From NCBI RefSeq assembly GCF_900106835.1, contig NZ_FNNR01000001.1, forward strand, positions 533,182 through 597,181: a DNA stretch of 64,000 nt, read 5' to 3'. Made by a program: the position numbers and the translations under genes. A model generated the notes under the pieces. The model was not told the DNA's origin. It searched no databases and saw nothing but the letters and a program-made list of their open reading frames with translations. This document shows, piece after piece, positions 1 through 64,000 of this stretch. Source of the stretch: Arthrobacter sp. cf158. Its GTDB lineage: Bacteria > Actinomycetota > Actinomycetes > Actinomycetales > Micrococcaceae. Each line of letters begins with the position of its first letter. The first letter of the stretch is position 1.

Positions 1-75
1 GAGGGCAGCCACCCGGGCTGGTTCGTCAAGTCCACCACCGTGGACATTTACGGTGCCCGTCCCGGCGGCTGCTAG
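1..75 (+). CDS. C-terminal tail of an unidentified upstream protein (partial)
   Basis: Frame 1 is open from the window edge to a TAG at 73-75 and encodes 24 residues ending in TVDIYGARPGGC. It lies 56 bp upstream of the MoxR gene on the same strand. In related actinobacteria a large secreted or membrane-anchored protein with fibronectin/Ig-like repeats often precedes moxR-DUF58-transglutaminase clusters, and this tail could belong to one. That is inference from context; the fragment is too short to identify. Confidence 0.55.
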   Translation, partial: EGSHPGWFVKSTTVDIYGARPGGC

Positions 76-131
76 GCCATGACATCAACAACTTCATTCG
101 AAACCCCCACCACAAGGAACAGGATCAACCG

Positions 132-1103
132 ATGACCATGACAAACGAGCAAGCCGTATGGTTTGCAGAAACGTTCGAGAAGCTCGTGGCCAACGTGGGC
201 AAGGCTGTCCTCGGCAAGGAACACGTCATTCGGCTGACCTTCACCGCGATGCTGGCAGAGGGCCACGTCCTGTTTGAGGATGCACCGGGCACGGGCAAGA
301 CCTCGCTGGCCCGCGCGTTGGCCGCAACGGTTCAGGGTTCGCATAACCGCATTCAGTTCACTCCTGACCTCCTGCCGTCCGACGTAACGGGTGTCACCAT
401 CTACGACCAAAAGACCCAGAAGTTTGAGTTCCACAAGGGTCCGGTGTTCAACAACATCGTCCTGGCCGATGAAATCAACCGTGCCTCCCCGAAGACCCAG
501 TCAGCTTTGTTGGAGGTCATGGAGGAATCCAGGGTGACCGTGGATGGGACCACCTACGAGGCAGGCCGCCCGTTCATGGTGCTGGCAACCCAGAACCCGA
601 TCGAACAAGCCGGTACCTACCGCCTGCCCGAGGCGCAGCTGGACCGCTTCCTGATCAAGACGTCCATTGGCTACCCGGACCACGCCTCCACAGTTCGCCT
701 GCTCGGTGGAGCGAATCTCAAGGACCGGTCCAAGGAACTCACCCCGCTGATCACCACGCAGGCAGTGGCGGACATGGCGGACCTCGCAGCCACAACCCAC
801 GTGGACACTGCCGTGCTTGAGTACATTTCCCGCCTGTGCGAGGAGACCCGCAATGCGGCGGAAACCCGTCTTGGTGTCTCCGTTCGTGGTGCACTTGCCA
901 TGGTTCGCGCCGCCAAGGTGTGGGCAGCGGGTCAGGGCAGGAACTTCGTGCTCCCGGACGACATCAAGGAACTGGCGCCGGTGGTCTGGACGCACCGTTT
1001 GGTGATGGATCCGGAAGCCGAATTCTCCGGAGCCACCCCCGACGTTGTCCTCAACCGGGTCCTGGCAGACGTCGCTGCCCCGCAGCAACGCGCCAGCGCC
1101 TAG
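132..1103 (+). CDS. MoxR-family AAA+ ATPase
   Basis: This 323-residue protein is a MoxR-type AAA+ ATPase, a class of chaperone-like ATPases that help mature or activate partner complexes. Visible motifs are Walker A APGTGKTS (residues 51-58), Walker B with DEIN (113-116), sensor 1 ATQNPIEQ (152-159) and the C-terminal lid. An AAGGA-like ribosome site lies shortly upstream; a second ATG two codons in (138) is an alternative start. The gene opens a co-directional run with a DUF58 protein and a transglutaminase-fold protein, the classic MoxR partner set. The substrate is not known; the family call is firm. Confidence 0.95.
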   Translation: MTMTNEQAVWFAETFEKLVANVGKAVLGKEHVIRLTFTAMLAEGHVLFEDAPGTGKTSLARALAATVQGSHNRIQFTPDLLPSDVTGVTIYDQKTQKFEFHKGPVFNNIVLADEINRASPKTQSALLEVMEESRVTVDGTTYEAGRPFMVLATQNPIEQAGTYRLPEAQLDRFLIKTSIGYPDHASTVRLLGGANLKDRSKELTPLITTQAVADMADLAATTHVDTAVLEYISRLCEETRNAAETRLGVSVRGALAMVRAAKVWAAGQGRNFVLPDDIKELAPVVWTHRLVMDPEAEFSGATPDVVLNRVLADVAAPQQRASA

Positions 1104-1162
1104 GCAAGCCCGGCAACGCGTCATCTCCGCACCTGCACCCCAGCCCTAACAAAGGTCCCCAT

Positions 1163-2575
1163 ATGTCCTCCAGCACACCCCCGAACAGGGCTGCTGATTC
1201 GCTCAAGCGCGCTGCGTCCGCACTTGGCGGCACGCTGCGCAGCCTGCGTGGCTCCGGCGGCGACGCCGGCAAACGTTCCACACGCCCAGGAAAGCCCGGA
1301 AGTCCAGGCAAATCCGGCACCCTTCGCCCCGCCGCAGTCTGGGCCGAAGCGGCTGGAACAGCCCGGGAAGCCCTTTCGCCGGCATGGCGCACAGTCCGGG
1401 CCGCGTGGCTGAAATTCGTCTGGCCCGTCCTGTCCGTGGTGAGCCTGCTGGGCTGGGTGGTCCTTGCCGCGGCGATCGGGCTGTGGTGGGCAGGGCAGGC
1501 CTGGGGCTGGCAAGAGGCGAAGTCGGCGGCCATGGTGGCGTTCCTTCTGTTCGTCCTGGCCATTGCATTCATCGTGGGCCGTTCGGCGTACGGTGTGGTC
1601 CTGGACCTCGCCCGTACCCGCGTGGCGGTGGGTGATGACGCCGTGGGCAGCATTGCGGTCTCCAACGTGTCCACCCGGCCGCTGCTTCCTGCTTCACTGG
1701 AGCTCCCCGTCGGTGCCAATACGGCCGTTTTCCATCTGCCCCGCATGAAACCGGCCCAGGTGCATGAGGACCTCTTCACCATTCCGACGGCACGCCGTGC
1801 CGTGATCGTGGTGGGCCCGGTCCGCTCCGTTCGCGCAGATCCTCTCCACCTGCTGCGCCGCCGCGTGATGTGGACTGAGCCAGTGGACCTGTACGTTCAT
1901 CCCCGCACGGTGTCGTTGGGTAGCTCGGCAGCAGGCTTCATCCGGGACCTTGAAGGCATGCCCACCACAGAGCTTTCAAGCGCCGATGTGTCCTTCCACG
2001 CCCTTCGGGACTATGTGCCCGGAGATGATCGGCGCCACATCCACTGGAAAACGACGGCACGCACCAACAAGCTCATGGTCCGCCAATTCGAAGAGACCCG
2101 CCGGGCACACCTGGCCATTTCGCTGTCCATCAATACGGACGAGTACAGCTCCGAGCCGGAATTCGAGATGGCAATCTCCGTGGCCGCGTCCATCGGCCGC
2201 CAAGCCATCCGCGAACAGCGCGAGTTGGACGTCCTGACCCAGAAGGGTCCGCTCCGCTGCGAAACCGGCCGTAACCTCCTGGACGACACCACAAGGATTG
2301 TCGGGGCACCCATGCGGAAGACCGCCGTCGACCTCGCCCGGACGTTGTCGGACACCGTCCCCAACGCCTCCGTGGTGTTCTTTGTGGTGGGCAGCCACGT
2401 GACCGCCACACAGCTGCGCTCTGCGGCTGCGTCCGTCCCTCCCGGCGTCCGGAGCCTCGCGGTCCGTGTTCAACCCGGAGCGGCGCCGTCGAGGGCCAAC
2501 ATCGCTGACCTGACGGTCCTCACGGTTGGTGACCTGGACGATCTTGCCATTGTTCTTCGAAAGGCGGCAGCATGA
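1163..2575 (+). CDS. DUF58 domain protein, membrane anchored
   Basis: This 470-residue protein has a basic, Ser/Gly-rich N-terminal tail of about 80 residues, two membrane segments (about 86-117 and 122-140) and a C-terminal cytosolic DUF58 region. The DUF58 hallmark RDYVPGDDRRHIHWKTTAR is clear. The start at 1163 is chosen because AAAGG sits 7 bases upstream; longer readings of this frame run back through the moxR coding region and are implausible. DUF58 proteins carry a vWA-like fold and are typically encoded next to MoxR, which is thought to act on them. The stop overlaps the next gene by 4 bases (ATGA), so the two are probably translationally coupled. Confidence 0.92.
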   Translation: MSSSTPPNRAADSLKRAASALGGTLRSLRGSGGDAGKRSTRPGKPGSPGKSGTLRPAAVWAEAAGTAREALSPAWRTVRAAWLKFVWPVLSVVSLLGWVVLAAAIGLWWAGQAWGWQEAKSAAMVAFLLFVLAIAFIVGRSAYGVVLDLARTRVAVGDDAVGSIAVSNVSTRPLLPASLELPVGANTAVFHLPRMKPAQVHEDLFTIPTARRAVIVVGPVRSVRADPLHLLRRRVMWTEPVDLYVHPRTVSLGSSAAGFIRDLEGMPTTELSSADVSFHALRDYVPGDDRRHIHWKTTARTNKLMVRQFEETRRAHLAISLSINTDEYSSEPEFEMAISVAASIGRQAIREQRELDVLTQKGPLRCETGRNLLDDTTRIVGAPMRKTAVDLARTLSDTVPNASVVFFVVGSHVTATQLRSAAASVPPGVRSLAVRVQPGAAPSRANIADLTVLTVGDLDDLAIVLRKAAA

Positions 2576-5049
2576 GTACCGCGCCGAACCTGCGCGTACG
2601 CCCCCGCGCCGCCAAGCCCGCCAGCCGCGCCACCAGCGGATCAATGTTCGCTGATGGACGCCCCTTATGGCACTTCGCCGTCGACTGCGGCGCGCTGGTG
2701 GTCCTGCTGTTCCTGGGTGTTCTGGGTTTCAGCCTGAGTTTCGGGGGAGACCCGCACTATCTGGTGGCCGGCCTGGGCGGTGTGTTGCTGGGGCTGGGCA
2801 TCGCCGTCCTGAACGCCCACCTCCGCCTGGGACTGCTGATCACGGCCGCCCTGGCCTTCGGCGCCTACATGCTGTTCGGTTCCGCCCTGGCGGTGCCGGA
2901 CTCGGCCGTCCTCGGCTTCCTGCCCAGCCTTGATTCGCTGCGGACCCTTCTGCTGGGTGTGGTGTTCTCGTGGAAGGACATGCTGACCGTAGGGGTGCCG
3001 GTGGGCACGGCCAACGGCATGCTCATTGTGCCGTTCCTCAGTTCATTGCTCACGGCGCTTTCCGCCGGCCTGCTGACATGGCGCCTGAAGAGTCCTTACT
3101 GGCCGTTGCTTCCCGTGCTGGTTCTCTTCGTGACGGGTATTGCGTTCAGCACCAACGCAGGCTTCCTCACCGTAGAGCGCGGCGTCTCACTGACCATCGT
3201 CTCGATTGTCTGGGCGACCTTCCGTCGGGACGTCCTCCGCCAACGGAGCACCAAGACAGTTTCTGCCAACCGGCCGGATTCCGACGCCGGTGCTGCGCGC
3301 CGCGGCCAACTCCGGCGCCTGGGGACTGCTGCAGCCGTGATCGCCGTTGCAGTCGGCGTCACCGCCATTGCATCTCCGCTGGTCTCTGCCGGCGACGACC
3401 GGAAGGTGCTGCGCAACACGATCGTCCCGCCGTTCGATCCGCGGGACTACATCACGCCCCTGGCCAGTTTCCGAAACTTCGTCAAGGACGAGAAGGACAG
3501 CACGCTGTTCACGGTCAAGGGCCTGCCCAAGGATGCCCGTGTCCGGCTGGCGGCGCTGGATGCCTTTAACGGGCTGAACTACACCATGGACCCCAACAGC
3601 TCCGGCAACTTCAGCAAGGTTGGCGATGCCCGCTCGCTGAACACGTTGGCTGACACCGGGAGCCCCTTGAAGGGCACCAACTACGCGCTGGACATCACCA
3701 TCGAGGACTACCAGGGCTATTTTGTCCCAGGCGGACGGCACACCACCGGGATGAGCTTCGCTGATACCTCCGGTGCGGCATCCGGTCTCTATTTCAACGC
3801 AGGAACTGACACCGCAGTCACCACCAAAGGCATGGCCAAGGGGGACAATTACACGGTCCAGGTCTCCGACCCCGGGACGCTGGAACACGGCCAGCTGACG
3901 CAGTACGACTTCGCGAAGCTGACGCTGCCGGAGGCAGAAGAAGTGCCACCGATCGTCGCCTCGCAGGCCAACGAGCTTTCGGCCGATGCACCCACGGCCA
4001 TTGACCGTGTACGGCAGATTGAAGCGCATTTCCAGAAGAGTGGTGCTTTCAGTAATGGCTTGGTGACCGAGGGGCAGCTTCCCAGCCTCCCCGGGCACAG
4101 CGCGGCCCGCGTCCGCAATATGCTCTCCGCCAAGCAGATGCTGGGTGACGACGAGCAGTACGCCGTGTCCATGTCCCTGATGCTGCGCCATTTGGGCATT
4201 CCGTCCCGTGTGGTTATGGGCTTCTACCCGGATCCCAAGAGCCCTGAAAACGGTGCCGGGGACATCAAGATCACCGGTAAGGACGTGCACGCCTGGGTCG
4301 AGGTGGCTTTCGACCGCGTTGGCTGGGTGTCCTTCGATCCCACCCCACCCAAGGACAACGTCCCCATTCCTCCGGACCCGGAGAACAAATCCAAGCCCAA
4401 GCCGCAGGTCCTGCAGCCGCCGCCCCCGCCGCAGGAACCCGCAGACCTGCCGCCGGACTCCACACCGGACGCTTTGGACGCTGACGAGAAGAAGAACAAC
4501 CCCTGGCTCTTCTGGGGTCCGCTGCTGGCAGCCATTGGAGTTGCGCTGATTCCGTTGGGGATCCTGGCGTTGCCGCTGCTGCTCATCATTCTGTTGAAAG
4601 CACGACGCCGGAAGTCGCGTTTCCGTGATGGACACCCCGCCCAGCGGGTAGGCGGCGGTTGGAACGAAGTGATCAGCCTCGCTACCGACATGGGTGCCTC
4701 GATTGACACCAAGTCCACACGGCGGGAATCCGCCACGGTCCTGGCCGATGCCTTCCCAACTGCCGGCACCACCACAACGATGCTCGCGCACCGGGCCGAC
4801 GCCGCAGTATTCGGCGCTGGCCAGCCCAGCGAGGACGAGGTGAAGGAGTACTGGGAGATCGTGGACTCCTCGCTGGAAGACATCACTGGCAGCGTTGGTT
4901 TCTGGAAGCGGCAGCAAGCACGCTTCTCTCCTCGATCACTTCTTTCGGACGGCAGGGCAGCCTTGCGCCGCCGTGATCAGGCACCCACCGATCCTGGAAA
5001 ACGAGGCTTCCGCTTGCCGTTCAAGAAGGACACACCAGATGAACAGTGA
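2572..5049 (+). CDS. TgpA-like membrane protein with a transglutaminase fold lacking the catalytic Cys
   Basis: This 825-residue protein has about six N-terminal membrane segments (residues 25-270), an extracytoplasmic region with a transglutaminase-like core (about 465-595), a Pro-rich linker, a further membrane segment (about 645-670) and a cytosolic tail. In the core, the usual G-x-C-E-x-Y/F-A signature reads GDDEQYA, so the nucleophilic Cys position is Asp527. The His (H573 in VHAWVEV) and Asp (D589 in SFDPTPP) of the triad remain. The fold call is firm, but transamidase or protease activity is doubtful. It overlaps DUF58 by 4 bases and the next gene by 11, consistent with one MoxR-DUF58-TGase complex. 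Confidence 0.9.
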   Translation: MSTAPNLRVRPRAAKPASRATSGSMFADGRPLWHFAVDCGALVVLLFLGVLGFSLSFGGDPHYLVAGLGGVLLGLGIAVLNAHLRLGLLITAALAFGAYMLFGSALAVPDSAVLGFLPSLDSLRTLLLGVVFSWKDMLTVGVPVGTANGMLIVPFLSSLLTALSAGLLTWRLKSPYWPLLPVLVLFVTGIAFSTNAGFLTVERGVSLTIVSIVWATFRRDVLRQRSTKTVSANRPDSDAGAARRGQLRRLGTAAAVIAVAVGVTAIASPLVSAGDDRKVLRNTIVPPFDPRDYITPLASFRNFVKDEKDSTLFTVKGLPKDARVRLAALDAFNGLNYTMDPNSSGNFSKVGDARSLNTLADTGSPLKGTNYALDITIEDYQGYFVPGGRHTTGMSFADTSGAASGLYFNAGTDTAVTTKGMAKGDNYTVQVSDPGTLEHGQLTQYDFAKLTLPEAEEVPPIVASQANELSADAPTAIDRVRQIEAHFQKSGAFSNGLVTEGQLPSLPGHSAARVRNMLSAKQMLGDDEQYAVSMSLMLRHLGIPSRVVMGFYPDPKSPENGAGDIKITGKDVHAWVEVAFDRVGWVSFDPTPPKDNVPIPPDPENKSKPKPQVLQPPPPPQEPADLPPDSTPDALDADEKKNNPWLFWGPLLAAIGVALIPLGILALPLLLIILLKARRRKSRFRDGHPAQRVGGGWNEVISLATDMGASIDTKSTRRESATVLADAFPTAGTTTTMLAHRADAAVFGAGQPSEDEVKEYWEIVDSSLEDITGSVGFWKRQQARFSPRSLLSDGRAALRRRDQAPTDPGKRGFRLPFKKDTPDEQ

Positions 5050-6559
5050 GACGGAACTTTGCCCGGCCTGCCGGCACGCGGTCCGTCCGGGGGCAGCGTT
5101 CTGCACCCAATGCGGGTCTCCATTGAGCAACCGCGGGGCCCGCAAGGAGGGCAATATCAACCACGCCCAGCGGGCCGCGCAGGAGTTCGCAACCCGGCAG
5201 GGACTGCCCGATCCCGGTAGTATCGCGGTAGTGTCGGCGCCGGTACAGCCGACGCATCCGGGAACAACAACAATGCCGGACCGAAGGCAGGGGCCAGGGG
5301 GAGGGACCACTATGACCACCAAGCTCGAGTTGGTGCCCGCAACTGCGGGGAAGCGCCTTGGCGCAGCCGTCCTTGACTGGCTGGGTCCAGTTGCCGTCCT
5401 TGCCACCACCTTCGCCATTGGGATTGCCGGCATTACGCAAACCCGCCGGAACGGCTTCATCGTCTACGACACAGGCCTGTTGGTCCTCTTGGGCAGCATC
5501 GGCCTTGGCGTCACAGTGGTGTACACCGTGGTGCTCCTGGCACTTGAAGCAAAGACCGGAATTACCGTTGGCAACAAGCTCATGGGGATCCGCAGTTCAG
5601 ACGCCGATGGCTATGCGCCCGGAGCAGGGGCAGTGTTTGTCCGCGGAATAGTTACCGGGGGCCTCCTGCTTCTCGGCGGGATTGTTTCCGTGATTCTTTC
5701 CGCGCTGGGTTTGATTGGCCTGGTGTTGTTCATCGGGCTGCCGCTGATGGTCCTCGGAGTCGTCTGGGCCATCCTTGTGGTGGTATCCAACGCGTGGGAC
5801 AAGAACGGCAAACTGCGTGGTTGGCAGGATAAAGCCGCCAAGTCGCTGATGTTTGACGTCAATGCCGGACGCAACCCCGTGACGACCGGCGGTATCCAAG
5901 GTCCTTACAGCTTTGCGCCGATGGACCTCCCGCCGGTGCAACCCGTCGCCTCTCCGGTTCCCTCAGCTTCTGCACACGGCGCATCGCCGGCCATACGCAC
6001 ACAGGCCGCAGCTGTGGCCACCGCCGCGCCGGCTCCGCAGCCTTCGCATGACCCCAACCAATGGCGCCCACCAACGGCACCGCGCCGGGCGTCGGTCCCG
6101 CCACAGCCGGCACCTGTGATCCCGCCGGCCGCTGCCGTGATCCCACCGCCGGCCGCTGCCGTGATCCCGGCGCACCCGGATGACGATATTGAGCGCACCC
6201 AGATGCGTCCCGGCACCGCACGGGCCCAGGCTGTCCTGCGAATCCGCATTGACGACGGCCAGGATGTCCAATTGGGCGGCTCGGTCCTTCTGGGCCGAAA
6301 CCCCTCAGCGCAGGCCGGGGAGCAAGTAGAGCAGTTACTTCCCGTCTCTGATCCGGGCAGGTCCATCTCCAAAACGCACCTGCACCTGCGTGTAGAGGGC
6401 GACGGCGTCTGGGTCACTGACCGCAACTCCACCAACGGCAGCGCCGTCACTACGCCCGACGGCCTCCAGACGCGACTCCATCCGGGCGAAGCTGTTTTGG
6501 TCCGTCCCGGTTCCACCGTTCACTTTGGGGACCGTTCCTTCCACCTAGGACAAGCATGA
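5039..6559 (+). CDS. Zinc-ribbon, RDD membrane and FHA domain protein
   Basis: This 506-residue protein starts with a CPAC...CTQC zinc ribbon (C8, C11, C22, C25). An RDD-type membrane domain of four or five hydrophobic segments follows (about 100-270), then a long Ala/Pro linker with a repeated AAAVIPP unit and a C-terminal FHA domain (about 400-500) with the signature GRNP...S-SKTHL...DRNSTNGS. The start at 5039 overlaps the transglutaminase gene by 11 bases and places the zinc ribbon at the N-terminus. FHA domains bind phosphothreonine, so this is likely a membrane partner of the kinase at 9370. A candidate phospho-site, IERTQMR (T387), lies just before the FHA domain. Confidence 0.9.
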   Translation: MNSETELCPACRHAVRPGAAFCTQCGSPLSNRGARKEGNINHAQRAAQEFATRQGLPDPGSIAVVSAPVQPTHPGTTTMPDRRQGPGGGTTMTTKLELVPATAGKRLGAAVLDWLGPVAVLATTFAIGIAGITQTRRNGFIVYDTGLLVLLGSIGLGVTVVYTVVLLALEAKTGITVGNKLMGIRSSDADGYAPGAGAVFVRGIVTGGLLLLGGIVSVILSALGLIGLVLFIGLPLMVLGVVWAILVVVSNAWDKNGKLRGWQDKAAKSLMFDVNAGRNPVTTGGIQGPYSFAPMDLPPVQPVASPVPSASAHGASPAIRTQAAAVATAAPAPQPSHDPNQWRPPTAPRRASVPPQPAPVIPPAAAVIPPPAAAVIPAHPDDDIERTQMRPGTARAQAVLRIRIDDGQDVQLGGSVLLGRNPSAQAGEQVEQLLPVSDPGRSISKTHLHLRVEGDGVWVTDRNSTNGSAVTTPDGLQTRLHPGEAVLVRPGSTVHFGDRSFHLGQA

Positions 6560-7476
6560 ACTCACAGTCGGCCAGCCCTGCCAACGCCGAAGCCGGTGCG
6601 GGCGCAACTTCCTTCCGTCTCAGTTACGGGTATGGGACGGACCGCGGCCTTCGACGCGAACTGAATGAAGACTCCTTCATCGCCGCGGACCCCGTCTTTG
6701 CGGTCGCTGACGGCATGGGCGGTCACGAGGCCGGCGAGATTGCCAGTGGGATGTGTGTCCGGACCTTGGGCAGTGCCCCGGAACTCTCGGCGGGTGTGCG
6801 GACGGCATCCGCTGCGGACTTGCAGGCATGCCTGTTGAAGGCCGATGCGGGTATCCGCAAGGCTACGGGAGCACGGGCGGGAACCACGTTGTCCGGTGTT
6901 GTGGTGGTTGAGCAGATGGGCCTGCCGTACTGGCTGGTCATGAATATTGGCGATTCCAGGACGTACCGGCTCAGCCAGGGCGAGTTCACCCAAGTCAGCG
7001 TTGACCACTCCGAGGTCCAGGAACTGGTTGATTCCGGTGACATCACGGCCGAGCAAGCAGCCGTCCACCCCCGCCGCCACGTAGTCACCCGTGCGTTGGG
7101 CACGGGCGACGAGACCGAAGCCGATTTCTGGTTGCTTCCCATCCAGGAAGGTGACCGGATCATGGTCTGCTCGGATGGCCTCAATGGCGAACTGGGGGAT
7201 GACCACATGTTCCGGATCCTCAGCACCGTGGCTCACCCCCAGGATGCCGTGGACGCGCTGATCCAGGCTGCCCTGCGCAGCGGCGGCCGCGACAACGTCA
7301 CGGTGATTGTGGTTGATGCCAAGAACGTCTTGAACGACGCCGGTATCGCCACCACTGCGCCGCGCCCGGAAGTTGGGTCCGAGGTTGAGGAGGACACGCT
7401 TCCCAGGGCCTGGGTGAATGGTACGGACGATGCGTCGGAAAACGGCCGTGAGGAAGGCATCGATGGCAAGCAGTAA
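6556..7476 (+). CDS. PP2C-family serine/threonine protein phosphatase
   Basis: This 306-residue soluble protein has the metal-dependent PP2C motifs: NEDS (37-40), ADGMGGHEAGE (51-61), the central RVTRALG-like region, CSDGLNGEL and the C-terminal GRDNVTVIVVD. Such enzymes dephosphorylate Ser/Thr residues using two Mn/Mg ions, and in actinobacteria they usually oppose a PknB-type kinase. The kinase is encoded two genes downstream, so the two are the likely writer and eraser of this cluster. It overlaps the upstream gene by 4 bases. An acidic C-terminal tail (EEDTLPR) is not part of the catalytic domain. Confidence 0.95.
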   Translation: MNSQSASPANAEAGAGATSFRLSYGYGTDRGLRRELNEDSFIAADPVFAVADGMGGHEAGEIASGMCVRTLGSAPELSAGVRTASAADLQACLLKADAGIRKATGARAGTTLSGVVVVEQMGLPYWLVMNIGDSRTYRLSQGEFTQVSVDHSEVQELVDSGDITAEQAAVHPRRHVVTRALGTGDETEADFWLLPIQEGDRIMVCSDGLNGELGDDHMFRILSTVAHPQDAVDALIQAALRSGGRDNVTVIVVDAKNVLNDAGIATTAPRPEVGSEVEEDTLPRAWVNGTDDASENGREEGIDGKQ

Positions 7477-9373
7477 CCCCCTGTGGCGCACCCGCTACCA
7501 GCAGGGCGAGTGGTTTGCTGTGATCCGCAACGGAACAGTGGTGCTCCTCGGCCCGGACACGCCACATGCACTGATCGATGCGGTCTGGGAGCTTTTGGCA
7601 TCCTCACCTGAAGCGCACGAGGTTCTCCACGAGGTAACGGATGCCTTCGGCGTTTCGCTGAGCCGCATCCCTCCGTTCGGCATCATCGATTCCAAGGACG
7701 GACTGCGGGTATTCCTCCGTGGCGATCTGGACCTGGCGGTCCAGTCGGAGACGGGCGAAGAAAAGTTGACGGGTCGGGACGTCACTACGTGGACCGAACG
7801 CCGGCTCGCCGGTGCTGCATCGTTCAGCCTCCGCATTGGTGGCACCACTGCGTCCGGGACTCCTGTGAAAACACTCCCGTTGAACAGCCTGCCCTTGGTG
7901 GAAGGCGTCGTTTTGCTGGCATCGCTCGACGCTGCCGCCCGCGGACACGACCACCACGACGCTACTCCGGCCATCCAGTCCGCGGGTGTTTCCACCGTGG
8001 AGCCGGAACCGGCGGTGCCCGGCCCGGTTTCCGGGCGGGTGTCCGACGAGACCATGATCGGCTATGCGGAGGCAGACCTGGGCCTGACCATCGCGCCGGG
8101 CCACCTGGGCTACGCCGCCGACGAGTCAGCAGCCCCGGAGGAGCCCGCCTCAGACGAGCCTTCTCCGGAGGAGCCTGCCTCAGGCGAGTACTCTCCGGAG
8201 GCGCCGGCCTCAGATGAGCATTCTCCCGGGGAACGTGCAGCGGTGAAGGCTCCAGTGGAATCCGCTGCGGGGGAACGCGCCGCGGAGGATCTTGCCGCCC
8301 TTGAGCCTCCTGCTTTAGAGGTGCCGGTCGTGGAAAACACATCGGAGACGCCCGAGGTTTCGGTCCACACGAGCACCACCGATCCACTGGTTCCGTCACT
8401 GGAGAACACCACCAACTATGACCACTTGTGGGACAAAACGGTGATGCGCACCATCGAAGATGCGGCCGTCCGCCTGCAGGACGAGTCCGAGGACCATGAG
8501 GGCCCCGCTCCCAAAGAGCCGGATGCCCCTCCATCCAAAGAGCCGGACGCCCCTGTGTCGGCGCCGGCGTATGCCGTGCCGGAATCCGGACCGGCACCCA
8601 GCCCGGCGACGCCTCCTGCACCGGCTCCCGCGTCGGCCCCGGCTGATGGCCTGATCGACTCCCTTCCGTGGCTGCGCAGCACTCAAGCCGCACCCGAAGC
8701 CGGGAACTCCACGGCTGGTTCTCCGCTCAAGCCGGCAGCCGATCCGGCGCCCCAGCTGCCCTCCGCCTGGCCACCATCACTGTCCCAGGCTCCTTCACCG
8801 GTCCACGCTGTGGACGAGGATTCGGATCATGACGGCCAGACGATCATGAAAAGCGTCCTTCCCTTGGACGATCATGGTGCCGACACTCCTGCGCCACCAT
8901 CTGCGGCAGTCAACGGACCCAGCGTTTTGGCGAGGGTGTGTTCCCAAGGGCACGCCAACCCGCCCACCTACCCCCAGTGCTCGGTATGCGGCACGGCCCT
9001 GTCAGGCGATGCAGAGCAGGTTCCGCGTCCGCGGCTGGGCCGGATGCGGCTTTCCACGGGTGAGCTGATCGATCTCGATCAGTCGCTCATCATCGGCCGG
9101 CAGCCCTCCGTATCCCGGGTCCAAGGTGGCACCATGCCACGGCTGGTCCAGGTGGAGAGTCCCGGTGGAGACATCTCCCGCTCCCACGTTGAAGTCCGGC
9201 TGGAAGGGTGGCACGTGATGCTGTGTGATCTGAAAGCAACCAACGGCACCGTGCTCATCCGGGAGGGCCAGGCACCCCGCAGGCTCGCCCAAAACGAAAT
9301 GGCCATTTTGCTTGATGGCGATATCGCAGAACTGGGTGACGATATTTCATTGCGTTTCGAGGAGATTCTTTGA
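7463..9373 (+). CDS. Zinc-ribbon and FHA domain protein with a long acidic/Pro linker
   Basis: The start at 7463 is supported by AGGAAGG 5 bases upstream and a 14-base overlap with the phosphatase gene. The 636-residue product has an unassigned N-terminal domain (1-160), then a long low-complexity linker. Part of the linker is a repeated EEPAS-D/G-E-x-SPE unit of about 11 residues (DNA about 8138-8235). A Cys-x(2)-Gly-His...Cys-x2-Cys zinc ribbon (about 490-515) and a C-terminal FHA domain (GRQPSVSRV...ISRSHVEV...KATNGT) follow. Three Thr motifs (ETMIG T197, KTVMR T326, QTIMK T460) lie in the linker and look like kinase/FHA docking sites. No membrane segment is seen. Confidence 0.85.
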   Translation: MASSNPLWRTRYQQGEWFAVIRNGTVVLLGPDTPHALIDAVWELLASSPEAHEVLHEVTDAFGVSLSRIPPFGIIDSKDGLRVFLRGDLDLAVQSETGEEKLTGRDVTTWTERRLAGAASFSLRIGGTTASGTPVKTLPLNSLPLVEGVVLLASLDAAARGHDHHDATPAIQSAGVSTVEPEPAVPGPVSGRVSDETMIGYAEADLGLTIAPGHLGYAADESAAPEEPASDEPSPEEPASGEYSPEAPASDEHSPGERAAVKAPVESAAGERAAEDLAALEPPALEVPVVENTSETPEVSVHTSTTDPLVPSLENTTNYDHLWDKTVMRTIEDAAVRLQDESEDHEGPAPKEPDAPPSKEPDAPVSAPAYAVPESGPAPSPATPPAPAPASAPADGLIDSLPWLRSTQAAPEAGNSTAGSPLKPAADPAPQLPSAWPPSLSQAPSPVHAVDEDSDHDGQTIMKSVLPLDDHGADTPAPPSAAVNGPSVLARVCSQGHANPPTYPQCSVCGTALSGDAEQVPRPRLGRMRLSTGELIDLDQSLIIGRQPSVSRVQGGTMPRLVQVESPGGDISRSHVEVRLEGWHVMLCDLKATNGTVLIREGQAPRRLAQNEMAILLDGDIAELGDDISLRFEEIL

Positions 9374-11106
9374 GTTCCAAGAGGCCCCCCGCGCCGCCAC
9401 CACCCATCCCGGGTTTCAAGTACATCAGTCTGCTCGGCTCGGGTGGATTCTCGGATGTTTACCTTTACGAACAGGACAGGCCGCGCCGAAAGGTAGCGGT
9501 CAAGGTGCTGCTGTCCGACCTGAAGACCGAGGGCGCCCGCCGTCGCTTCGAGTCCGAGGCCAACCTGATGGCCCAGCTGTCCTCGCACCCGTACATCGTG
9601 ACCATCTTCGAAGCCGAGATCACCGAGAACGGGCACTCGTATCTCGCCATGGAGTACTGCTCCAGGCCAAGCCTCGATGTCCGCTACCGCCGTCAGCGGT
9701 TCAGCGTGGACGAAGTCCTGGCCGTCGGCATCCAGGTGGCTTCCGCCGTCGAAACCGCGCACCGGGCCGGCATTGTGCACCGTGATATCAAGCCGGCAAA
9801 CATTCTGGTGACCGACTACAACCGTCCCGCGCTGACGGACTTCGGCATCTCCGGCACCATTGGTGCGGATACCGAGGACGACGCCGGAATGTCCATCCCG
9901 TGGTCTCCGCCAGAACAGTTCCGTGGCGGTGCAGTGGACGGCGTTCCTGTGGACATCTGGGCCCTGGGCGCTACGCTTTATACCCTGCTGGCCGGCCGGT
10001 CACCGTTCGTGCTGCCGGGGCAGGATAATTCGCAACGGGAACTGATTTCCCGTATCACCAACTCCCCATTGCCCAGGCTTGGCCGGGCCGATGTCCCGGA
10101 GTCCCTGGAACTGGTGCTGGCCACGTCCATGGCGAAGTCCCCGGACTCGCGCTATTCGTCCGCGCACGCTTTTGCCCTGGCCTTGCAGCGGATCCAGACC
10201 GAGTTGAACCTGTCCGTGACGCCCTTCGAAGTGCTCGAAGAACCCGGTCACGGAGACGAGCAGCACCCGGACGATAACTTCGAGGAAACCCGGGTCCGGA
10301 GCATCGCGGCGATCGACCCCGATGCGTCGGGTACGGCCACCACGGGTTCTGCGCCCACGTTTCCAGCCCGGACTTTCCCTTCCACCGTGCCGGGCAGCGC
10401 CTCCACACCGGCGCCGCCTGCCCAGGCAACGCACGCCACCCAGGCTACCCAGCCACCGCAGGCCGCCCCGCCACTGTTCCATGCACCGGCGCAAGGACTG
10501 TACCCGGGCCACGTTGGCCAAGCCCCGGCGGAACAGGAAACAGGGGAGTCCACCGTCCTGCGCGGTTGGCAATCCACCACGGCTCAGGACGACTCCAGCG
10601 CCACCGTCAGGCGAAGCAGTTCTCCTGCGGGGGCGCCGACCGGGACTCAGGATGACGCGCCTGCCGATCACAGCAAGCGCAATCTCTGGCTCGCCGCAAC
10701 GGGCGCAGCAGTTTTGGTCGTCGCCATCGTGGTGGGCGTGGTCCTGGGCGCCCAGGCACAGCCGAAGGTGGCTCCCACCGAATCGGCCAGCAAGCCTCCC
10801 GCTGACGCTCTGAGCGACGGCAGCGTCCCCGACGTGCAGGGGCTCCACCCTGAGGTACAGTCCGGGGGCACTGGTCCGCCCCTGATCTTTTTCCGCTGGG
10901 ACTACGTAGAGCTCAAGCCGGGTGACACTTTCAAATGGCGAACAAAGTCTGCAAAGTCCGAGGGGCCGTACGAGTCGACCCTTGCCAGCTTCGCGCTCCT
11001 TTCCAGCACCACGGAGAAGCCCGTCTGCGTGCAGGTCATCATTGTGCGCGCGGACGGCTCCGCCTCACCGGGCGGGCCGGATTCCATTGCCTGCCTGGAA
11101 GAGTAG
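9370..11106 (+). CDS. PknB-like transmembrane serine/threonine protein kinase (TTG start)
   Basis: This 578-residue protein carries a complete kinase domain (about 15-275): Gly-loop GSGGFSDV (23-30), VAVK lysine K45, catalytic HRD (137-139) with DIKPAN, DFG (157-159) and a PPEQF motif. A Pro/Thr-rich juxtamembrane linker, one membrane segment (about 437-459) and a roughly 115-residue exported C-terminal domain without PASTA repeats follow. Translation should start at TTG 9370: GGAG lies 5 bases upstream and TTG overlaps the preceding TGA, suggesting coupling. Linker Thr residues T307 (ETRVR), T395 (STVLR) and T412 (ATVRR) resemble the motifs in the neighbouring FHA proteins. It is the likely signal input of the cluster. 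Confidence 0.93.
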   Translation: MSSKRPPAPPPPIPGFKYISLLGSGGFSDVYLYEQDRPRRKVAVKVLLSDLKTEGARRRFESEANLMAQLSSHPYIVTIFEAEITENGHSYLAMEYCSRPSLDVRYRRQRFSVDEVLAVGIQVASAVETAHRAGIVHRDIKPANILVTDYNRPALTDFGISGTIGADTEDDAGMSIPWSPPEQFRGGAVDGVPVDIWALGATLYTLLAGRSPFVLPGQDNSQRELISRITNSPLPRLGRADVPESLELVLATSMAKSPDSRYSSAHAFALALQRIQTELNLSVTPFEVLEEPGHGDEQHPDDNFEETRVRSIAAIDPDASGTATTGSAPTFPARTFPSTVPGSASTPAPPAQATHATQATQPPQAAPPLFHAPAQGLYPGHVGQAPAEQETGESTVLRGWQSTTAQDDSSATVRRSSSPAGAPTGTQDDAPADHSKRNLWLAATGAAVLVVAIVVGVVLGAQAQPKVAPTESASKPPADALSDGSVPDVQGLHPEVQSGGTGPPLIFFRWDYVELKPGDTFKWRTKSAKSEGPYESTLASFALLSSTTEKPVCVQVIIVRADGSASPGGPDSIACLEE

Positions 11107-11151
11107 CCGGCATATGACAGTTTCTTACCGCCGACTGAGGAGGCACAGATC

Positions 11152-11856
11152 ATGGGGGATCTAGCAATAGATTTCTGTGGGGAATGGTACGAACCATCCG
11201 ACGAGGACATCTTCGACATTGGCCGTGAAGGTGATCTGGAGGTGGACGACAACCCCTACCTGCACCGGCGTTTCCTTCAGATCGCCCGCTACGACGGAAT
11301 GTGGTGGCTGAGCAACGTGGGCACCATGTTGTCGGCCACCATCGCGGATGGATCCGGCGGAATGCAGGCCTGGCTTGCGCCGGGGGCCAGGATCCCGCTG
11401 GTGTTCAGCCACACCAATGTCATCTTCACTGCCGGACCCACCACTTATGAGTTCGCTGTTCATTTGAAGACGCCGTCGTTCCGTCACGAGGCCCGCGACG
11501 AGGACCAAGCGGGGGACACCACCATTGGTCCCGTAGTCTTCACGGACTCGCAAAAGGCCCTGATCGTTGCCTTGGCCGAGCCGATGCTGCGACGCGAAGG
11601 AACAGGCTTCAGCGCCATTCCATCATCGGCGGAGGCGGCCAAGCGGCTGGGGTGGGCGCTGACCCGTTTCAACCGCAAGCTGGACAACGTCTGCGACAAA
11701 CTTGATCGCGTGGGCGTCGTTGGCCTGCGCGGCGGAGCCGGAAAACTTGCCACCAACCGCCGTGCGCGGCTGGTGGAACACGCCGTCACCTCACATCTGG
11801 TGACTCCGGCCGATCTGCACCTTTTGGACACCATGACTGGAGCCGACGACGCATGA
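11152..11856 (+). CDS. Small protein with a degenerate FHA-like N-terminal domain and basic C-terminal helices
   Basis: This 234-residue protein follows a strong GAGGAGG site 8 bases before its ATG. Residues 20-85 read like an FHA core (DIGREGDLEVDDNPYLHRRF, then WWLSNVG), keeping GR and HRR but with an unusual N-x-G turn. The C-terminal 100 residues form a Lys/Arg-rich helical region (AKRLGWALTRFNRKLDNV...) that resembles a winged-helix DNA-binding domain; this is a weak inference. The stop overlaps the FtsK-like gene by 4 bases, so the two are probably co-translated. It may be a phosphopeptide-reading adaptor for the ATPase. No named family was recognised with certainty. Confidence 0.7.
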   Translation: MGDLAIDFCGEWYEPSDEDIFDIGREGDLEVDDNPYLHRRFLQIARYDGMWWLSNVGTMLSATIADGSGGMQAWLAPGARIPLVFSHTNVIFTAGPTTYEFAVHLKTPSFRHEARDEDQAGDTTIGPVVFTDSQKALIVALAEPMLRREGTGFSAIPSSAEAAKRLGWALTRFNRKLDNVCDKLDRVGVVGLRGGAGKLATNRRARLVEHAVTSHLVTPADLHLLDTMTGADDA

Positions 11857-14800
11857 AGTTCCGCTTGACCTTGCGGCGTGACCCCGCTGACGCGAAGGAC
11901 CTCGCCGTCACCGTAGACGGTCGCGCCACCGTGGCTGACATTGCCACCGAACTCTGGGTTGCCGACCCCGCGCGCAAGGGGACCGAACCGCCGTCGAACC
12001 TTTCCATCAGCGTGGATGAAGCGTTCGTTGGCGGCGGTCTGTCCGGCCACGTCCTGCGGCCCACTGAGAACCTGCTGGAGTCCGGGCTGCGGCCCGGTTC
12101 CAAAGTTTCACTCGCGCAGGTGAGCGAGCAGTTCGCGTCGAATGGCCACGCCTCCGGCTCCAACAGGGGACCGGCTGCGGCGACGTTGCGCGTCATGTCA
12201 GGGCCCGACGTCGGACGCGAATTTTCGCTGCCTTTCGGTACCAGCTACATCGGCCGGGACCGGGACGCCGACATCCGCCTCTCGGACCCGTTGACGTCCA
12301 AGCGCCACGCCCGCGTCACGGTGGGCGAAACCGTGGAGATCGTGGACACGAACTCCGCCAACGGCCTGCTCATGGATGGTCTGCCAGTCACCAGGGCAAC
12401 GCTTGAATCGTCGGACACTGTCACGCTGGGTGACACCACCGTAGGCGTTGTTGCCCTGTCCAGGAACCACAGCGGTGGTCCGTCGTCGCCGCTGGTGGAC
12501 TTCAACCGCTCGCCGCGCGTGCTACCGCGGTTCGAGTCGCCCAAGCGCGTGCCGCCGGCCGGTCCCAAGCGTCCGGAACACCAGCCGTTCCCGTACATCA
12601 TGCTGGTGGCGCCACTGCTGATGGGTGGCGTGCTCTTTGCCGTGACCCAGAACCTGCTCTCGGTGCTGTTTATGGCCATGATGCCGCTGTTTATTGTGGG
12701 CCACTATGTGGACCACAAAATGCAGAGCAAGCGGGCGGCGAAGGAAGGCCACAAGCAGTTCAAGGCCGCAATGCTGGCCTTCCGTGAGGACATCGACCGG
12801 CAGCAGAACATTGAGCGCGCAGTCAGGCTCCAGGAAGCACCCTCGGTCAGCGATACCGTGGACGCGATCTACAAGCTGGGCCCGCTTTTGTGGACCAACC
12901 GCCCCGAGCACCAGCACTTCCTGGGCGTCCGTTTTGGGCTGGGTTCCGCGCCGTCCCGAATTCCCTTCGACGAGCCTGGCGCCAACGAGACCGAACCCCA
13001 GTACATGAGGGAAATCCAGGAGTGCCTTCAGCAGGTCCGTGTCATCGAGGGTGTGCCGATTGTGTCGCAGCTGCGTACCTCGGGCTCGTTCGGCGTGGCG
13101 GGAGACCGCGCTGTGGTGGACGACGTGGCACGGGGCATGGTGCTCCAGTTGGTGGGTCTCCATTCGCCCGCCGAGGTTGTCCTGACCTCGCTGACTTCGG
13201 CCCGATCCCGTGAACGCTGGGACTGGCTCCAGTGGCTCCCGCACGTTGGGTCCGGCCACAGCCCCCTGTCCGGTGACCACCTCGCAGCAGGACCCGGAGC
13301 AGGGGCCGCACTGTTGTCGCGCCTCGAAAGCCTGGTGGAAGAACGCGAATCAATGGCCAAGGAGCCGGGTCCGCAGCCGCGGCCCGGGCTCAAGGACGAG
13401 CATGAGGAACTTCCCGGCCCGGTAGTGCCTGCTGTCCTGGTGATCGTGGAGGACGATGCTCCCGTGGACCGCGGACGCCTCACCCGTTTGGTGGAACGCG
13501 GACCCGACTACGGCGTGCACATCATGTGGGTGGCCGCCAACGTGCAGTCCCTTCCGGCAGCCTGCCGCGATTTCCTTTCCGTCGACGGGGATCACGGCAC
13601 CACCACAGGTCAGGTCCGCCTGGGCCGCCACACCTATCCGGTGAGCTGTGAAAGCCTGGACGCGGATCTGGCGACGCAACTCGCGCGCATGATGTCGCCG
13701 CTGGTGGACGTCGGAAACCCGCTCGACGACGACTCCGACCTCCCGCGGGCCGTCTCCTATGCCACGTTGATTGGCAAGGAGCTCATGGACAACCCGCAAG
13801 CGGTGGCCGAGCGCTGGCAGGAGAACAACTCTGTCCACGCAACGGCGGTGCCCAACCGCAAGGACAACGGCAGCCTCCGTGCCCTGGTGGGTTCCAAGGG
13901 CGTGGAGCCCTTCTACCTTGACCTCAAGAACGAAGGCCCGCACGCACTCGTGGGGGGAACAACAGGAGCCGGTAAGTCTGAGTTCCTGCAGTCCTGGGTC
14001 ATGGGTATGGCTGCGGCTTACAGCCCGGACCGGGTCAGCTTCCTGTTTGTGGATTACAAGGGCGGCGCTGCGTTCGCGGACTGCCTGCACCTGCCCCACA
14101 CCGTGGGCCTGGTGACGGACTTGTCCCCGCACCTGGTCCGCAGGGCCCTGACCTCCCTGCGCGCTGAACTGCACTACCGGGAACGGCTCCTGAACCGCAA
14201 GAAAGCGAAGGACCTGTTGGCGCTGCAACGCGAGGCCGATCCTGAAGCACCGCCCTATCTCATCATCATCGTGGACGAGTTCGCTGCCTTGGCTACCGAG
14301 GTTCCCGAGTTCGTCGACGGCGTGGTGGATGTGGCGGCCCGTGGCCGTTCGCTGGGCCTGCATCTGATCCTCGCCACCCAGCGGCCCGCCGGTGTGATCA
14401 AGGACAACCTGCGTGCCAACACGAACCTGCGCGTCGCCCTTCGTATGGCTGATGAAGTGGACGCCGTGGATATCCTTGGCGTTCCCACTGCTGCCTACTT
14501 TGATCCGTCAATCCCCGGACGCGGTGCCGCGAAAACCGGCCCCGGACGCATCCAGGGCTTCCAGACCGGGTATGCCGGCGGCTGGACCACGGACAAGCCC
14601 CAGCGTCCGCGGATCGACATCGTGGAGATGGCGTTCGGTTCCGGTCCCACATGGGAACCGCCGTTGGTGGCCCAAGTGGAGGAAGAACCGGCCGGACCCA
14701 ACGACATTGCCAGGATGACCGGAAACATCATCCGTGCCGCTGACGTTCTGTCGATAGACCCTCCCCGGAAGCCGTGGCTCAACGAACTTGCCACAACCTA

Positions 14801-16307
14801 CGACTTCTCCAAGCTCCCCAACCCACGTACGGATGAGCGTCTCCTGCTGGGCGTGGCGGACGATCCCGCGCACCAGGACCAGCCCACCGTGTTCTACGAA
14901 CCGGACAAGGACGGCAACATGGCCGTCTATGGCACGGGCGGATCAGGAAAGTCGGCGGCGTTGCGCAGCATCGCGATCGCCGCGGCTGTCACACCCCGCG
15001 GTGGTCCCGTGCATGTTTACGGCATCGACTGCGGCTCCTCCGGGCTGAAGATGCTGGACGGACTTCCGCACGTTGGCGAGATCATTAACGGCGACGACGT
15101 CGAACGTGTGGGCAGGCTTTTGCGCTGGCTCAAGGAAGTGGCTGACGATCGCGCCGCCCGGTTTGCCGAGGTCAGGGCCTCCACCATCGTCGAGTACCGC
15201 CAGTTGGCCAACAGGCCCGACGAAAAGCGGATCTTCATCCTGGTGGACGGCATGTCCTCGTTCCGGGAGGGCTACGAATACAGCAAGTTGTCGGCGTTGT
15301 GGGACATCTTCCTCACGCTGGCCACAGACGGCCGTCCCCTGGGCATCCACCTGGTAGTGAGCGGTGACCGCACCAACTCCGTTCCGGCGTCGCTCCTGGC
15401 CTCCATCCAGAAGCGGCTGGTCCTGCGACTCAGCTCCGAGGACGACTACATGACCCTGGACGTTCCCAAGGATGTGCTCAACGCAGCGTCGCCTCCCGGG
15501 CGTGGGCTGTTGGATGGGCTGGAAGTGCAGCTCGCCGTGCTGGGTGGCAACTCCAACCTCGCCCTGCAAGCACGCGAAGTGGCCAAGCTCAGCCAGGCGA
15601 TGGTCCGGCAAGGGCTCGAGCAGGCACCCCAGATCCAGCGCCTTCCGGAGTTGGTTGACCTGGACATCCTGCCCTCGGGTGCTCCGGACAACCCCGTGAT
15701 TGGCGTGGACGACGAGACACTGGGTTCCGCGGCGATCGCTGCCAAAGGCTCCCTCCTCCTGGCAGGTCCGCCGGGTGCCGGCCGCACGGTGGCGCTGGTC
15801 ACCTTGGCGTATGCCTTGCGACGCTCCAACCCGCGGACCGACCTCATCTACATCGGTTCGAGGCGCTCAGCGGTAGCCTCACTGAATATCTGGAGCAGGT
15901 CCCTGGTGGGCCCGGACGAAGTCTCTGATGTGGTGGATGACCTGATCGACAAAGCCTCGGACAACCCCGGCAGCATGGCCATCTTCATCGAGGGACTGAC
16001 CGAGTTCACCGACACACTGGCTGAATCCGGCGTGGGCCGCTTGGTCACGGCCGCCATCAAGGCAGATCAATGGGTAGTAGGTGAGTCTGAAACCTCCACG
16101 TGGTCCCAGGCCTGGTCCCTTGCCCAGCCCTTCAAGTCCGGTCGCCGTGGACTGTTGCTCAATCCCGGGGACGTGGAGGGTGACAGCCTGCTCAACACCT
16201 CCTTGGGCCGCATCAGTACGGACTTCATCCCAGGCCGCGGATACATCGTGGGACGTGGAAAGGTACGCAAACTGCAGATCGCGATGCCACCGGAAAACCG
16301 AAGCTAG
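11853..16307 (+). CDS. FHA-FtsK/SpoIIIE ATPase with type VII secretion EssC-like architecture
   Basis: This 1484-residue protein matches firmicute EssC in layout and length. It has a ubiquitin/YukD-like N-terminus (1-90), an FHA domain (about 105-205, GRDRDADIRLSD...SKRHARV...NSANG), two membrane segments (about 248-290), and then a cytosolic region with three FtsK/SpoIIIE P-loop modules. ATPase 1 has GTTGAGKS (K708) and Walker B IIIVDEFA (D808, E809). ATPase 2 has GTGGSGKS (K1033) but its Walker B is FILVDGM, without the Glu. ATPase 3 has GPPGAGRT, with Arg1311 in place of Lys. Only module 1 looks fully competent. EssC/EccC proteins drive export of WXG100-type substrates; none is encoded nearby. 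Confidence 0.88.
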   Translation: MKFRLTLRRDPADAKDLAVTVDGRATVADIATELWVADPARKGTEPPSNLSISVDEAFVGGGLSGHVLRPTENLLESGLRPGSKVSLAQVSEQFASNGHASGSNRGPAAATLRVMSGPDVGREFSLPFGTSYIGRDRDADIRLSDPLTSKRHARVTVGETVEIVDTNSANGLLMDGLPVTRATLESSDTVTLGDTTVGVVALSRNHSGGPSSPLVDFNRSPRVLPRFESPKRVPPAGPKRPEHQPFPYIMLVAPLLMGGVLFAVTQNLLSVLFMAMMPLFIVGHYVDHKMQSKRAAKEGHKQFKAAMLAFREDIDRQQNIERAVRLQEAPSVSDTVDAIYKLGPLLWTNRPEHQHFLGVRFGLGSAPSRIPFDEPGANETEPQYMREIQECLQQVRVIEGVPIVSQLRTSGSFGVAGDRAVVDDVARGMVLQLVGLHSPAEVVLTSLTSARSRERWDWLQWLPHVGSGHSPLSGDHLAAGPGAGAALLSRLESLVEERESMAKEPGPQPRPGLKDEHEELPGPVVPAVLVIVEDDAPVDRGRLTRLVERGPDYGVHIMWVAANVQSLPAACRDFLSVDGDHGTTTGQVRLGRHTYPVSCESLDADLATQLARMMSPLVDVGNPLDDDSDLPRAVSYATLIGKELMDNPQAVAERWQENNSVHATAVPNRKDNGSLRALVGSKGVEPFYLDLKNEGPHALVGGTTGAGKSEFLQSWVMGMAAAYSPDRVSFLFVDYKGGAAFADCLHLPHTVGLVTDLSPHLVRRALTSLRAELHYRERLLNRKKAKDLLALQREADPEAPPYLIIIVDEFAALATEVPEFVDGVVDVAARGRSLGLHLILATQRPAGVIKDNLRANTNLRVALRMADEVDAVDILGVPTAAYFDPSIPGRGAAKTGPGRIQGFQTGYAGGWTTDKPQRPRIDIVEMAFGSGPTWEPPLVAQVEEEPAGPNDIARMTGNIIRAADVLSIDPPRKPWLNELATTYDFSKLPNPRTDERLLLGVADDPAHQDQPTVFYEPDKDGNMAVYGTGGSGKSAALRSIAIAAAVTPRGGPVHVYGIDCGSSGLKMLDGLPHVGEIINGDDVERVGRLLRWLKEVADDRAARFAEVRASTIVEYRQLANRPDEKRIFILVDGMSSFREGYEYSKLSALWDIFLTLATDGRPLGIHLVVSGDRTNSVPASLLASIQKRLVLRLSSEDDYMTLDVPKDVLNAASPPGRGLLDGLEVQLAVLGGNSNLALQAREVAKLSQAMVRQGLEQAPQIQRLPELVDLDILPSGAPDNPVIGVDDETLGSAAIAAKGSLLLAGPPGAGRTVALVTLAYALRRSNPRTDLIYIGSRRSAVASLNIWSRSLVGPDEVSDVVDDLIDKASDNPGSMAIFIEGLTEFTDTLAESGVGRLVTAAIKADQWVVGESETSTWSQAWSLAQPFKSGRRGLLLNPGDVEGDSLLNTSLGRISTDFIPGRGYIVGRGKVRKLQIAMPPENRS

Positions 16308-16403
16308 GATTTGCGGCGGCGCGGGGGATGTAGGAGTATTTCACGAAACGCCCCAACTTCCTGATTACTGGGCACGCCCCAACGCCCAGCTGAGGTTACC
16401 TTC

Positions 16404-17003
16404 ATGCGACACTCCGTTGTCCCCTCCGTCCTGTTGGCCGCCGGCTTACTGCTGGCGCCGGCTGCCGCCGCCCAGGCTGCTCCGTGCGACGGCAAGTTTT
16501 CCTGTGCTCCCAGCGAGGGGGCCGACGACCCGACGCCGACGCAGCCTGCGCTTGCTCCTGAAGCGGACAAGAAGCCAACTCCCAACCCGGAGCCAACCCG
16601 GGCGCGTGAGACCCAGGTAGCGCCGGCACCGGCCGCGCCGCAGCCCACGGTCGAGGCGCCACGACCCGTGGTGAGCCAGGCCCCGGTGAGCGTGGCACCC
16701 CAGCCCGCCGCTCCGACGTCGGGCCCGTCCGAACCTGTCCCGGAAGCCACATCGGCGTCAGCAACGCCGTCGGCCTCTCCCACCGCCAGCGCCACCTCGG
16801 CCAGCCCAAGTCCCTCCAAGTCCTCCAACTGGAACACTCCCGTGGACAAGGGACAGGAAACGCAGGCAGCCGTGCTGGCGTCCAACTCCATTTCGGGTCC
16901 CAACATGCTCGGCTTGTTCGGCATCCTGGGGGGCGTGCTGTTGGTGGGCTTGGGCGGACTGGCGTTCGCACTGTGGAGCAAGAACCGCCTCTCGTCGCAC
17001 TAG
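16404..17003 (+). CDS. Secreted, Pro/Ala/Ser-rich protein with a C-terminal membrane anchor
   Basis: This 199-residue protein has a cleavable signal peptide (hydrophobic 5-24, AQA-A cleavage region). A Cys pair (CDGKFSC) comes just after it, followed by about 110 residues of Pro/Ala/Thr/Ser low-complexity spacer. It ends in a C-terminal membrane segment (about 165-190) and a short basic tail (KNRLSSH). It should sit outside the membrane, held by one anchor. It closes the FHA/kinase/FtsK cluster, 96 bp after the ATPase gene. The layout resembles small membrane accessory proteins found with T7SS-like motors, but no family was recognised. Confidence 0.75.
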   Translation: MRHSVVPSVLLAAGLLLAPAAAAQAAPCDGKFSCAPSEGADDPTPTQPALAPEADKKPTPNPEPTRARETQVAPAPAAPQPTVEAPRPVVSQAPVSVAPQPAAPTSGPSEPVPEATSASATPSASPTASATSASPSPSKSSNWNTPVDKGQETQAAVLASNSISGPNMLGLFGILGGVLLVGLGGLAFALWSKNRLSSH

Positions 17004-20152
<3,149 letters not shown>

Positions 20153-20158
20153 CCGCCA

Positions 20159-21367
20159 GTGATCACCACTCTCGCCATCGCCAACTACCGGTCCATCCGG
20201 GATCTCGCCATGGACTTGCACGGCCTGGACATCGTGACCGGGGCCAATGGGAGCGGTAAGTCTTCGCTCTACCGCGCCCTGCGGCTGCTGGCCGAGTGCG
20301 CCGGAGGCGATTCCGGCAACGTGGTGGGTTCGCTGGCCAGGGACGGCGGATTGTCCTCTACGTTGTGGGCGGGTCCGGAGAGCATCAGCGAGGCCATGCG
20401 CCGCGGTGAGGTGCCCCTCCAAGGAACTGTTCGCCGTGAATCCGTGAATCTGAAATTGGGTTACTCCGGGGACGACTTCGGCTATCTGGTGGACCTTGGC
20501 ATGCCGGTGCCCAGCGGTGCGGGATTCGATGAAGAGACTGGCAGGCCGAGGCCCTCCGCCTTCAGCCTGGACCCTGAAATCAAGCGGGAACAGATATTTT
20601 CCGGACCGGTGGCACGGCCGGGCTCGTTGCTGGTGGACCGCAAGGGTAGCCTGGCCAGGCTGCGCGGCAGCAACGGTGAATGGACGGAACTTTCCCGGCG
20701 TCTGGACACATACCAGAGCATGCTGACGGAAGTATCGGACCAGGACCGTGCCCCCGAAGTCCTGCGTGTGCGGGATTCGGTGCGTTCCTGGCGGTTCTAC
20801 GATCACTTCCGCACGGACGCCGAGGCGCCGGCCAGGCAGGCTCAAATCGGCACCCGCACCCCTGTGCTGCACCACAGCGGCAGGGACTTGGCGGCTGCGC
20901 TCCAGACATTGCGGGAAGTGGGCTTCGAGCGCCAGTTGGATGCCGCCGTCGATCACGCCTTTCCCGGCAGCCGGTTGGAGATCGCGGTCAACGACGGCCG
21001 CTTCAGCGTCGAGTTGCGGCAGCCAGGCATGCTGCGCCCCATGAAAGCGGCCGAACTCTCGGACGGGACCTTGCGGTTCCTGTTGCTTACCGCTGCTTTG
21101 CTCACGCCGAGGCCGCCTGAGCTCATGGTCCTGAACGAACCCGAAACCAGCCTCCATGTGGACCTGATGCCGGCACTGGCCGGACTGATAGTCCAAGCCA
21201 GTGCCAGCAGTCAGATGATTGTGGTGACCCACTCCGAGGCGCTGCTGAAGGCGCTGCGGGAAAGCGGCGCCGCCCATGAGCATGAGCTCTACAAGGATCT
21301 GGGCGAAACCAGGATCAAGGGCCTGGGTTCTCTGGAAGGTCCGTTGTGGAGCTGGCCAAAGCGCTGA
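20159..21367 (+). CDS. SMC/RecF-like AAA ATPase (AAA_21 type)
   Basis: This 402-residue protein starts with GTG. Residues 1-35 hold a RecF/SMC-type N-terminus with Walker A GANGSGKSS, and the C-terminal third has an ABC-like signature (LSDGTLRFLLLTAALL), Walker B MVLNEPETSLH and a final VVTHSEALL H-loop. No coiled coil, TOPRIM nuclease or HNH domain is visible, so it is not a full OLD or restriction protein. It lies 6 bases after the phosphatase gene, in a ligA-led group. Such stand-alone ATPases are linked to DNA repair or toxin/defence pairs, but no partner is encoded here. Confidence 0.85.
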   Translation: MITTLAIANYRSIRDLAMDLHGLDIVTGANGSGKSSLYRALRLLAECAGGDSGNVVGSLARDGGLSSTLWAGPESISEAMRRGEVPLQGTVRRESVNLKLGYSGDDFGYLVDLGMPVPSGAGFDEETGRPRPSAFSLDPEIKREQIFSGPVARPGSLLVDRKGSLARLRGSNGEWTELSRRLDTYQSMLTEVSDQDRAPEVLRVRDSVRSWRFYDHFRTDAEAPARQAQIGTRTPVLHHSGRDLAAALQTLREVGFERQLDAAVDHAFPGSRLEIAVNDGRFSVELRQPGMLRPMKAAELSDGTLRFLLLTAALLTPRPPELMVLNEPETSLHVDLMPALAGLIVQASASSQMIVVTHSEALLKALRESGAAHEHELYKDLGETRIKGLGSLEGPLWSWPKR

Positions 21368-21389
21368 AACACGCCTTGTGGTGGGCTGC

Positions 21390-22424
21390 TTACCGCAGCG
21401 AACGACGACGCCGGGCCGGCTCAGTCAGCCACACCGGCTCATACCCTGCGTCGGCGGCATTCAGAGTAGTTCCTGGCGGCACGATCTCATCGATCCTGTC
21501 CAGAACGTCACGGGACAAGGTGAGCTTGTCCGCCCCGAGCGCTGCCTCGAGGTGGTCCAGCGTGCGGGGACCGATGATCGCCGACGTCACTGCCGGGTGC
21601 TCCAGCACGAAGGCCAAAGCGAGGTGGATCAGTGACAGCCCCGCTTGCTCGGCCAGTTCTGTCAGCTCAAGCACGGCCTTCGTCTTGAGGGCGTTCTCGG
21701 GGAGGTTCGGATCATGCCGGGCGGGTTGGCGTCCTGCGCGGCTCGACGGAAGATGGCCACCGTCGGGCTTGATCCGGCCTGACAACCAGCCGCCGGCGAG
21801 GGGGCTCCACGGCAGGATCCCCAAGCCGTGCTGCTGCGCCAGCGGCAGCACTTCCCGTTCAGCGCCCCGGGCCAGGATGGAGTACGGCGGCTGTTCGGTG
21901 ACGGGTCGCTCGCGGTGGCGTTCGCGGGCCACGTACTGGGCTTCGACGATCTGGCCGGGCAGGAACGTGGACGTACCGATGTAGCGGATCTTGCCTTGGG
22001 TGACGAGGTCGCTCAGGGCTCCTAGCGTTTCGTCGATGTCCGTATCAGGCTCAGGCCGGTGGACTTGGTAGAGGTCGATCCAATCGGTCTGCAGCCGACG
22101 CAGGCTGTCCTCTACTTCGCGGATGATCCAGCGGCGGGAATTGCCGGCTTGGTTCACGTCGTCGCCGAGCCGCCCGTGGACTTTGGTGGCCAGGACAACC
22201 TGGTCGCGCCTGCCCTGCAGGGCCTTGCCGACGATTTCCTCCGACTCGCCCTGGGAGTATACGTCAGCCGTGTCCACCAGGTTGATGCCGGCGTCCAGGG
22301 CGCGGTGGATGATGCGGATGCTGTCGTCGTGGTCCGGATTCCCGATGGCCCCGAACATCATGGTGCCCAGTGTCAGCTGGCTGACCTTGACCCCTGTCCG
22401 TCCCAGATTGCGGTATTCGGTCAT
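21390..22424 (-). CDS. Aldo/keto reductase
   Basis: This 344-residue TIM-barrel NADPH oxidoreductase has the AKR tetrad in context: Asp and Tyr in LVDTADVYSQGESE, Lys in VLATKVHG and His in DLYQVHRPEP. The NADP-binding end reads SAIIGPRTLDHLEAAL. It is of the YajO/Tas-like class. The start codon shares one base with the stop of the upstream monooxygenase gene, so it is the last gene of the minus-strand organosulfur operon. A role in reducing an aldehyde released by monooxygenase cleavage is plausible, but inferred only from position. Confidence 0.9.
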   Translation of the reverse strand: MTEYRNLGRTGVKVSQLTLGTMMFGAIGNPDHDDSIRIIHRALDAGINLVDTADVYSQGESEEIVGKALQGRRDQVVLATKVHGRLGDDVNQAGNSRRWIIREVEDSLRRLQTDWIDLYQVHRPEPDTDIDETLGALSDLVTQGKIRYIGTSTFLPGQIVEAQYVARERHRERPVTEQPPYSILARGAEREVLPLAQQHGLGILPWSPLAGGWLSGRIKPDGGHLPSSRAGRQPARHDPNLPENALKTKAVLELTELAEQAGLSLIHLALAFVLEHPAVTSAIIGPRTLDHLEAALGADKLTLSRDVLDRIDEIVPPGTTLNAADAGYEPVWLTEPARRRRSLR

Positions 22425-23791
22425 TAGAACGCCGATCCGATGGAAGTCAGCTGCTGTGCCGTGGAACCGGAGAAGCGATTCTCCGGCCGGGCCAGCCCGT
22501 AGTGCCCACGCAGGGTGGAGGCGGTGTACTCGGTGCGGAACAGGCCGCGCTGCTGGAGGATGGGCACCACCTGGTCCACAAAGATCTCCAGGCCCGACGG
22601 GAGAACCGGCGGCATGATGTTGAAGCCATCGGCCGCTCCCGCAAAGAACCAGTCCTGGATGGCATCGGCAACCTGCTCCGGGGTTCCTGAGAAGGTGCGG
22701 TGGCCGCGTCCCCCGCCCAGACGGCCGATCAATTGACGCACAGTGAGCTGCTCGCGGCGGGCCAGTTCCACGATCAGCGTGTAGCGGCTCTTAGCTCCCT
22801 CAATCTCATCTTCTGAAGGCAGGTCAGGGGGAAGCTGACGGTCCAGGGGGAGGTCCTCGGGCTTCAGGCGCAGAGTCTTGGCGAGCTGTTCACGGGCGTA
22901 TTCCGGCTTGATCAGTTCGTCGAGTTCGCGCTCAAGCTTCAAGGCTTCGGCCTCCGTGGACCCGATCACCGGGACGATGCCCGGCAGGATCTTGATGCTT
23001 TCCGGATCGCGGCCCACGGCGGCGGTGCGGGCCTTCAGGTCTGAGTAGAAGGCTTGGGCATCGGCCAGGGTCTGGTGCGCGGTGAAAACGGCTTCGGCGT
23101 ACTGGGCTGCCAGCTTCTTGCCGTCTTCCGAGGACCCGGCCTGGACGATCAGCGGGTGGCCCTGTGGGGAGCGGGGGACATTGAGCGGGCCGCGGACCCG
23201 GAAGTGCTTGCCCTCGTGTTCAATGGCGCGGATCTTGTTGTCATCACCCCACACGCCTTCGGCCTTATCTGCCAGTACTGCATCGTCTTCCCAGCTGTCC
23301 CAGAGCTTCTGGGCCACCTCAATGAACTCAGCGGCGCGCTCATAGCGGACAGCGTGGGCGGGCTGGTCATCCACTCCGAAGTTGCGCGCGGCGTCCGGTC
23401 CCGCCGTGGTGACCACGTTCCAACCGGCGCGTCCGCCACTAACCCAGTCCACCGACGCGAAGCGGCGCGCCAGGTTGAAGGGATCGTTGTAAGTGGTTGA
23501 GGCGGTGGCGATCAAACCGATGTTCCGGGTAACGGCCGCGATGGCGGTCAGCAGCACCGTGGGCTCCAGCTTCCCGGCGGGACGGCGGCCTACTTCCCCG
23601 AACAGGACGGGGGAATCGGCGAAAAAGATGGAGTCGAGCTTGCCGCGCTCGGCTGTGCGGGCAAGGTGTTGGTAGTGCTCCACCTTGGTGGAGGACAGCG
23701 GATCGCTTTCCGGGAGCCGCCACGATGCTTCGTGGTGGCCTGTGCTCATGAGGAAGGCGTTGAGGTGCAGGTGGCGCTGGGGTTCAGACAT
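22424..23791 (-). CDS. LLM-class flavin-dependent monooxygenase (NtaA/SnaA/DszA type)
   Basis: This 455-residue protein belongs to the bacterial luciferase-like two-component monooxygenases that use FMNH2 from a separate reductase. The hallmarks are the N-terminus HLHLNAFLMSTGHHEASWR, the FFADSPV strand, SGGRAGWNVVTTAGPDAARNFG and a C-terminal GGADGFNIMPP-like stretch (AAADGFNIMPPVLP). The length fits NtaA/SnaA/SoxA/DszA rather than SsuD (about 380). An AAGGAG site precedes the ATG. It sits downstream of a sulfonate-type ABC importer, so a C-S or C-N cleaving role on a sulfur compound is likely. No flavin reductase is encoded in the operon. Confidence 0.9.
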   Translation of the reverse strand: MSEPQRHLHLNAFLMSTGHHEASWRLPESDPLSSTKVEHYQHLARTAERGKLDSIFFADSPVLFGEVGRRPAGKLEPTVLLTAIAAVTRNIGLIATASTTYNDPFNLARRFASVDWVSGGRAGWNVVTTAGPDAARNFGVDDQPAHAVRYERAAEFIEVAQKLWDSWEDDAVLADKAEGVWGDDNKIRAIEHEGKHFRVRGPLNVPRSPQGHPLIVQAGSSEDGKKLAAQYAEAVFTAHQTLADAQAFYSDLKARTAAVGRDPESIKILPGIVPVIGSTEAEALKLERELDELIKPEYAREQLAKTLRLKPEDLPLDRQLPPDLPSEDEIEGAKSRYTLIVELARREQLTVRQLIGRLGGGRGHRTFSGTPEQVADAIQDWFFAGAADGFNIMPPVLPSGLEIFVDQVVPILQQRGLFRTEYTASTLRGHYGLARPENRFSGSTAQQLTSIGSAF

Positions 23792-23851
23792 GGATTACTC
23801 CTTGATTCAGGTAGGGGGTTCAGGTCAGGGGGTCAGAGGACGTGGTTGGAT

Positions 23852-24574
23852 TCACGCAGCAGCGTGGACGCCGAGGGCGGCGAGCAGTTCACCCCTCAGC
23901 GAGGACTGGTCCACGGAGGTTCCTGCCGTGCGTTCCAAGGCGACGCGGCCGTCTTGGAGGACTATGACGCGGTCAGCCAGGGTGATGGCTTCGTCGACGT
24001 CGTGGGTCACCAGCAGGACCGCCGGACGATGCGCGGCCACGAGATCCTTCAGGAGGGCGTGCATTTTCAGGCGGGTCAGCGCATCGAGGGCACCGAAAGG
24101 TTCGTCGGCAAGGAGAAGCCGCGGCTCACGGACCAGCGACCTCGCGAGTGCCACGCGCTGCTGTTCGCCGCCGGACAGCTCGTGGGGCCACGCCTTTTCG
24201 CGGCCGGCGAGTCCCACCTCGGCGAGTGCGCGGCGGCCGCGGGCGTCGGCGTCGTGGTCCCGGAGGCCCAAGGTGACGTTGCCCAGCACGCTGTCCCAGG
24301 GCAGGAGGCGGGAGTCCTGGAATACCACCGAAACCTGCTCGGGAACCTTGACCACACCACTGCCGCGGACGTCACGGTCCAAGCCGGCCAGCGCGCGCAG
24401 GAGGGTGCTCTTGCCGCAGCCGCTCGGGCCAAGGAGTGCCACGAACTCACCCGGCGCGATATCGAGATCCACTCCGTTGAGGACGCCTTTGGGTCCAAAG
24501 CTCCGGATCAGGTTGCGGACGGAGACCTCGTTTGAGGGACCCGCCGACTTCAGCCCGCCAGTGTGCGTTGCCAT
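23852..24574 (-). CDS. ABC transporter ATP-binding protein, SsuB/TauB type
   Basis: This 240-residue ATPase has Walker A GPSGCGKST (about 49-57), Q-loop VFQDSRLLPW, signature LSGGEQQR, Walker B LLLADEPF and the H-loop THDVDEA. Q-loop plus RLLPW is typical of the nitrate/sulfonate/taurine subfamily. The gene overlaps the end of the permease gene by 25 bases and is followed 60 bp later by the monooxygenase. It energises import of the compound bound by the lipoprotein at 25497. Confidence 0.94.
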   Translation of the reverse strand: MATHTGGLKSAGPSNEVSVRNLIRSFGPKGVLNGVDLDIAPGEFVALLGPSGCGKSTLLRALAGLDRDVRGSGVVKVPEQVSVVFQDSRLLPWDSVLGNVTLGLRDHDADARGRRALAEVGLAGREKAWPHELSGGEQQRVALARSLVREPRLLLADEPFGALDALTRLKMHALLKDLVAAHRPAVLLVTHDVDEAITLADRVIVLQDGRVALERTAGTSVDQSSLRGELLAALGVHAAA

Positions 24575-25494
24575 GACAATGCCTTTCGTTCCAGGAGCCG
24601 GACGGCTGCGTCGGACAGCAAGCCAAGGACGCCGTAGACGGCCAGGCCCAGGACGATGATGTTGGTTTGGCCGTAGGTGCGGGCGAGCTCCATCATGTAG
24701 CCGATGCCGCTGGTGGAGTTGATCTGTTCCACCACCACCAAGGACACCCAGGCGCCGGTGACGGCGAAGCGGAGTCCCAGGAAGAACCCAGGCAGCGCCC
24801 CCGGCAGCACAACCCGGCGGATGAACCCGGCCCGGCTCAAGCCCACAGTCTGTGCCAACTCCACGTAGCGCAGGTCAATGCCGCGGAGTCCGGCGTGGGT
24901 CTGGAGGTAGATGGGGACAAACACGCCCAGCGTGATGGTGAGGACTTTCATGGTTTCGTCGATGCCGAACCACAGGATCAGCAACGGGATCAGGGCCAGC
25001 CCTGGGATGGCGCGCTTGATCTGCACAGGACCGTCGATCAGCGACTCACCCACCCTGCTCAGTCCGGACAGGACAGCCAGGACGGCGCCCACCACAATCC
25101 CGAAGAACAGGCCAAGGCCCGCCCGTTGGGCCGAGATGGCCAGGTTCTCCTGAAGCCGGCCGTCGGCGATTAGCTCGCCTGCCGTGGCCACCACGGTCCA
25201 CGGCTCAGAGAGGATGCGGGGGTCCAGAAGTCCGGTCGCCGAGGCGACAACCCACAAAAGGATCAGCGCGGCCGGACCCACCAGGCCGGCAAAGCGGCGG
25301 CGTTGGCCGGGGCCCAGGCGGCGGCTGGTGGGGCGGACGTCCGGCCGTCCCGTCAGGGCGGGGTCAAGATGAGGCTCGACGGCGGCACCCGGGTGCGTGC
25401 CGGCGTCGCCCTTGGTGGAGTCGCCGTTGGTGGAGTCGCCCTGATACGGGGGAGCGGTGACCGTCGTCGCGCGCCGGGCAGCAGTGGTGGTCAT
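24550..25494 (-). CDS. ABC transporter permease, SsuC/TauC type
   Basis: The start at 25494 gives MTTTAARRAT..., with a purine-rich AGGGAAG site upstream; longer readings run back through the lipoprotein gene. The 314-residue product has a roughly 60-residue N-terminal extension rich in Thr/Gly/Asp with a repeated GDST-N/K-GD unit, then six membrane segments. The EAA-type loop reads ELAQTVGLSRAGFIRRVVLPGALPGFFLGLRFA. The sequence fits permeases of sulfonate/nitrate/taurine importers. It starts 2 bases after the lipoprotein stop. Confidence 0.92.
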   Translation of the reverse strand: MTTTAARRATTVTAPPYQGDSTNGDSTKGDAGTHPGAAVEPHLDPALTGRPDVRPTSRRLGPGQRRRFAGLVGPAALILLWVVASATGLLDPRILSEPWTVVATAGELIADGRLQENLAISAQRAGLGLFFGIVVGAVLAVLSGLSRVGESLIDGPVQIKRAIPGLALIPLLILWFGIDETMKVLTITLGVFVPIYLQTHAGLRGIDLRYVELAQTVGLSRAGFIRRVVLPGALPGFFLGLRFAVTGAWVSLVVVEQINSTSGIGYMMELARTYGQTNIIVLGLAVYGVLGLLSDAAVRLLERKALSWQRTLAG

Positions 25495-25496
25495 GG

Positions 25497-26618
25497 CTAC
25501 GCTCCCTTCCCTGAGCCTGAAGCAGCGGCTGCGTACGCCGTGCCGCCGATGGCCTCGAACCTGAGGTCGTACAGCTTGGCGGCGTCCAGCTTGGGCTTCT
25601 TCTGCTCGCGGGCCAGGAGATCGATGGTCTGCTGGTGCCGGGCGATGGCTTCGGTCCACGAGGTAGGGAGGTCGCGCTCGCCGGCGGCGTCGATCAGGTA
25701 CTGGCCGTCTTCAGCGGAAAGCCCTTGGTTCTTGACGTAGTAGCCCTCAAGCCATTCCTTGGGGTGGTCCTGGATCCACCGCTGGGCTTGACCCCAGACG
25801 TCCACGTACTGGGCCAGGGCCGCAGCCTTGGCCGGATCATCCAGCACTTTGGCGGGGGAGTAGAGGTGGCCGGGATCGTCCCGGAGACCATGCCGCAGCG
25901 TGGTTCCACCGTCGGCGCCGTATTTGGCCAGGTAACGCTTGATCTGGACGCCGCCCAGCGGAGCGGCATCAACCTGCTTGCTGGACAGGGCTGTTGAGTA
26001 GGTGTCCCCGGTGCTGGGCAGTTCCACGAGCTTCACGTCGCTTTGCTGGAGGCCGGCCTTTTCGAGGATGCGCAACACCAGCGCACCTTGCGCCTGGCCC
26101 GGGCTGTACGCGATCTTCTTGCCGCGCAGGCCTTGTAGGTCCGCGATGCCCGCGCCGGGCGCTACGCCCAGTTCGTACAACGGGTGGTTCACCGCGTCCT
26201 GGCGGTAGACGCTGGCGATGATGCGGACATCCAGCCCCGTCCACGTGGCGTGAATGGGCGGAATGTCGGCCACGGAGCCGACGTCCAGGGCGTTGGCCCT
26301 AAAGGCTTCCGTGGTGGCCGGGCCGCCGGAAATGTTGGCGAACTTGACCGGGAAGCTGAGCTTCTTGTCCAGCCCGGACAGCTCCAGGGCAACCTGGACG
26401 GCGGGATCGCCCACCACCAGAGTGGTGCCCTCAGGGACAGTGGTGGCCAACGGAGCCGTCACTTGCGCTGCCTGGGTGGCGTCACCGCCTGCGGTGGCCG
26501 CTCCGCCGCAGGCTGTCAGCAGGCCGAGGGCAGGAATCGCGAGCAGGGCGCCGAGGACATGGCGGCGGTTTGGTGTTGTTGTGGGGAGTTTTTGGGCGCG
26601 GGGGAACGCGGATGACAT
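25497..26618 (-). CDS. ABC transporter substrate-binding lipoprotein, aliphatic sulfonate type
   Basis: This 373-residue protein has an RR-containing signal (NRRHVLGALLAIPALGLLTAC) that ends in a lipobox at Cys37. The mature part follows the SsuA/NMT1-like periplasmic-binding fold, with a DVGSVADIPPIHA stretch and a GKKIAYSPGQAQG segment as in sulfonate/taurine binders. GAAAGG lies 6 bases before the ATG. It is the first structural gene of the operon and follows a Cys-rich leader peptide, which supports a sulfur-assimilation role. The exact ligand cannot be told. Confidence 0.9.
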   Translation of the reverse strand: MSSAFPRAQKLPTTTPNRRHVLGALLAIPALGLLTACGGAATAGGDATQAAQVTAPLATTVPEGTTLVVGDPAVQVALELSGLDKKLSFPVKFANISGGPATTEAFRANALDVGSVADIPPIHATWTGLDVRIIASVYRQDAVNHPLYELGVAPGAGIADLQGLRGKKIAYSPGQAQGALVLRILEKAGLQQSDVKLVELPSTGDTYSTALSSKQVDAAPLGGVQIKRYLAKYGADGGTTLRHGLRDDPGHLYSPAKVLDDPAKAAALAQYVDVWGQAQRWIQDHPKEWLEGYYVKNQGLSAEDGQYLIDAAGERDLPTSWTEAIARHQQTIDLLAREQKKPKLDAAKLYDLRFEAIGGTAYAAAASGSGKGA

Positions 26619-26766
26619 GTCAAGCCTTTCAGGTGCGGGAGGGGCGCTGCCGGTCCGGAGCCAGGGGCGTCGACGGGGCAGCGGTGCAGATCGCTCAGTT
26701 CTGAAGGCAGGGCGGACAGCAGGGGTGAGCCTGCGTTGCGCGTGCAGAAAGACCGGACGTAAGCAT
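26618..26766 (-). promoter_or_regulatory. Candidate cysteine-responsive attenuation region before the sulfonate operon
   Basis: Two alternative pairings are visible on the minus strand. GCCTTCAG at the last Cys codon can pair with CTGAAAGGC at the lipoprotein Shine-Dalgarno (one bulged A). Separately, CGCTGCC and GGCAGCG form a 7-bp stem in the leader-to-lipoprotein spacer. The mechanism is inferred and no structure was computed. Confidence 0.5.
26695..26766 (-). CDS. Cys-rich 23-residue leader peptide (putative cysteine attenuator)
   Basis: Reading the minus strand from ATG at 26766 gives a 23-codon frame ending in HPCCPPCLQN and TGA (26697-26695). A perfect AGGAGG lies 4 bases upstream (complement of 26771-26776), stronger than that of the next gene. 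Three Cys codons cluster near the stop (C16, C17, C20). The frame ends 76 bases before the lipoprotein start. The segment over and after the last Cys codon (complement of 26701-26708) is complementary, with one bulge, to the lipoprotein ribosome site (complement of 26624-26632). Ribosome stalling for lack of Cys-tRNA would free that site. Family precedent: Cys-rich leaders occur before actinobacterial sulfur genes. Confidence 0.75.
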   Translation of the reverse strand: MLTSGLSARATQAHPCCPPCLQN

Positions 26767-27088
26767 CGTTCCTCCTGTTCTGTGTGAAGTGAATTCTCAA
26801 AGGTGTGATGGCATCAGTGATTCGCCGTGTGGCAACTCAAGCATGCCCGCAACGCCCGGCGCCAGCGTTTCGACATGTCCCCGCAACAGCACGAAACCGG
26901 CGTTCACGGCACGCCACAGGACTCAATCCGGCGCCATGGGAGGCAACACAAAAGCAGTCCGGCGGTTGTCCACCTGATCAACACAGTGCCTGTGACCGGC
27001 GTCGTGCGGTCAGTTCGTGACTGATAGTTCCGTCACGGAAAGGCGTATTTGGCATTTACCGTGCGTGCGGCGCGACTACCATTGGTAG
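26767..27088. other. Divergent intergenic control region between the sulfonate operon and the GNAT gene
   Basis: This 322-bp gap carries the leader-peptide ribosome site at its left end. It also has an inverted repeat TGACCG-N8-CGGTCA (26993-27012) and an overlapping TCAGT-N5-ACTGA (27010-27024), both possible operators. No convincing further gene is seen. The sulfonate promoter must lie here on the minus strand, but no clear -35/-10 pair was found. Confidence 0.45.
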
Positions 27089-27091
27089 GTG
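27077..27091 (+). promoter_or_regulatory. TANNNT -10 box for a leaderless GNAT transcript
   Basis: TACCAT (27077-27082) lies 6 bases before the GTG at 27089, the spacing expected when transcription starts on the start codon. No Shine-Dalgarno precedes the GTG, and an in-frame TAG at 27086 excludes any earlier start. A weak -35 (TTTACC, 27055-27060) is 16 bases upstream. Confidence 0.5.
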
Positions 27092-27601
27092 CTTTCGCCG
27101 ATTACCGTCCGTCCCGCCCTGCCCGAAGACTACGACGCCGTTGCCCGCATTACGCAGGACTCCTACGTCACCGCGGGGTACTACGGCGACGCCGATCATC
27201 CCTACCTGCAGAAGCTCCAGGACGTGGCGGGCCGCGCTGAGCACGCGGAGATCCTGGTGGCAGAGCGCAACGGTGAGGTCATCGGATCCGTGACGGCTGC
27301 TCCGGCGGGCGGCGGATTCTCGGACATCGGACTTGAGGATGAATTGGAACTGCGTACCCTTGTGGTGGATCCGGCAGTCCAGCGTTCCGGTGCCGGCCGG
27401 GCCTTGGTGCAGGCCGTCGTCGATCAGGCGAAGGCCATGGACGGGATCAACGCCGTATCCCTGACCACGGGCGCCACGTGGGAAAGTGCCAACGCCCTCT
27501 ACGCCCGCACCGGCTTTGACCGGGCCCCCCACCGTGACTGGTTTGTTCCCGGCACCGACATAAAGCTGTTCGTTTACCGGCTGGACCTGCCGCAGTCATA
27601 A
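27089..27601 (+). CDS. GNAT family N-acetyltransferase
   Basis: This 170-residue protein has the GNAT fold: beta strand IGSVTAAP, then motif A around ELRTLVVDPAVQRSGAGRAL, where the R/Q-x-x-G-x-G/A loop binds the acetyl-CoA pyrophosphate, and a C-terminal NALYARTGFDRAPHRDWF typical of small-molecule or amino-acid acetyltransferases. It starts with GTG and probably has a leaderless mRNA. It is followed 56 bp later by a RidA gene on the same strand. The acetyl acceptor cannot be told. Confidence 0.88.
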   Translation: MLSPITVRPALPEDYDAVARITQDSYVTAGYYGDADHPYLQKLQDVAGRAEHAEILVAERNGEVIGSVTAAPAGGGFSDIGLEDELELRTLVVDPAVQRSGAGRALVQAVVDQAKAMDGINAVSLTTGATWESANALYARTGFDRAPHRDWFVPGTDIKLFVYRLDLPQS

Positions 27602-27657
27602 AGTTTCCTTCGTAAACGCCGGTCACCGGGCCGCGCGAAACGACAGGAAGGCGCGGC

Positions 27658-28041
27658 ATGCGCAAGACATTCGGCACGGGTTCGGTCTGGGAACAGACAC
27701 TTGGCTACTCCCGCGCGGTCCAGGTGGACAACACACTTTTCATTTCTGCCACAGCAGCAAGCGGACCCGACGGCATTGTTGGCGATGGCTTCTACTCGCA
27801 GACCAAGTACATCCTTGAAAAGCTTGGTGCCGTGCTTGAAGAGGCCGGGTTCTCTTACCAGGATGTTGTCCAGTCCAAGCTGTATCTGACGGACATCAGC
27901 AAGTGGGAAGATGCCGGCCGCGCGCACGGCGAAGTTTTTGGCGAGATCCGTCCGACGCTGGCACTGGTCCACGTCCTGCCATTCCTCGATCCCCAGATGT
28001 TGGTGGAGATCGAGCTCGTGGCGCAGAAGAGCGCCGGCTAA
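27658..28041 (+). CDS. RidA/YjgF-YER057c-UK114 family protein
   Basis: This 127-residue protein fits the size and fold of RidA enamine/imine deaminases, trimeric proteins that hydrolyse reactive 2-aminoacrylate-like intermediates from PLP enzymes. Typical parts are YSRAVQVDNTLFISATAA, the DVVQSKLYLTDI strand and RPTLALVHVLPFLDPQMLVEIELVA. The usual catalytic-site Arg before the penultimate strand region appears as the R of IRPTLALV. AGGAAGG precedes the ATG. PLP enzymes are encoded nearby (29715, 50137), but no direct operon link exists. Confidence 0.88.
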   Translation: MRKTFGTGSVWEQTLGYSRAVQVDNTLFISATAASGPDGIVGDGFYSQTKYILEKLGAVLEEAGFSYQDVVQSKLYLTDISKWEDAGRAHGEVFGEIRPTLALVHVLPFLDPQMLVEIELVAQKSAG

Positions 28042-28080
28042 ATTCCGTCGGCGCCCACACCGGACTGCGTATGTACAGTT

Positions 28081-28115
28081 GAGGCCCTGGAATCGCATGG
28101 CGATTCCAGGGCCTC
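28081..28115. terminator. Bidirectional hairpin terminator between ridA-like and permease genes
   Basis: A perfect 16-bp inverted repeat, GAGGCCCTGGAATCGC and its complement, flanks a 3-base loop (28097-28099). It sits between two convergent genes, 39 bp after one stop and 33 bp before the other, so it can serve both strands. There is no strong T-tract on either side. Confidence 0.75.
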
Positions 28116-28148
28116 AGCTCTACGTTCGGGCTTGAGGAAGGGAAAGGC

Positions 28149-29597
28149 TCATCGCTCGTCGTCGAGCGGGTGGGGTACCACGGGCACCGGTGACGTCAGG
28201 GGCAGCCCGGCGCGCTGGAGGCGGCGCTTTTTCACCTGCCACAATACGGCCAGCAGCACGAACCAAAGCGGCGTAGCCAAGAATGGCAGTCGGGTGTCCT
28301 CCCCGACGAACAGCGTTGTTGCGATGAAGGCGAAAAAGAGCAGAACCGTCCACGGTGCCACCCGGGCCAGGGGCATCCGGAAGCCGGAGGCCGCGTGGCG
28401 TTCCGGGAACCGTCGGCGGTAGAGGATGAAGCTCACAATGATCGAGCCCCAGGTAAACAGAACCAGCGTTGCGCAGACGGAGGAGACGAAGGTGAAGGCC
28501 GCCACCACGTTGTCCCCGGCGAACAGCAAGGGGATGGCTGCGAACAGGAAAACGCTGGTGAAGAACACCGCCTTGGCGGGCACGCCCCTACTGTTGGTCC
28601 ATGCGAATCCCCTTGGGGCATGGCCATCCTTGGCCAGCCCGTAGAGCATGCGGGTGCCGGAGTAGAGCCCGGAATTGGCGCTGGAGGCGGCGGATGTAAG
28701 CACCACAAGGTTGATGGCGAGGGCGGCGATCCCTAGGCCCGCGTAGGCGAGAGTGGTCACGAAGGGGCTCTTGCCCGGTTCAATCTGGTTCCATGGGGTG
28801 ATGGTCATGATGATGGTCAGTGCACCGACGTAGAAGACCAGGATCCGTGCCACGATGGAATTGATCGCCCGCGGCAGGTTCTTCCTGGGCGACTCCGTCT
28901 CTGCGGCGGCCGTGCCCACCAGCTCGACGCCGATGAAGGAGAAGATTCCCATCTGGAAGCCCAGGATGAAACCGCTGAGGCCGAAGGGAAACATGCCGCC
29001 GTGCTCCCAAAGGTGGGAGAGGGACGCGTGCGTGCCGGTATCAGGGTTCTGGAAGCCGGTGAACAGCAGCACCACTCCGGTGGCGATGAGCCCGACGATG
29101 GCCACAATCTTCACCACGGCGAACCAGAATTCGGTTTCACCGAAGAACTTTACGGGCTGGAAATTGAGCACGATCAGCACCAGGGCGGCGATGAGCGCAG
29201 GAACCCACGTAGGGATGCCGGGGTCCAGATAGGCCACGTATCCGGTGATGGCCACAATGTCGGCCACACACGCCACAACCCACGAGAACCAGTACGTCCA
29301 GGAGACAAAGAACCCAGCCCACGGCCCGATCAGGTCTTTGGCGATATCTCCGAAGGTCTTGTAATGCAGGTTGGAAAGCAGCAGCTCGCCCAGGGCACGC
29401 ATGACGAAGAAGATCATGAAGCCAATGACCAGGTAGACGAAGATTACCGCCGGTCCGGTGACGCTGATCATCTTCCCTGAACCCATGAACAAGCCGGTGC
29501 CGATGGCGCCACCGATGGCCATGAGCTGGAGGTGCCGGTTCTTCAGGCCACGTTCGAGTTCGTCGCGGGGGGCATGGGCGATGGTTGATGCGGACAT
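28149..29597 (-). CDS. Amino acid permease, APC superfamily
   Basis: This 482-residue protein has twelve predicted membrane segments and the APC signature near the N-terminus (LKNRHLQLMAIGGAIGTGLFMGSGKMI). It matches the AAT family of proton-coupled amino acid importers (LysP/AnsP/ProY/CycA-like). The later consensus region FIGVELVGTAAAETESPRKNLPRAI is intact. AGGAGG precedes the ATG. It lies 117 bp after the Orn/Lys/Arg decarboxylase gene on the same strand, so a basic amino acid or a polyamine precursor is a reasonable substrate, though sequence alone does not fix it. Confidence 0.92.
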   Translation of the reverse strand: MSASTIAHAPRDELERGLKNRHLQLMAIGGAIGTGLFMGSGKMISVTGPAVIFVYLVIGFMIFFVMRALGELLLSNLHYKTFGDIAKDLIGPWAGFFVSWTYWFSWVVACVADIVAITGYVAYLDPGIPTWVPALIAALVLIVLNFQPVKFFGETEFWFAVVKIVAIVGLIATGVVLLFTGFQNPDTGTHASLSHLWEHGGMFPFGLSGFILGFQMGIFSFIGVELVGTAAAETESPRKNLPRAINSIVARILVFYVGALTIIMTITPWNQIEPGKSPFVTTLAYAGLGIAALAINLVVLTSAASSANSGLYSGTRMLYGLAKDGHAPRGFAWTNSRGVPAKAVFFTSVFLFAAIPLLFAGDNVVAAFTFVSSVCATLVLFTWGSIIVSFILYRRRFPERHAASGFRMPLARVAPWTVLLFFAFIATTLFVGEDTRLPFLATPLWFVLLAVLWQVKKRRLQRAGLPLTSPVPVVPHPLDDER

Positions 29598-29714
29598 AGT
29601 GTCCTCCTGTGGTGGGGATTTCCTTGTTTCCGGGCAGACCGGATCGCGGCACGCAGGTGCGCGCCGTGACGAGCGGGATTCAGCTGTGGTGTGCTTCGAT
29701 GGAGCGCCGGGGAC

Positions 29715-31247
29715 TTAGCGGGCGACAACCCGGAAGTAGTCCAGCGCGGGATCGTGCGCTCCGCGGACGTAACCGGACGGGGCAGCCGCGGTGCCGCGCA
29801 GGAAAGCGATCGACCCCGAACCCAGCACTTCACCGGGTAGTACGTTGGGGATGCCCGGCGGGTAGGCGGCCAGTGAATCCACGGAGATGCGGCCTTCCGC
29901 CTCCTGCCAGGGGACGGTCTCCACTGCGCTGAAGAACGCCGCCTGAAGGCCCATACGGCGTTCGCCGGCGGGAGGAAGCGCACGCATCCGCTCCGGCTCG
30001 CTCTCCGCCTGGGGCAGTGAGTGCAGCGCCGTCAGGATGCGTTCAACATCGGCCGGTGCCGTGGCGCCCACCAACAGCAGGAGCGCGGCGGGCGTGGCAA
30101 GCTCGCAGTAAATACGGTGGTCCCGGATCAGCCGGTACTGCGCATCGGTGCCCGTGATCCCGGCGCCGCGGGTGTCGATCACGATCTTGAAGGGGTCGTT
30201 GGCCACGGCATCGGGGCTGGCCAGGATGTCCGGGGTGGCGTCCCGGAAACGGGGGCTGGCGCGCACCGCGGCGCGGATGGCTTCGGCGGATTCCAGGGCC
30301 TTGCCGATCATCTCCGGGCCATCCATGACCAGGTGGCGACGGGCCTCGTCCAACGACGCCAGCAACAGCGCGCTGCAGCTGGTGGATTGAAAGGACCGCA
30401 CCACGCGGTCCACCAGGGATTCCAGTTTCCGGGCATACGGTCCGTGGCCCAAGTGCAGCATGGCGGACTGGGTGAGGGAGCCGGCGCCTTTGTGGGTACT
30501 GGAAATGACCAGGTCTGCGCCGGCACGGACGGCATTGACGGGCAGGGCAGGGTGCAAGCCGAAGTGCGACCCCCAGGCCTCATCGACGATCAACGGAACC
30601 TCATACCGGTGCGCCACAGCGCTGATCCCGGTGATGTCTGCCACCGCGCCGAAGTAGCTGGGACTGACCACGTAGACGGCAGCGCTGTCCGGATGGGCTG
30701 CCAAGGCTTCCTCGACCTGTTCAGCAGTGACTCCGTGCGCGGAGCCGAGCCCGGCGTCGACAGCTCCCTGCACGAAATGCGGCTCCAGGTCCACATGGGT
30801 GATGCCGTCGATCACGCTGGAGTGGACACTGCGCTGCACGACGAACTCCCTGCCGAGGGCGCGGACTACCGTTGTGGCGATGTGGTTTCCGCCGGAAGCG
30901 CCGTTGGTGAGGAACCAGGTCCTGGATGCCCCCCAGGCTTCGGCGGCGAGGGCTTGGGCCTGCACAAGGGGAGTCTCGCGCCCGGAGGACACGAGCCGCC
31001 AGTCATGCTGATCGATGCCGCTGAACAGCATCGGGAAGTCCAGCGCCAGGGCTTCCGGACCTACCAGGGATGCTACCCCGGGTGCGTTGTGGTCCCGCCC
31101 TTGGTGGGCGGGGACATGGAGGCGTTGCCAGTCGTGACTGGCCAGGGAACGCAGGGCATCGGCGTACGGGGTGGTGGACTGCAGCGGGGACATGGATTCG
31201 GATGCGCCAGCCGCGTCGCGGGCGTCGGAAGGGGAAATCAAGAGCAT
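29715..31247 (-). CDS. PLP-dependent Orn/Lys/Arg decarboxylase family protein
   Basis: This 510-residue protein follows the aspartate-aminotransferase fold of the short group III decarboxylases (SpeA/Cad-like, Bacillus type). It shows the N-terminal PAHQGRDHNAPG motif, FLTNGASGGNH, the PLP-ring Asp in VDEAWGSHFG and the Schiff-base Lys in SSTHKGAGSLTQSA. The acidic-acid-decarboxylase wing domain is absent, as usual for the short forms. ATG 31247 is used; a second Met 18 codons in has no ribosome site. Arginine to agmatine or lysine to cadaverine are both possible. It is divergent from a LysR regulator and upstream of an amino acid permease. Confidence 0.88.
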   Translation of the reverse strand: MLLISPSDARDAAGASESMSPLQSTTPYADALRSLASHDWQRLHVPAHQGRDHNAPGVASLVGPEALALDFPMLFSGIDQHDWRLVSSGRETPLVQAQALAAEAWGASRTWFLTNGASGGNHIATTVVRALGREFVVQRSVHSSVIDGITHVDLEPHFVQGAVDAGLGSAHGVTAEQVEEALAAHPDSAAVYVVSPSYFGAVADITGISAVAHRYEVPLIVDEAWGSHFGLHPALPVNAVRAGADLVISSTHKGAGSLTQSAMLHLGHGPYARKLESLVDRVVRSFQSTSCSALLLASLDEARRHLVMDGPEMIGKALESAEAIRAAVRASPRFRDATPDILASPDAVANDPFKIVIDTRGAGITGTDAQYRLIRDHRIYCELATPAALLLLVGATAPADVERILTALHSLPQAESEPERMRALPPAGERRMGLQAAFFSAVETVPWQEAEGRISVDSLAAYPPGIPNVLPGEVLGSGSIAFLRGTAAAPSGYVRGAHDPALDYFRVVAR

Positions 31248-31287
31248 GACCTGAACGTTAGTCAGTTCACATCATCTAGGGAATATC

Positions 31288-31309
31288 ATGTTTTAGTATC
31301 TCCTAACAT
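31288..31309. promoter_or_regulatory. Candidate LysR binding site between divergent genes
   Basis: ATGTT-N12-AACAT forms an imperfect palindrome with a T-N11-A-type layout. It sits in the 71-bp gap between the decarboxylase and LysR starts, the usual place for LysR-type autoregulation and target activation. It was assigned by pattern only. Confidence 0.4.
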
Positions 31310-31321
31310 AGTGAGTATGTG

Positions 31322-32227
31322 ATGATCAATCTCCAGCAACTCAGCGTCCTGCTAGCCATCCGGGAACATGGAAGCCTCACCAAGGCCGCCGAAGCCATGC
31401 GCTACGGGGTTCCCACGGTGACCCACCACCTCAATACCCTGGAGCGCCACCTCAATGTGCGCCTTGTGGAACGGGATCGGCGCGGCGCCACTCTAACGCC
31501 GCTTGGGACGGCCTTCGCGGAAGAGGCCGCGCAGATCCTGCAAAAGGTGGGCCAAGCGGAGCGGCTCGTCGCAGAACAGCGGGACGCCGGCCTGGTCACC
31601 CTGCGCGTGGGAACTTTCGCCTCCATTGGATCCAGGCTGCTGCCCTCGGCTATCGCGGAACTGCAGGAACGCCTGCGGGTGCGCGTTGAGGTCATTGAGG
31701 CCGAGCCCACGGAGGTGGTACGGATGCTCTTTGCCGGGGATGTCCACGCCGGCCTCATCTACGAAGCAGCGGACGATCCCGCCTTCGGCTCCGCGGATCT
31801 GGCTGTCGTGCCGTTGCTGCTGGAGCCCTACAGGGTGATGCTGTCGCGGAACAGCGTATTGGCTGCGCAGGAGGTGCTGGACTTCGCGCAGCTCGCCGGC
31901 GAAGCCTGGATCCACAGCAGGAACGACAATGAGGCCTCGGACCGGGTCTTGAAAAGAGCATTCAGCCTGGTGGGCCATCGGCCGCGTGAACTCATGCGCA
32001 CGGACGATCTCAACATGATCCATGGGCTCGTGGCGCAGGGACTGGGGCTCGCGCTGAGCACCGAGACCGCCGTTGATACACGTTTCGATGTGACGCTGCG
32101 CCCCACCGTCCAGGACCTCGGAAAGCGGAGGGTCTCGTTCATTACCCTGAACCGGCGGGTGCCGCGGGCGGTCACCCTTCTTGAGAAGCTGCTCCGGGAA
32201 CGGACAGCCGGAAGCGTCCCAGCCTAA
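31322..32227 (+). CDS. LysR-family transcriptional regulator (next to decarboxylase)
   Basis: This 301-residue protein has the LysR winged helix (NLQQLSVLLAIREHGSLTKAAEAM-RYGVPTVTHHLNTLE, residues 2-42) and a two-lobed effector domain beginning LVTLRVGTFASIGSRLLP. Either ATG 31322 or the GTG just before it (31319) may be used; no good Shine-Dalgarno is seen. It is divergent from the decarboxylase gene and convergent with the response regulator (21 bp apart). By the LysR rule it probably controls the decarboxylase-permease pair in response to an amino acid or polyamine. Confidence 0.92.
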   Translation: MINLQQLSVLLAIREHGSLTKAAEAMRYGVPTVTHHLNTLERHLNVRLVERDRRGATLTPLGTAFAEEAAQILQKVGQAERLVAEQRDAGLVTLRVGTFASIGSRLLPSAIAELQERLRVRVEVIEAEPTEVVRMLFAGDVHAGLIYEAADDPAFGSADLAVVPLLLEPYRVMLSRNSVLAAQEVLDFAQLAGEAWIHSRNDNEASDRVLKRAFSLVGHRPRELMRTDDLNMIHGLVAQGLGLALSTETAVDTRFDVTLRPTVQDLGKRRVSFITLNRRVPRAVTLLEKLLRERTAGSVPA

Positions 32228-32248
32228 GGTTCGCCCTACCTGCGTGGG

Positions 32249-32908
32249 TCAGCCCGGGACGCCGTAACGGTGTTCCGGGCGGCCCGTGCTTCCGTACCGC
32301 AGTTGAATCTCGACGGCGCCATCGTCCGCGAGCGAGGACAGATACCTTTGAGCTGTGGCGCGGGAAACGCCAACCCGCTCGGCGACTTCGGCGGCGGAGT
32401 ATTGCTCGCCGGGAAGCAACGATTCCAGGACTGCCGCTTCGGTGGCGGACCTGGGCTTGGCGGAAGGGGTCACATCCCCGGGAATCAGGGACCTTTTGGC
32501 TCGCTCAATGGTGGTTTGGTCGACGGCGGTCTGCTGCGCCAGAATCCTGCGATAGCGCGCGTAGGACCTCAGCTGCTGGGACAACGACTCGGCGGTGAAG
32601 GGCTTCAACATGTAGCCCAAGGCACCGCGCCGCAGGGCAACTTTGATGGATTGGGCATCGGAGGCAGCAGTGAGCATGACGGCATCGACGTCCAGCTGGC
32701 CCAACAGGTCCAAGCCCGAGCCGTCCGGCAGATACACGTCCAGCAGCACCAGATCGGGGCGCAGGCTGTGGATCGCTTGCAGTGCTTGGGACACTGAGCC
32801 TGCAGGGGCCAGGGCCATGAAACCGGCCACTGAATCCACATAGGCTGCGTGGAGCCTTGCCACGTGGAAGTCATCGTCCACGATCAGCACCCTCAAGTCG
32901 TCAGCCAC
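32249..32908 (-). CDS. CitB/DcuR-type response regulator
   Basis: This 219-residue protein has a receiver domain with the acidic pocket DDD (11-13), phospho-acceptor D57 in LLDVYLPDGSG, switch T80 and K102 in LKPF. The C-terminal helix-turn-helix (VAERVGVSRATAQRYLSSL) matches the CitB/DcuR family that controls di- and tricarboxylate transport genes. It starts with GTG 32908, overlaps the sensor gene by 8 bases and has GGGAGG upstream. It should act on the CitMHS promoter beyond the sensor gene. Confidence 0.93.
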   Translation of the reverse strand: MADDLRVLIVDDDFHVARLHAAYVDSVAGFMALAPAGSVSQALQAIHSLRPDLVLLDVYLPDGSGLDLLGQLDVDAVMLTAASDAQSIKVALRRGALGYMLKPFTAESLSQQLRSYARYRRILAQQTAVDQTTIERAKRSLIPGDVTPSAKPRSATEAAVLESLLPGEQYSAAEVAERVGVSRATAQRYLSSLADDGAVEIQLRYGSTGRPEHRYGVPG

Positions 32909-34625
32909 TGCTGTCCTCCCTGCACGTTGAATCGCTCTTTACGCCGGTGGGCTCCGCGGAATCCATGACGCCCGGGATGGTAGCCATGAAGACGGCGCCC
33001 GGTCCGCCTTCTGACCCTGGTTCCAGGACGCGGACATCTCCGCCGCGCCGCCGTGCAAGCTGCCGCACCAAAGCCAATCCCAACCCTTGTCCAGCCCCCG
33101 AGCGTACCGGTTGTTCCGACGTCGTAAATCCTTCCGCGAAAACCTCTTCCGGTTCCAGGCTCCCCAAACCGTCGCCTGAATCGCCCACCACAATGTGCAG
33201 GGTCCCGCCGGTTGTGGTTGCGTCATCCAGCAGCTCAACCTCCACCCAACGTTCCACTGAAGAGCCGGCGACGGCGGCACTCACCGCATTGTCGATCAGG
33301 TTGCCCAATACAGTGGTCACGTCCTGGGGATCTGCAACGTGTCCCCGGACCAGGGTTTCGGGCCCAACCCGGAGGGCCACGCCACGCTCGGAAGCTTCCA
33401 CACCCTTGGCGCCAACAAAGGCCTGCAGGTACGCGTCCTGCAGGAGTTCGGCTTGTTCAACGGGAAACTTCAGCGGCCCCGTGGCTGAAATCCGGGCCAG
33501 GTACTCCTTGGCGGAGTCGTGCTGGCCGATGCTCATGAAGCCCGCGATGGTGTGGAGTTGATTGGCGAACTCGTGGCGCTGCGCGCGGAGGGCAGCGGAC
33601 ATGGTTCCTACGGCGTCCAATTGGCGGGTCAGCTGCTGCAGTTCGGTGCGGTCCCGCAGCATGACCACCCAGCCGAGGTCTTCCTTCCGGTGCCAGGCTT
33701 TGCGTGCGCTGGCCACCAGGACGCGTCCTCCGGCCACTATTTCCAAGGCTTCCGCGTCGCGTGATGCCGGTTGCGTGAGTTGCTTCAGTTGTTCAGGCAC
33801 GGCGGCGGTTGCCCAGTCCTGATCAGTGGCATCGGGCATGTCCAACAGCCTCGCAGCCGCAACATTGAACACCGAGATCCGGCCGTCTGCCGCGATGCCG
33901 ATGACCCCGTCATCCACGCCTTGGAGCACTGCCACTTGGTCGTGGACCAGGGTGCTGATTTCCTCGGGTTCCAAACCAAGAGTGAGGCGCTGCAGGCGGT
34001 GGCGGAGCAGGAACGATGCCAGCACGCCCGCCAGGAGTGCGCCGCCCGCGGTGAGGGCAATGGGCACAATGTCGCGGGCCAGACTGTTGCTGAGGGACTC
34101 CACGGAATAGCCCACGCTGACTTCGCCCACGATCACCTCGGAACTGTCCGGAGCGTAGACCGGAACTTTCGCCCCGGCGGAAGGCCCCAGCGTTCCCGTG
34201 TTGCGGGTGGTGATTTCTTCGCCGCCCAGTGCCACGGAGGGGTCGGTGCTGACCCGTTCACCCAGCCGTGCCGTCTCCGGGTGGGCAAGGCGCAATCCCG
34301 TTTCATCCGTGATGACCACGAACAGTGCTCCGGTCCGGATCCGGACGGCTTCGGCCGCTGCTTGCAGGGTGCCGACGGCGAGCACGTCAGGAGGAGGGGT
34401 TCCTTCTTCCTTGCTGATGGCTTGGACGCCGGCCCTGATATCTGGATCTGCGGCGACTGTCCTGGCCAAGGTGAGCGCCTGATTCTCGGCTTCGGTGCCG
34501 ATCCGTTCGTAAACCAGCCAGGCATGAACTGTCCCGCTGAGCAGTACCACCAGCAGGACCACCCCCAACTGGAGGAGGAGGGTCTGGGTGGAGAAACGCA
34601 TGCTGACCCTGCTGTTTCGCGGCAC
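32901..34625 (-). CDS. CitA/DcuS-type sensor histidine kinase
   Basis: The GTG at 34625 is chosen because AAAGGAG lies 5 bases upstream; the longer frame to 34685 has no such site. The 574-residue protein has a membrane segment (about 17-40), an extracytoplasmic PAS-like ligand domain (about 45-165), a second segment (about 172-195), a cytosolic PAS domain and a kinase core. The phospho-acceptor is H351 in RAQRHEFANQLH, followed by the N box NLIDNAVSAA and G boxes GDSGDGLG and GAGQGLGLALV. The family senses citrate, fumarate or malate outside the cell. It is divergent from a citrate-type transporter. Confidence 0.93.
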   Translation of the reverse strand: MPRNSRVSMRFSTQTLLLQLGVVLLVVLLSGTVHAWLVYERIGTEAENQALTLARTVAADPDIRAGVQAISKEEGTPPPDVLAVGTLQAAAEAVRIRTGALFVVITDETGLRLAHPETARLGERVSTDPSVALGGEEITTRNTGTLGPSAGAKVPVYAPDSSEVIVGEVSVGYSVESLSNSLARDIVPIALTAGGALLAGVLASFLLRHRLQRLTLGLEPEEISTLVHDQVAVLQGVDDGVIGIAADGRISVFNVAAARLLDMPDATDQDWATAAVPEQLKQLTQPASRDAEALEIVAGGRVLVASARKAWHRKEDLGWVVMLRDRTELQQLTRQLDAVGTMSAALRAQRHEFANQLHTIAGFMSIGQHDSAKEYLARISATGPLKFPVEQAELLQDAYLQAFVGAKGVEASERGVALRVGPETLVRGHVADPQDVTTVLGNLIDNAVSAAVAGSSVERWVEVELLDDATTTGGTLHIVVGDSGDGLGSLEPEEVFAEGFTTSEQPVRSGAGQGLGLALVRQLARRRGGDVRVLEPGSEGGPGAVFMATIPGVMDSAEPTGVKSDSTCREDSSG

Positions 34626-34799
34626 CTTCGCTCCTTTCCTCCTGATCCATTGAATCACTGAGCACAATGCGCAAAACGTTCGCAACGAGCAGTATTCCCA
34701 ACAATTCCCCGAAACCCCTGCCAGTGACGGGCGCCACCATATCGTCTGTAGTGCGCATCACACCGACGTGGCGCCATTCACAGTAGTAAGGAGCCGGCC

Positions 34800-36314
34800 G
34801 TGCTGGTTTTGCTTGGATTCGCAATGATTGCGGTATTCATGGTCCTGATCATGACCAAAAAATTGACGCCCGTTCTGGCGCTGATCATCGTTCCCACCGT
34901 CTTCGGTTTGTTCGCCGGGGCGGGCCTCGGTATCGGCGACATGGTGATGGATTCCATGAAGTCCATGACATCCACGGCCGCACTCCTCATGTTCGCCATC
35001 ATCTACTTCGGGCTGATGATCGACGTCGGACTCTTCGACCCCCTGGTGAAGTTCATCCTCCGCAAGCTGGGGAATGATCCCGCCAAGGTTGTCCTCGGTA
35101 CCGCAATCCTCGCCGCAGCAGTTTCCTTGGACGGTGACGGCTCCACCACGTTCATCCTTACTACTGCTGCGATGCTGCCCGTTTACCTGCGACTCAAGAT
35201 GAGCCCCGTGGTACTCACCTGTGTGGCCGGCCTCGCCAACGGCACCATGAACATCCTTCCGTGGGGCGGCCCCACGGCCCGCGCGGCCACAGCGCTGCAT
35301 CTGGACGTCAACGACGTCTTCGTTCCCATGGTCCCCTCGCTCATTGTCGGCCTGATCGTGGTCCTCGTCTTCGCCTGGCTCCTGGGCCTGCAGGAACGCA
35401 ACCGACTCCGCGCCACCGCTCCCGAAATCTGGGGCGACGTCGCTGATCCTTCTGACGCGTTCGACGGCGGCACTGGCCGCGGTGGTTCCGTCGCCGCCGG
35501 TTCGGGCGCAGGTTCCGTCGCCGCCGGTTCGGGCAAGGGTCGCTTCGGTTTCGGCCGCACCGGCACCACCACCACGGGCAAGCCGGGCACCGGTGGAGGA
35601 TCCGGCGTCGGGGTTCTGGAACGCCCCGAAACCTTCGTGGACGATCACGACACCGCCATGGCTGATACAGCACTGGATCCCAACCGCACCACCTTGCGTC
35701 CCAAGCTGTTCTGGTTCAACCTGGGCCTGACCGTAGCTGTCATGGTGGTCCTGGTAGCCAACATCGTTCCGCTGCCGTTCGTGTTCATGGTGGGATCTGC
35801 GATCGCCCTGCTGGTCAACTTCCCCAAGGTCAAGGACCAGGGTGCCCAGCTGATTGCGCACGCGCCGTCGATTGTGGCCGTCGTCAGCATGGTCATGGCA
35901 GCCGCAGTCCTCACCGGTGTCCTCAACGGCACGGGCATGGTCAAGGCAATGTCTGAGTGGCTGGTCCAGATCATCCCCGCAGACATGGGGCCCTTCATGG
36001 CGGTCATCACCGGCCTGCTCAGCATCCCCATGACGTTCTTCATGAGCAACGATGCCTTCTACTTCGGAGTCCTGCCGGTCCTCAGCGAAACCGCTGCGCA
36101 CTACGGCGTGGACGCCGCGGACATGGCCCGTGCCTCCATTACCGGCCAGCCCTTCCACCTGCAAAGCCCCCTGGTCCCGGCCATCCTGCTGTTGGTCTCC
36201 CTCGCCAAGGTGGATCTGGGCGATCACCACAAGAAGGTCCTCTGGCGCACTGCGGTCATCTCGATCGTGATGCTGGCCGTAGGAGTTCTGACCGGAGCCA
36301 TCGGCATCGGCTAA
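34800..36314 (+). CDS. CitMHS-family citrate/metal:proton symporter
   Basis: This 504-residue membrane protein starts with GTG after AAGGAG. Twelve or so membrane segments and the hallmarks SLDGDGSTTFILTTAAMLP and NGTMNILPWGGPTARAA match CitM/CitH carriers that take up citrate as a metal complex with protons. It is about 70 residues longer than typical members (about 433). The extra length is a Gly/Thr-rich loop near residues 210-290, built partly from two 24-bp identical DNA repeats (35484-35507 and 35511-35534). It is divergent from, and probably controlled by, the CitA/CitB-type two-component system. Confidence 0.92.
   Translation: MLVLLGFAMIAVFMVLIMTKKLTPVLALIIVPTVFGLFAGAGLGIGDMVMDSMKSMTSTAALLMFAIIYFGLMIDVGLFDPLVKFILRKLGNDPAKVVLGTAILAAAVSLDGDGSTTFILTTAAMLPVYLRLKMSPVVLTCVAGLANGTMNILPWGGPTARAATALHLDVNDVFVPMVPSLIVGLIVVLVFAWLLGLQERNRLRATAPEIWGDVADPSDAFDGGTGRGGSVAAGSGAGSVAAGSGKGRFGFGRTGTTTTGKPGTGGGSGVGVLERPETFVDDHDTAMADTALDPNRTTLRPKLFWFNLGLTVAVMVVLVANIVPLPFVFMVGSAIALLVNFPKVKDQGAQLIAHAPSIVAVVSMVMAAAVLTGVLNGTGMVKAMSEWLVQIIPADMGPFMAVITGLLSIPMTFFMSNDAFYFGVLPVLSETAAHYGVDAADMARASITGQPFHLQSPLVPAILLLVSLAKVDLGDHHKKVLWRTAVISIVMLAVGVLTGAIGIG
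35484..35534 (+). repeat. Tandem in-frame repeat in the transporter loop
   Basis: Two identical 24-bp copies (35484-35507, 35511-35534) separated by GCA encode GSVAAGSG twice inside the hydrophilic loop of the CitMHS carrier. The 27-bp period keeps the frame, suggesting slippage or recent duplication. Confidence 0.85.
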
Positions 36315-36335
36315 CCCGCGGGGCCGCGCCATAAC

Positions 36336-36449
36336 CCGAGTGCCCGTGGGCGCAAATCGGGCCAGACATCCTCCGCTTGCTCGCTCGTTCCTCGCTTAGA
36401 CGCAAGCTTCCGGATGCCTGGCCCGATTTGCGTCGAGGGCCCACCGGAC
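36336..36449. repeat. Long intergenic palindrome (REP-like or structured RNA)
   Basis: Arms 36351-36371 and 36412-36432 are complementary over 21 positions with one mismatch. Inside the 40-base loop GCTTGC and GCAAGC pair again. Outside the arms GTGGGC and GCCCAC continue the stem in register apart from small bulges. It starts 22 bp after the transporter stop. No T-tract follows, so it is more than a simple terminator. Confidence 0.7.
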
Positions 36450-36490
36450 GCTTCGGGTTGGCACCCAGATAGACGCCGCAAGTCCACCCA

Positions 36491-36565
36491 GCCCCTAACC
36501 CAACAAAACAAACGAGACAGCAAAGCGCGAATCGTCCGCTTTGCTGTCTCGCTGTTGTTAGGGGC
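36491..36565. terminator. Two-tier hairpin upstream of gatC
   Basis: An outer stem GCCCCTAAC/GTTAGGGGC (36491-36499, 36557-36565) encloses a perfect 14-bp inner stem GAGACAGCAAAGCG (36514-36527, 36537-36550) with a 9-base loop. It lies in the 372-bp gap between the transporter and gatC, where no gene is seen. It probably ends transcription coming from the transporter gene. Confidence 0.6.
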
Positions 36566-36643
36566 CCGAAGTGGGGTGGGCGCCGAAGGCGAGCACTTTC
36601 CACATAGCTCACCCCGGCCGTCCGTGGGCACACCTAGGCCAAG

Positions 36644-36649
36644 TAGACT
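36644..36649 (+). promoter_or_regulatory. Candidate -10 box for gatCAB
   Basis: TAGACT fits the TANNNT consensus and lies 37 bases before the gatC ATG, leaving room for a short leader with the AGGGGAG ribosome site. No clear -35 is visible. Confidence 0.4.
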
Positions 36650-36686
36650 GGTTCGGAAAACCATTTGAACTTTGCAGGGGAGATCC

Positions 36687-36983
36687 ATGGCTGCGATCAA
36701 CCGTGACGACGTCGCGCATCTTGCGCGTCTGGCTCACATTGAAATGAGTGCCGAAGAACTGGACAGGATGGCTGTTGAGCTTGCTGTCATCGTGGATTCG
36801 GTGAAGAGCGTGAGTGAAGCTGCGGGGGAGGACGTCCCGGCGACGTCGCACCCGATTCCGTTGACCAACGTGTTCCGTGAGGACGTTGTGGGCCACACGT
36901 TCACGGCTGAGCAGGCGTTGTCCGGCGCTCCGGATGCTTTCGAGAACCGTTTCAAGGTCCCGGCAATTTTGGATGAGGACTAA
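36687..36983 (+). CDS. gatC: Asp/Glu-tRNA(Asn/Gln) amidotransferase subunit C
   Basis: This 98-residue protein is the small belt subunit of GatCAB, the enzyme that turns mischarged Glu-tRNA(Gln) or Asp-tRNA(Asn) into the correct aminoacyl-tRNA. The sequence [33 protein letters not shown] and the late [15 protein letters not shown] are typical. ATG 36687 is chosen for AGGGGAG just upstream; an in-frame Met five codons earlier lacks one. It is the first gene of a gatC-gatA-gatB operon, 5 bp before gatA. Confidence 0.96.
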
Positions 36984-36988
36984 TTACT

Positions 36989-38557
36989 ATGACTGAACTG
37001 AAGAACGAGCTAATCCGCCACTCCGCTGCCGATCTCGCTGCCAAGCTGGCTGCCCGCGAGGTGACCGCCGTTGAGGTGACGCAGGCGCACCTTGACCGCA
37101 TTGCCGACGTCGATGGTCAGGTTAATGCCTTCCTGCACGTCAACAGCGAAGAGGCTTTGGCTGTCGCGGCCGAGGTTGATGCTGCCCGTGCCGCCGGTGG
37201 TTCCGCTGCCGAGGAACTGCATGCCCTTGCCGGTGTACCGATTGCCGTGAAGGACCTCATCGTCACCATCGGCCAGCCGACCACCGCTGGCTCCAAGATC
37301 CTTGAGGGCTGGCACAGCCCGTATGACGCCACCGTGGTGAAGAAGCTCCGCGCGGCCAAGATGCCGATCCTGGGCAAGACCAACCTGGATGAGTTCGCCA
37401 TGGGTTCCTCTACGGAGCACTCGGCCTATGGCCCCACCCGCAACCCGTGGGACCTGGACCGCATTCCCGGCGGTTCGGGCGGTGGCTCCGCTGCCGCGGT
37501 CGCCGCCTTCGAAGCGCCGCTGGCGCTCGGCACGGACACCGGTGGTTCCATCCGCCAGCCCGGTGCTGTCACCGGAACAGTAGGTGTGAAGCCGACCTAC
37601 GGTGCAGTCTCCCGTTACGGTGCTATTGCCATGGCGTCCTCGCTGGACCAGATCGGCCCGGTGTCCCGCACGGTGCTGGACTCGGCCCTGCTGCAGGAAG
37701 TCATTGGCGGCCACGATCCTTTCGACTCCACTTCGTTGACCGATCCTTTCAACAACCTTGTTGCCGCCGCCCGTGTGGGCAACGTGGCGGGTATGAAGAT
37801 CGGCATCATCAAGGAGCTTCACGGCGAGGGCTACCAGACCGGCGTCGAGAACCGCTTCAATGAGTCCCTTCAGCTGCTGAAGGATGCCGGTGCGGAAATC
37901 GTTGAGGTGTCTTGCCCCAACCTGAAATACGCACTGGGTGCTTATTACCTGATCATGCCGTCCGAGGTGTCCAGCAACCTGGCCAAGTTCGACGGCGTCC
38001 GGTTCGGTCTGCGCGTCCTGCCCAAGGACGGTCCCATGACCATCGAGCGCGTCATGGGCGCAACCCGTGCCGCCGGTTTCGGTGATGAGGTCAAGCGCCG
38101 CATCATCCTTGGCACCTACGCACTGAGCGCCGGCTACTACGACGCTTACTACGGCTCGGCACAGAAGGTCCGCACGCTCATCCAGCGTGACTTCGACGCC
38201 GCGTTCGCCCAGGCCGATGTCCTGATCTCTCCCACCGCTCCCACCACGGCGTTCAAGCTGGGGGAGAAGCTGGACGATCCCCTGGCCATGTACCTGAACG
38301 ACGTCGCCACCATTCCCGCCAACATGGCCGGAATTCCGGGGCTGTCCCTCCCGGGTGGCCTGGCGGATGAAGACGGCCTGCCCGTTGGCATCCAGTTGCT
38401 GGCTCCGGCCCGCGAGGATGCCCGCCTGTACCGCGTGGGTGCGGTGCTCGAATCCATCCTTGAAGAGAAGTGGGGTGGACCGATCCTTGCGAAGGCGCCG
38501 GATCTGAAAAATGCTGTCCTTGGTGCAGTATCCAACACCGCCGGAGGTTCCAACTAA
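36989..38557 (+). CDS. gatA: Asp/Glu-tRNA(Asn/Gln) amidotransferase subunit A
   Basis: This 522-residue amidase-signature enzyme hydrolyses glutamine and passes ammonia to GatB. The Ser-cis-Ser-Lys catalytic set is visible: K88 in IAVKDL, the Gly/Ser-rich loop [10 protein letters not shown] (161-169) and nucleophile S187 in DTGGSIRQP. Length and signature fit the family throughout. It follows gatC by 5 bp, and its TAA shares one base with the gatB ATG. Confidence 0.97.
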
Positions 38558-40065
38558 TGTCCGTCGACGCAACCCTGAGCTTCGAAGAGGCCATGGAGAA
38601 GTACGATCCCGTCCTGGGGTTCGAGGTCCACGTGGAACTCAACACCAAGACCAAAATGTTCTCCTCCGCGCCGAACGTGTTTGGTGACGAACCGAACACC
38701 AACGTCAATGAGGTTGACCTTGGCATGCCCGGCGTCCTGCCGGTGGTGAACAAGACCGCGGTGGAGTCCTCCATCAAGATCGGCCTTGCCCTGAACTGCA
38801 AGATCGCCGAGACATGCCGCTTCGCCCGGAAGAACTACTTCTACCCGGACACTCCCAAGAACTTCCAGACCTCGCAGTATGACGAGCCGATCGCGTATGA
38901 CGGTTACCTGGACATCGAGCTTGAGGATGGCACAGTCTTCCGCGTTGAGATCGAGCGCGCGCATATGGAAGAGGACGCAGGCAAGCTGACCCACATGGGT
39001 GGTGCCGCAGGCCGCATCCAAGGTGCCGACTATTCCCTGGTGGACTACAACCGTTCCGGTGTTCCGCTGGTTGAGATTGTCACCAAGCCGATCGAGGGCG
39101 CCGGCAGCCGCGCGCCGGAGCTGGCCAAGGCCTACGTCGCAGCGGTCCGCGAGATCGTCAAGAACCTCGGTGTTTCCGATGCCAAGATGGAGCGCGGCAA
39201 CGTCCGTTGCGACGCCAACGTTTCCCTGCGCCCGCACGGCCGGGAACGTTTCGGCATTCGTTCGGAAACCAAGAACGTGAACTCGTTGCGCGCAGTTGAG
39301 CACGCCGTCCGTTACGAAATCCAGCGGCACGCCGCGGTCTTGGACTCCGGCGAGCCGGTCATCCAGGAAACGCGCCACTGGCACGAGGACACGCGTTCGA
39401 CGACGTCGGGCCGGCCCAAGTCCGACGCCGACGATTACCGCTACTTCCCGGAGCCGGACCTGGTTCCGGTCGTGGCCTCGCGTGAGTGGGTGGAGGAGCT
39501 CCGCGCCACCCTTCCCGAGCCGCCGGCCGAACGCCGCAAGCGCCTCAAGGAAGCCTGGGGCTACTCGGATCTGGAATTCCGCGACGTGGTCAACGCCGGT
39601 GTGATGGATTCCATTGAGGAAACCATTGCGGCTGGTGCCTCCGCTGACGTTGCCCGCAAGTGGTGGATGGGCGAGATCGTGGGCCGGGCCAAGGTTGCAG
39701 ACGTCGATCCTTCCGAACTCGGTGTCACACCGCAGGTCATCGTAGAGCTGAACAAACTCGTCGAAGACGGCAAGATCAACAACAAGATGGCCACCCAGGT
39801 CCTGGACGGCGTCCTCGCCGGTGAAGGCACGCCGGCGGAGATCGTCGAGAAGCGCGGCCTTGCCGTGGTGTCCGACGACGGTCCCCTCCTGGAAGCCATC
39901 GACGCCGCGCTGGCCGCACAGCCGGATGTCGCGGAGAAGATCCGTGGCGGCAAGGTCCAGGCCATCGGTGCCATTGTTGGCGGTGTCATGAAGGCCACCC
40001 GTGGCCAGGCTGACGCGGGCCGCGTCCGCGAACTCATCCTGGAGAAGCTCGGCGTCGAGGGCTAA
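38557..40065 (+). CDS. gatB: Asp/Glu-tRNA(Asn/Gln) amidotransferase subunit B
   Basis: This 502-residue subunit binds the mischarged tRNA, phosphorylates its acyl group and accepts the ammonia. The N-terminal cradle ([33 protein letters not shown]), the core [11 protein letters not shown] and [14 protein letters not shown], and the C-terminal YqeY-like tail ([19 protein letters not shown]) are all present. ATG 38557 overlaps the gatA stop by one base and follows GGAGG. The operon ends at a strong terminator 26 bp after its stop. Confidence 0.97.
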
Positions 40066-40090
40066 ACGCCAGCTTGTTTCCCATCAAAGT

Positions 40091-40124
40091 AGGCCGCAGT
40101 TATTACTGCGGCCTGCTTTGTTTT
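40091..40124 (+). terminator. Rho-independent terminator of gatCAB
   Basis: A 10-bp stem, AGGCCGCAGT/ACTGCGGCCT, with a TATT loop is followed by a T-rich run (GCTTTGTTTT). It begins 26 bp after the gatB stop and ends just before the next gene. Confidence 0.85.
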
Positions 40125-40141
40125 GGGCGCACAATGGATGC

Positions 40142-40699
40142 ATGGCCACTCTTACACCGGGCCTTCGTAAGGTCTTAATCGCTGGCGGGATCGCCGTCGC
40201 ATTGACCGGCGGCGGGGCCGCCGCTGTGTGGGCGGGCACCCAGCCCAGCCCGACGCCGTCGGGCACTTCTGCCTCGCCCAGTCCGTCTGCGTCCGGAATG
40301 GCAAAGTCCGTGGAGGGGCGTGGTCAGGCCATCCACGGCGAGCACGTGGTCAAGCAACAGGACGGCACCTTCCGTACCGTGGTTACGCAGACCGGAACCA
40401 TCGAGTCGGTGAGCAGTTCCGAGGTGACGGTGAAGAGCGAGGATGGCTTTACCCAGCGCTATGCCATTACAGCCGACACCCGCATCGCGAAACTCCCCAC
40501 CAACGTCTCCGAGCTGAGGAACGGCAGGGGGAAGCCCTCCCTGCCGTCAGCAACGGCCGCTGACCTGACATCCGGCGATGCCGTCCGGCTGAGCGGTACC
40601 AAGGACGGCGATACCGTGACCGCAACAAGAATCGTGTCGGGTGAACTGCCGGCCGGCCTCGTGGGCGGACACGGACATCGCGGGCACGGACCCAAGTAG
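40142..40699 (+). CDS. Secreted or membrane-anchored DUF5666-like protein
   Basis: This 185-residue protein has an N-terminal membrane anchor or signal segment (VLIAGGIAVALTGGGAAAVWAG, about 10-31), a Ser/Pro/Thr-rich spacer and a beta-rich domain (about 75-170). The beta domain contains TGTIESVSSSEVTVKSEDGF and GDAVRLSGTKDGDTVTATRI, which resemble the small OB-like DUF5666 fold. The tail is His/Gly-rich (GGHGHRGHGPK) and could bind metal. No Shine-Dalgarno is clear, and the start lies very near the gatB terminator. Function is not known. Confidence 0.75.
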   Translation: MATLTPGLRKVLIAGGIAVALTGGGAAAVWAGTQPSPTPSGTSASPSPSASGMAKSVEGRGQAIHGEHVVKQQDGTFRTVVTQTGTIESVSSSEVTVKSEDGFTQRYAITADTRIAKLPTNVSELRNGRGKPSLPSATAADLTSGDAVRLSGTKDGDTVTATRIVSGELPAGLVGGHGHRGHGPK

Positions 40700-40719
40700 G
40701 CAACCGGGCCACAGCTGAG

Positions 40720-41733
40720 TTACAGGGCCACTGTCCTGAAGCCCAGGTTGGCGCTGGCGGAGTCAGGGGTGTTGGAGCTCCGGGCAGCCAGCCGGTACCG
40801 GTTGCAGTAGGAATCGTGGCACAGATACGAGCCTCCCCGCATGACCCTCCCGCGTCCGATCGTGGGGCCTTGCGGGTCTTCCACGGTTCCTGCAGTGAGG
40901 CACGTTGTGTAGTACTTGGGCAGGAACCAGTCACTGCACCATTCCCACACGTTTCCGCTGGTTTGGTAGAGCCCGTAGCCGTTGGGGGCGAAGGACATGA
41001 CGGGCGCGGTGGTGAGGTAGCCGTCGTCGAGGTCGTTACGTGCAGGGAACTCGCCCTGCCAGATGTTGCAATTGTGGGCAGTTGTCCCCGGCGCGTTGTT
41101 GTGCAGCTCGTTGCCCCAGGGGTAGCGCTGTCCCGGGAGCCCGCCGCGGGCCGCGTATTCCCACTCGGCTTCGGTGGGGAGGCGGCGGCCCGCCCATGCG
41201 CAATACGCCAGGGCATCGTTGTACGACACGTGGGTCACCGGATGATCCGGAATGTCAGTCCAGTGGGAGAGGGGGCCGGCCGGGTGCGCCCAATCGGCGC
41301 CCCGCACGTTGAGCCACCACGGAACGTTGGAGACACGGTTCAGGATCTGATGCTTTTCAGCTTTGACGGCCAGATGGAACACCGCTGAGGTTCCGTAGAG
41401 CTCTGATTCGGTGCGATGGCCGGTGGCCTCCACAAAGGCGGCAAACGATTCGTTGGTTACTGTGGTGGCGCTGATCCTGAAGCCGGTGACCCGTACTTGA
41501 TGCACCGGTGACTCGCCATCGGCCGCGTATCCCTCGTTGAAGGGGTCGCCCATGGCGAAGGTGCCACCAGGGACGGGGACATCGTTGGCAGGGGCTGCTG
41601 GTGCCGGGCCGTTCGCCGCACGCGCCCCGTGGGCCCCTTGCGTGGAACGTTCGACGGCGGTGCGCGGCTCGAGTGGGGCGTTCGCCTCGAGCGGGGTGAC
41701 GCGTCGCTCTTCCGGGCTGCAGCAGTCAGCCAT
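40720..41733 (-). CDS. Formylglycine-generating enzyme (SUMF1/FGE family)
   Basis: This 337-residue protein has the FGE fold: VPVPGGTFAMGDPF, RLPTEAEWEYAARGG, QTSGNVWEWCSDWF and the end MRGGSYLCHDSYCNRYRLAARS. Cys305 and Cys310 match the copper-binding cysteine pair of true aerobic FGEs, which oxidise Cys in sulfatases (CxPxR) to formylglycine. ATG 41733 is chosen for GGAAGG upstream. The N-terminus MADCCSPEERR carries a near-sulfatase motif. No sulfatase is encoded in the window, so its client is elsewhere. It is divergent from the sugar ABC operon. Confidence 0.92.
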   Translation of the reverse strand: MADCCSPEERRVTPLEANAPLEPRTAVERSTQGAHGARAANGPAPAAPANDVPVPGGTFAMGDPFNEGYAADGESPVHQVRVTGFRISATTVTNESFAAFVEATGHRTESELYGTSAVFHLAVKAEKHQILNRVSNVPWWLNVRGADWAHPAGPLSHWTDIPDHPVTHVSYNDALAYCAWAGRRLPTEAEWEYAARGGLPGQRYPWGNELHNNAPGTTAHNCNIWQGEFPARNDLDDGYLTTAPVMSFAPNGYGLYQTSGNVWEWCSDWFLPKYYTTCLTAGTVEDPQGPTIGRGRVMRGGSYLCHDSYCNRYRLAARSSNTPDSASANLGFRTVAL

Positions 41734-41795
41734 ATCTACCTTCCGGCCGGAGTTTTCCTCCATCTTAGCGTCGGCGCCCAGACACCAGCGGTGAT

Positions 41796-41825
41796 GAAAA
41801 CTGATTTCTATGGTCAGTTTCGATC
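41796..41825. promoter_or_regulatory. Inverted repeat, candidate operator shared with the SIS-operon promoter
   Basis: AAACTGA-N9-TCAGTTT (41798-41804, 41814-41820) lies between the FGE gene and the ABC operon. On the minus strand the right edge reads GATCGAAACTGA, which matches GATCGAAAATGA at 58947-58958 in 11 of 12 bases. ATAGA followed by TCAG occurs downstream at both sites. Confidence 0.5.
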
Positions 41826-41831
41826 ATGATC

Positions 41832-41877
41832 TTGCAAAAAGAGATGGCCGTCACTTATGGTTTGTTAAACGGTTAAC
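41832..41877 (+). promoter_or_regulatory. Promoter and LacI-type operator of the sugar ABC operon
   Basis: A -35 TTGCAA (41832-41837) and a -10 TATGGT (41856-41861) are 18 bases apart. The palindrome GTTAAACGGTTAAC (41864-41877), with the central CG typical of LacI-family operators, covers the expected transcription start. The LacI gene at 45715 in the same operon is the natural ligand. Confidence 0.7.
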
Positions 41878-41930
41878 GAGCGTGGCCTGAATCACATTGA
41901 TGGTTTTGGCTCAGCACCTGAGGAGACAGC

Positions 41931-42962
41931 ATGAACTCGACGACGGAACAGGCTCCGGCATTGCCCGAAGCTCGCCGAGTCCCGGCCCCGGCAGGAAAAG
42001 CCTCCGGGTCCGGTCCGAAGAAGGGGAAGAGGAACAAGGTCCCGCAGCAGAGCTTCCGGTCCCGTCTGCGACGCGACAAGCAGATGCTCCTCATGATGGT
42101 CCCGGGCATTGCCTTCCTGCTGCTCTTCTTCTACATCCCCATCCTGGGCAACGTCATCGCGTTCCAGGATTACCAGCCCTACCTCGGCATCGGGGACAGC
42201 CTGTGGGTTGGCTGGCAGAACTTTGTGGACCTGTTCGGAAACCCTGACTTCATCCACGCCTTCTGGAACACGCTGTACCTCGCGGCTTGGCAACTTGTCT
42301 TCCTGTTCCCGGTGCCCCTGGTACTGGCGTTGATCGTTGACTCACTGGTCAGCAACCGGGTCCGCAAGATCTTCCAGAGCATCGCCTACCTGCCGCACTT
42401 CCTGTCCTGGGTTTTGGTGATCGCTTTCTTCCAGCAGATGTTGGGTGGCGCAGGATTCGTCAACAACCTGCTCAGGGACTGGGGAATGGATCCCATCCCG
42501 TTCATGACCAATCCCGAGTCGTTCCCGGTCATGGTGGTGGTCCAGATGATCTGGAAGGACGCCGGCTGGGCCATGATCATCTTCCTGGCGGCCCTTGCCA
42601 GCATCGACGCCTCGCTCTACGAAGCAGCTGCGGCTGACGGAGCAGGGCGCTGGCGCAGAATGTGGCACATCACCCTTCCCGGGCTGCGTCCTGTGATCGT
42701 CCTGCTCCTGATCCTGCGCATCGGCGACATCCTTTCCGTCGGCTTTGAGCAGTTCATCCTGCAGCGCGACGCCGTGGGAGCCGGAGCTGCGGAAGTCCTG
42801 GACACCTTCACCTACTACACCGGCGTAGTAGGAGGCGGCTGGAGCTCCGGCGCAGCGGCCGGCCTGGCGAAGGGCGTGGTGAGCGCCCTGCTGATCTACG
42901 GCGCCAACAAACTTGCCCACCGCTTCGGCGAAGACGGAATCTTCGCAAAACAAGTGCGCTGA
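41931..42962 (+). CDS. Sugar ABC transporter permease 1 (LplB/UgpA-like)
   Basis: This 343-residue protein has a basic cytosolic N-terminus of about 45 residues, six membrane segments and the EAA loop DASLYEAAAADGAGRWRRMWHITLPGLRP. It fits the LplB-type permeases of carbohydrate importers of the CUT1 class. GAGGAG lies before the ATG. It is the first gene of the operon behind the LacI-type operator and pairs with the permease at 43005. The ATPase is not encoded here; CUT1 systems often share one MsmK-like ATPase. Confidence 0.93.
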   Translation: MNSTTEQAPALPEARRVPAPAGKASGSGPKKGKRNKVPQQSFRSRLRRDKQMLLMMVPGIAFLLLFFYIPILGNVIAFQDYQPYLGIGDSLWVGWQNFVDLFGNPDFIHAFWNTLYLAAWQLVFLFPVPLVLALIVDSLVSNRVRKIFQSIAYLPHFLSWVLVIAFFQQMLGGAGFVNNLLRDWGMDPIPFMTNPESFPVMVVVQMIWKDAGWAMIIFLAALASIDASLYEAAAADGAGRWRRMWHITLPGLRPVIVLLLILRIGDILSVGFEQFILQRDAVGAGAAEVLDTFTYYTGVVGGGWSSGAAAGLAKGVVSALLIYGANKLAHRFGEDGIFAKQVR

Positions 42963-43004
42963 AAGCCACGCTGACCCGCGCGCCTGCCGCACAAGGAGAA
43001 CCCC

Positions 43005-43928
43005 ATGGCAACAACACTTTTCACCAAGAAACCCCGGGAGCTTAGCTACAACCCCAAGCGCCCGGTATGGAAGGAAAAGCCTTCCGCCCTGTATCAAACG
43101 GTCAAAGCGGTAGTTCTGATCGTTTTCAGCCTGTCCATCCTCACGCCTATCCTTCTGGTGGTTTCGACGTCCCTCGCTGACACCGAACAACTGGTGAAAG
43201 CCGGCGGCTTCGTCCTCTGGCCCGAGCGCCCCACCTTGGAGGCCTACGCCACCATCTTCAAGGGCCCCATGGTCCTTCAGTCACTCGGAGTGAGCATGCT
43301 GGTGACTGCGGTGGGCACCATCCTGGCGCTGTTCGTCACCATCACCATGGCCTACGCCACCAGCCGCTCAGTACTCTTCGGCAGGCCCGTCATCCTTGCG
43401 GTTCTGTTCACGCTCCTGTTTGCCCCTGGCCTGATCCCGTCCTTCCTGATGATTCGCCAGCTTGGACTGCTGGACTCCCTGTGGTCGCTCATCCTTCCCG
43501 GCATTTTCGGAGCCTTCAACTTTGTAGTGATGCGCTCGTTCTTCATGAACATCCCAGGGGAACTGATCGAGAGCGCCAGGATTGACGGCGCCAACGACTG
43601 GCAGATTCTGTGGCGGATTGTCATGCCGCTGTCCAAAGCCGTGATCGCCGTCGTCGGGCTGTTCTATGCGGTCGGCTTCTGGAACTCGTTCTTCAATGCC
43701 CTGCTCTACATCAACGACCACAGCAAGTGGCCCATCCAGTTGCTCCTCCGCAACTTCGTGGTCCAGGGGAGCGGTGCTGCCGACCAGTTGGGAATCACCA
43801 CCACGCCCCCGCCGCAGTCCATCCAGATGGCCGTTGTGGTGGTGGCGCTGGTCCCCATCCTGATGGTCTACCCGTTCCTCCAAAAGCACTTTGCCAAGGG
43901 CGTCATCACCGGCGCCGTCAAGGGCTAG
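43005..43928 (+). CDS. Sugar ABC transporter permease 2 (LplC/YtcP-like)
   Basis: This 307-residue permease has six membrane segments and the EAA loop PGELIESARIDGANDWQILWRIVMPLSKA. It matches LplC/YtcP partners of LplB. AAGGAG precedes the ATG, 42 bp after permease 1. The last residues (LQKHFAKGVITGAVKG) are the usual CUT1 permease end, so the protein is complete. Confidence 0.93.
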   Translation: MATTLFTKKPRELSYNPKRPVWKEKPSALYQTVKAVVLIVFSLSILTPILLVVSTSLADTEQLVKAGGFVLWPERPTLEAYATIFKGPMVLQSLGVSMLVTAVGTILALFVTITMAYATSRSVLFGRPVILAVLFTLLFAPGLIPSFLMIRQLGLLDSLWSLILPGIFGAFNFVVMRSFFMNIPGELIESARIDGANDWQILWRIVMPLSKAVIAVVGLFYAVGFWNSFFNALLYINDHSKWPIQLLLRNFVVQGSGAADQLGITTTPPPQSIQMAVVVVALVPILMVYPFLQKHFAKGVITGAVKG

Positions 43929-43998
43929 CCGCACCCGCGGACCCCTGAAGCACTGAAAAAACCACACCATGAAGCAAATAACCAGAAAGGGTTATGCC

Positions 43999-45657
43999 AT
44001 GACGAGCACTACCTCACAGGCTGGATTCAGCCGCCGCGGTTTCCTTGGCCTTGCAGGCCTGGCCGTGACCGCTGCAGGTTTGTCCGCCTGCGGTGGAGGC
44101 GGAGCCTCGAGCAACGGAGGCGCCGCTGCCTCCGCTTCGGTCAAGCTGCCCACGTACAAGGAATTCACCGGCGTCACCCCGGATATCGCAGGTAACGCCA
44201 AGGGCCTCCAAGCCGGATACTTCAAGCTGCCCACCGCTGTGCAGTCCGTGAAGACGCCGCCGCTCAAGGGCAAAGTGACTGGTCTGACCGAAACGTTCGA
44301 CACCATGAGCCCGGGCTTGAAGGACAACCCCTTCTGGCAGCGGCTCAACAGCAAGCTCGGCGGCGACCTGGAGCTGCAGATCGCAGAGGACATCGGAGAC
44401 GGTTACCCGGCAAAGTTTGCCACGGTGCTGGCAAGCAACGACCTCCCGGACATGATGTGGGTTCCGCCGAACCAGGGCATCCCCAACGTCGGTCCCATGC
44501 TCGAAGCCAAGTTCCAGGACCTGACGCCCTACCTCTCCGGTGACGCCGTCCTTGAGTACCCCAACCTGGCTGCACTGAAGCCCGATTCCTGGAAGACCGC
44601 CGTCGTCAACGGCAAGATCTGGGGAGCTCCCATCCCCAGTACCCCGTTCGGCCAGGTCTATGTGGGCAACCACGATGTCTGGTCGCAGGTAGGCGGCTTT
44701 GAAGCCGGCAGCGCTGAGGAATTCCTGGAGAAGGCCAAGGAGCTGACACGCCCGGGCGACCAGAAGTACGCGCTGGAACCGGCCTACATCAACGCCCTCC
44801 ATATGGTCACCGAATGGTTCGGCGCCCCCAACAGCTGGGCCGTCAACAAAGACCGCACCCTCACGCACCTCTACGAGACCGACGAGTACATGGCTGGAGT
44901 GGAATTCACCGCCAAGATGTTCGCAGCCGGCGTCTTCTACCCCGATTCCAAGGCCACGGACATCCGCTCACGCGTGGCCAACGGCAGTGTTGCCGCCCAG
45001 GTAGTGGTGGGCCCGCATGATATCCGCAGTTACCGTGCGCTGAACAAGACCGCCCGGTTTGATGTCCTTATTCCTTTCAGCGCCGACGGCAAGGTCAAGC
45101 CGGTCTACGACATGGGATACGGAACAGTCGGTTTCACGCCTTTCAAGAAGGCCGAAGAGGGGAAGATCCGCGAACTGCTCGCGCTCATCAACTACTTGTC
45201 AGCACCGTTCGGCACGGTGGAGTACATGCAGAAGAACTTCGGCGAGCTTGGCGAGGACTACACCATCGACGCCTCCGGCAACCCGGCGCGTACCGACACC
45301 GGAACCACCAACGCCCCTGGCCTGGTCTCTGCGTTGAACATCATGTCCAGCCCGGAGAACGTCATCTTCAACCCCGGGTTCGACGACGACACACGCTACG
45401 TCAGCCAGCAGGAAGAGAAGCTCCTGGAACTTGCGTGGCGCAACCCCACCAACGGTTCCTACTCGGACACCAACGCCAAGGTGGGTGCCAAGATCACCAA
45501 GCAGCTGCGCGACAAGGTGGTGGACATCATTACCGGCCGGGCCAAGATCGACGAGCTCAAGGACGCTGTGAAGCGCTGGAAGAGCGAAGGCGGCGACAAG
45601 ATGCGCGATGAGTACCAGGCCGCGTTGGACCCGAACGCACCGGTCTTCAGGAGCTAG
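43999..45657 (+). CDS. Sugar ABC transporter substrate-binding lipoprotein (Tat signal)
   Basis: The start at 43999 places a twin-arginine signal, SRRGFLGLAGLAVTAAGLSAC, at the N-terminus and has AAAGGG upstream; the ATG at 43969 has a weaker site. The 552-residue protein ends its signal at a lipobox Cys (about residue 32) and has the large LplA-type two-lobe fold of about 520 residues. The combination of large binding protein and LplB/LplC permeases is typical for oligosaccharide or uronide uptake. The ligand is unknown; O-glycan fragments released by the GH101 enzyme (54355) are one possibility. Confidence 0.9.
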   Translation: MTSTTSQAGFSRRGFLGLAGLAVTAAGLSACGGGGASSNGGAAASASVKLPTYKEFTGVTPDIAGNAKGLQAGYFKLPTAVQSVKTPPLKGKVTGLTETFDTMSPGLKDNPFWQRLNSKLGGDLELQIAEDIGDGYPAKFATVLASNDLPDMMWVPPNQGIPNVGPMLEAKFQDLTPYLSGDAVLEYPNLAALKPDSWKTAVVNGKIWGAPIPSTPFGQVYVGNHDVWSQVGGFEAGSAEEFLEKAKELTRPGDQKYALEPAYINALHMVTEWFGAPNSWAVNKDRTLTHLYETDEYMAGVEFTAKMFAAGVFYPDSKATDIRSRVANGSVAAQVVVGPHDIRSYRALNKTARFDVLIPFSADGKVKPVYDMGYGTVGFTPFKKAEEGKIRELLALINYLSAPFGTVEYMQKNFGELGEDYTIDASGNPARTDTGTTNAPGLVSALNIMSSPENVIFNPGFDDDTRYVSQQEEKLLELAWRNPTNGSYSDTNAKVGAKITKQLRDKVVDIITGRAKIDELKDAVKRWKSEGGDKMRDEYQAALDPNAPVFRS

Positions 45658-45714
45658 CCTCAGACCAACAACCAAGCAACGCGCAAGCATCAGAAGGCAT
45701 CAGCAGGGGGAACC

Positions 45715-46767
45715 ATGGCAAAAGCGAGCAGCACCGGAGTCCGACCCACCATCCGCATGGTGGCCGAACTGGCGGGCGTTTCCACGGCCACCGTTTCCTA
45801 CGTCCTGTCAGGTCGCCGCGGCGACGGGGGACCGGGTGTTTCGGATCCGACGGCGGAAAAGGTCAAGGCAGCTGCGGAGCGGCTTGGCTACCGCCCCAAC
45901 CAGGCGGCCCGGGCCATCCGCACGGGCCGCACCAACACCGTGATCCTTTCGCTGACCATGTTGTCCGATCCTTGGTCCCTGTCCGTGATCGAGTCCGTGC
46001 AGAAGGCGGCGGTTCCCTTGGGCATCACGCCGATGATTCTGGGCGATGCGGACTGGGTGAAGGTGCTTGGCACGCACAATGCCGACGCCGTGTTCGTTGA
46101 CGCAGTGCGCCATGACCAACGGGACGCATTGCGGAAACTCGCCGAGCACGGCACCACGTTGGTGGTTTTCGACGAGGGCCTGGAGCCGGAGGGGTTCGAC
46201 GTCATCCGTTCCATTGCCGGACCCGGCTGCCGCATGGCCGTGGAACACCTGCTCCACGGCCACCGGCAGATTGCCTGCCTGACCCCGGCCACCGCCGCGG
46301 GGACGTCGGGCGGGGCGCGGTACCGGGCGTACTCGGAGGCTTTGGTGGCGGCGCAGATCCCGGAGCGGGAAGACTACGTGGGCCTGTTTGATGGCACCAG
46401 TGCGGGAGCCTACGCCGCGGCCACGCGGGTGCTCAGCCTGCCGGACCGGCCCACAGCGATCTATGCCACCACGGACTTCGCCGCTGTCAGTGCCATCAAC
46501 GCTGCCCAGCGGCTGGGCCTGGCAGTCGGTACCGATGTGGACATCATCGGCGTGGGCAACACGGTGGAGGGCGAGCGGATGTCTCCCTCGCTCAGCACTG
46601 TTGGTCCCGTGGACTTCTTCGACAAACTTGCGCGGCTGCTCCTGCGGCGGGCAACCGCCCAGTCCGGTCCGGAGGCGGCAGCGGGCCCCGCCGTCCTGGA
46701 CTTCCCTTGGCACTTGTTCGTCCGCGAATCGGCGCCGCACCGCAGCGCCGCAACCAGACTTTATTAA
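45715..46767 (+). CDS. LacI-family transcriptional regulator
   Basis: This 350-residue protein has a LacI DNA-binding head (TIRMVAELAGVSTATVSYVLSGR...) with an unusual Gly/Asp-rich insertion (RRGDGGPGVSDPTAEKV) before the hinge helix, and a periplasmic-binding-like effector domain (NTVILSLTML, DAVFVDAVR, PTAIYATTDFAAVSAINAAQRLGL). AGGGGGA precedes the ATG. It is in line with the ABC genes and the Gfo/Idh gene. It should repress the operon through GTTAAACGGTTAAC at 41864. Confidence 0.93.
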   Translation: MAKASSTGVRPTIRMVAELAGVSTATVSYVLSGRRGDGGPGVSDPTAEKVKAAAERLGYRPNQAARAIRTGRTNTVILSLTMLSDPWSLSVIESVQKAAVPLGITPMILGDADWVKVLGTHNADAVFVDAVRHDQRDALRKLAEHGTTLVVFDEGLEPEGFDVIRSIAGPGCRMAVEHLLHGHRQIACLTPATAAGTSGGARYRAYSEALVAAQIPEREDYVGLFDGTSAGAYAAATRVLSLPDRPTAIYATTDFAAVSAINAAQRLGLAVGTDVDIIGVGNTVEGERMSPSLSTVGPVDFFDKLARLLLRRATAQSGPEAAAGPAVLDFPWHLFVRESAPHRSAATRLY

Positions 46768-46792
46768 GAACAGCAGAAGGAAATTGCACACC

Positions 46793-47977
46793 ATGGAAAA
46801 GGATTTGAAGGTTGGCATCGTAGGTTTTGGCCTGCGATCAGGGCTGTGGAAACACGCCCATAAGCCGGGCCAGGGCTCTGAGGTCACCATTATTTGTGAC
46901 GTGAGTGAGCGCGGACGCGCCGACGCTGCAGAGCGTATCCCCACGGCGAAGGTCACGGATAACCTCGAGGAACTGCTGGCCGGCGGCCTGGACGCCGTAC
47001 TGGTGCTGACACCCGACAACCAGCACGCCGCCGTCGCTGTCCGTACGCTCCAGGCGGGTATCCCCACTTTCTGTGAGAAGCCGCTGGACATCACTGTGGA
47101 GGCTGCGGACCTGATCCTGAAAACGGCCTACCAAACCGGCACCCGGCTCTATGTCGGCCACAATATGCGCCACATGCCGGTAGTGGTTCAGATGCGCCAG
47201 CTCATCGAGGAAGGCCGGATCGGTGACGTGAAGGCGGTGTGGTGCCGGCACTTCGTGGGCCACGGAGGCGACTACTACTTCAAGGACTGGCATGCACAGC
47301 GCGCCAATGTCACCTCCCTGCTCCTCCAAAAAGGTGCGCACGACATCGATGTGATTCACTGGCTTGCCGGTGGCTACACCAAGCGGGTTGCCGCCGTCGG
47401 CGATCTCGCCGTCTACGGTGACGTAGCCAATCGCTCCGACAACACGGGCAAGCGCATGGGGGACTGGTTCTCCCTGGACAACTGGCCGCCCACCGAGCAG
47501 AAGGACTTGGCCGAGTCGATCGACGTCGAGGACATTTCCATGATGAACATGGTCCTGGATAACGGTGTGCTCGCCTCATACCAGCAATGCCACTTCACGC
47601 CGGACTACTGGCGTAATTACACCGTCATCGGCACCAAGGGACGGATCGAAAACCTCGGTGACGGGCCGGGGGAGACCATCAACGTGTGGACCAGCCGGTC
47701 CTCGGGCTACGCAGCCCCGGATGAGGTCATCACCATTCAGGACGGCGAGGGCGGCCACGGCGGGGCTGATCCACGCCTCATCGAGGAGTTCCTCCGCTTC
47801 GCGTCGGAGGGCGGCCGCACCCAGACCAGCCCGATTGCGGCACGCCAGGCCGTGGTGGCGGGTATCCTCGCTGCGGAATCGCTGCGAGGAGACGGCTCTG
47901 CACGCGAGGTACCGGAGCTCCCGGCCGAGCTGGTGGAGTACTTCGACGCCGGTCAGCCAGCCTTGGTCCGCGACTGA
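46793..47977 (+). CDS. Gfo/Idh/MocA-family oxidoreductase
   Basis: This 394-residue protein starts with a Rossmann motif (VGIVGFGLRSG) and has the family signature CEKPLDITVEAADLI, where the EKP Lys is catalytic. The C-terminal beta domain holds a QKGAHDIDVIHWLAG stretch with the Asp-His pair. Such enzymes oxidise or epimerise sugars and inositols with NAD(P). AGAAGGA lies before ATG 46793; the longer frame runs back through lacI and is not used. It is the last gene of the sugar operon, so it probably acts on the imported sugar. Confidence 0.92.
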   Translation: MEKDLKVGIVGFGLRSGLWKHAHKPGQGSEVTIICDVSERGRADAAERIPTAKVTDNLEELLAGGLDAVLVLTPDNQHAAVAVRTLQAGIPTFCEKPLDITVEAADLILKTAYQTGTRLYVGHNMRHMPVVVQMRQLIEEGRIGDVKAVWCRHFVGHGGDYYFKDWHAQRANVTSLLLQKGAHDIDVIHWLAGGYTKRVAAVGDLAVYGDVANRSDNTGKRMGDWFSLDNWPPTEQKDLAESIDVEDISMMNMVLDNGVLASYQQCHFTPDYWRNYTVIGTKGRIENLGDGPGETINVWTSRSSGYAAPDEVITIQDGEGGHGGADPRLIEEFLRFASEGGRTQTSPIAARQAVVAGILAAESLRGDGSAREVPELPAELVEYFDAGQPALVRD

Positions 47978-47987
47978 CCGTTTGAGT

Positions 47988-48917
47988 TCAGTGGGGTGAG
48001 GAAAGCCCGGTCATGACGGTTTGAAGTGACTCGCAAACCGTCATGACCGATTTCCGTTTAAGCGTCTCCGGCCGGGCCAGGATGTCGATCTTGCGCACCG
48101 AGTTCACACCGGACAATGGGCGGAGCACCACGCCCGCGTCCAGCACACGCCGCGCCGTGAACCTCGGGAGGAGTCCGATCGCGCCGCCGGCAGATACCAG
48201 CGCCGCAACGGTGGAGTAGTCGTTGATACGGTGCAGCACCTCGGCCGGGCGCCCACTGACAGCAACGACGGCGGCCAGGACATCCGCGGGGGAGTAGCCG
48301 TCACGGCTGGTCACCCAGGGTTCATCAACCACGTCGGAGGGTTCCAGTTCGTGGCGGGATGCCAACGGGTGATTGGCGGGCAAAGCGATGTCCAAGGGCT
48401 CATCCGCGAGTGGAATCACGGCCACTTTGTCTTCGGGCCATTGCGGGCTGTTGTCCATCCGGTGCGCCAGAACCAAGTCGTACCTGGCAGCCAGCCCCGG
48501 GAAATCCTCCTGGGCCACATCTTCATCGGACAGCCGCAGGCGTGGCGACTTACCGCCGTCGGACGCATTCCCGGACGCCAGCAGTGCCGCAAGCGGCGCG
48601 AAGAGTGCCTGCCCCGCACTGTGGAAAGCGCTCACGCTTACCGGCGCGTCGGGGGCATCGTGGTAGGCGCCAATTGCTGCCCGCGCATCAGCCATGGCAT
48701 TCACGACGGCGGCACCCGCCTCGGCGAGCACGCGGCCCGCGTCGGTCAGCACCAGGGCCCGGCCCTCCTTGCGTGTCAACGGTACGTCCACCGACTTCTG
48801 GAGCAGTGCCAGCTGTTGGGAAACGGCCGACGGTGTGACCATCAGAGTTTCTGCCACAGCCTTGACGCTGCCCAAGTCGCCGAGTTCCCTGAGCATCTGC
48901 AGTTGATGGATTTCCAT
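47988..48917 (-). CDS. LysR-family transcriptional regulator (next to tdh-kbl)
   Basis: This 309-residue protein has the LysR head (EIHQLQMLRELGDLGSVKAVAETLMVTPSAVSQQLALLQ) and a short effector domain. ATG 48917 is chosen for AGGAT six bases upstream over TTG 48923. Its last 20 codons run through a 16-bp perfect inverted repeat that also looks like a terminator. It is divergent from tdh-kbl, with the repeated CTAAATCGTTG boxes in the gap, so it probably controls threonine or glycine use. Confidence 0.9.
   Translation of the reverse strand: MEIHQLQMLRELGDLGSVKAVAETLMVTPSAVSQQLALLQKSVDVPLTRKEGRALVLTDAGRVLAEAGAAVVNAMADARAAIGAYHDAPDAPVSVSAFHSAGQALFAPLAALLASGNASDGGKSPRLRLSDEDVAQEDFPGLAARYDLVLAHRMDNSPQWPEDKVAVIPLADEPLDIALPANHPLASRHELEPSDVVDEPWVTSRDGYSPADVLAAVVAVSGRPAEVLHRINDYSTVAALVSAGGAIGLLPRFTARRVLDAGVVLRPLSGVNSVRKIDILARPETLKRKSVMTVCESLQTVMTGLSSPH
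48008..48049. terminator. 16-bp hairpin inside the 3' end of a LysR gene
   Basis: CGGTCATGACGGTTTG (48008-48023) and its exact complement (48034-48049) flank a 10-base loop. It lies 31 bp after the Gfo/Idh stop and within the last LysR codons, between convergent genes. It can end transcription of the sugar operon and possibly of the LysR gene. Confidence 0.65.
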
Positions 48918-48926
48918 TAGCAAATC

Positions 48927-48969
48927 CTAAATCGTTGATTGAGAAGAATCTAGTTGTGCTAAATCGTTG
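48927..48969 (+). promoter_or_regulatory. Paired CTAAATCGTTG boxes between LysR and tdh
   Basis: CTAAATCGTTG occurs at 48927-48937 and 48959-48969, 32 bp apart, about three helical turns. The pair sits in the divergent gap and is a plausible LysR target or repeated activator site for tdh-kbl. Confidence 0.5.
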
Positions 48970-49025
48970 CCGGGTCTTCAATGGACTCAGCAGCATTGAA
49001 GCAGCCCCAGCCAGTGAGGAATCCC

Positions 49026-50072
49026 ATGAAGGCTCTCTACAAATCCGGACCACACGCAGGGTTCGAACTCGTCGACCGACCCGAGCCCGAAGCGGGCCCC
49101 AGCGACGTCAAGATCCGTGTCATGACCACCGGTATCTGCGGCACCGACCTCCACATCCAGAGCTGGGACGCCTGGGCGCAGGGCATCATCGAAACGCCAC
49201 TGATCGCCGGCCACGAGTTCTACGGTGAAGTGGTGGAAATCGGTGAAGATGTCCGCGATGTCAAGGTGGGGGACCGAGTCTCCGGCGAGGGCCACGTAGT
49301 GTGCGGTATCTGCCGCAACTGCCGTGCCGGACGTCGCCAGATGTGCATCCACACTGTGTCCGTTGGCGTGCAACGCGATGGTGCGTTCGCCGAATACGTC
49401 GTGATTCCGGAGACGAATGTCTGGGTCCATCACGATGAATCGGTCACCCCGGAGCTCGGCGCCATCTTCGATCCCTTCGGCAACGCCGTTCACACCGCCC
49501 TCAGCTTCCCGCTGGTGGGAGAGGACGTGCTCATCACGGGCGCCGGTCCCATTGGACTGATGGCCATTGCGGTGGCCCGCCACGCAGGCGCCCGCAAGAT
49601 CGCCATCACCGACGTCTCGGCTCCGCGCCTGGAACTGGCCCGCCAGATGGGCGTGGACCTCGCAGTGGATGTTTCCAAGATGCGCGTCCGCGAAGCACAG
49701 CAGGAGCTGGGCATGCGGGAAGGGTTCGACATCGGATTGGAAATGTCCGGACACCCCACGGCCCTGCCTGAGATGATCGACAACATGAACCACGGCGGCC
49801 GCATCGCCATGCTCGGTCTTCCCAGCCAGTCCATCGACATCGACTGGGGCAAGGTTGTCACCCACATGCTCACGCTCAAGGGCATCTACGGCCGTGAGAT
49901 GTTTGAGACCTGGTACGCCATGAGCGCCATGCTGTCCTCCAACCTCGTGCTGCACCGCAGCATCTCCGCCGTCGTGACCGACAAGCTGTCCGCAGCCGAC
50001 TGGGAGAAGGGCTTCGAAATCGCCCGCAACGGCACCGGTGGCAAAGTGGTCCTCGACTGGACCGAACTGTAA
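49026..50072 (+). CDS. tdh: L-threonine 3-dehydrogenase
   Basis: This 348-residue zinc-dependent alcohol-dehydrogenase-fold enzyme oxidises threonine to 2-amino-3-ketobutyrate with NAD+. It shows the catalytic zinc ligand region GICGTDLHI and GHEFYGEV, four structural-zinc cysteines in [16 protein letters not shown], and a Rossmann [14 protein letters not shown] precedes ATG 49026. It is 64 bp upstream of kbl, which uses its product; tdh-kbl is the standard pair. Two 14-bp near-tandem copies of ACTGAACTGCAACC (50078, 50094) fill the gap to kbl. Confidence 0.94.
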
Positions 50073-50077
50073 ACCGG

Positions 50078-50107
50078 ACTGAACTGCAACCGCACTGAAC
50101 TGCAACC
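50078..50107 (+). repeat. 16-bp-period direct repeat between tdh and kbl
   Basis: ACTGAACTGCAACC appears at 50078-50091 and 50094-50107, and the tdh end reads ACCGAACTGTAAACC, a degenerate third copy. It looks like local duplication of the tdh 3' end. Confidence 0.6.
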
Positions 50108-50136
50108 CGGACCGCGGAAAGACTTAGGAGCATCAC

Positions 50137-51330
50137 ATGTATTCAGCCATCAAAGACCAGCTGCAGGGCGAACTGGACGAGATCCGCAGCGCCGGCCTCT
50201 TCAAAACCGAGCGCCACATCGATTCCCCGCAGGCAAGCCACATCGCCGCCGGCCAACTCGGGCAGCCCGCCAACAAGGTGCTGAACTTCTGTGCCAACAA
50301 CTACCTTGGCCTGGCCGACCACCCGGACATCATTGCCGCCGCCAAGTCCGCCATGGACGAGCGCGGCTTCGGCATGGCGTCCGTGCGCTTCATCTGCGGC
50401 ACCCAGGACCTCCACTTGGAGCTCGAGACCCGTGTCTCCGAGTTCCTGGGCACCGAGGACACCATCCTGTTCTCCAGCTGCTTCGATGCCAACGGCGGCG
50501 TGTTCGAGTCCCTCTTCGGCCCCGAAGACGCCATCATCTCCGACTCGCTCAACCACGCCTCCATCATTGATGGCATCCGCCTGAGCAAGGCCAAGCGCTT
50601 CCGCTACGCCAACCAGGACATGGCAGACCTTGAGGCCAAGCTGATCGAAGCTGAGGGTTCCCGCCGGAAGATCATCGTCACCGATGGTGTCTTCTCCATG
50701 GATGGCTTCCTCGCGCCCCTCGAAGCGATCTGCGACCTCGCCGAAAAGCACGACGCCTTGGTCATGGTGGATGACTCCCATGCCGTCGGCTTCATGGGCC
50801 CCACCGGCGCCGGCACCCCCGAGCACGCCGGTGTGTCCGATCGCGTGGACATTTACACGGGTACTTTCGGCAAGGCCCTCGGCGGGGCTTCGGGCGGTTA
50901 TGTTTCCGGCCGTGGCGAGATCGTGGCAATGCTCCGCCAGAAAGCCCGCCCCTACTTGTTCTCCAACTCCCTCGCCCCGGCCATCGTTGCCGCCACCATC
51001 AAGGCGATCGAACTGGTGCAGGAATCCGGCGAACTCCGCACCCGCCTCTTTGAGAACGCGGCCCTGTTCCGCCGCCGCATGAGCGAGGAAGGCTTCGAAC
51101 TCCTCGACGGCGAACACGCCATCATCCCTGTGATGTTCGGCGACGCCGTGGTCGCTGCCAAGGTGGCTGACGAGATGCTGAACAACGGCGTCTTCGTCAC
51201 GGCCTTCAGCTTCCCCGTGGTGCCGAAGGGCGTGGCGCGGATCCGTGTGCAGCTTTCCGCTGCGCACAGCGCTGACGACGTCGAAGCGTGCGTCCAGGCG
51301 TTCGTCAAGAGTCGCGCCGCAGTCGCCTAA
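50137..51330 (+). CDS. kbl: Glycine C-acetyltransferase (2-amino-3-ketobutyrate CoA ligase)
   Basis: This 397-residue PLP enzyme cleaves 2-amino-3-ketobutyrate with CoA to glycine and acetyl-CoA. The sequence follows the alpha-oxoamine synthase family: [14 protein letters not shown], the aldimine Lys K246 in [16 protein letters not shown], the Asp/His pair in [15 protein letters not shown] and the [14 protein letters not shown] motif. AGGAG precedes the ATG. Its last 45 or so bases are partly duplicated 288 bp downstream, next to a 32-bp repeat array. Confidence 0.95.
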
Positions 51331-51336
51331 CCCGAC

Positions 51337-51881
51337 GCTCTCTCACCTTTCGTACGTTTTGAGGGGACGCTCTCTCACCTTTGGCGTGTTTTAACCGGAC
51401 GCTCTCTCACCTTTCGCACGTTTTGACGGGATGCTCTCTCACCTTTCGCACGTTTTGACGGGATGCTCTCTCACCTTTCGCACGTTTTGAGGGGACGCTC
51501 TCTCACTTGCTTGGGGCAAGTGAGAGAGCGTTGGGGGTTGAGGGGCTTTTGGTGAGAGAGCGTTGGTCGTTGGTTGCGCGTTCAGGCGTCCGTCAAGAGT
51601 CGCGCCGCAGTCGCCTAACCCGACGCTCTCTCACCTTTCGTACGTTTTGAGGGGACGCTCTCTCACCTTTGGCGTGTTTTAACCGGACGCTCTCTCACCT
51701 TTCGCACGTTTTGACGGGATGCTCTCTCACCTTTCGCACGTTTTGACGGGATGCTCTCTCACCTTTCGCACGTTTTGAGGGGATGCTCTCTCACTTGCTT
51801 GGGGCAAGTGAGAGAGCGTTGGGGGTTGAGGGGCTTTTGGTGAGAGAGCGTTGGGGGTTGGGGGCTGTTGGGTGAGAGAGC
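51337..51881. repeat. 32-bp-phased direct and inverted repeat array
   Basis: Six direct copies starting GCTCTCTCAC occur at 51337, 51369, 51401, 51433, 51465 and 51497, exactly 32 bp apart. The sixth pairs with an inverted copy to form a 16-bp perfect hairpin (51495-51510, 51516-51531). Inverted copies GTGAGAGAGC lie at 51520 and 51552. The block repeats 288 bp (nine periods) later: direct copies at 51625-51785 and inverted copies at 51808, 51840 and 51872. The copy sequence ends in TTTCGCACGTTTTGA in most units. No open frame spans it, and there are no CRISPR-like variable spacers. Confidence 0.9.
51577..51623 (+). pseudogene. Duplicated 3' tail of kbl
   Basis: The last 47 or so bases of kbl recur here, with CAAGAGTCGCGCCGCAGTCG and the TAA context unchanged and a few changes upstream. 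It belongs to the 288-bp tandem duplication that also carries the repeat array. It is a fragment with no start and no function. Confidence 0.8.
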
Positions 51882-51925
51882 GTCGGGCTGTCGCGGGGGT
51901 TACACGGGTCTGACAGGATGGAGCC

Positions 51926-53023
51926 ATGGCTTCGAATTATGACGTGGTAATCGTTGGCGGCGGCATCGGCGGGCTGTCTTTGGCAGCGGCTCTGGCGGGC
52001 AAGTGCACTGTGGCACTGGTGGAAGCTGAGCAAACCCTGGCGTTCCACACTTCCTCACGTTCTGCCCGACAACTGATCCCCAGCTATGGTCCGGCGGTGG
52101 TTCAGGACCTGACCGTTCGGACGTTGGAGATGCTGGCGGAAAGGGATGCCCAAGCAGCGGAGCCAATCCTCACTCCTCGGGGTTTCATGCTGGTAGGTGA
52201 CGAGGACACGGTGCGCGCCGAGGCCAGCGGCAACATGCACGCCATCACCCACGACGAAGCGATGCAGCTTTGCCCGGCACTCAACCCTGATTCCTTCACC
52301 GCCGCAGGGTTGGACAATGGCTCGTTCGGCTGCAACGCCCCTTTGCTGCTGGAGGAACACCGGCAGACGGCAGAAGCCGCAGGCGTGGACATCATCACCG
52401 GAGCCAAAGTGCACTCTGCCCAGCGATTGGGGAGTGGCTGGCAACTGGGTGCGGGCACCGAAGGTTTCCAGTCCGGCGTCGTGGTTAATGCGGCAGGCGC
52501 CTGGGCTGATGAGCTGGCCGTCATCAGTGGCGTGGAGAAACTGGGGCTTCAGCCGTACCGGCGCACCGCCGCGATCGTGAACGTGGAGAATCCGTTGACG
52601 CCTGAAACGCCCATGTTGTGCGCCGCTGACGATACGTTCTATTTCCGTGCCGAGGGCCATCAGGTCCTGATCTCACCGTCGGAAACCGTGCCCAGCGGCC
52701 CGGAGGATGCCAAGCCCTACCCGGGGGACGTGGAGGCATTGATCAACAAACTCAATACTGTAACGACCCTGGGCATCCGCTCCGTGGACCGTGCGTGGAC
52801 CGGCCTCCGGACCGAAGCCGCGGACGGAATCCCGGTAGTGGGTTTCGACGCCGAAGCGCCCGGCTTCTTCTGGCTGGCAGGACAAGGTGGCTATGGTTTC
52901 CAGACATCGTCCGCCATCGCTGAGCTGGCGGCGGCGCTGATCCTCGGCGAGGTAAGTGTCGACAGTCCGGAATCCCGGACAGCGGAGCAGCTCGCAGCCG
53001 TACGCTGGTCCATCCGGCGCTGA
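51926..53023 (+). CDS. FAD-dependent oxidoreductase, DAO/glycine oxidase family
   Basis: This 365-residue flavoprotein has the N-terminal dinucleotide fold DVVIVGGGIGGLSLAAALAG, the R-containing SSRSARQLIPSYG flavin/substrate region and a C-terminal FAD loop (TEAADGIPVVGF, LAGQGGYGFQTSSA). It fits the D-amino-acid/glycine/sarcosine oxidase and dehydrogenase class. The SYG and GGYG stretches resemble D-arginine dehydrogenase (DauA), but the substrate is not certain. It follows tdh-kbl beyond the repeat array, and hutI is 11 bp downstream, so amino-acid breakdown is likely. Confidence 0.88.
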   Translation: MASNYDVVIVGGGIGGLSLAAALAGKCTVALVEAEQTLAFHTSSRSARQLIPSYGPAVVQDLTVRTLEMLAERDAQAAEPILTPRGFMLVGDEDTVRAEASGNMHAITHDEAMQLCPALNPDSFTAAGLDNGSFGCNAPLLLEEHRQTAEAAGVDIITGAKVHSAQRLGSGWQLGAGTEGFQSGVVVNAAGAWADELAVISGVEKLGLQPYRRTAAIVNVENPLTPETPMLCAADDTFYFRAEGHQVLISPSETVPSGPEDAKPYPGDVEALINKLNTVTTLGIRSVDRAWTGLRTEAADGIPVVGFDAEAPGFFWLAGQGGYGFQTSSAIAELAAALILGEVSVDSPESRTAEQLAAVRWSIRR

Positions 53024-53034
53024 ACAATAGGGTC

Positions 53035-54273
53035 ATGAGCGGAATCACGAACGGGCGCGGCGGCAGCACACTCATCACGAACATCGGCGAGCTGATGACC
53101 CAGGATCTGGAGCATAGGGTCTTCAAGGATGCGGCGATCGTATTCGAAGGTGAGCGGATCGCATGGATTGGGGCCAGTAAGGACTCACCGTCTGCTGACG
53201 AAAAGATCGACGCCGAGGGCCGAGCAGTGTTGCCTGGCTGGGTGGATTCGCATTCGCATCTGGTCTTCGCCGGAGACCGGACTGCCGAGTTCGAGGCCCG
53301 CATGGCCGGCGAAAGCTACAGTGCCGGCGGAATCGCAGTCACCACCGGAGCCACGCGCAGTGTCAGCGACGACGAACTCGCCCGCCTGGTGCGGGACCGT
53401 GTGGCCGAGGCTGTTTCGCAAGGAACCACCTATCTGGAGAGCAAAACCGGTTACGGGCTGGACGTGGAGAACGAGGCCCGCAGTGCCCGCATCGCCGCGG
53501 CCGAAGTGGACGAGGTCACCTATCTCGGCGCGCACTTGGTCCCCGCCGGCTCGGATGCTGAGGAGTACACGGACCTGGTCTGTGGACCCATGCTCGACGC
53601 CGTCCTGCCGCACGTCCGTTGGGCTGACGTCTTCTGCGAGCGCGGGGCCTTCACCGAGGATCAGTCGCGCCGCGTGCTAACGGCGGCCCGCGACGCCGGA
53701 CTTGGTTTGAGGGTGCACGGCAACCAGCTTGGCGAAGGGCCCGGCGTTGCGTTGGCCGTGGAGTTCGCTGCCGCCAGCGTGGACCACGTCAACTACCTTT
53801 CGGACAAGGACGTCGCAGCGCTCGCGGACACGTGGGCCGGCTGGGACCCTGCAACGGGGGCTGGCTCCAAGGGCACGGTGGCAACCTGCCTTCCCGCCTG
53901 CGACCTGTCCACCCGCCAGCCCCTGGCGCCTGGCCGTGAACTGATCGATGCCGGCGTGCAGATCGCGCTGGCCGCCAACTGCAACCCCGGTACTTCCTAC
54001 ACCAGCTCCATGGCGTTCTGCGTCACCACGGCTGTCCTCCAGATGCACTTGAGCGTCCATGAGGCCGTCCGCGCGGCGACGTACGGCGGCGCCTTGGCGT
54101 TGGGCAGGGAGTCAGGGAACGACGTCGACGGCGAACGGGCGGTGGGTTCGCTCGCGGTCGGGCATCGCGCGGACCTGCACATGCTGAAGGCGCCATCGGC
54201 TACGCACCTTGCCTACCGTCCCGGGATCCCGCTGACGCATTCGGTGTGGCGGGCCGGCGTGCGCGTCGTCTAA
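53035..54273 (+). CDS. hutI: Imidazolonepropionase
   Basis: This 412-residue amidohydrolase opens 4-imidazolone-5-propionate to N-formimino-glutamate, step three of histidine breakdown. The metal motif HSHLVFAGDR, the ESKTGYGL loop, VHGNQLGEG and the HVNYLSD His are present. At the position of the last metal/catalytic Asp (ATD-x-NPG in many HutI) it reads LAANCNPG, with Asn at residue 315. ATG 53035 has only a weak AGGG site, but earlier starts are blocked by the preceding gene. No hutH, hutU or hutG is nearby. Confidence 0.9.
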   Translation: MSGITNGRGGSTLITNIGELMTQDLEHRVFKDAAIVFEGERIAWIGASKDSPSADEKIDAEGRAVLPGWVDSHSHLVFAGDRTAEFEARMAGESYSAGGIAVTTGATRSVSDDELARLVRDRVAEAVSQGTTYLESKTGYGLDVENEARSARIAAAEVDEVTYLGAHLVPAGSDAEEYTDLVCGPMLDAVLPHVRWADVFCERGAFTEDQSRRVLTAARDAGLGLRVHGNQLGEGPGVALAVEFAAASVDHVNYLSDKDVAALADTWAGWDPATGAGSKGTVATCLPACDLSTRQPLAPGRELIDAGVQIALAANCNPGTSYTSSMAFCVTTAVLQMHLSVHEAVRAATYGGALALGRESGNDVDGERAVGSLAVGHRADLHMLKAPSATHLAYRPGIPLTHSVWRAGVRVV

Positions 54274-54292
54274 CAACAAACGCGCCGACTAA

Positions 54293-54342
54293 CAACACAT
54301 CAGGGGCTGCGTTCCGGTAGGAACACAGCCCCTGATGTGTTG
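54293..54342. terminator. Bidirectional hairpin between hutI and the GH101 gene
   Basis: A stem of about 23 bp runs from CAACACATCAGGGGCTG to its complement at 54325-54342, with one mismatch and a GGTA loop. It sits between convergent genes and probably ends both transcripts. Confidence 0.8.
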
Positions 54343-54354
54343 GGGATGAAGGGA

Positions 54355-57300
54355 CTAGGCGCAGTTGAACTTCGCGTCCGCCCAATCACCCCAGTCGTCG
54401 CCGGCGTCGTCACCGTTCTTGTCGGCGATCAGCTCGACGTTCTGGACACCTGTGATGTCCACGTTGAGGGGAAGTGCCGCGGAATCGGCGCTGAGGACGG
54501 GGGTGCGGAGGAGTTCGCGCCCATCACCCCTGACGATAAACACCACCGATCCGTGCAGGCCCTTGTTCAGTTTGGCGTCGTCCACTCCCACCACAGCTGT
54601 GAAGGCGGTGCACTTGGCCTCGGTGGCGATGCTGATCTTCGAGTCGGCGTGGACGCCGATCCCCTTCGGATACACGACGCCGTCGAGCCGCAATGCGGGT
54701 CCGTCACCGGCGTTCTGCTCACCGTTGGCCCGGTCCCGTTCGGCCGGTCCCCAACCGTTGGTGCTGCCGATCCAAGGGAGGTCGGAGGCGAACACCGTGC
54801 CTGTCAGCACGGGTGCCGGCGGTTCCTGCGAGGTGGAGGAGCAGGTGAACTTGGCGTCGGCCCAGTCCGCGTGGTCGTTGCCATTGGAGTCGCCGGCGTC
54901 GTTGGCTACCAATTCAACGTACTGGGCTCCGGTGACGTCCACGGTCAGCGGCAGGGGAGCGCTGGTGGCGCCCAATACCGGGGTGGTGACCTTGGTGGTG
55001 CCGTCCGCCACCACGGAGAACTTCACGCTTCCCCGCGTAGGCTGTGCGTCATCAATGCCCACGGTGGCGGTAAAGGCAGTGCAGTAGCCGCCCAGGTAGT
55101 AACGGACGGTGCCGTTGGCGTGGGCGCCCAGACCTTTGGCATAGACCGTGCCGTTGAGCGTGAGCGGCGTGCCATCGCCTGCGCCGGTTCCGCCATTGGA
55201 CTGGTCCTTTTCCACGGGACCCCAGCCGTTGGTGGCGCTGACCCAGGGGTGGTCACTGGCGAACACGGTGGTCTGCGGCGGTTTGGGCAGCGTCCGCACA
55301 GTGGTGGTGGTGCTGATGGTGCGGTTGCCCGCGGGAGCTGAGGTGGTGGTGTAGCTGGCCTTGGCAGCGATGGGATAGTCGCCGTCAGCTGACGCCGGCG
55401 CCGTGATCTTCCACGTGGTGGTGAGTGTTCCTCCGGCCGGGAGGGTTGCAGCCGTGGCAGGCGTGGACGGGGTTGCTGTCCACCCCTCGGGTAGTGCAAG
55501 GGTGACGGCGAGGTCGCTGATGGCTGCCGGTTCGTCGGACACGAACGTGGTGACGAAGTCCTGCGCTTTGCCCTGCTGAACCACGTCGCCCTGGAGCGTA
55601 GCCGAGAGTTGCGCGCAGGCCGGGACGGCTTCGGAGGCGCCCAGATCTTCCACCAGGAAGTTGTCCAAGGTGAAGTCGGAACCGTTCGAGCTGCCCGTGC
55701 GCTGCAATCCCACGAAGTAGTCCCCGCAGAACCCGGTATCCAGGATCTGCTCGAACCGGGACGTGGACGTCTTGGCGTCGATGGGCTGGCTGGCCGTCAC
55801 CGCGGGACCTGCCTGCGAGTCGTAACCGGACACCCAGGAGTACTGTCCGGCCTTGGAGTTCTGGTAGTCGAAGGACACCTTGTACTTGTGGCCCGCCTGG
55901 AACGGCACGGTTGCCTCGGTGGTGCGGTACACCATTCCCGGTCCGCCGTTGGGAGCACGGTTTTCGTCGTGGGCGATCAGGGACCATGTGCCGTCCAGCA
56001 CTTCGTCGATCACGTTGGTGTCCCAGCCCTTTTGGGTGAAGGGTTCGTGGCGTTCGGTGATGTGGGTGCGCGGATCCGTGGATCCACCGGCGTCGCCCTT
56101 CACGAACGGTCCCCAGCCTTGGTCCACGTTTTCGAAGTCCTCGCTGATTACACCGGTGGTGGCGACCCGGGCGGTCTTTACGGCCCGGAAGTCATCCACG
56201 CGTACTGTGGCATCGCCGTCGGCCGCCTTCACGGAAACTGTCGCCTTGGTGTTGTTCCGCGGGACGTCCACCAGGACGCGGATGCGCTGGAAGGCTGTGC
56301 CGTGCTTCTCGTCGCCAGCTACGAAGTTTTCGGCGTTGGACGAATCGATGGTGACGCTTTCGGTCTTGCCGTTGATGTCTACGGAGAGCGTGGTGGGCCG
56401 GGCTTTTCCGGGCTGGATTTCCACCCAGGCACTGACGGATTGGGTTCCGGCGTCCAGTTTGACTTCCTGGCTGATGGACGACGGCGTTGCCCCCATTTCG
56501 GCGTAGCGGCGGCCTTTCTCGTCGCGGACCTGGGTGACGGTGCCCGTGGGGGTCCAGGAGGAGAGGTCTGCTCCGTTGAAGCCGGGATCGTTGAAGGCTG
56601 TGCCTTCGCCGAAGTCGGCCTTCTTGGGCAGATCGGATTTATTGTTCTTCGGCGCCAGGACGTAGGGCTGTTTGGCGTCGGCCGTGACGGTGACTTGTCC
56701 GTTGACAACGGGCACATCGGCGACCTTCACGCGGCCGTTGTCGGTCAGCTTGAAGAGTTCAAGGGAGCCGGACGTGGCGAACTCTTTGGTGAGGGTCCAG
56801 GTGCTGGCGCCACCGGCAGGGTTGTAGTGGTAGAGCTTGTCGGCTTTGCCATTTTCCTTGGAGGACCACGGCAGCAGGTAGGTGCCGCCCTGCAACACGG
56901 AAGCCCCGGCCACGCTGATGTTGCGTTCCTCGGCGGTGTTTCCGGTGACAGCTACGCCGTCGGCAAGGTCGATGCGGTCTGCCGTCCACTTGGTGATCTG
57001 GTGGTGCTGGAGGAACTTGGCAGGCACGTTGGCCGTCCACACGTTCTCGCTGAAGGCATTGAAGTCGTTCTGTCCGGTCCAGCCTTCGAACTCCACGATG
57101 TGGCTCACGCCGAGCTTGGGGTCGGGGTTCCAGACGTCCGACTGGGTGTTGTTGATGAACCGCAGGATCTGGGAGTTGATGCCCTTGTTGGTGGATCCAC
57201 CGTACTTTTCATCGTTGGCCCAGTGGGACCAGGTGTTGTTCCGGGAGAGGTGGTCTGCCCATTCGGAGCCCACACGGAAGCCGTTCTTGACGAGCTCCTG

Positions 57301-58743
57301 CTGCAAGCGTTCGGCCAGCCAGCCAAATTCGTAATAGACGTCCACGTACACGAAGTCCAGGTTCTTGTCCGTGGCTTCGCGGAGTTCCTTGATGCGCTGG
57401 GCGAGCTTGCCGGAGTTAATGTCCTCGCGCTGATTGATGTAGTACGACTGGTCCAGCCAGTTCCAGCCCAGGCCCTTGTCGGCACGGAGGAGGTCCTCGC
57501 TGAAGGATTTGGCTTCGGGGTAGATCTCGGTGGCATTAATGTGCACGCCAAAGCTGGCGTTCCAATCCTTACCTTCCTTAACCAGCTTGTTGAGGTCTTC
57601 CAAGCCACCTGCCCGGCTATTGAAGTTGTTGCCGTAGTCCGTGTTCGCAGAGTCGTGACCTTCACTGGTGTAACCCTTGAGCATGGCAACCTGGCCCAGT
57701 CCGTCCGTTGCCAGGGAGATGCGTTTGACATCATCCAGGGTACGGAGGAACGGGTGGGTTGCCTGCGAGGCGAAGTTGAACGGGATGTGGGTGATCACGT
57801 TATCCGGGGTCTGATCACCCTTGTTGGGGCTGACCTGGATAGACCTCATGGCGATGGCCGCATCCTGCCAGTCCACACCGCCGTCGGCATTCGCGTCAGG
57901 GGTGATGGCCACGCGTGTCCAGGGGAGTTCCTCGGTGGTGGCTGAGCCGTCAGCGCGGTAGAGCCACTGACCGCTGGCCAGGCCCATGCTCACTCCGCCG
58001 GCGCCGTCGCTGACGGCTTGGCGCCAGAAGCGGCCCCGGTCCTTGGCGCCGGGACCTGAGGACGTGTCGTACAGGGCGTTGGATTCAACAGCGGCCCCCA
58101 AGGACGCAGTGTTGGCCAGCGCGTAGGCGGAGCTCTTGGCAGTGGCATCGAGGGGAGTTGATGCGGTGATGGGTGTGAATTCGTCCCCCGTGACGCTGCG
58201 GTCCACGGACAGGTTGGCCGTGGACACCTGGGCTCCAGGCTGCGTAGAGCCTACGGTCACCAGGTTCAGCCGGGGGAGTTGCAGCGTCTTCACCTGGTGC
58301 TCTGCGGAGTCCTTAATCTCCGTGACGTTGAACGAGACCACGTTCTTCTTCACGGACAGCCGGGCTTTGATGATGGTGTTGCCAAAGCCGGGGGCGGTCA
58401 GGACGTAGTCCCGTGCGTCTTTTCCGGACGCCGTGGACGTTCCGGTGACCACGTACTCCACGCCGTTGATGGTGATGGTGTTCAGCCGCGTGGTGGTGCC
58501 GTCCAGGTGTGCCTTGGTAGCGGTGTGGGTATAGCCGAGGACTTGGGGGAATGCAGTGGCGATGTCCACGCGGAGCTCGCCGGAGGTGATGGCGGAGGTA
58601 TCGGCAGCGCTGACGATGTCTGTGGGATGGGTGGAAGGGGCTGCCGTTGCGGGTTGTATAGCCAGCAGTCCCAACGAGGATGAGGCGACGACGCAGGCCA
58701 AACTTAGCGCGGCAAGCCGTCTGGGGGATGACAAGCGGGGCAT
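54355..58743 (-). CDS. Secreted GH101 endo-alpha-N-acetylgalactosaminidase
   Basis: This 1462-residue protein has a signal peptide (hydrophobic 8-33, TAA-A cleavage), a beta-sandwich region, a GH101 TIM barrel (about 300-620), lectin-like and NEW3 domains (about 1075-1150) and two C-terminal NPCBM modules (about 1160-1310 and 1316-1462). The catalytic nucleophile is most likely D468 in FVYVDVYY and the acid/base E494 in VGSEW, by alignment to EngBF/EngSP; the loop between them is six residues shorter than in EngSP. The family releases Gal-beta1,3-GalNAc from mucin-type O-glycans. It is divergent from a GalNAc-type catabolic operon. Confidence 0.9.
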   Translation of the reverse strand: MPRLSSPRRLAALSLACVVASSSLGLLAIQPATAAPSTHPTDIVSAADTSAITSGELRVDIATAFPQVLGYTHTATKAHLDGTTTRLNTITINGVEYVVTGTSTASGKDARDYVLTAPGFGNTIIKARLSVKKNVVSFNVTEIKDSAEHQVKTLQLPRLNLVTVGSTQPGAQVSTANLSVDRSVTGDEFTPITASTPLDATAKSSAYALANTASLGAAVESNALYDTSSGPGAKDRGRFWRQAVSDGAGGVSMGLASGQWLYRADGSATTEELPWTRVAITPDANADGGVDWQDAAIAMRSIQVSPNKGDQTPDNVITHIPFNFASQATHPFLRTLDDVKRISLATDGLGQVAMLKGYTSEGHDSANTDYGNNFNSRAGGLEDLNKLVKEGKDWNASFGVHINATEIYPEAKSFSEDLLRADKGLGWNWLDQSYYINQREDINSGKLAQRIKELREATDKNLDFVYVDVYYEFGWLAERLQQELVKNGFRVGSEWADHLSRNNTWSHWANDEKYGGSTNKGINSQILRFINNTQSDVWNPDPKLGVSHIVEFEGWTGQNDFNAFSENVWTANVPAKFLQHHQITKWTADRIDLADGVAVTGNTAEERNISVAGASVLQGGTYLLPWSSKENGKADKLYHYNPAGGASTWTLTKEFATSGSLELFKLTDNGRVKVADVPVVNGQVTVTADAKQPYVLAPKNNKSDLPKKADFGEGTAFNDPGFNGADLSSWTPTGTVTQVRDEKGRRYAEMGATPSSISQEVKLDAGTQSVSAWVEIQPGKARPTTLSVDINGKTESVTIDSSNAENFVAGDEKHGTAFQRIRVLVDVPRNNTKATVSVKAADGDATVRVDDFRAVKTARVATTGVISEDFENVDQGWGPFVKGDAGGSTDPRTHITERHEPFTQKGWDTNVIDEVLDGTWSLIAHDENRAPNGGPGMVYRTTEATVPFQAGHKYKVSFDYQNSKAGQYSWVSGYDSQAGPAVTASQPIDAKTSTSRFEQILDTGFCGDYFVGLQRTGSSNGSDFTLDNFLVEDLGASEAVPACAQLSATLQGDVVQQGKAQDFVTTFVSDEPAAISDLAVTLALPEGWTATPSTPATAATLPAGGTLTTTWKITAPASADGDYPIAAKASYTTTSAPAGNRTISTTTTVRTLPKPPQTTVFASDHPWVSATNGWGPVEKDQSNGGTGAGDGTPLTLNGTVYAKGLGAHANGTVRYYLGGYCTAFTATVGIDDAQPTRGSVKFSVVADGTTKVTTPVLGATSAPLPLTVDVTGAQYVELVANDAGDSNGNDHADWADAKFTCSSTSQEPPAPVLTGTVFASDLPWIGSTNGWGPAERDRANGEQNAGDGPALRLDGVVYPKGIGVHADSKISIATEAKCTAFTAVVGVDDAKLNKGLHGSVVFIVRGDGRELLRTPVLSADSAALPLNVDITGVQNVELIADKNGDDAGDDWGDWADAKFNCA

Positions 58744-58832
58744 GATGCTCCTTCTTGATTATTCCGGGCTAGTAACAGTCATGTTCTTGCGGACTCGTTC
58801 AAGACTGCTTCATCGGACAGAAGTTGACAAGA

Positions 58833-58849
58833 GTTAACAGCAAGTTAAC
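58833..58849. promoter_or_regulatory. Paired GTTAAC motifs upstream of GH101
   Basis: Two copies of the palindrome GTTAAC are 11 bp apart. They share their half-site with the LacI-type operator GTTAAACGGTTAAC at 41864. The spacing differs, so shared regulation is only possible. Confidence 0.4.
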
Positions 58850-58940
58850 TTAAAAGCACATCTCGGCACACGCTTTCCGCCGCCAGCCGACCATCATGGC
58901 CGTGAGCAGTTAATGAGCAGTCTTCGCCGGTGGATGATCC

Positions 58941-58969
58941 TTGTGAGATCGAAAATGATCGTTTAGTGT
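58941..58969 (+). promoter_or_regulatory. Promoter of the SIS-ROK-PfkB-aldolase operon with DeoR-type box
   Basis: TTGTGA (58941-58946) and TAGTGT (58964-58969) are 17 bases apart. The spacer contains GATCGAAAATGATCG (58947-58961), a GAAA-containing box of the sort bound by DeoR regulators. The start site would lie near 58976, with the first ATG at 59019. Confidence 0.65.
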
Positions 58970-59018
58970 TTCTATAGATCAGAAAACGTCATTAAGCTGA
59001 GCGGGAGCGGAACACACG

Positions 59019-59936
59019 ATGAGCGAGAACACACTGGGCGCCTTCATGGAGGAAGAGCTGGTTTCCCAGCCCGAGGTTTGGCAGCGGGCCGTTGAGCAGG
59101 CCGGTGCCGAGCAACTGCTTCCTGCGGACGGCAAGCGCATCGCGGTCATCGGCTGTGGAACCTCCTGGTTCATGGCCCAGAGCTACGCAGCTGCCCGCGA
59201 ATCCGCCGGCAAGGGCGTGACGGATGCGTTCGCCGCGTCCGAGGCGTTCCTGAACAGCAACAGTGCCGATCGCCAGTACGACGCCGTTGTGGCCATTACG
59301 CGCTCGGGTACCACCACTGAGGTACTTGAGATCCTGGCTGAGCTGAAGGGCATCGTCCCCACCGTCGCGATCATTGGCGACACATCTTCCCCGATCATCG
59401 ACCTGGCTGACGCCGTGATCGGACTGCAGTACGCCGATGAGCGTTCGGTGGTGCAGACACGCTTCGCCACCACGGCGTTGGTTTACCTCCTCAGCAGCCT
59501 CGGAATCGATGTCCAGCAGGCCATCGAGGATGCCCGCGACGCCGTCACGGCCCCGGTCTCCCAGGAATTGTTGGATGCCGAACAGTTCACCTTCCTCGGC
59601 ACCGGTTGGACGGTTGGCCTTGCCCACGAGGCCGGTCTGAAAATGCGCGAGGCAGTGCAGGGCTGGACAGAGTCCTACCCGGCAATGGAGTACCGCCACG
59701 GCCCCATTTCCATCGCAGCCCCCGGGCGGGTTACCTGGTTGTTCGGCGCCCAGCCGGAAGGCCTGGACAACGACATGGCCATTACGGGTGCCCTGTACAT
59801 CCACACGGACAAGCACCCCCTGGCTGAACTGGCGCGTGTCCACAAAGTAACCCTGGAGCGTGCGCGCGTCCGTGGACTCAATCCGGACCTGCCCCGCAAC
59901 CTGACGCGCTCCGTTATTCTCGACGCCTCCGCCTAG
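59019..59936 (+). CDS. SIS-domain sugar-phosphate isomerase/deaminase (AgaS/GlmS-like)
   Basis: This 305-residue protein has two SIS domains. Key parts are IGCGTSWFMAQSYAAARE, AITRSGTTTEVLE and GLKMREAVQG-WTESYPAMEYRHGPIS. The last matches the GlmS/AgaS isomerase loop, where the E-x-x-HGP motif contacts the sugar phosphate. AgaS-type proteins deaminate and isomerise galactosamine-6-phosphate to tagatose-6-phosphate. A GGAG-like site lies before the ATG. It is the first gene of a four-gene run that ends in a tagatose/fructose-bisphosphate aldolase, which supports AgaS over GlmS. Confidence 0.85.
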   Translation: MSENTLGAFMEEELVSQPEVWQRAVEQAGAEQLLPADGKRIAVIGCGTSWFMAQSYAAARESAGKGVTDAFAASEAFLNSNSADRQYDAVVAITRSGTTTEVLEILAELKGIVPTVAIIGDTSSPIIDLADAVIGLQYADERSVVQTRFATTALVYLLSSLGIDVQQAIEDARDAVTAPVSQELLDAEQFTFLGTGWTVGLAHEAGLKMREAVQGWTESYPAMEYRHGPISIAAPGRVTWLFGAQPEGLDNDMAITGALYIHTDKHPLAELARVHKVTLERARVRGLNPDLPRNLTRSVILDASA

Positions 59937-59946
59937 GCACCCGATC

Positions 59947-60882
59947 ATGGTTCTCGGAGCCGCGGAATCACCCGTCCTTTCCTTCGACGTTGGCGGAACC
60001 GACATCAAGGCCGGCTTGGTGGATGCCCGGGGGACCGTCTTGGGCATGCGTCGTGTCCCCACGCCGCTGGACTCCTCGCGGCCGGGGGAAGCAGTCCTGG
60101 ACAGGCTCGCTGAGCTTGCCGCAGAGTTGGCGTCCGAATTCCCGGGCTCGCCCGCCCGGGCCGCAGGCATCATTGTCCCCGGCATTGTGGACTCCGCGGC
60201 CGGAGTTGGCGTCTACTCCGCCAACCTCGGGTGGCGTGACTTCCCCTTCACCGCCGAAGCCGAGAAGCGGCTGGGCATCCCCGTTGCGTTCGATCATGAT
60301 GTCCGTTCCGCCGCCGCCGTGGAACACAGCTTTGGTGGGTCCAAAGAGTTCAACGACGTCGTGGTGATGGTGGTGGGGACCGGCATCGCAGCAGCCGTGT
60401 TCTCCGGTGGCAAGGCTGTTACGGCAGGCGGCTTCGCCGGCGAACTCGGCCACGCCCAGGTACCGGACCCGGATGCCGCCCCAGGCAGCGCAGGCTCCAC
60501 CATCCTGGAAGCCGTGGGTTCGGCCGGGGCCATCGCCAAGCGCTACCACCGCGCGTCGGGAAACAGCGTGAACGGTGCCCGCGATGTCCTGATCAGGGCC
60601 ACGGCCGGTGACACACTCGCGGCCCGAATCTGGGCCGATGCCGTGGACGCTTTGGCCTTCACCATCTGCCAGTGCGTCAACATCATCGGAACCGAGGCCG
60701 TCGTGATCGGTGGAGGCCTGGCCGAAGCGGGGGACCAACTCCTGGAACCCCTCCGCGCCCGCGTGGACCAGATCCTCGACTTCCAACGCCGTCCACGACT
60801 GATACGGGCACAGCTGGGACAAGATGCCGGCCTGCTGGGCGCGGCCCTGAACGCCCGGGCCCTCCTGGAAGGCACACCATGA
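59947..60882 (+). CDS. ROK-family sugar kinase lacking the zinc-binding cysteines
   Basis: This 311-residue kinase has the phosphate loop SFDVGGTDIKAGL (13-25), the DHDVRSAA catalytic Asp and GTGIAAAVF. The ROK motif keeps G-E-L-G-H-A-Q-V (H169), but the following C-x-C-G-x-x-G-C-x-E box reads DPDAAPGSAGSTILE, with no Cys, so the structural zinc site is lost. ROK kinases phosphorylate hexoses or N-acetylhexosamines; here GalNAc or a derived sugar is the likely substrate. It starts 10 bp after the SIS gene and overlaps the next gene by 4 bases. Confidence 0.88.
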   Translation: MVLGAAESPVLSFDVGGTDIKAGLVDARGTVLGMRRVPTPLDSSRPGEAVLDRLAELAAELASEFPGSPARAAGIIVPGIVDSAAGVGVYSANLGWRDFPFTAEAEKRLGIPVAFDHDVRSAAAVEHSFGGSKEFNDVVVMVVGTGIAAAVFSGGKAVTAGGFAGELGHAQVPDPDAAPGSAGSTILEAVGSAGAIAKRYHRASGNSVNGARDVLIRATAGDTLAARIWADAVDALAFTICQCVNIIGTEAVVIGGGLAEAGDQLLEPLRARVDQILDFQRRPRLIRAQLGQDAGLLGAALNARALLEGTP

Positions 60883-61847
60883 AACGCGCCGCAGTGAACC
60901 GCATCATTACCGTCACGCCCAACCCTGCGATCGACATGACCTACACCGTGCAGGGAATTACCGAAGGCGCCAGCCACCGCGTGCCCACGCCGTTGAGTCG
61001 TGCAGGCGGCAAGGGAATCAACGTAGCCCGCGTCACGCACCAGCTTGGCTACCCCGTCCTCGCCATTGCGCCCACAGGTGGGGCTGCAGGGCAGACCCTC
61101 GCTGCTGAACTCTGGACCAGCGGCGTGCCGCACACCCTGGTGGGAGTGGCCGCTGAGACCCGCCGAAGCATCGCACTCGTCGACACCGTCGCAGGGGAAA
61201 CCTCCATCTTCAACGAAGAAGGGCAAGCCCTCCTGCCGGACGACTGGCGCTCGCTCCGCATGGCAGTGGTTGAGGCCGTGAGCGGAAACCGCAACCTTCC
61301 GGCCTCTGTGCTGGTTGGATCGGGAAGCCTGCCCCCGGGTGCTCCTGCGGATTTCTACCCGGAGTTGGTGCGCATGGCACACGACGCCGGCATCCCGGCC
61401 ATCATCGATACCTCCGGTCCCGGCATCATCGCCGCAGCAAAAGCCGGGGCCGATATCCTCAAGCCCAACCATCACGAGCTCGCCGAGGCCACGGGGGAGC
61501 CCAGCCTTGAAGCTGCGGCCCTTTCTTTGATCGAGATGGGTGCCCGGACCGTTCTTGTCAGTGCGGGTGCGGACGGGATGCTCGCCTTCGACCATGCAGC
61601 CCCCGGCGGCTACTGGAGCGCCCGCTTGCCGGAGGCGCTCAGCGGCAACCCCACAGGGGCGGGCGACGCCGGTGTGGCGGCGGCCGCCGTCGCCCTCGCC
61701 GAAGGCGTCACTGAACCCCGGGAAATACTTCGTCGCGCCACCGCTTGGTCGGCGGCGGCGGTGCTGATGCCCGCTGCCGGCGAAATCTCGCCGCGGTACC
61801 AGGAACTGGAAGACCAACTGATCGTGACATGGAAGGAGACCCGGTGA
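60879..61847 (+). CDS. PfkB-family kinase (tagatose-6-phosphate/1-phosphofructokinase type)
   Basis: ATG 60879 overlaps the ROK stop (ATGA). The 322-residue protein has ITVTPNPAIDMTY, GGKGINVARVTHQLG and the second PfkB signature GNPTGAGDAGVAA with catalytic base D263. This class phosphorylates tagatose-6-phosphate to the 1,6-bisphosphate, or fructose-1-phosphate. Position between an AgaS-like gene and a class II aldolase argues for tagatose-6-phosphate. Its stop overlaps the aldolase GTG by 4 bases. Confidence 0.9.
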   Translation: MKRAAVNRIITVTPNPAIDMTYTVQGITEGASHRVPTPLSRAGGKGINVARVTHQLGYPVLAIAPTGGAAGQTLAAELWTSGVPHTLVGVAAETRRSIALVDTVAGETSIFNEEGQALLPDDWRSLRMAVVEAVSGNRNLPASVLVGSGSLPPGAPADFYPELVRMAHDAGIPAIIDTSGPGIIAAAKAGADILKPNHHELAEATGEPSLEAAALSLIEMGARTVLVSAGADGMLAFDHAAPGGYWSARLPEALSGNPTGAGDAGVAAAAVALAEGVTEPREILRRATAWSAAAVLMPAAGEISPRYQELEDQLIVTWKETR

Positions 61848-62683
61848 CCCTGGTCAACACACGGGAGCTGATGGATACGGCCGCTGCCAATGGCACGGGC
61901 CAAGGCGCGTTCAACATCATCCACATCGAAACGGCCGAAGGCCTGGTGGCGGGCGCGGAAGCTGCCGGAGTGCCGCTCATCCTCCAGATTTCCGAGAATT
62001 GCGCCAAGTACCATGGCGGGCTCGAACCCATCGCCTCCGCCGCGCTGGCCATTGCCCGCTCCGCCGCTGTGCCCGTATCACTCCATCTGGACCACGCGGA
62101 GTCCGAGGACCTCGCGCTCGCTGCCGTGGACCTCGGCTTCGGTTCGGTGATGTACGACGGCGCGCACCTTCCCTACGAATGGAACGTCGAAGTCACCCAG
62201 CGCGTCGCGAAGTACGCCCACGAGCATGGTGTCTACGTTGAGGCCGAACTCGGCAAGGTGGGAGGCAAGGACGGCGCCCACGCCCCGGGCGTCCGGACCG
62301 ACCCTGCCGAGGCGCAGGCATTCGTCGAGGCAACGGGTGTGGACGCGCTCGCCGTGGCTGTTGGTTCCTCCCACGCCATGACCGAACGCAGTGCCGCTTT
62401 GGACCTGCACTTGATCTCCAGGCTGAAGGCCGCCGTTGGAAAACCGTTGGTTCTTCACGGCTCCTCGGGCGTCACAGATGAGATGCTCGTAGCTGCTATC
62501 GGCGCGGGTATGACTAAAATCAACGTATCCACACATCTAAACGGGTTCTTTACCCGCGCCGTCCGTGAGTACCTCGATGCCAACCCTGCAGTGGTAGATT
62601 CCCGGAAGTACATCAAGGCCGGCCGGGATGCCCTGGTGCTGGAGTCCGCACGTATGCTGACGCTGTTCGCCAAAGCGAAATAG
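61844..62683 (+). CDS. Class II fructose/tagatose-bisphosphate aldolase
   Basis: GTG 61844 is chosen because AAGGAG lies 6 bases upstream and GTGA couples it to the PfkB stop; the ATG at 61829 is an alternative. The 279-residue enzyme has the zinc/catalytic motif HLDHAESED (H81, D83, H84), the EAELGKVGGKDG Glu, SSHAMT and the second zinc region VLHGSSGV. The family cleaves ketose-1,6-bisphosphates to DHAP and glyceraldehyde-3-phosphate. Its length fits the GatY/KbaY tagatose type (about 285) better than the long FbaA type. Confidence 0.92.
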   Translation: MTLVNTRELMDTAAANGTGQGAFNIIHIETAEGLVAGAEAAGVPLILQISENCAKYHGGLEPIASAALAIARSAAVPVSLHLDHAESEDLALAAVDLGFGSVMYDGAHLPYEWNVEVTQRVAKYAHEHGVYVEAELGKVGGKDGAHAPGVRTDPAEAQAFVEATGVDALAVAVGSSHAMTERSAALDLHLISRLKAAVGKPLVLHGSSGVTDEMLVAAIGAGMTKINVSTHLNGFFTRAVREYLDANPAVVDSRKYIKAGRDALVLESARMLTLFAKAK

Positions 62684-62706
62684 CAGGAACCCGCGAAAGG
62701 CTCGTC

Positions 62707-63498
62707 ATGACCCGCACAGATCGGCTCACCGCCATCCTCGATCTCCTGGCCGAATCCGGCCATGTGGAGGTCGAGGACATCGTGACGCGTCTGGGTGTGT
62801 CGCCTGCGACGGCCCGGCGGGATCTTGACAGCCTCGCCAAGCAGAGATTGCTGAGCCGTACGCGGGGTGGCGCTACAACCGGATCCGTGGCCTACGACCT
62901 CCCGGGCCGCTACAACCGAGACGACCACGCTGTGGCCAAGCAGGAGATTGCGCTGGCAGCGTCAGCATTGATCCGCGCCGGCGCCGTCATTGGGCTCAGT
63001 GGCGGTACCACCAACACGGCCCTCGCCCAGCTCCTGTCCACCCGCGAGGACCTCAACGCGCCATCCCATACGCCCACCTTGACGGTGGTGACCAACGCCA
63101 TCAACATTGCCTCGCAACTGGCGGTCCGGCCGAACATCAAGATCATGGTCACCGGGGGCATCCTGAACCCACGCTCCTACGAACTCGTGGGTCCTTACAC
63201 GGATGTCATCATGCAGAAGGTTGCCCTGGACATTGCGTTCATCGGCGTCAACGGGGTGGACCCCGATCTTGGCCCCACCATCACCGATGAGGGCGAAGCC
63301 ATGGTCAACACCGTGATGGCCCGCCGGGCCACCGAATCCTATGTGGTGGCCGATTCTTCCAAAGTGGGCCGCCGTTCCTTTGCCGCCATGGCAGGGTACG
63401 ACTTCAGGCACCTCATCACGGACTCCGGGATCAGCCCGGAGGACAAGGCGGCGTTCGAGGCCAAAGGCACAGAGGTCATCGTCGCACCTGCGTCCTGA
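62707..63498 (+). CDS. DeoR-family transcriptional regulator (AgaR-like)
   Basis: This 263-residue protein has the DeoR winged helix (RLTAILDLLAESGHVEVEDIVTRLGVSPATARRDLDSLAKQ, 5-45), the linker RTRGGAT and a ribose-5-phosphate-isomerase-like effector domain with IGLSGGTTNTAL and DSSKVGRRSF. Such repressors respond to phosphorylated sugars. GAAAGG precedes the ATG, 23 bp after the aldolase. It probably controls this operon through the GATCGAAAATGA box at 58947 and perhaps the FGE/ABC region through the similar box at 41814. Confidence 0.92.
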   Translation: MTRTDRLTAILDLLAESGHVEVEDIVTRLGVSPATARRDLDSLAKQRLLSRTRGGATTGSVAYDLPGRYNRDDHAVAKQEIALAASALIRAGAVIGLSGGTTNTALAQLLSTREDLNAPSHTPTLTVVTNAINIASQLAVRPNIKIMVTGGILNPRSYELVGPYTDVIMQKVALDIAFIGVNGVDPDLGPTITDEGEAMVNTVMARRATESYVVADSSKVGRRSFAAMAGYDFRHLITDSGISPEDKAAFEAKGTEVIVAPAS

Positions 63499-63508
63499 GG
63501 ATCGCCGG

Positions 63509-64000
63509 CTAAAAGCGCATCCTCGGTGCGTGCAGCACCGAGTCGTCAACATCCCTGGGGACCCACTGGGTGAACGGTAAATCCAAACTGTACTGCTCGC
63601 CGTCGTTCTTGATCAGTGTCCGCAACTCGGCGTTGTCCGGGTTGTTGAGGGACTCAAAGTACTCCACGGTCCAGTGGAACCAGCGCATACAGAACAGGCG
63701 CATGGTCAGCCCGTGGGTCACCAGCAGCGTATTCGGGGCATAAGTGGGCTTGTGCCAGTGTCGGTACAGCGTCTCCATGAACGAGGACACGCGGTCGTAC
63801 ACATCCGAGCCGGACTCGCCCTCGCGGAACCGGTAAAAGAAGTGGCCGTAAAGGTTGCGGAGCTCCTTTTGGTCCTCGATGTCCCCGGCGATCTGGAAGT
63901 TGGCCCAGTCCTGTTCCCGGAGCCTCGGTTCCTCGATGACCCGCTCGATCAACGGCCCAAGGTTCATTGCCTCCAGCGTCTGGTATGCGCGCAAGTACGG
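63509..64000 (-). CDS. Histidine phosphatase superfamily protein (5' end outside window)
   Basis: Minus-strand reading continues past the window edge (SPYLRAYQTLE-type start PYLRAYQ). The visible 163 residues are the C-terminal part of a phosphoglycerate-mutase-fold enzyme: LREQDWANFQ, the GESGSDVYDRVSSFMETL helix and the second catalytic His in LLVTHGLTMRLF. The first catalytic RHG motif lies outside the window. The substrate is unknown; such proteins dephosphorylate small metabolites. It is convergent with the DeoR gene, 10 bp away. Confidence 0.85.
   Translation of the reverse strand, partial: PYLRAYQTLEAMNLGPLIERVIEEPRLREQDWANFQIAGDIEDQKELRNLYGHFFYRFREGESGSDVYDRVSSFMETLYRHWHKPTYAPNTLLVTHGLTMRLFCMRWFHWTVEYFESLNNPDNAELRTLIKNDGEQYSLDLPFTQWVPRDVDDSVLHAPRMRF

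Follow-up and report, generated by a model that had tools for sequence, protein, structure and literature searches.

A short Cys-rich leader ORF precedes a sulfonate-type operon in the window (the whole 64-kb stretch of DNA that was analysed), and our preferred reading, to which we give a probability of about 0.55, is that the first operon gene is translated more when uncharged tRNA-Cys stalls ribosomes on the Cys codons of this leader. For the lineage of the window, translational attenuation is preferred because no terminator was found by scan and because both arms of a pairing between the leader's end and the next ribosome site are invariant.

The operon and its leader ORF

The apparent operon lies on the minus strand and, to judge from the family matches listed here, is likely to serve in the uptake and cleavage of organic sulfur.

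25497..26618, minus strand: SsuA-like substrate-binding protein gene, 373 aa, first in the apparent operon (TIGR01728, 4.2e-27, below the curated cut-off)
24550..25494, minus strand: SsuC-like ABC permease gene (PRK11365, 7.2e-64, below cut-off)
23852..24574, minus strand: SsuB-like ABC ATPase gene (PRK11247, 9.6e-68, below cut-off)
22424..23791, minus strand: NtaA/DmoA-family FMN-dependent monooxygenase gene (TIGR03860, 1.7e-170, above cut-off)
21390..22424, minus strand: aldo-keto reductase-like gene, last in the apparent operon (TIGR01293 as best match, 6.3e-45, below cut-off)

The start codon of the SsuC-like gene at 25494 was chosen from the translation, and the family scan of this gene was run without the first codon. 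From its spacing and strand, the aldo-keto reductase-like gene probably belongs to the operon.

Upstream of the SsuA-like gene the first-pass annotation had described an AGGAGG-led ORF of 23 codons (26766-26695, minus strand) that ends in HPCCPPCLQN, and direct reading of the sequence found it as described. On the minus strand AGGAGG at 26776-26771 is followed by the spacer aacg and by ATG at 26766, and the stop codon is TGA at 26697-26695. The features of the leader are given below, where the close lineage means six loci: L001 (the window), L002, L003, L031, L035 and L036.

26771..26776, minus strand: Shine-Dalgarno (SD) sequence of the leader ORF, AGGAGG (read from the sequence)
26695..26766, minus strand: leader ORF, 23 codons, MLTSGLSARATQAHPCCPPCLQN plus stop (sequence; frame and Cys cluster conserved, gaps in multiples of three)
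26716..26721, minus strand: predicted stall site, the two adjacent Cys codons 16 and 17, TGC TGT (invariant in 6/6 of the close lineage)
26707..26709, minus strand: third Cys codon, Cys20, TGC (5/6 of the close lineage; Arg, CGC, in L035)

Three Cys in 23 codons have a probability of 3.5e-4 on a generous background of 0.6% Cys; among the 3718 codons of 11 local genes, 7 are Cys codons. The whole 64 kb was scanned on both strands for ORFs of at most 45 codons led by an SD-like sequence and carrying CC or at least three Cys. Three ORFs passed, of which the leader was the sole ATG-led one, the other two being TTG-led. The leader peptide had no match in an NCBIfam scan, and a search of 26400-27100 against Rfam, with E values up to 1 allowed, gave none either. 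A search for other leaders in the same genome covered seven stretches (129.5 kb) around other sulfur-type genes and returned 12 rows for ORFs led by an SD-like sequence and 11 for ORFs denser in Cys; none of the ORFs scanned there had ATG and GGAGG like the leader in the window. Two Cys ORFs from these stretches lay opposite long ORFs and were rejected.

Farther upstream is a conserved block that may mark the promoter.

26824..26842, minus strand: block GCTTGAGTTGCCACACGGC, putative promoter -10 region and transcription start area (conservation)

This block is near-invariant in the six close-lineage sequences, and its first part can be aligned to the 14 other leader loci included in the alignment; a consensus scan found no sigma-70-like site. 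Blocks conserved across relatives, with the putative promoter, occupy 26824-26990 of the window, a region that may bind a regulator. Between the leader and the divergent GNAT gene (27089), CCGTGACGGAACTATCAGTCACG (minus strand, 27016-27038) holds the inverted repeat CGTGAC/GTCACG; this 27016-27038 stretch is partly present in L051 and may belong with the GNAT gene.

Conservation of the leader across the genus

An ortholog of the first operon gene was found in 39 of 206 genus genomes (E <= 1e-60). The 450 bases upstream of the gene were scanned for leaders at these 39 loci and at L034, a locus from another genus. An SD-led, Cys-rich short ORF was present at 25 of the 39 orthologous loci, with GGAGG ahead of the start codon in every case (25/25) and a CC pair in 23; L012 and L023 have spaced Cys in place of CC. 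Examples are MPKTVSNAHATQAHSCCPSCLQN, MPNTSRRPQGTHTFGPPCCHRRMCSPEQ and MPDISSRADSAATWGPCCCSFRMIPSRRMAAHRR. Of the 765 residues in the 25 leaders, 24 of which are distinct, 76 are Cys, compared with 7 in 3718 for the 11 local genes. The type of stop codon varies (TGA, TAA, TAG) and the frame is kept. Gaps were counted in pairwise alignments within four subgroups that cover 20 of the 25 leaders (all but L006, L023, L038, L039 and L040). Inside the frame 22 of 27 gaps were multiples of three, and in the spacer 6 of 76 were, counts that are not independent because they were made pair by pair.

Fourteen loci were counted as lacking a Cys-rich leader (L005, L015, L019-L022, L024-L028, L033, L051 and L056), and at 13 of the 39, the same set minus L019, no such leader was found within 450 bases. 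L019, counted as leader-negative, has an SD-led ORF some 545 bases upstream of the gene; by our own reading it has a single Cys in frame, and the usual TGTTGC Cys pair lies out of frame. The 450 bases upstream at L034 held no Cys-rich ORF. On a gene tree of 38 genus proteins and L034 (all genus loci but L056), leader presence clusters by lineage, with 5 changes against a shuffled mean of 11.7 (0 of 500 shuffles as low). The Cys cluster occurs in several lineages of this tree, and the leader is missing from one clade of 10.

These comparisons are strong evidence for what would be a translated leader with a selected Cys cluster. Since frame and Cys cluster are conserved at 25 of the 39 loci, the first-pass annotation came through the test that it had set itself, namely the absence of either in relatives. 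The contrary view, that the short ORF is untranslated or non-regulatory and owes its conservation to a constraint on the DNA or the promoter, we think very improbable. It could draw on the 13 loci where no leader was found and on the conserved blocks that also lie upstream of the ORF, but the frame-keeping gaps (22/27 against 6/76 in the spacer), the GGAGG of 25/25 leaders, the turnover of stop codons and the spread of the Cys cluster over several lineages all argue against it.

Pairing between the leader's end and the next Shine-Dalgarno sequence

The last codons of the leader are complementary to the ribosome site of the SsuA-like gene, and a consensus fold of the six close-lineage sequences (RNAalifold) contains this pairing, a spacer stem between its arms and a hairpin over the first Cys codon.

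26701..26708, minus strand: anti-SD segment GCCTTCAG (forms 8 pairs with the following gene's SD region; invariant in 6/6)
26624..26632, minus strand: SD region of the first operon gene, CTGAAAGGC, partner of the anti-SD (sequence and consensus fold)
26719..26734, minus strand: hairpin P1 over the first Cys codon, arms 26734-26730 and 26723-26719 (consensus fold, six sequences)
26645..26683, minus strand: spacer stem, arms 26683-26678 and about 26651-26645 (consensus fold)

The complementarity, with one bulge, that had been proposed between the leader's end (26708-26701) and the next gene's ribosome site (26632-26624) is indeed there, and it is retained in 6/6 sequences of the close lineage. 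GCCTTCAG forms 8 pairs with CTGAAAGGC, with one bulged A, and covers the last two bases of Cys20 and then Leu21 and Gln22. From the first Cys codon through CAGAA the six sequences hardly differ, in contrast to the freely varying first half of the ORF; the letters of anti-SD and SD are both invariant (6/6). In L035, the only one of the six to have lost Cys20 (to Arg, CGC), the anti-SD letters are untouched. Leu21 is CTT in all six, a locally uncommon codon (40 of 444 Leu codons in the 11 local genes). In each of the six the anti-SD segment is the best partner of the SD in the leader region.

Letter shuffles of the window paired with the SD as well or better in 27/100 cases for the whole leader region and in 5/100 for the stretch near the Cys codons, so that in the window's sequence alone the pairing exceeds chance modestly. 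The eight anti-SD:SD pairs never vary, and they therefore provide no covariation support. P1 has 5 pairs, one of them broken in 1/6 sequences. The spacer stem, which is predicted to bring anti-SD and SD together, has one U-A pair replaced by C-G in 2/6 (the sister sequences L031 and L036), and several of its other pairs are broken in 1 or 2 of the 6, which makes the covariation term of the consensus fold unfavourable (+1.25). The 125-nt fold is unremarkable (z -1.30; 22/200 shuffles as good).

Folding models of the stalled ribosome

In the mechanism that we favour, the leader ORF would be translated. With no ribosome on GCCTTCAG, folding predicts that this segment pairs with CTGAAAGGC, with the spacer stem between them, and that the SD is hidden. 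A shortage of cysteine would stall ribosomes at the leader's Cys codons, charged tRNA-Cys lacking. According to the folding, a ribosome at Cys17 or Cys20 would cover GCCTTCAG and leave the SD more open, and one at the first Cys (Cys16) would leave the anti-SD uncovered. The read-out would be translation and not transcription.

Stalls were modelled with a ribosome footprint extending about 15 bases from the P site in each direction, and the cost of opening GAAAGG was computed. In the downstream-only model the RNA beyond the ribosome folds, and the reference is the RNA from the first Cys codon on. The cost for the window (L001) was 7.4 kcal/mol in the reference, 3.6 with a stall at Cys17 and 2.1 with a stall at Cys20. 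The corresponding costs (kcal/mol; reference, second Cys, third Cys) were 4.9, 2.8 and 1.4 for L003, 6.2, 2.3 and 2.3 for L031, 6.8, 2.7 and 2.2 for L036, and 4.6, 4.6 and 3.8 for L002; for L035, which has no third Cys, the reference was 6.5 and the second-Cys stall 4.0. Thus a stall at the second Cys lowers the cost by at least 2.1 in 5/6, and L002 has no change at the second Cys and a fall of 0.8 at the third. If the whole leader is taken as reference, a second-Cys stall brings smaller drops (5.9 to 3.6 in L001, 4.0 to 2.3 in L031), and again L002 has none (4.0 to 4.6). With the ribosome at the first Cys, opening becomes costlier in 5/6 and cheaper in L031; in the window the Cys16 stall costs 8.1, and the SD is not freed. 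A ribosome at the leader's stop codon also covers the anti-SD in the model (cost 2.7), and repression would therefore need fast release.

Shuffle controls were run for three of the six, L001, L003 and L036. Synonymous leaders reached the third-Cys drop in 0/150, 27/150 and 2/150 cases, respectively, and the second-Cys drop in 2/150, 34/150 and 2/150. Spacer shuffles reached the third-Cys drop in 11/150, 23/150 and 10/150 and the second-Cys drop in 22/150, 48/150 and 2/150. Wiring of the stall to the SD is favoured, not proven, by these models in two of the three sequences.

When the RNA 5' of the ribosome was also allowed to pair (the whole-RNA model), the SD cost fell in L002, L003, L035 and L036 (4/6) and not in L001 or L031. 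The window's costs were 6.6 free and 7.1 and 7.0 stalled, and those of L031 were 5.8 free and 8.8 and 5.8 stalled. In the best single fold of the window a 5' segment, GGTCTTTC, is paired with the SD. The claim of the first-pass annotation that ribosomes stalled on the Cys codons keep the site from being masked is thus upheld in part. It agrees with the downstream-only model for Cys17 and Cys20 (7.4 to 3.6 and 2.1 in the window) and fails for Cys16 (8.1); as a general statement it is weakened by the whole-RNA model, which loses the drop in 2/6 including the window, and by most leaders of other lineages, which are uncoupled.

The behaviour of the window in the whole-RNA model, without simple SD release, could also mean that the leader is a translated cysteine sensor that works by another route, such as mRNA stability conferred by a parked ribosome, or an RNA kept open by queueing. 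Conservation of the leader even where SD coupling is absent would fit such a route, but no specific feature speaks for it, and we consider it distinctly unlikely.

Other lineages and the case for transcription

Outside the close lineage a Cys stall shifted SD access by at most about 0.6 in all 17 leaders modelled; these were 17 of the 19, L038 and L040 having been treated only in the whole-RNA model. In L008, L010 and L012 the SD has its best partner immediately ahead of the Cys codons; in L013, L014, L017 and L018, among others, that partner is far downstream. SD coupling was therefore rejected as a reading for the other lineages, and no common rule is claimed. Seven leaders (L013:1307-1470 and six relatives) share a long hairpin, rich in GC, that lies between leader and gene and in which one pair occurs as G-U, G-C and A-U; seven further leaders gave only a weak consensus fold.

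Intrinsic terminators were not found by scan in the stretches of L008 and L013, nor by consensus scan on the minus strand of the window at 26400-27100. The longest T run in the window's spacer between leader and gene is 1, and the terminator hairpin with a U run that marks a classical transcription attenuator is absent from it. The main rival is instead Rho-type termination: the leader would sense cysteine and act on transcription, its C-rich untranslated spacer recruiting Rho unless this is prevented by a stalled ribosome or by the change in RNA structure that such a ribosome causes, and the SD pairing would be incidental. In favour of this, the spacers are C-rich and G-poor (C 0.52 and G 0.27 in the window; C/G above 1.2 in 24/24 leaders computed, all but L038). 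Such termination was suggested for Cys leaders before mycobacterial cys operons, in the available text of PMC1262725, and would suit both the absence of Cys-coupled SD access from most other-lineage leaders and the one lineage with a conserved GC-rich hairpin between leader and gene. But C-rich spacers are weak evidence, the accessible part of PMC1262725 calls its own Rho prediction weak, and in the close lineage anti-SD and SD are invariant and fold together. On balance we find this rival doubtful, and translational attenuation remains our preferred reading for the lineage of the window.

The same gene is preceded by other elements elsewhere. In the clade without a leader (L015, L020-L022, L024-L028, L033 and L056), most loci have CCCGGG-type repeats before the SD, within the last 120 bases upstream of the gene. 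They possibly form alternative stems just before the SD, another kind of switch. A family search matched 17 of 395 genomes, 16 within the genus and one outside (L034), and in the latter a SAM riboswitch (RF00162, E 1.3e-8) lies directly before the ortholog (L034:1329-1443). With leaders, other elements and this riboswitch before the same gene, various devices appear to link it to sulfur status.

A broader interpretation, which we offer tentatively and think somewhat short of probable, is that the genus has retained the cysteine sensor but has swapped the RNA read-out attached to it: SD masking by the Cys-Leu-Gln codons in Paenarthrobacter-like loci, a GC hairpin or Rho-type spacer in Pseudarthrobacter-like loci, and, in a third clade, no leader any more. 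If so, sensor and actuator of an attenuator would evolve as separate modules.

Comparison with known systems

In the ermC-type, drug-induced translational attenuators, a ribosome stalled in the leader unmasks the next SD. There the signal is an antibiotic, whereas for the leader in the window it would be uncharged tRNA-Cys. For the leaderless polycysteine short ORFs of mycobacteria, Canestrari et al. (2020, Mol Microbiol 114:93) reportedly described stalled ribosomes that block structures hiding the next ribosome site.

A short ORF with clustered Cys codons before sulfur or cysteine genes is a mark of polycysteine-uORF attenuators, and the leader in the window has this arrangement, its downstream genes being of sulfur type by family match, three of them at scores below the curated cut-offs. 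Among the mycobacterial polycysteine leaders, cysteine-responsive attenuation acts on translation, according to the available text of PMC9031893 and PMC13236596. Both they and the leader in the window are short ORFs with a Cys run before cysteine genes. The mycobacterial ORFs are leaderless, whereas the one in the window has AGGAGG and a putative 5' UTR; it thus falls outside the narrow leaderless class, in which the ORF begins at the first base of the transcript without an SD. The bacterial family also differs, and the operon in the window is one of sulfonate-type uptake with an oxygenase.

Candidate Cys leader ORFs were described in 2005 for cys operons in Mycobacterium and in P. acnes and for cbs in B. 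longum, with Cys runs near the stop codon as in the window (PMC1262725, available portions). In that text those leaders have no conserved terminator hairpin and Rho was suggested, whereas in the lineage of the window the last codons can pair with the next SD. The same source, as far as its accessible text goes, describes the LEU element of actinobacterial leuA, in which the leader's run of Leu codons pairs with the SD of the next gene. Its layout is similar to the pairing of leader codons with the SD in the window, but the LEU element involves leucine and a pseudoknot, and the likeness is one of layout alone. In uORFC-8-2, before cysS of Rhodobacterales, two tandem Cys codons usually stand at 14 and 15 (PMC8632094, available portions). 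This is again a short ORF with tandem Cys codons inside a first stem, as in the window; uORFC-8-2 ends, in that text, in an intrinsic terminator, whereas the scan of the window found none between leader and gene.

Among the papers listed in a literature search that covered few subscription papers, no title or abstract dealt with Cys leaders of Arthrobacter or with one ahead of a sulfonate operon. In sum, the mechanism proposed by the first-pass annotation is of a kind known from the mycobacterial polycysteine leaders (as the available parts of PMC9031893 and PMC13236596 describe them) and is not new, and its SD release is supported in part. What is new lies in the SD-led leader, in the sulfonate-type operon in Micrococcaceae and in signs that sister lineages retain the sensor with a different read-out. 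If the reading is true, ribosome-read cysteine sensing, known from leaderless ORFs of mycobacteria, would extend to Micrococcaceae and to a leader with an ordinary SD, and organic sulfur scavenging would be tied directly to the charge of tRNA-Cys. The six loci of the window's lineage and the 19 other leaders would then form a comparative set for the divergence of sensor and read-out in attenuator evolution.
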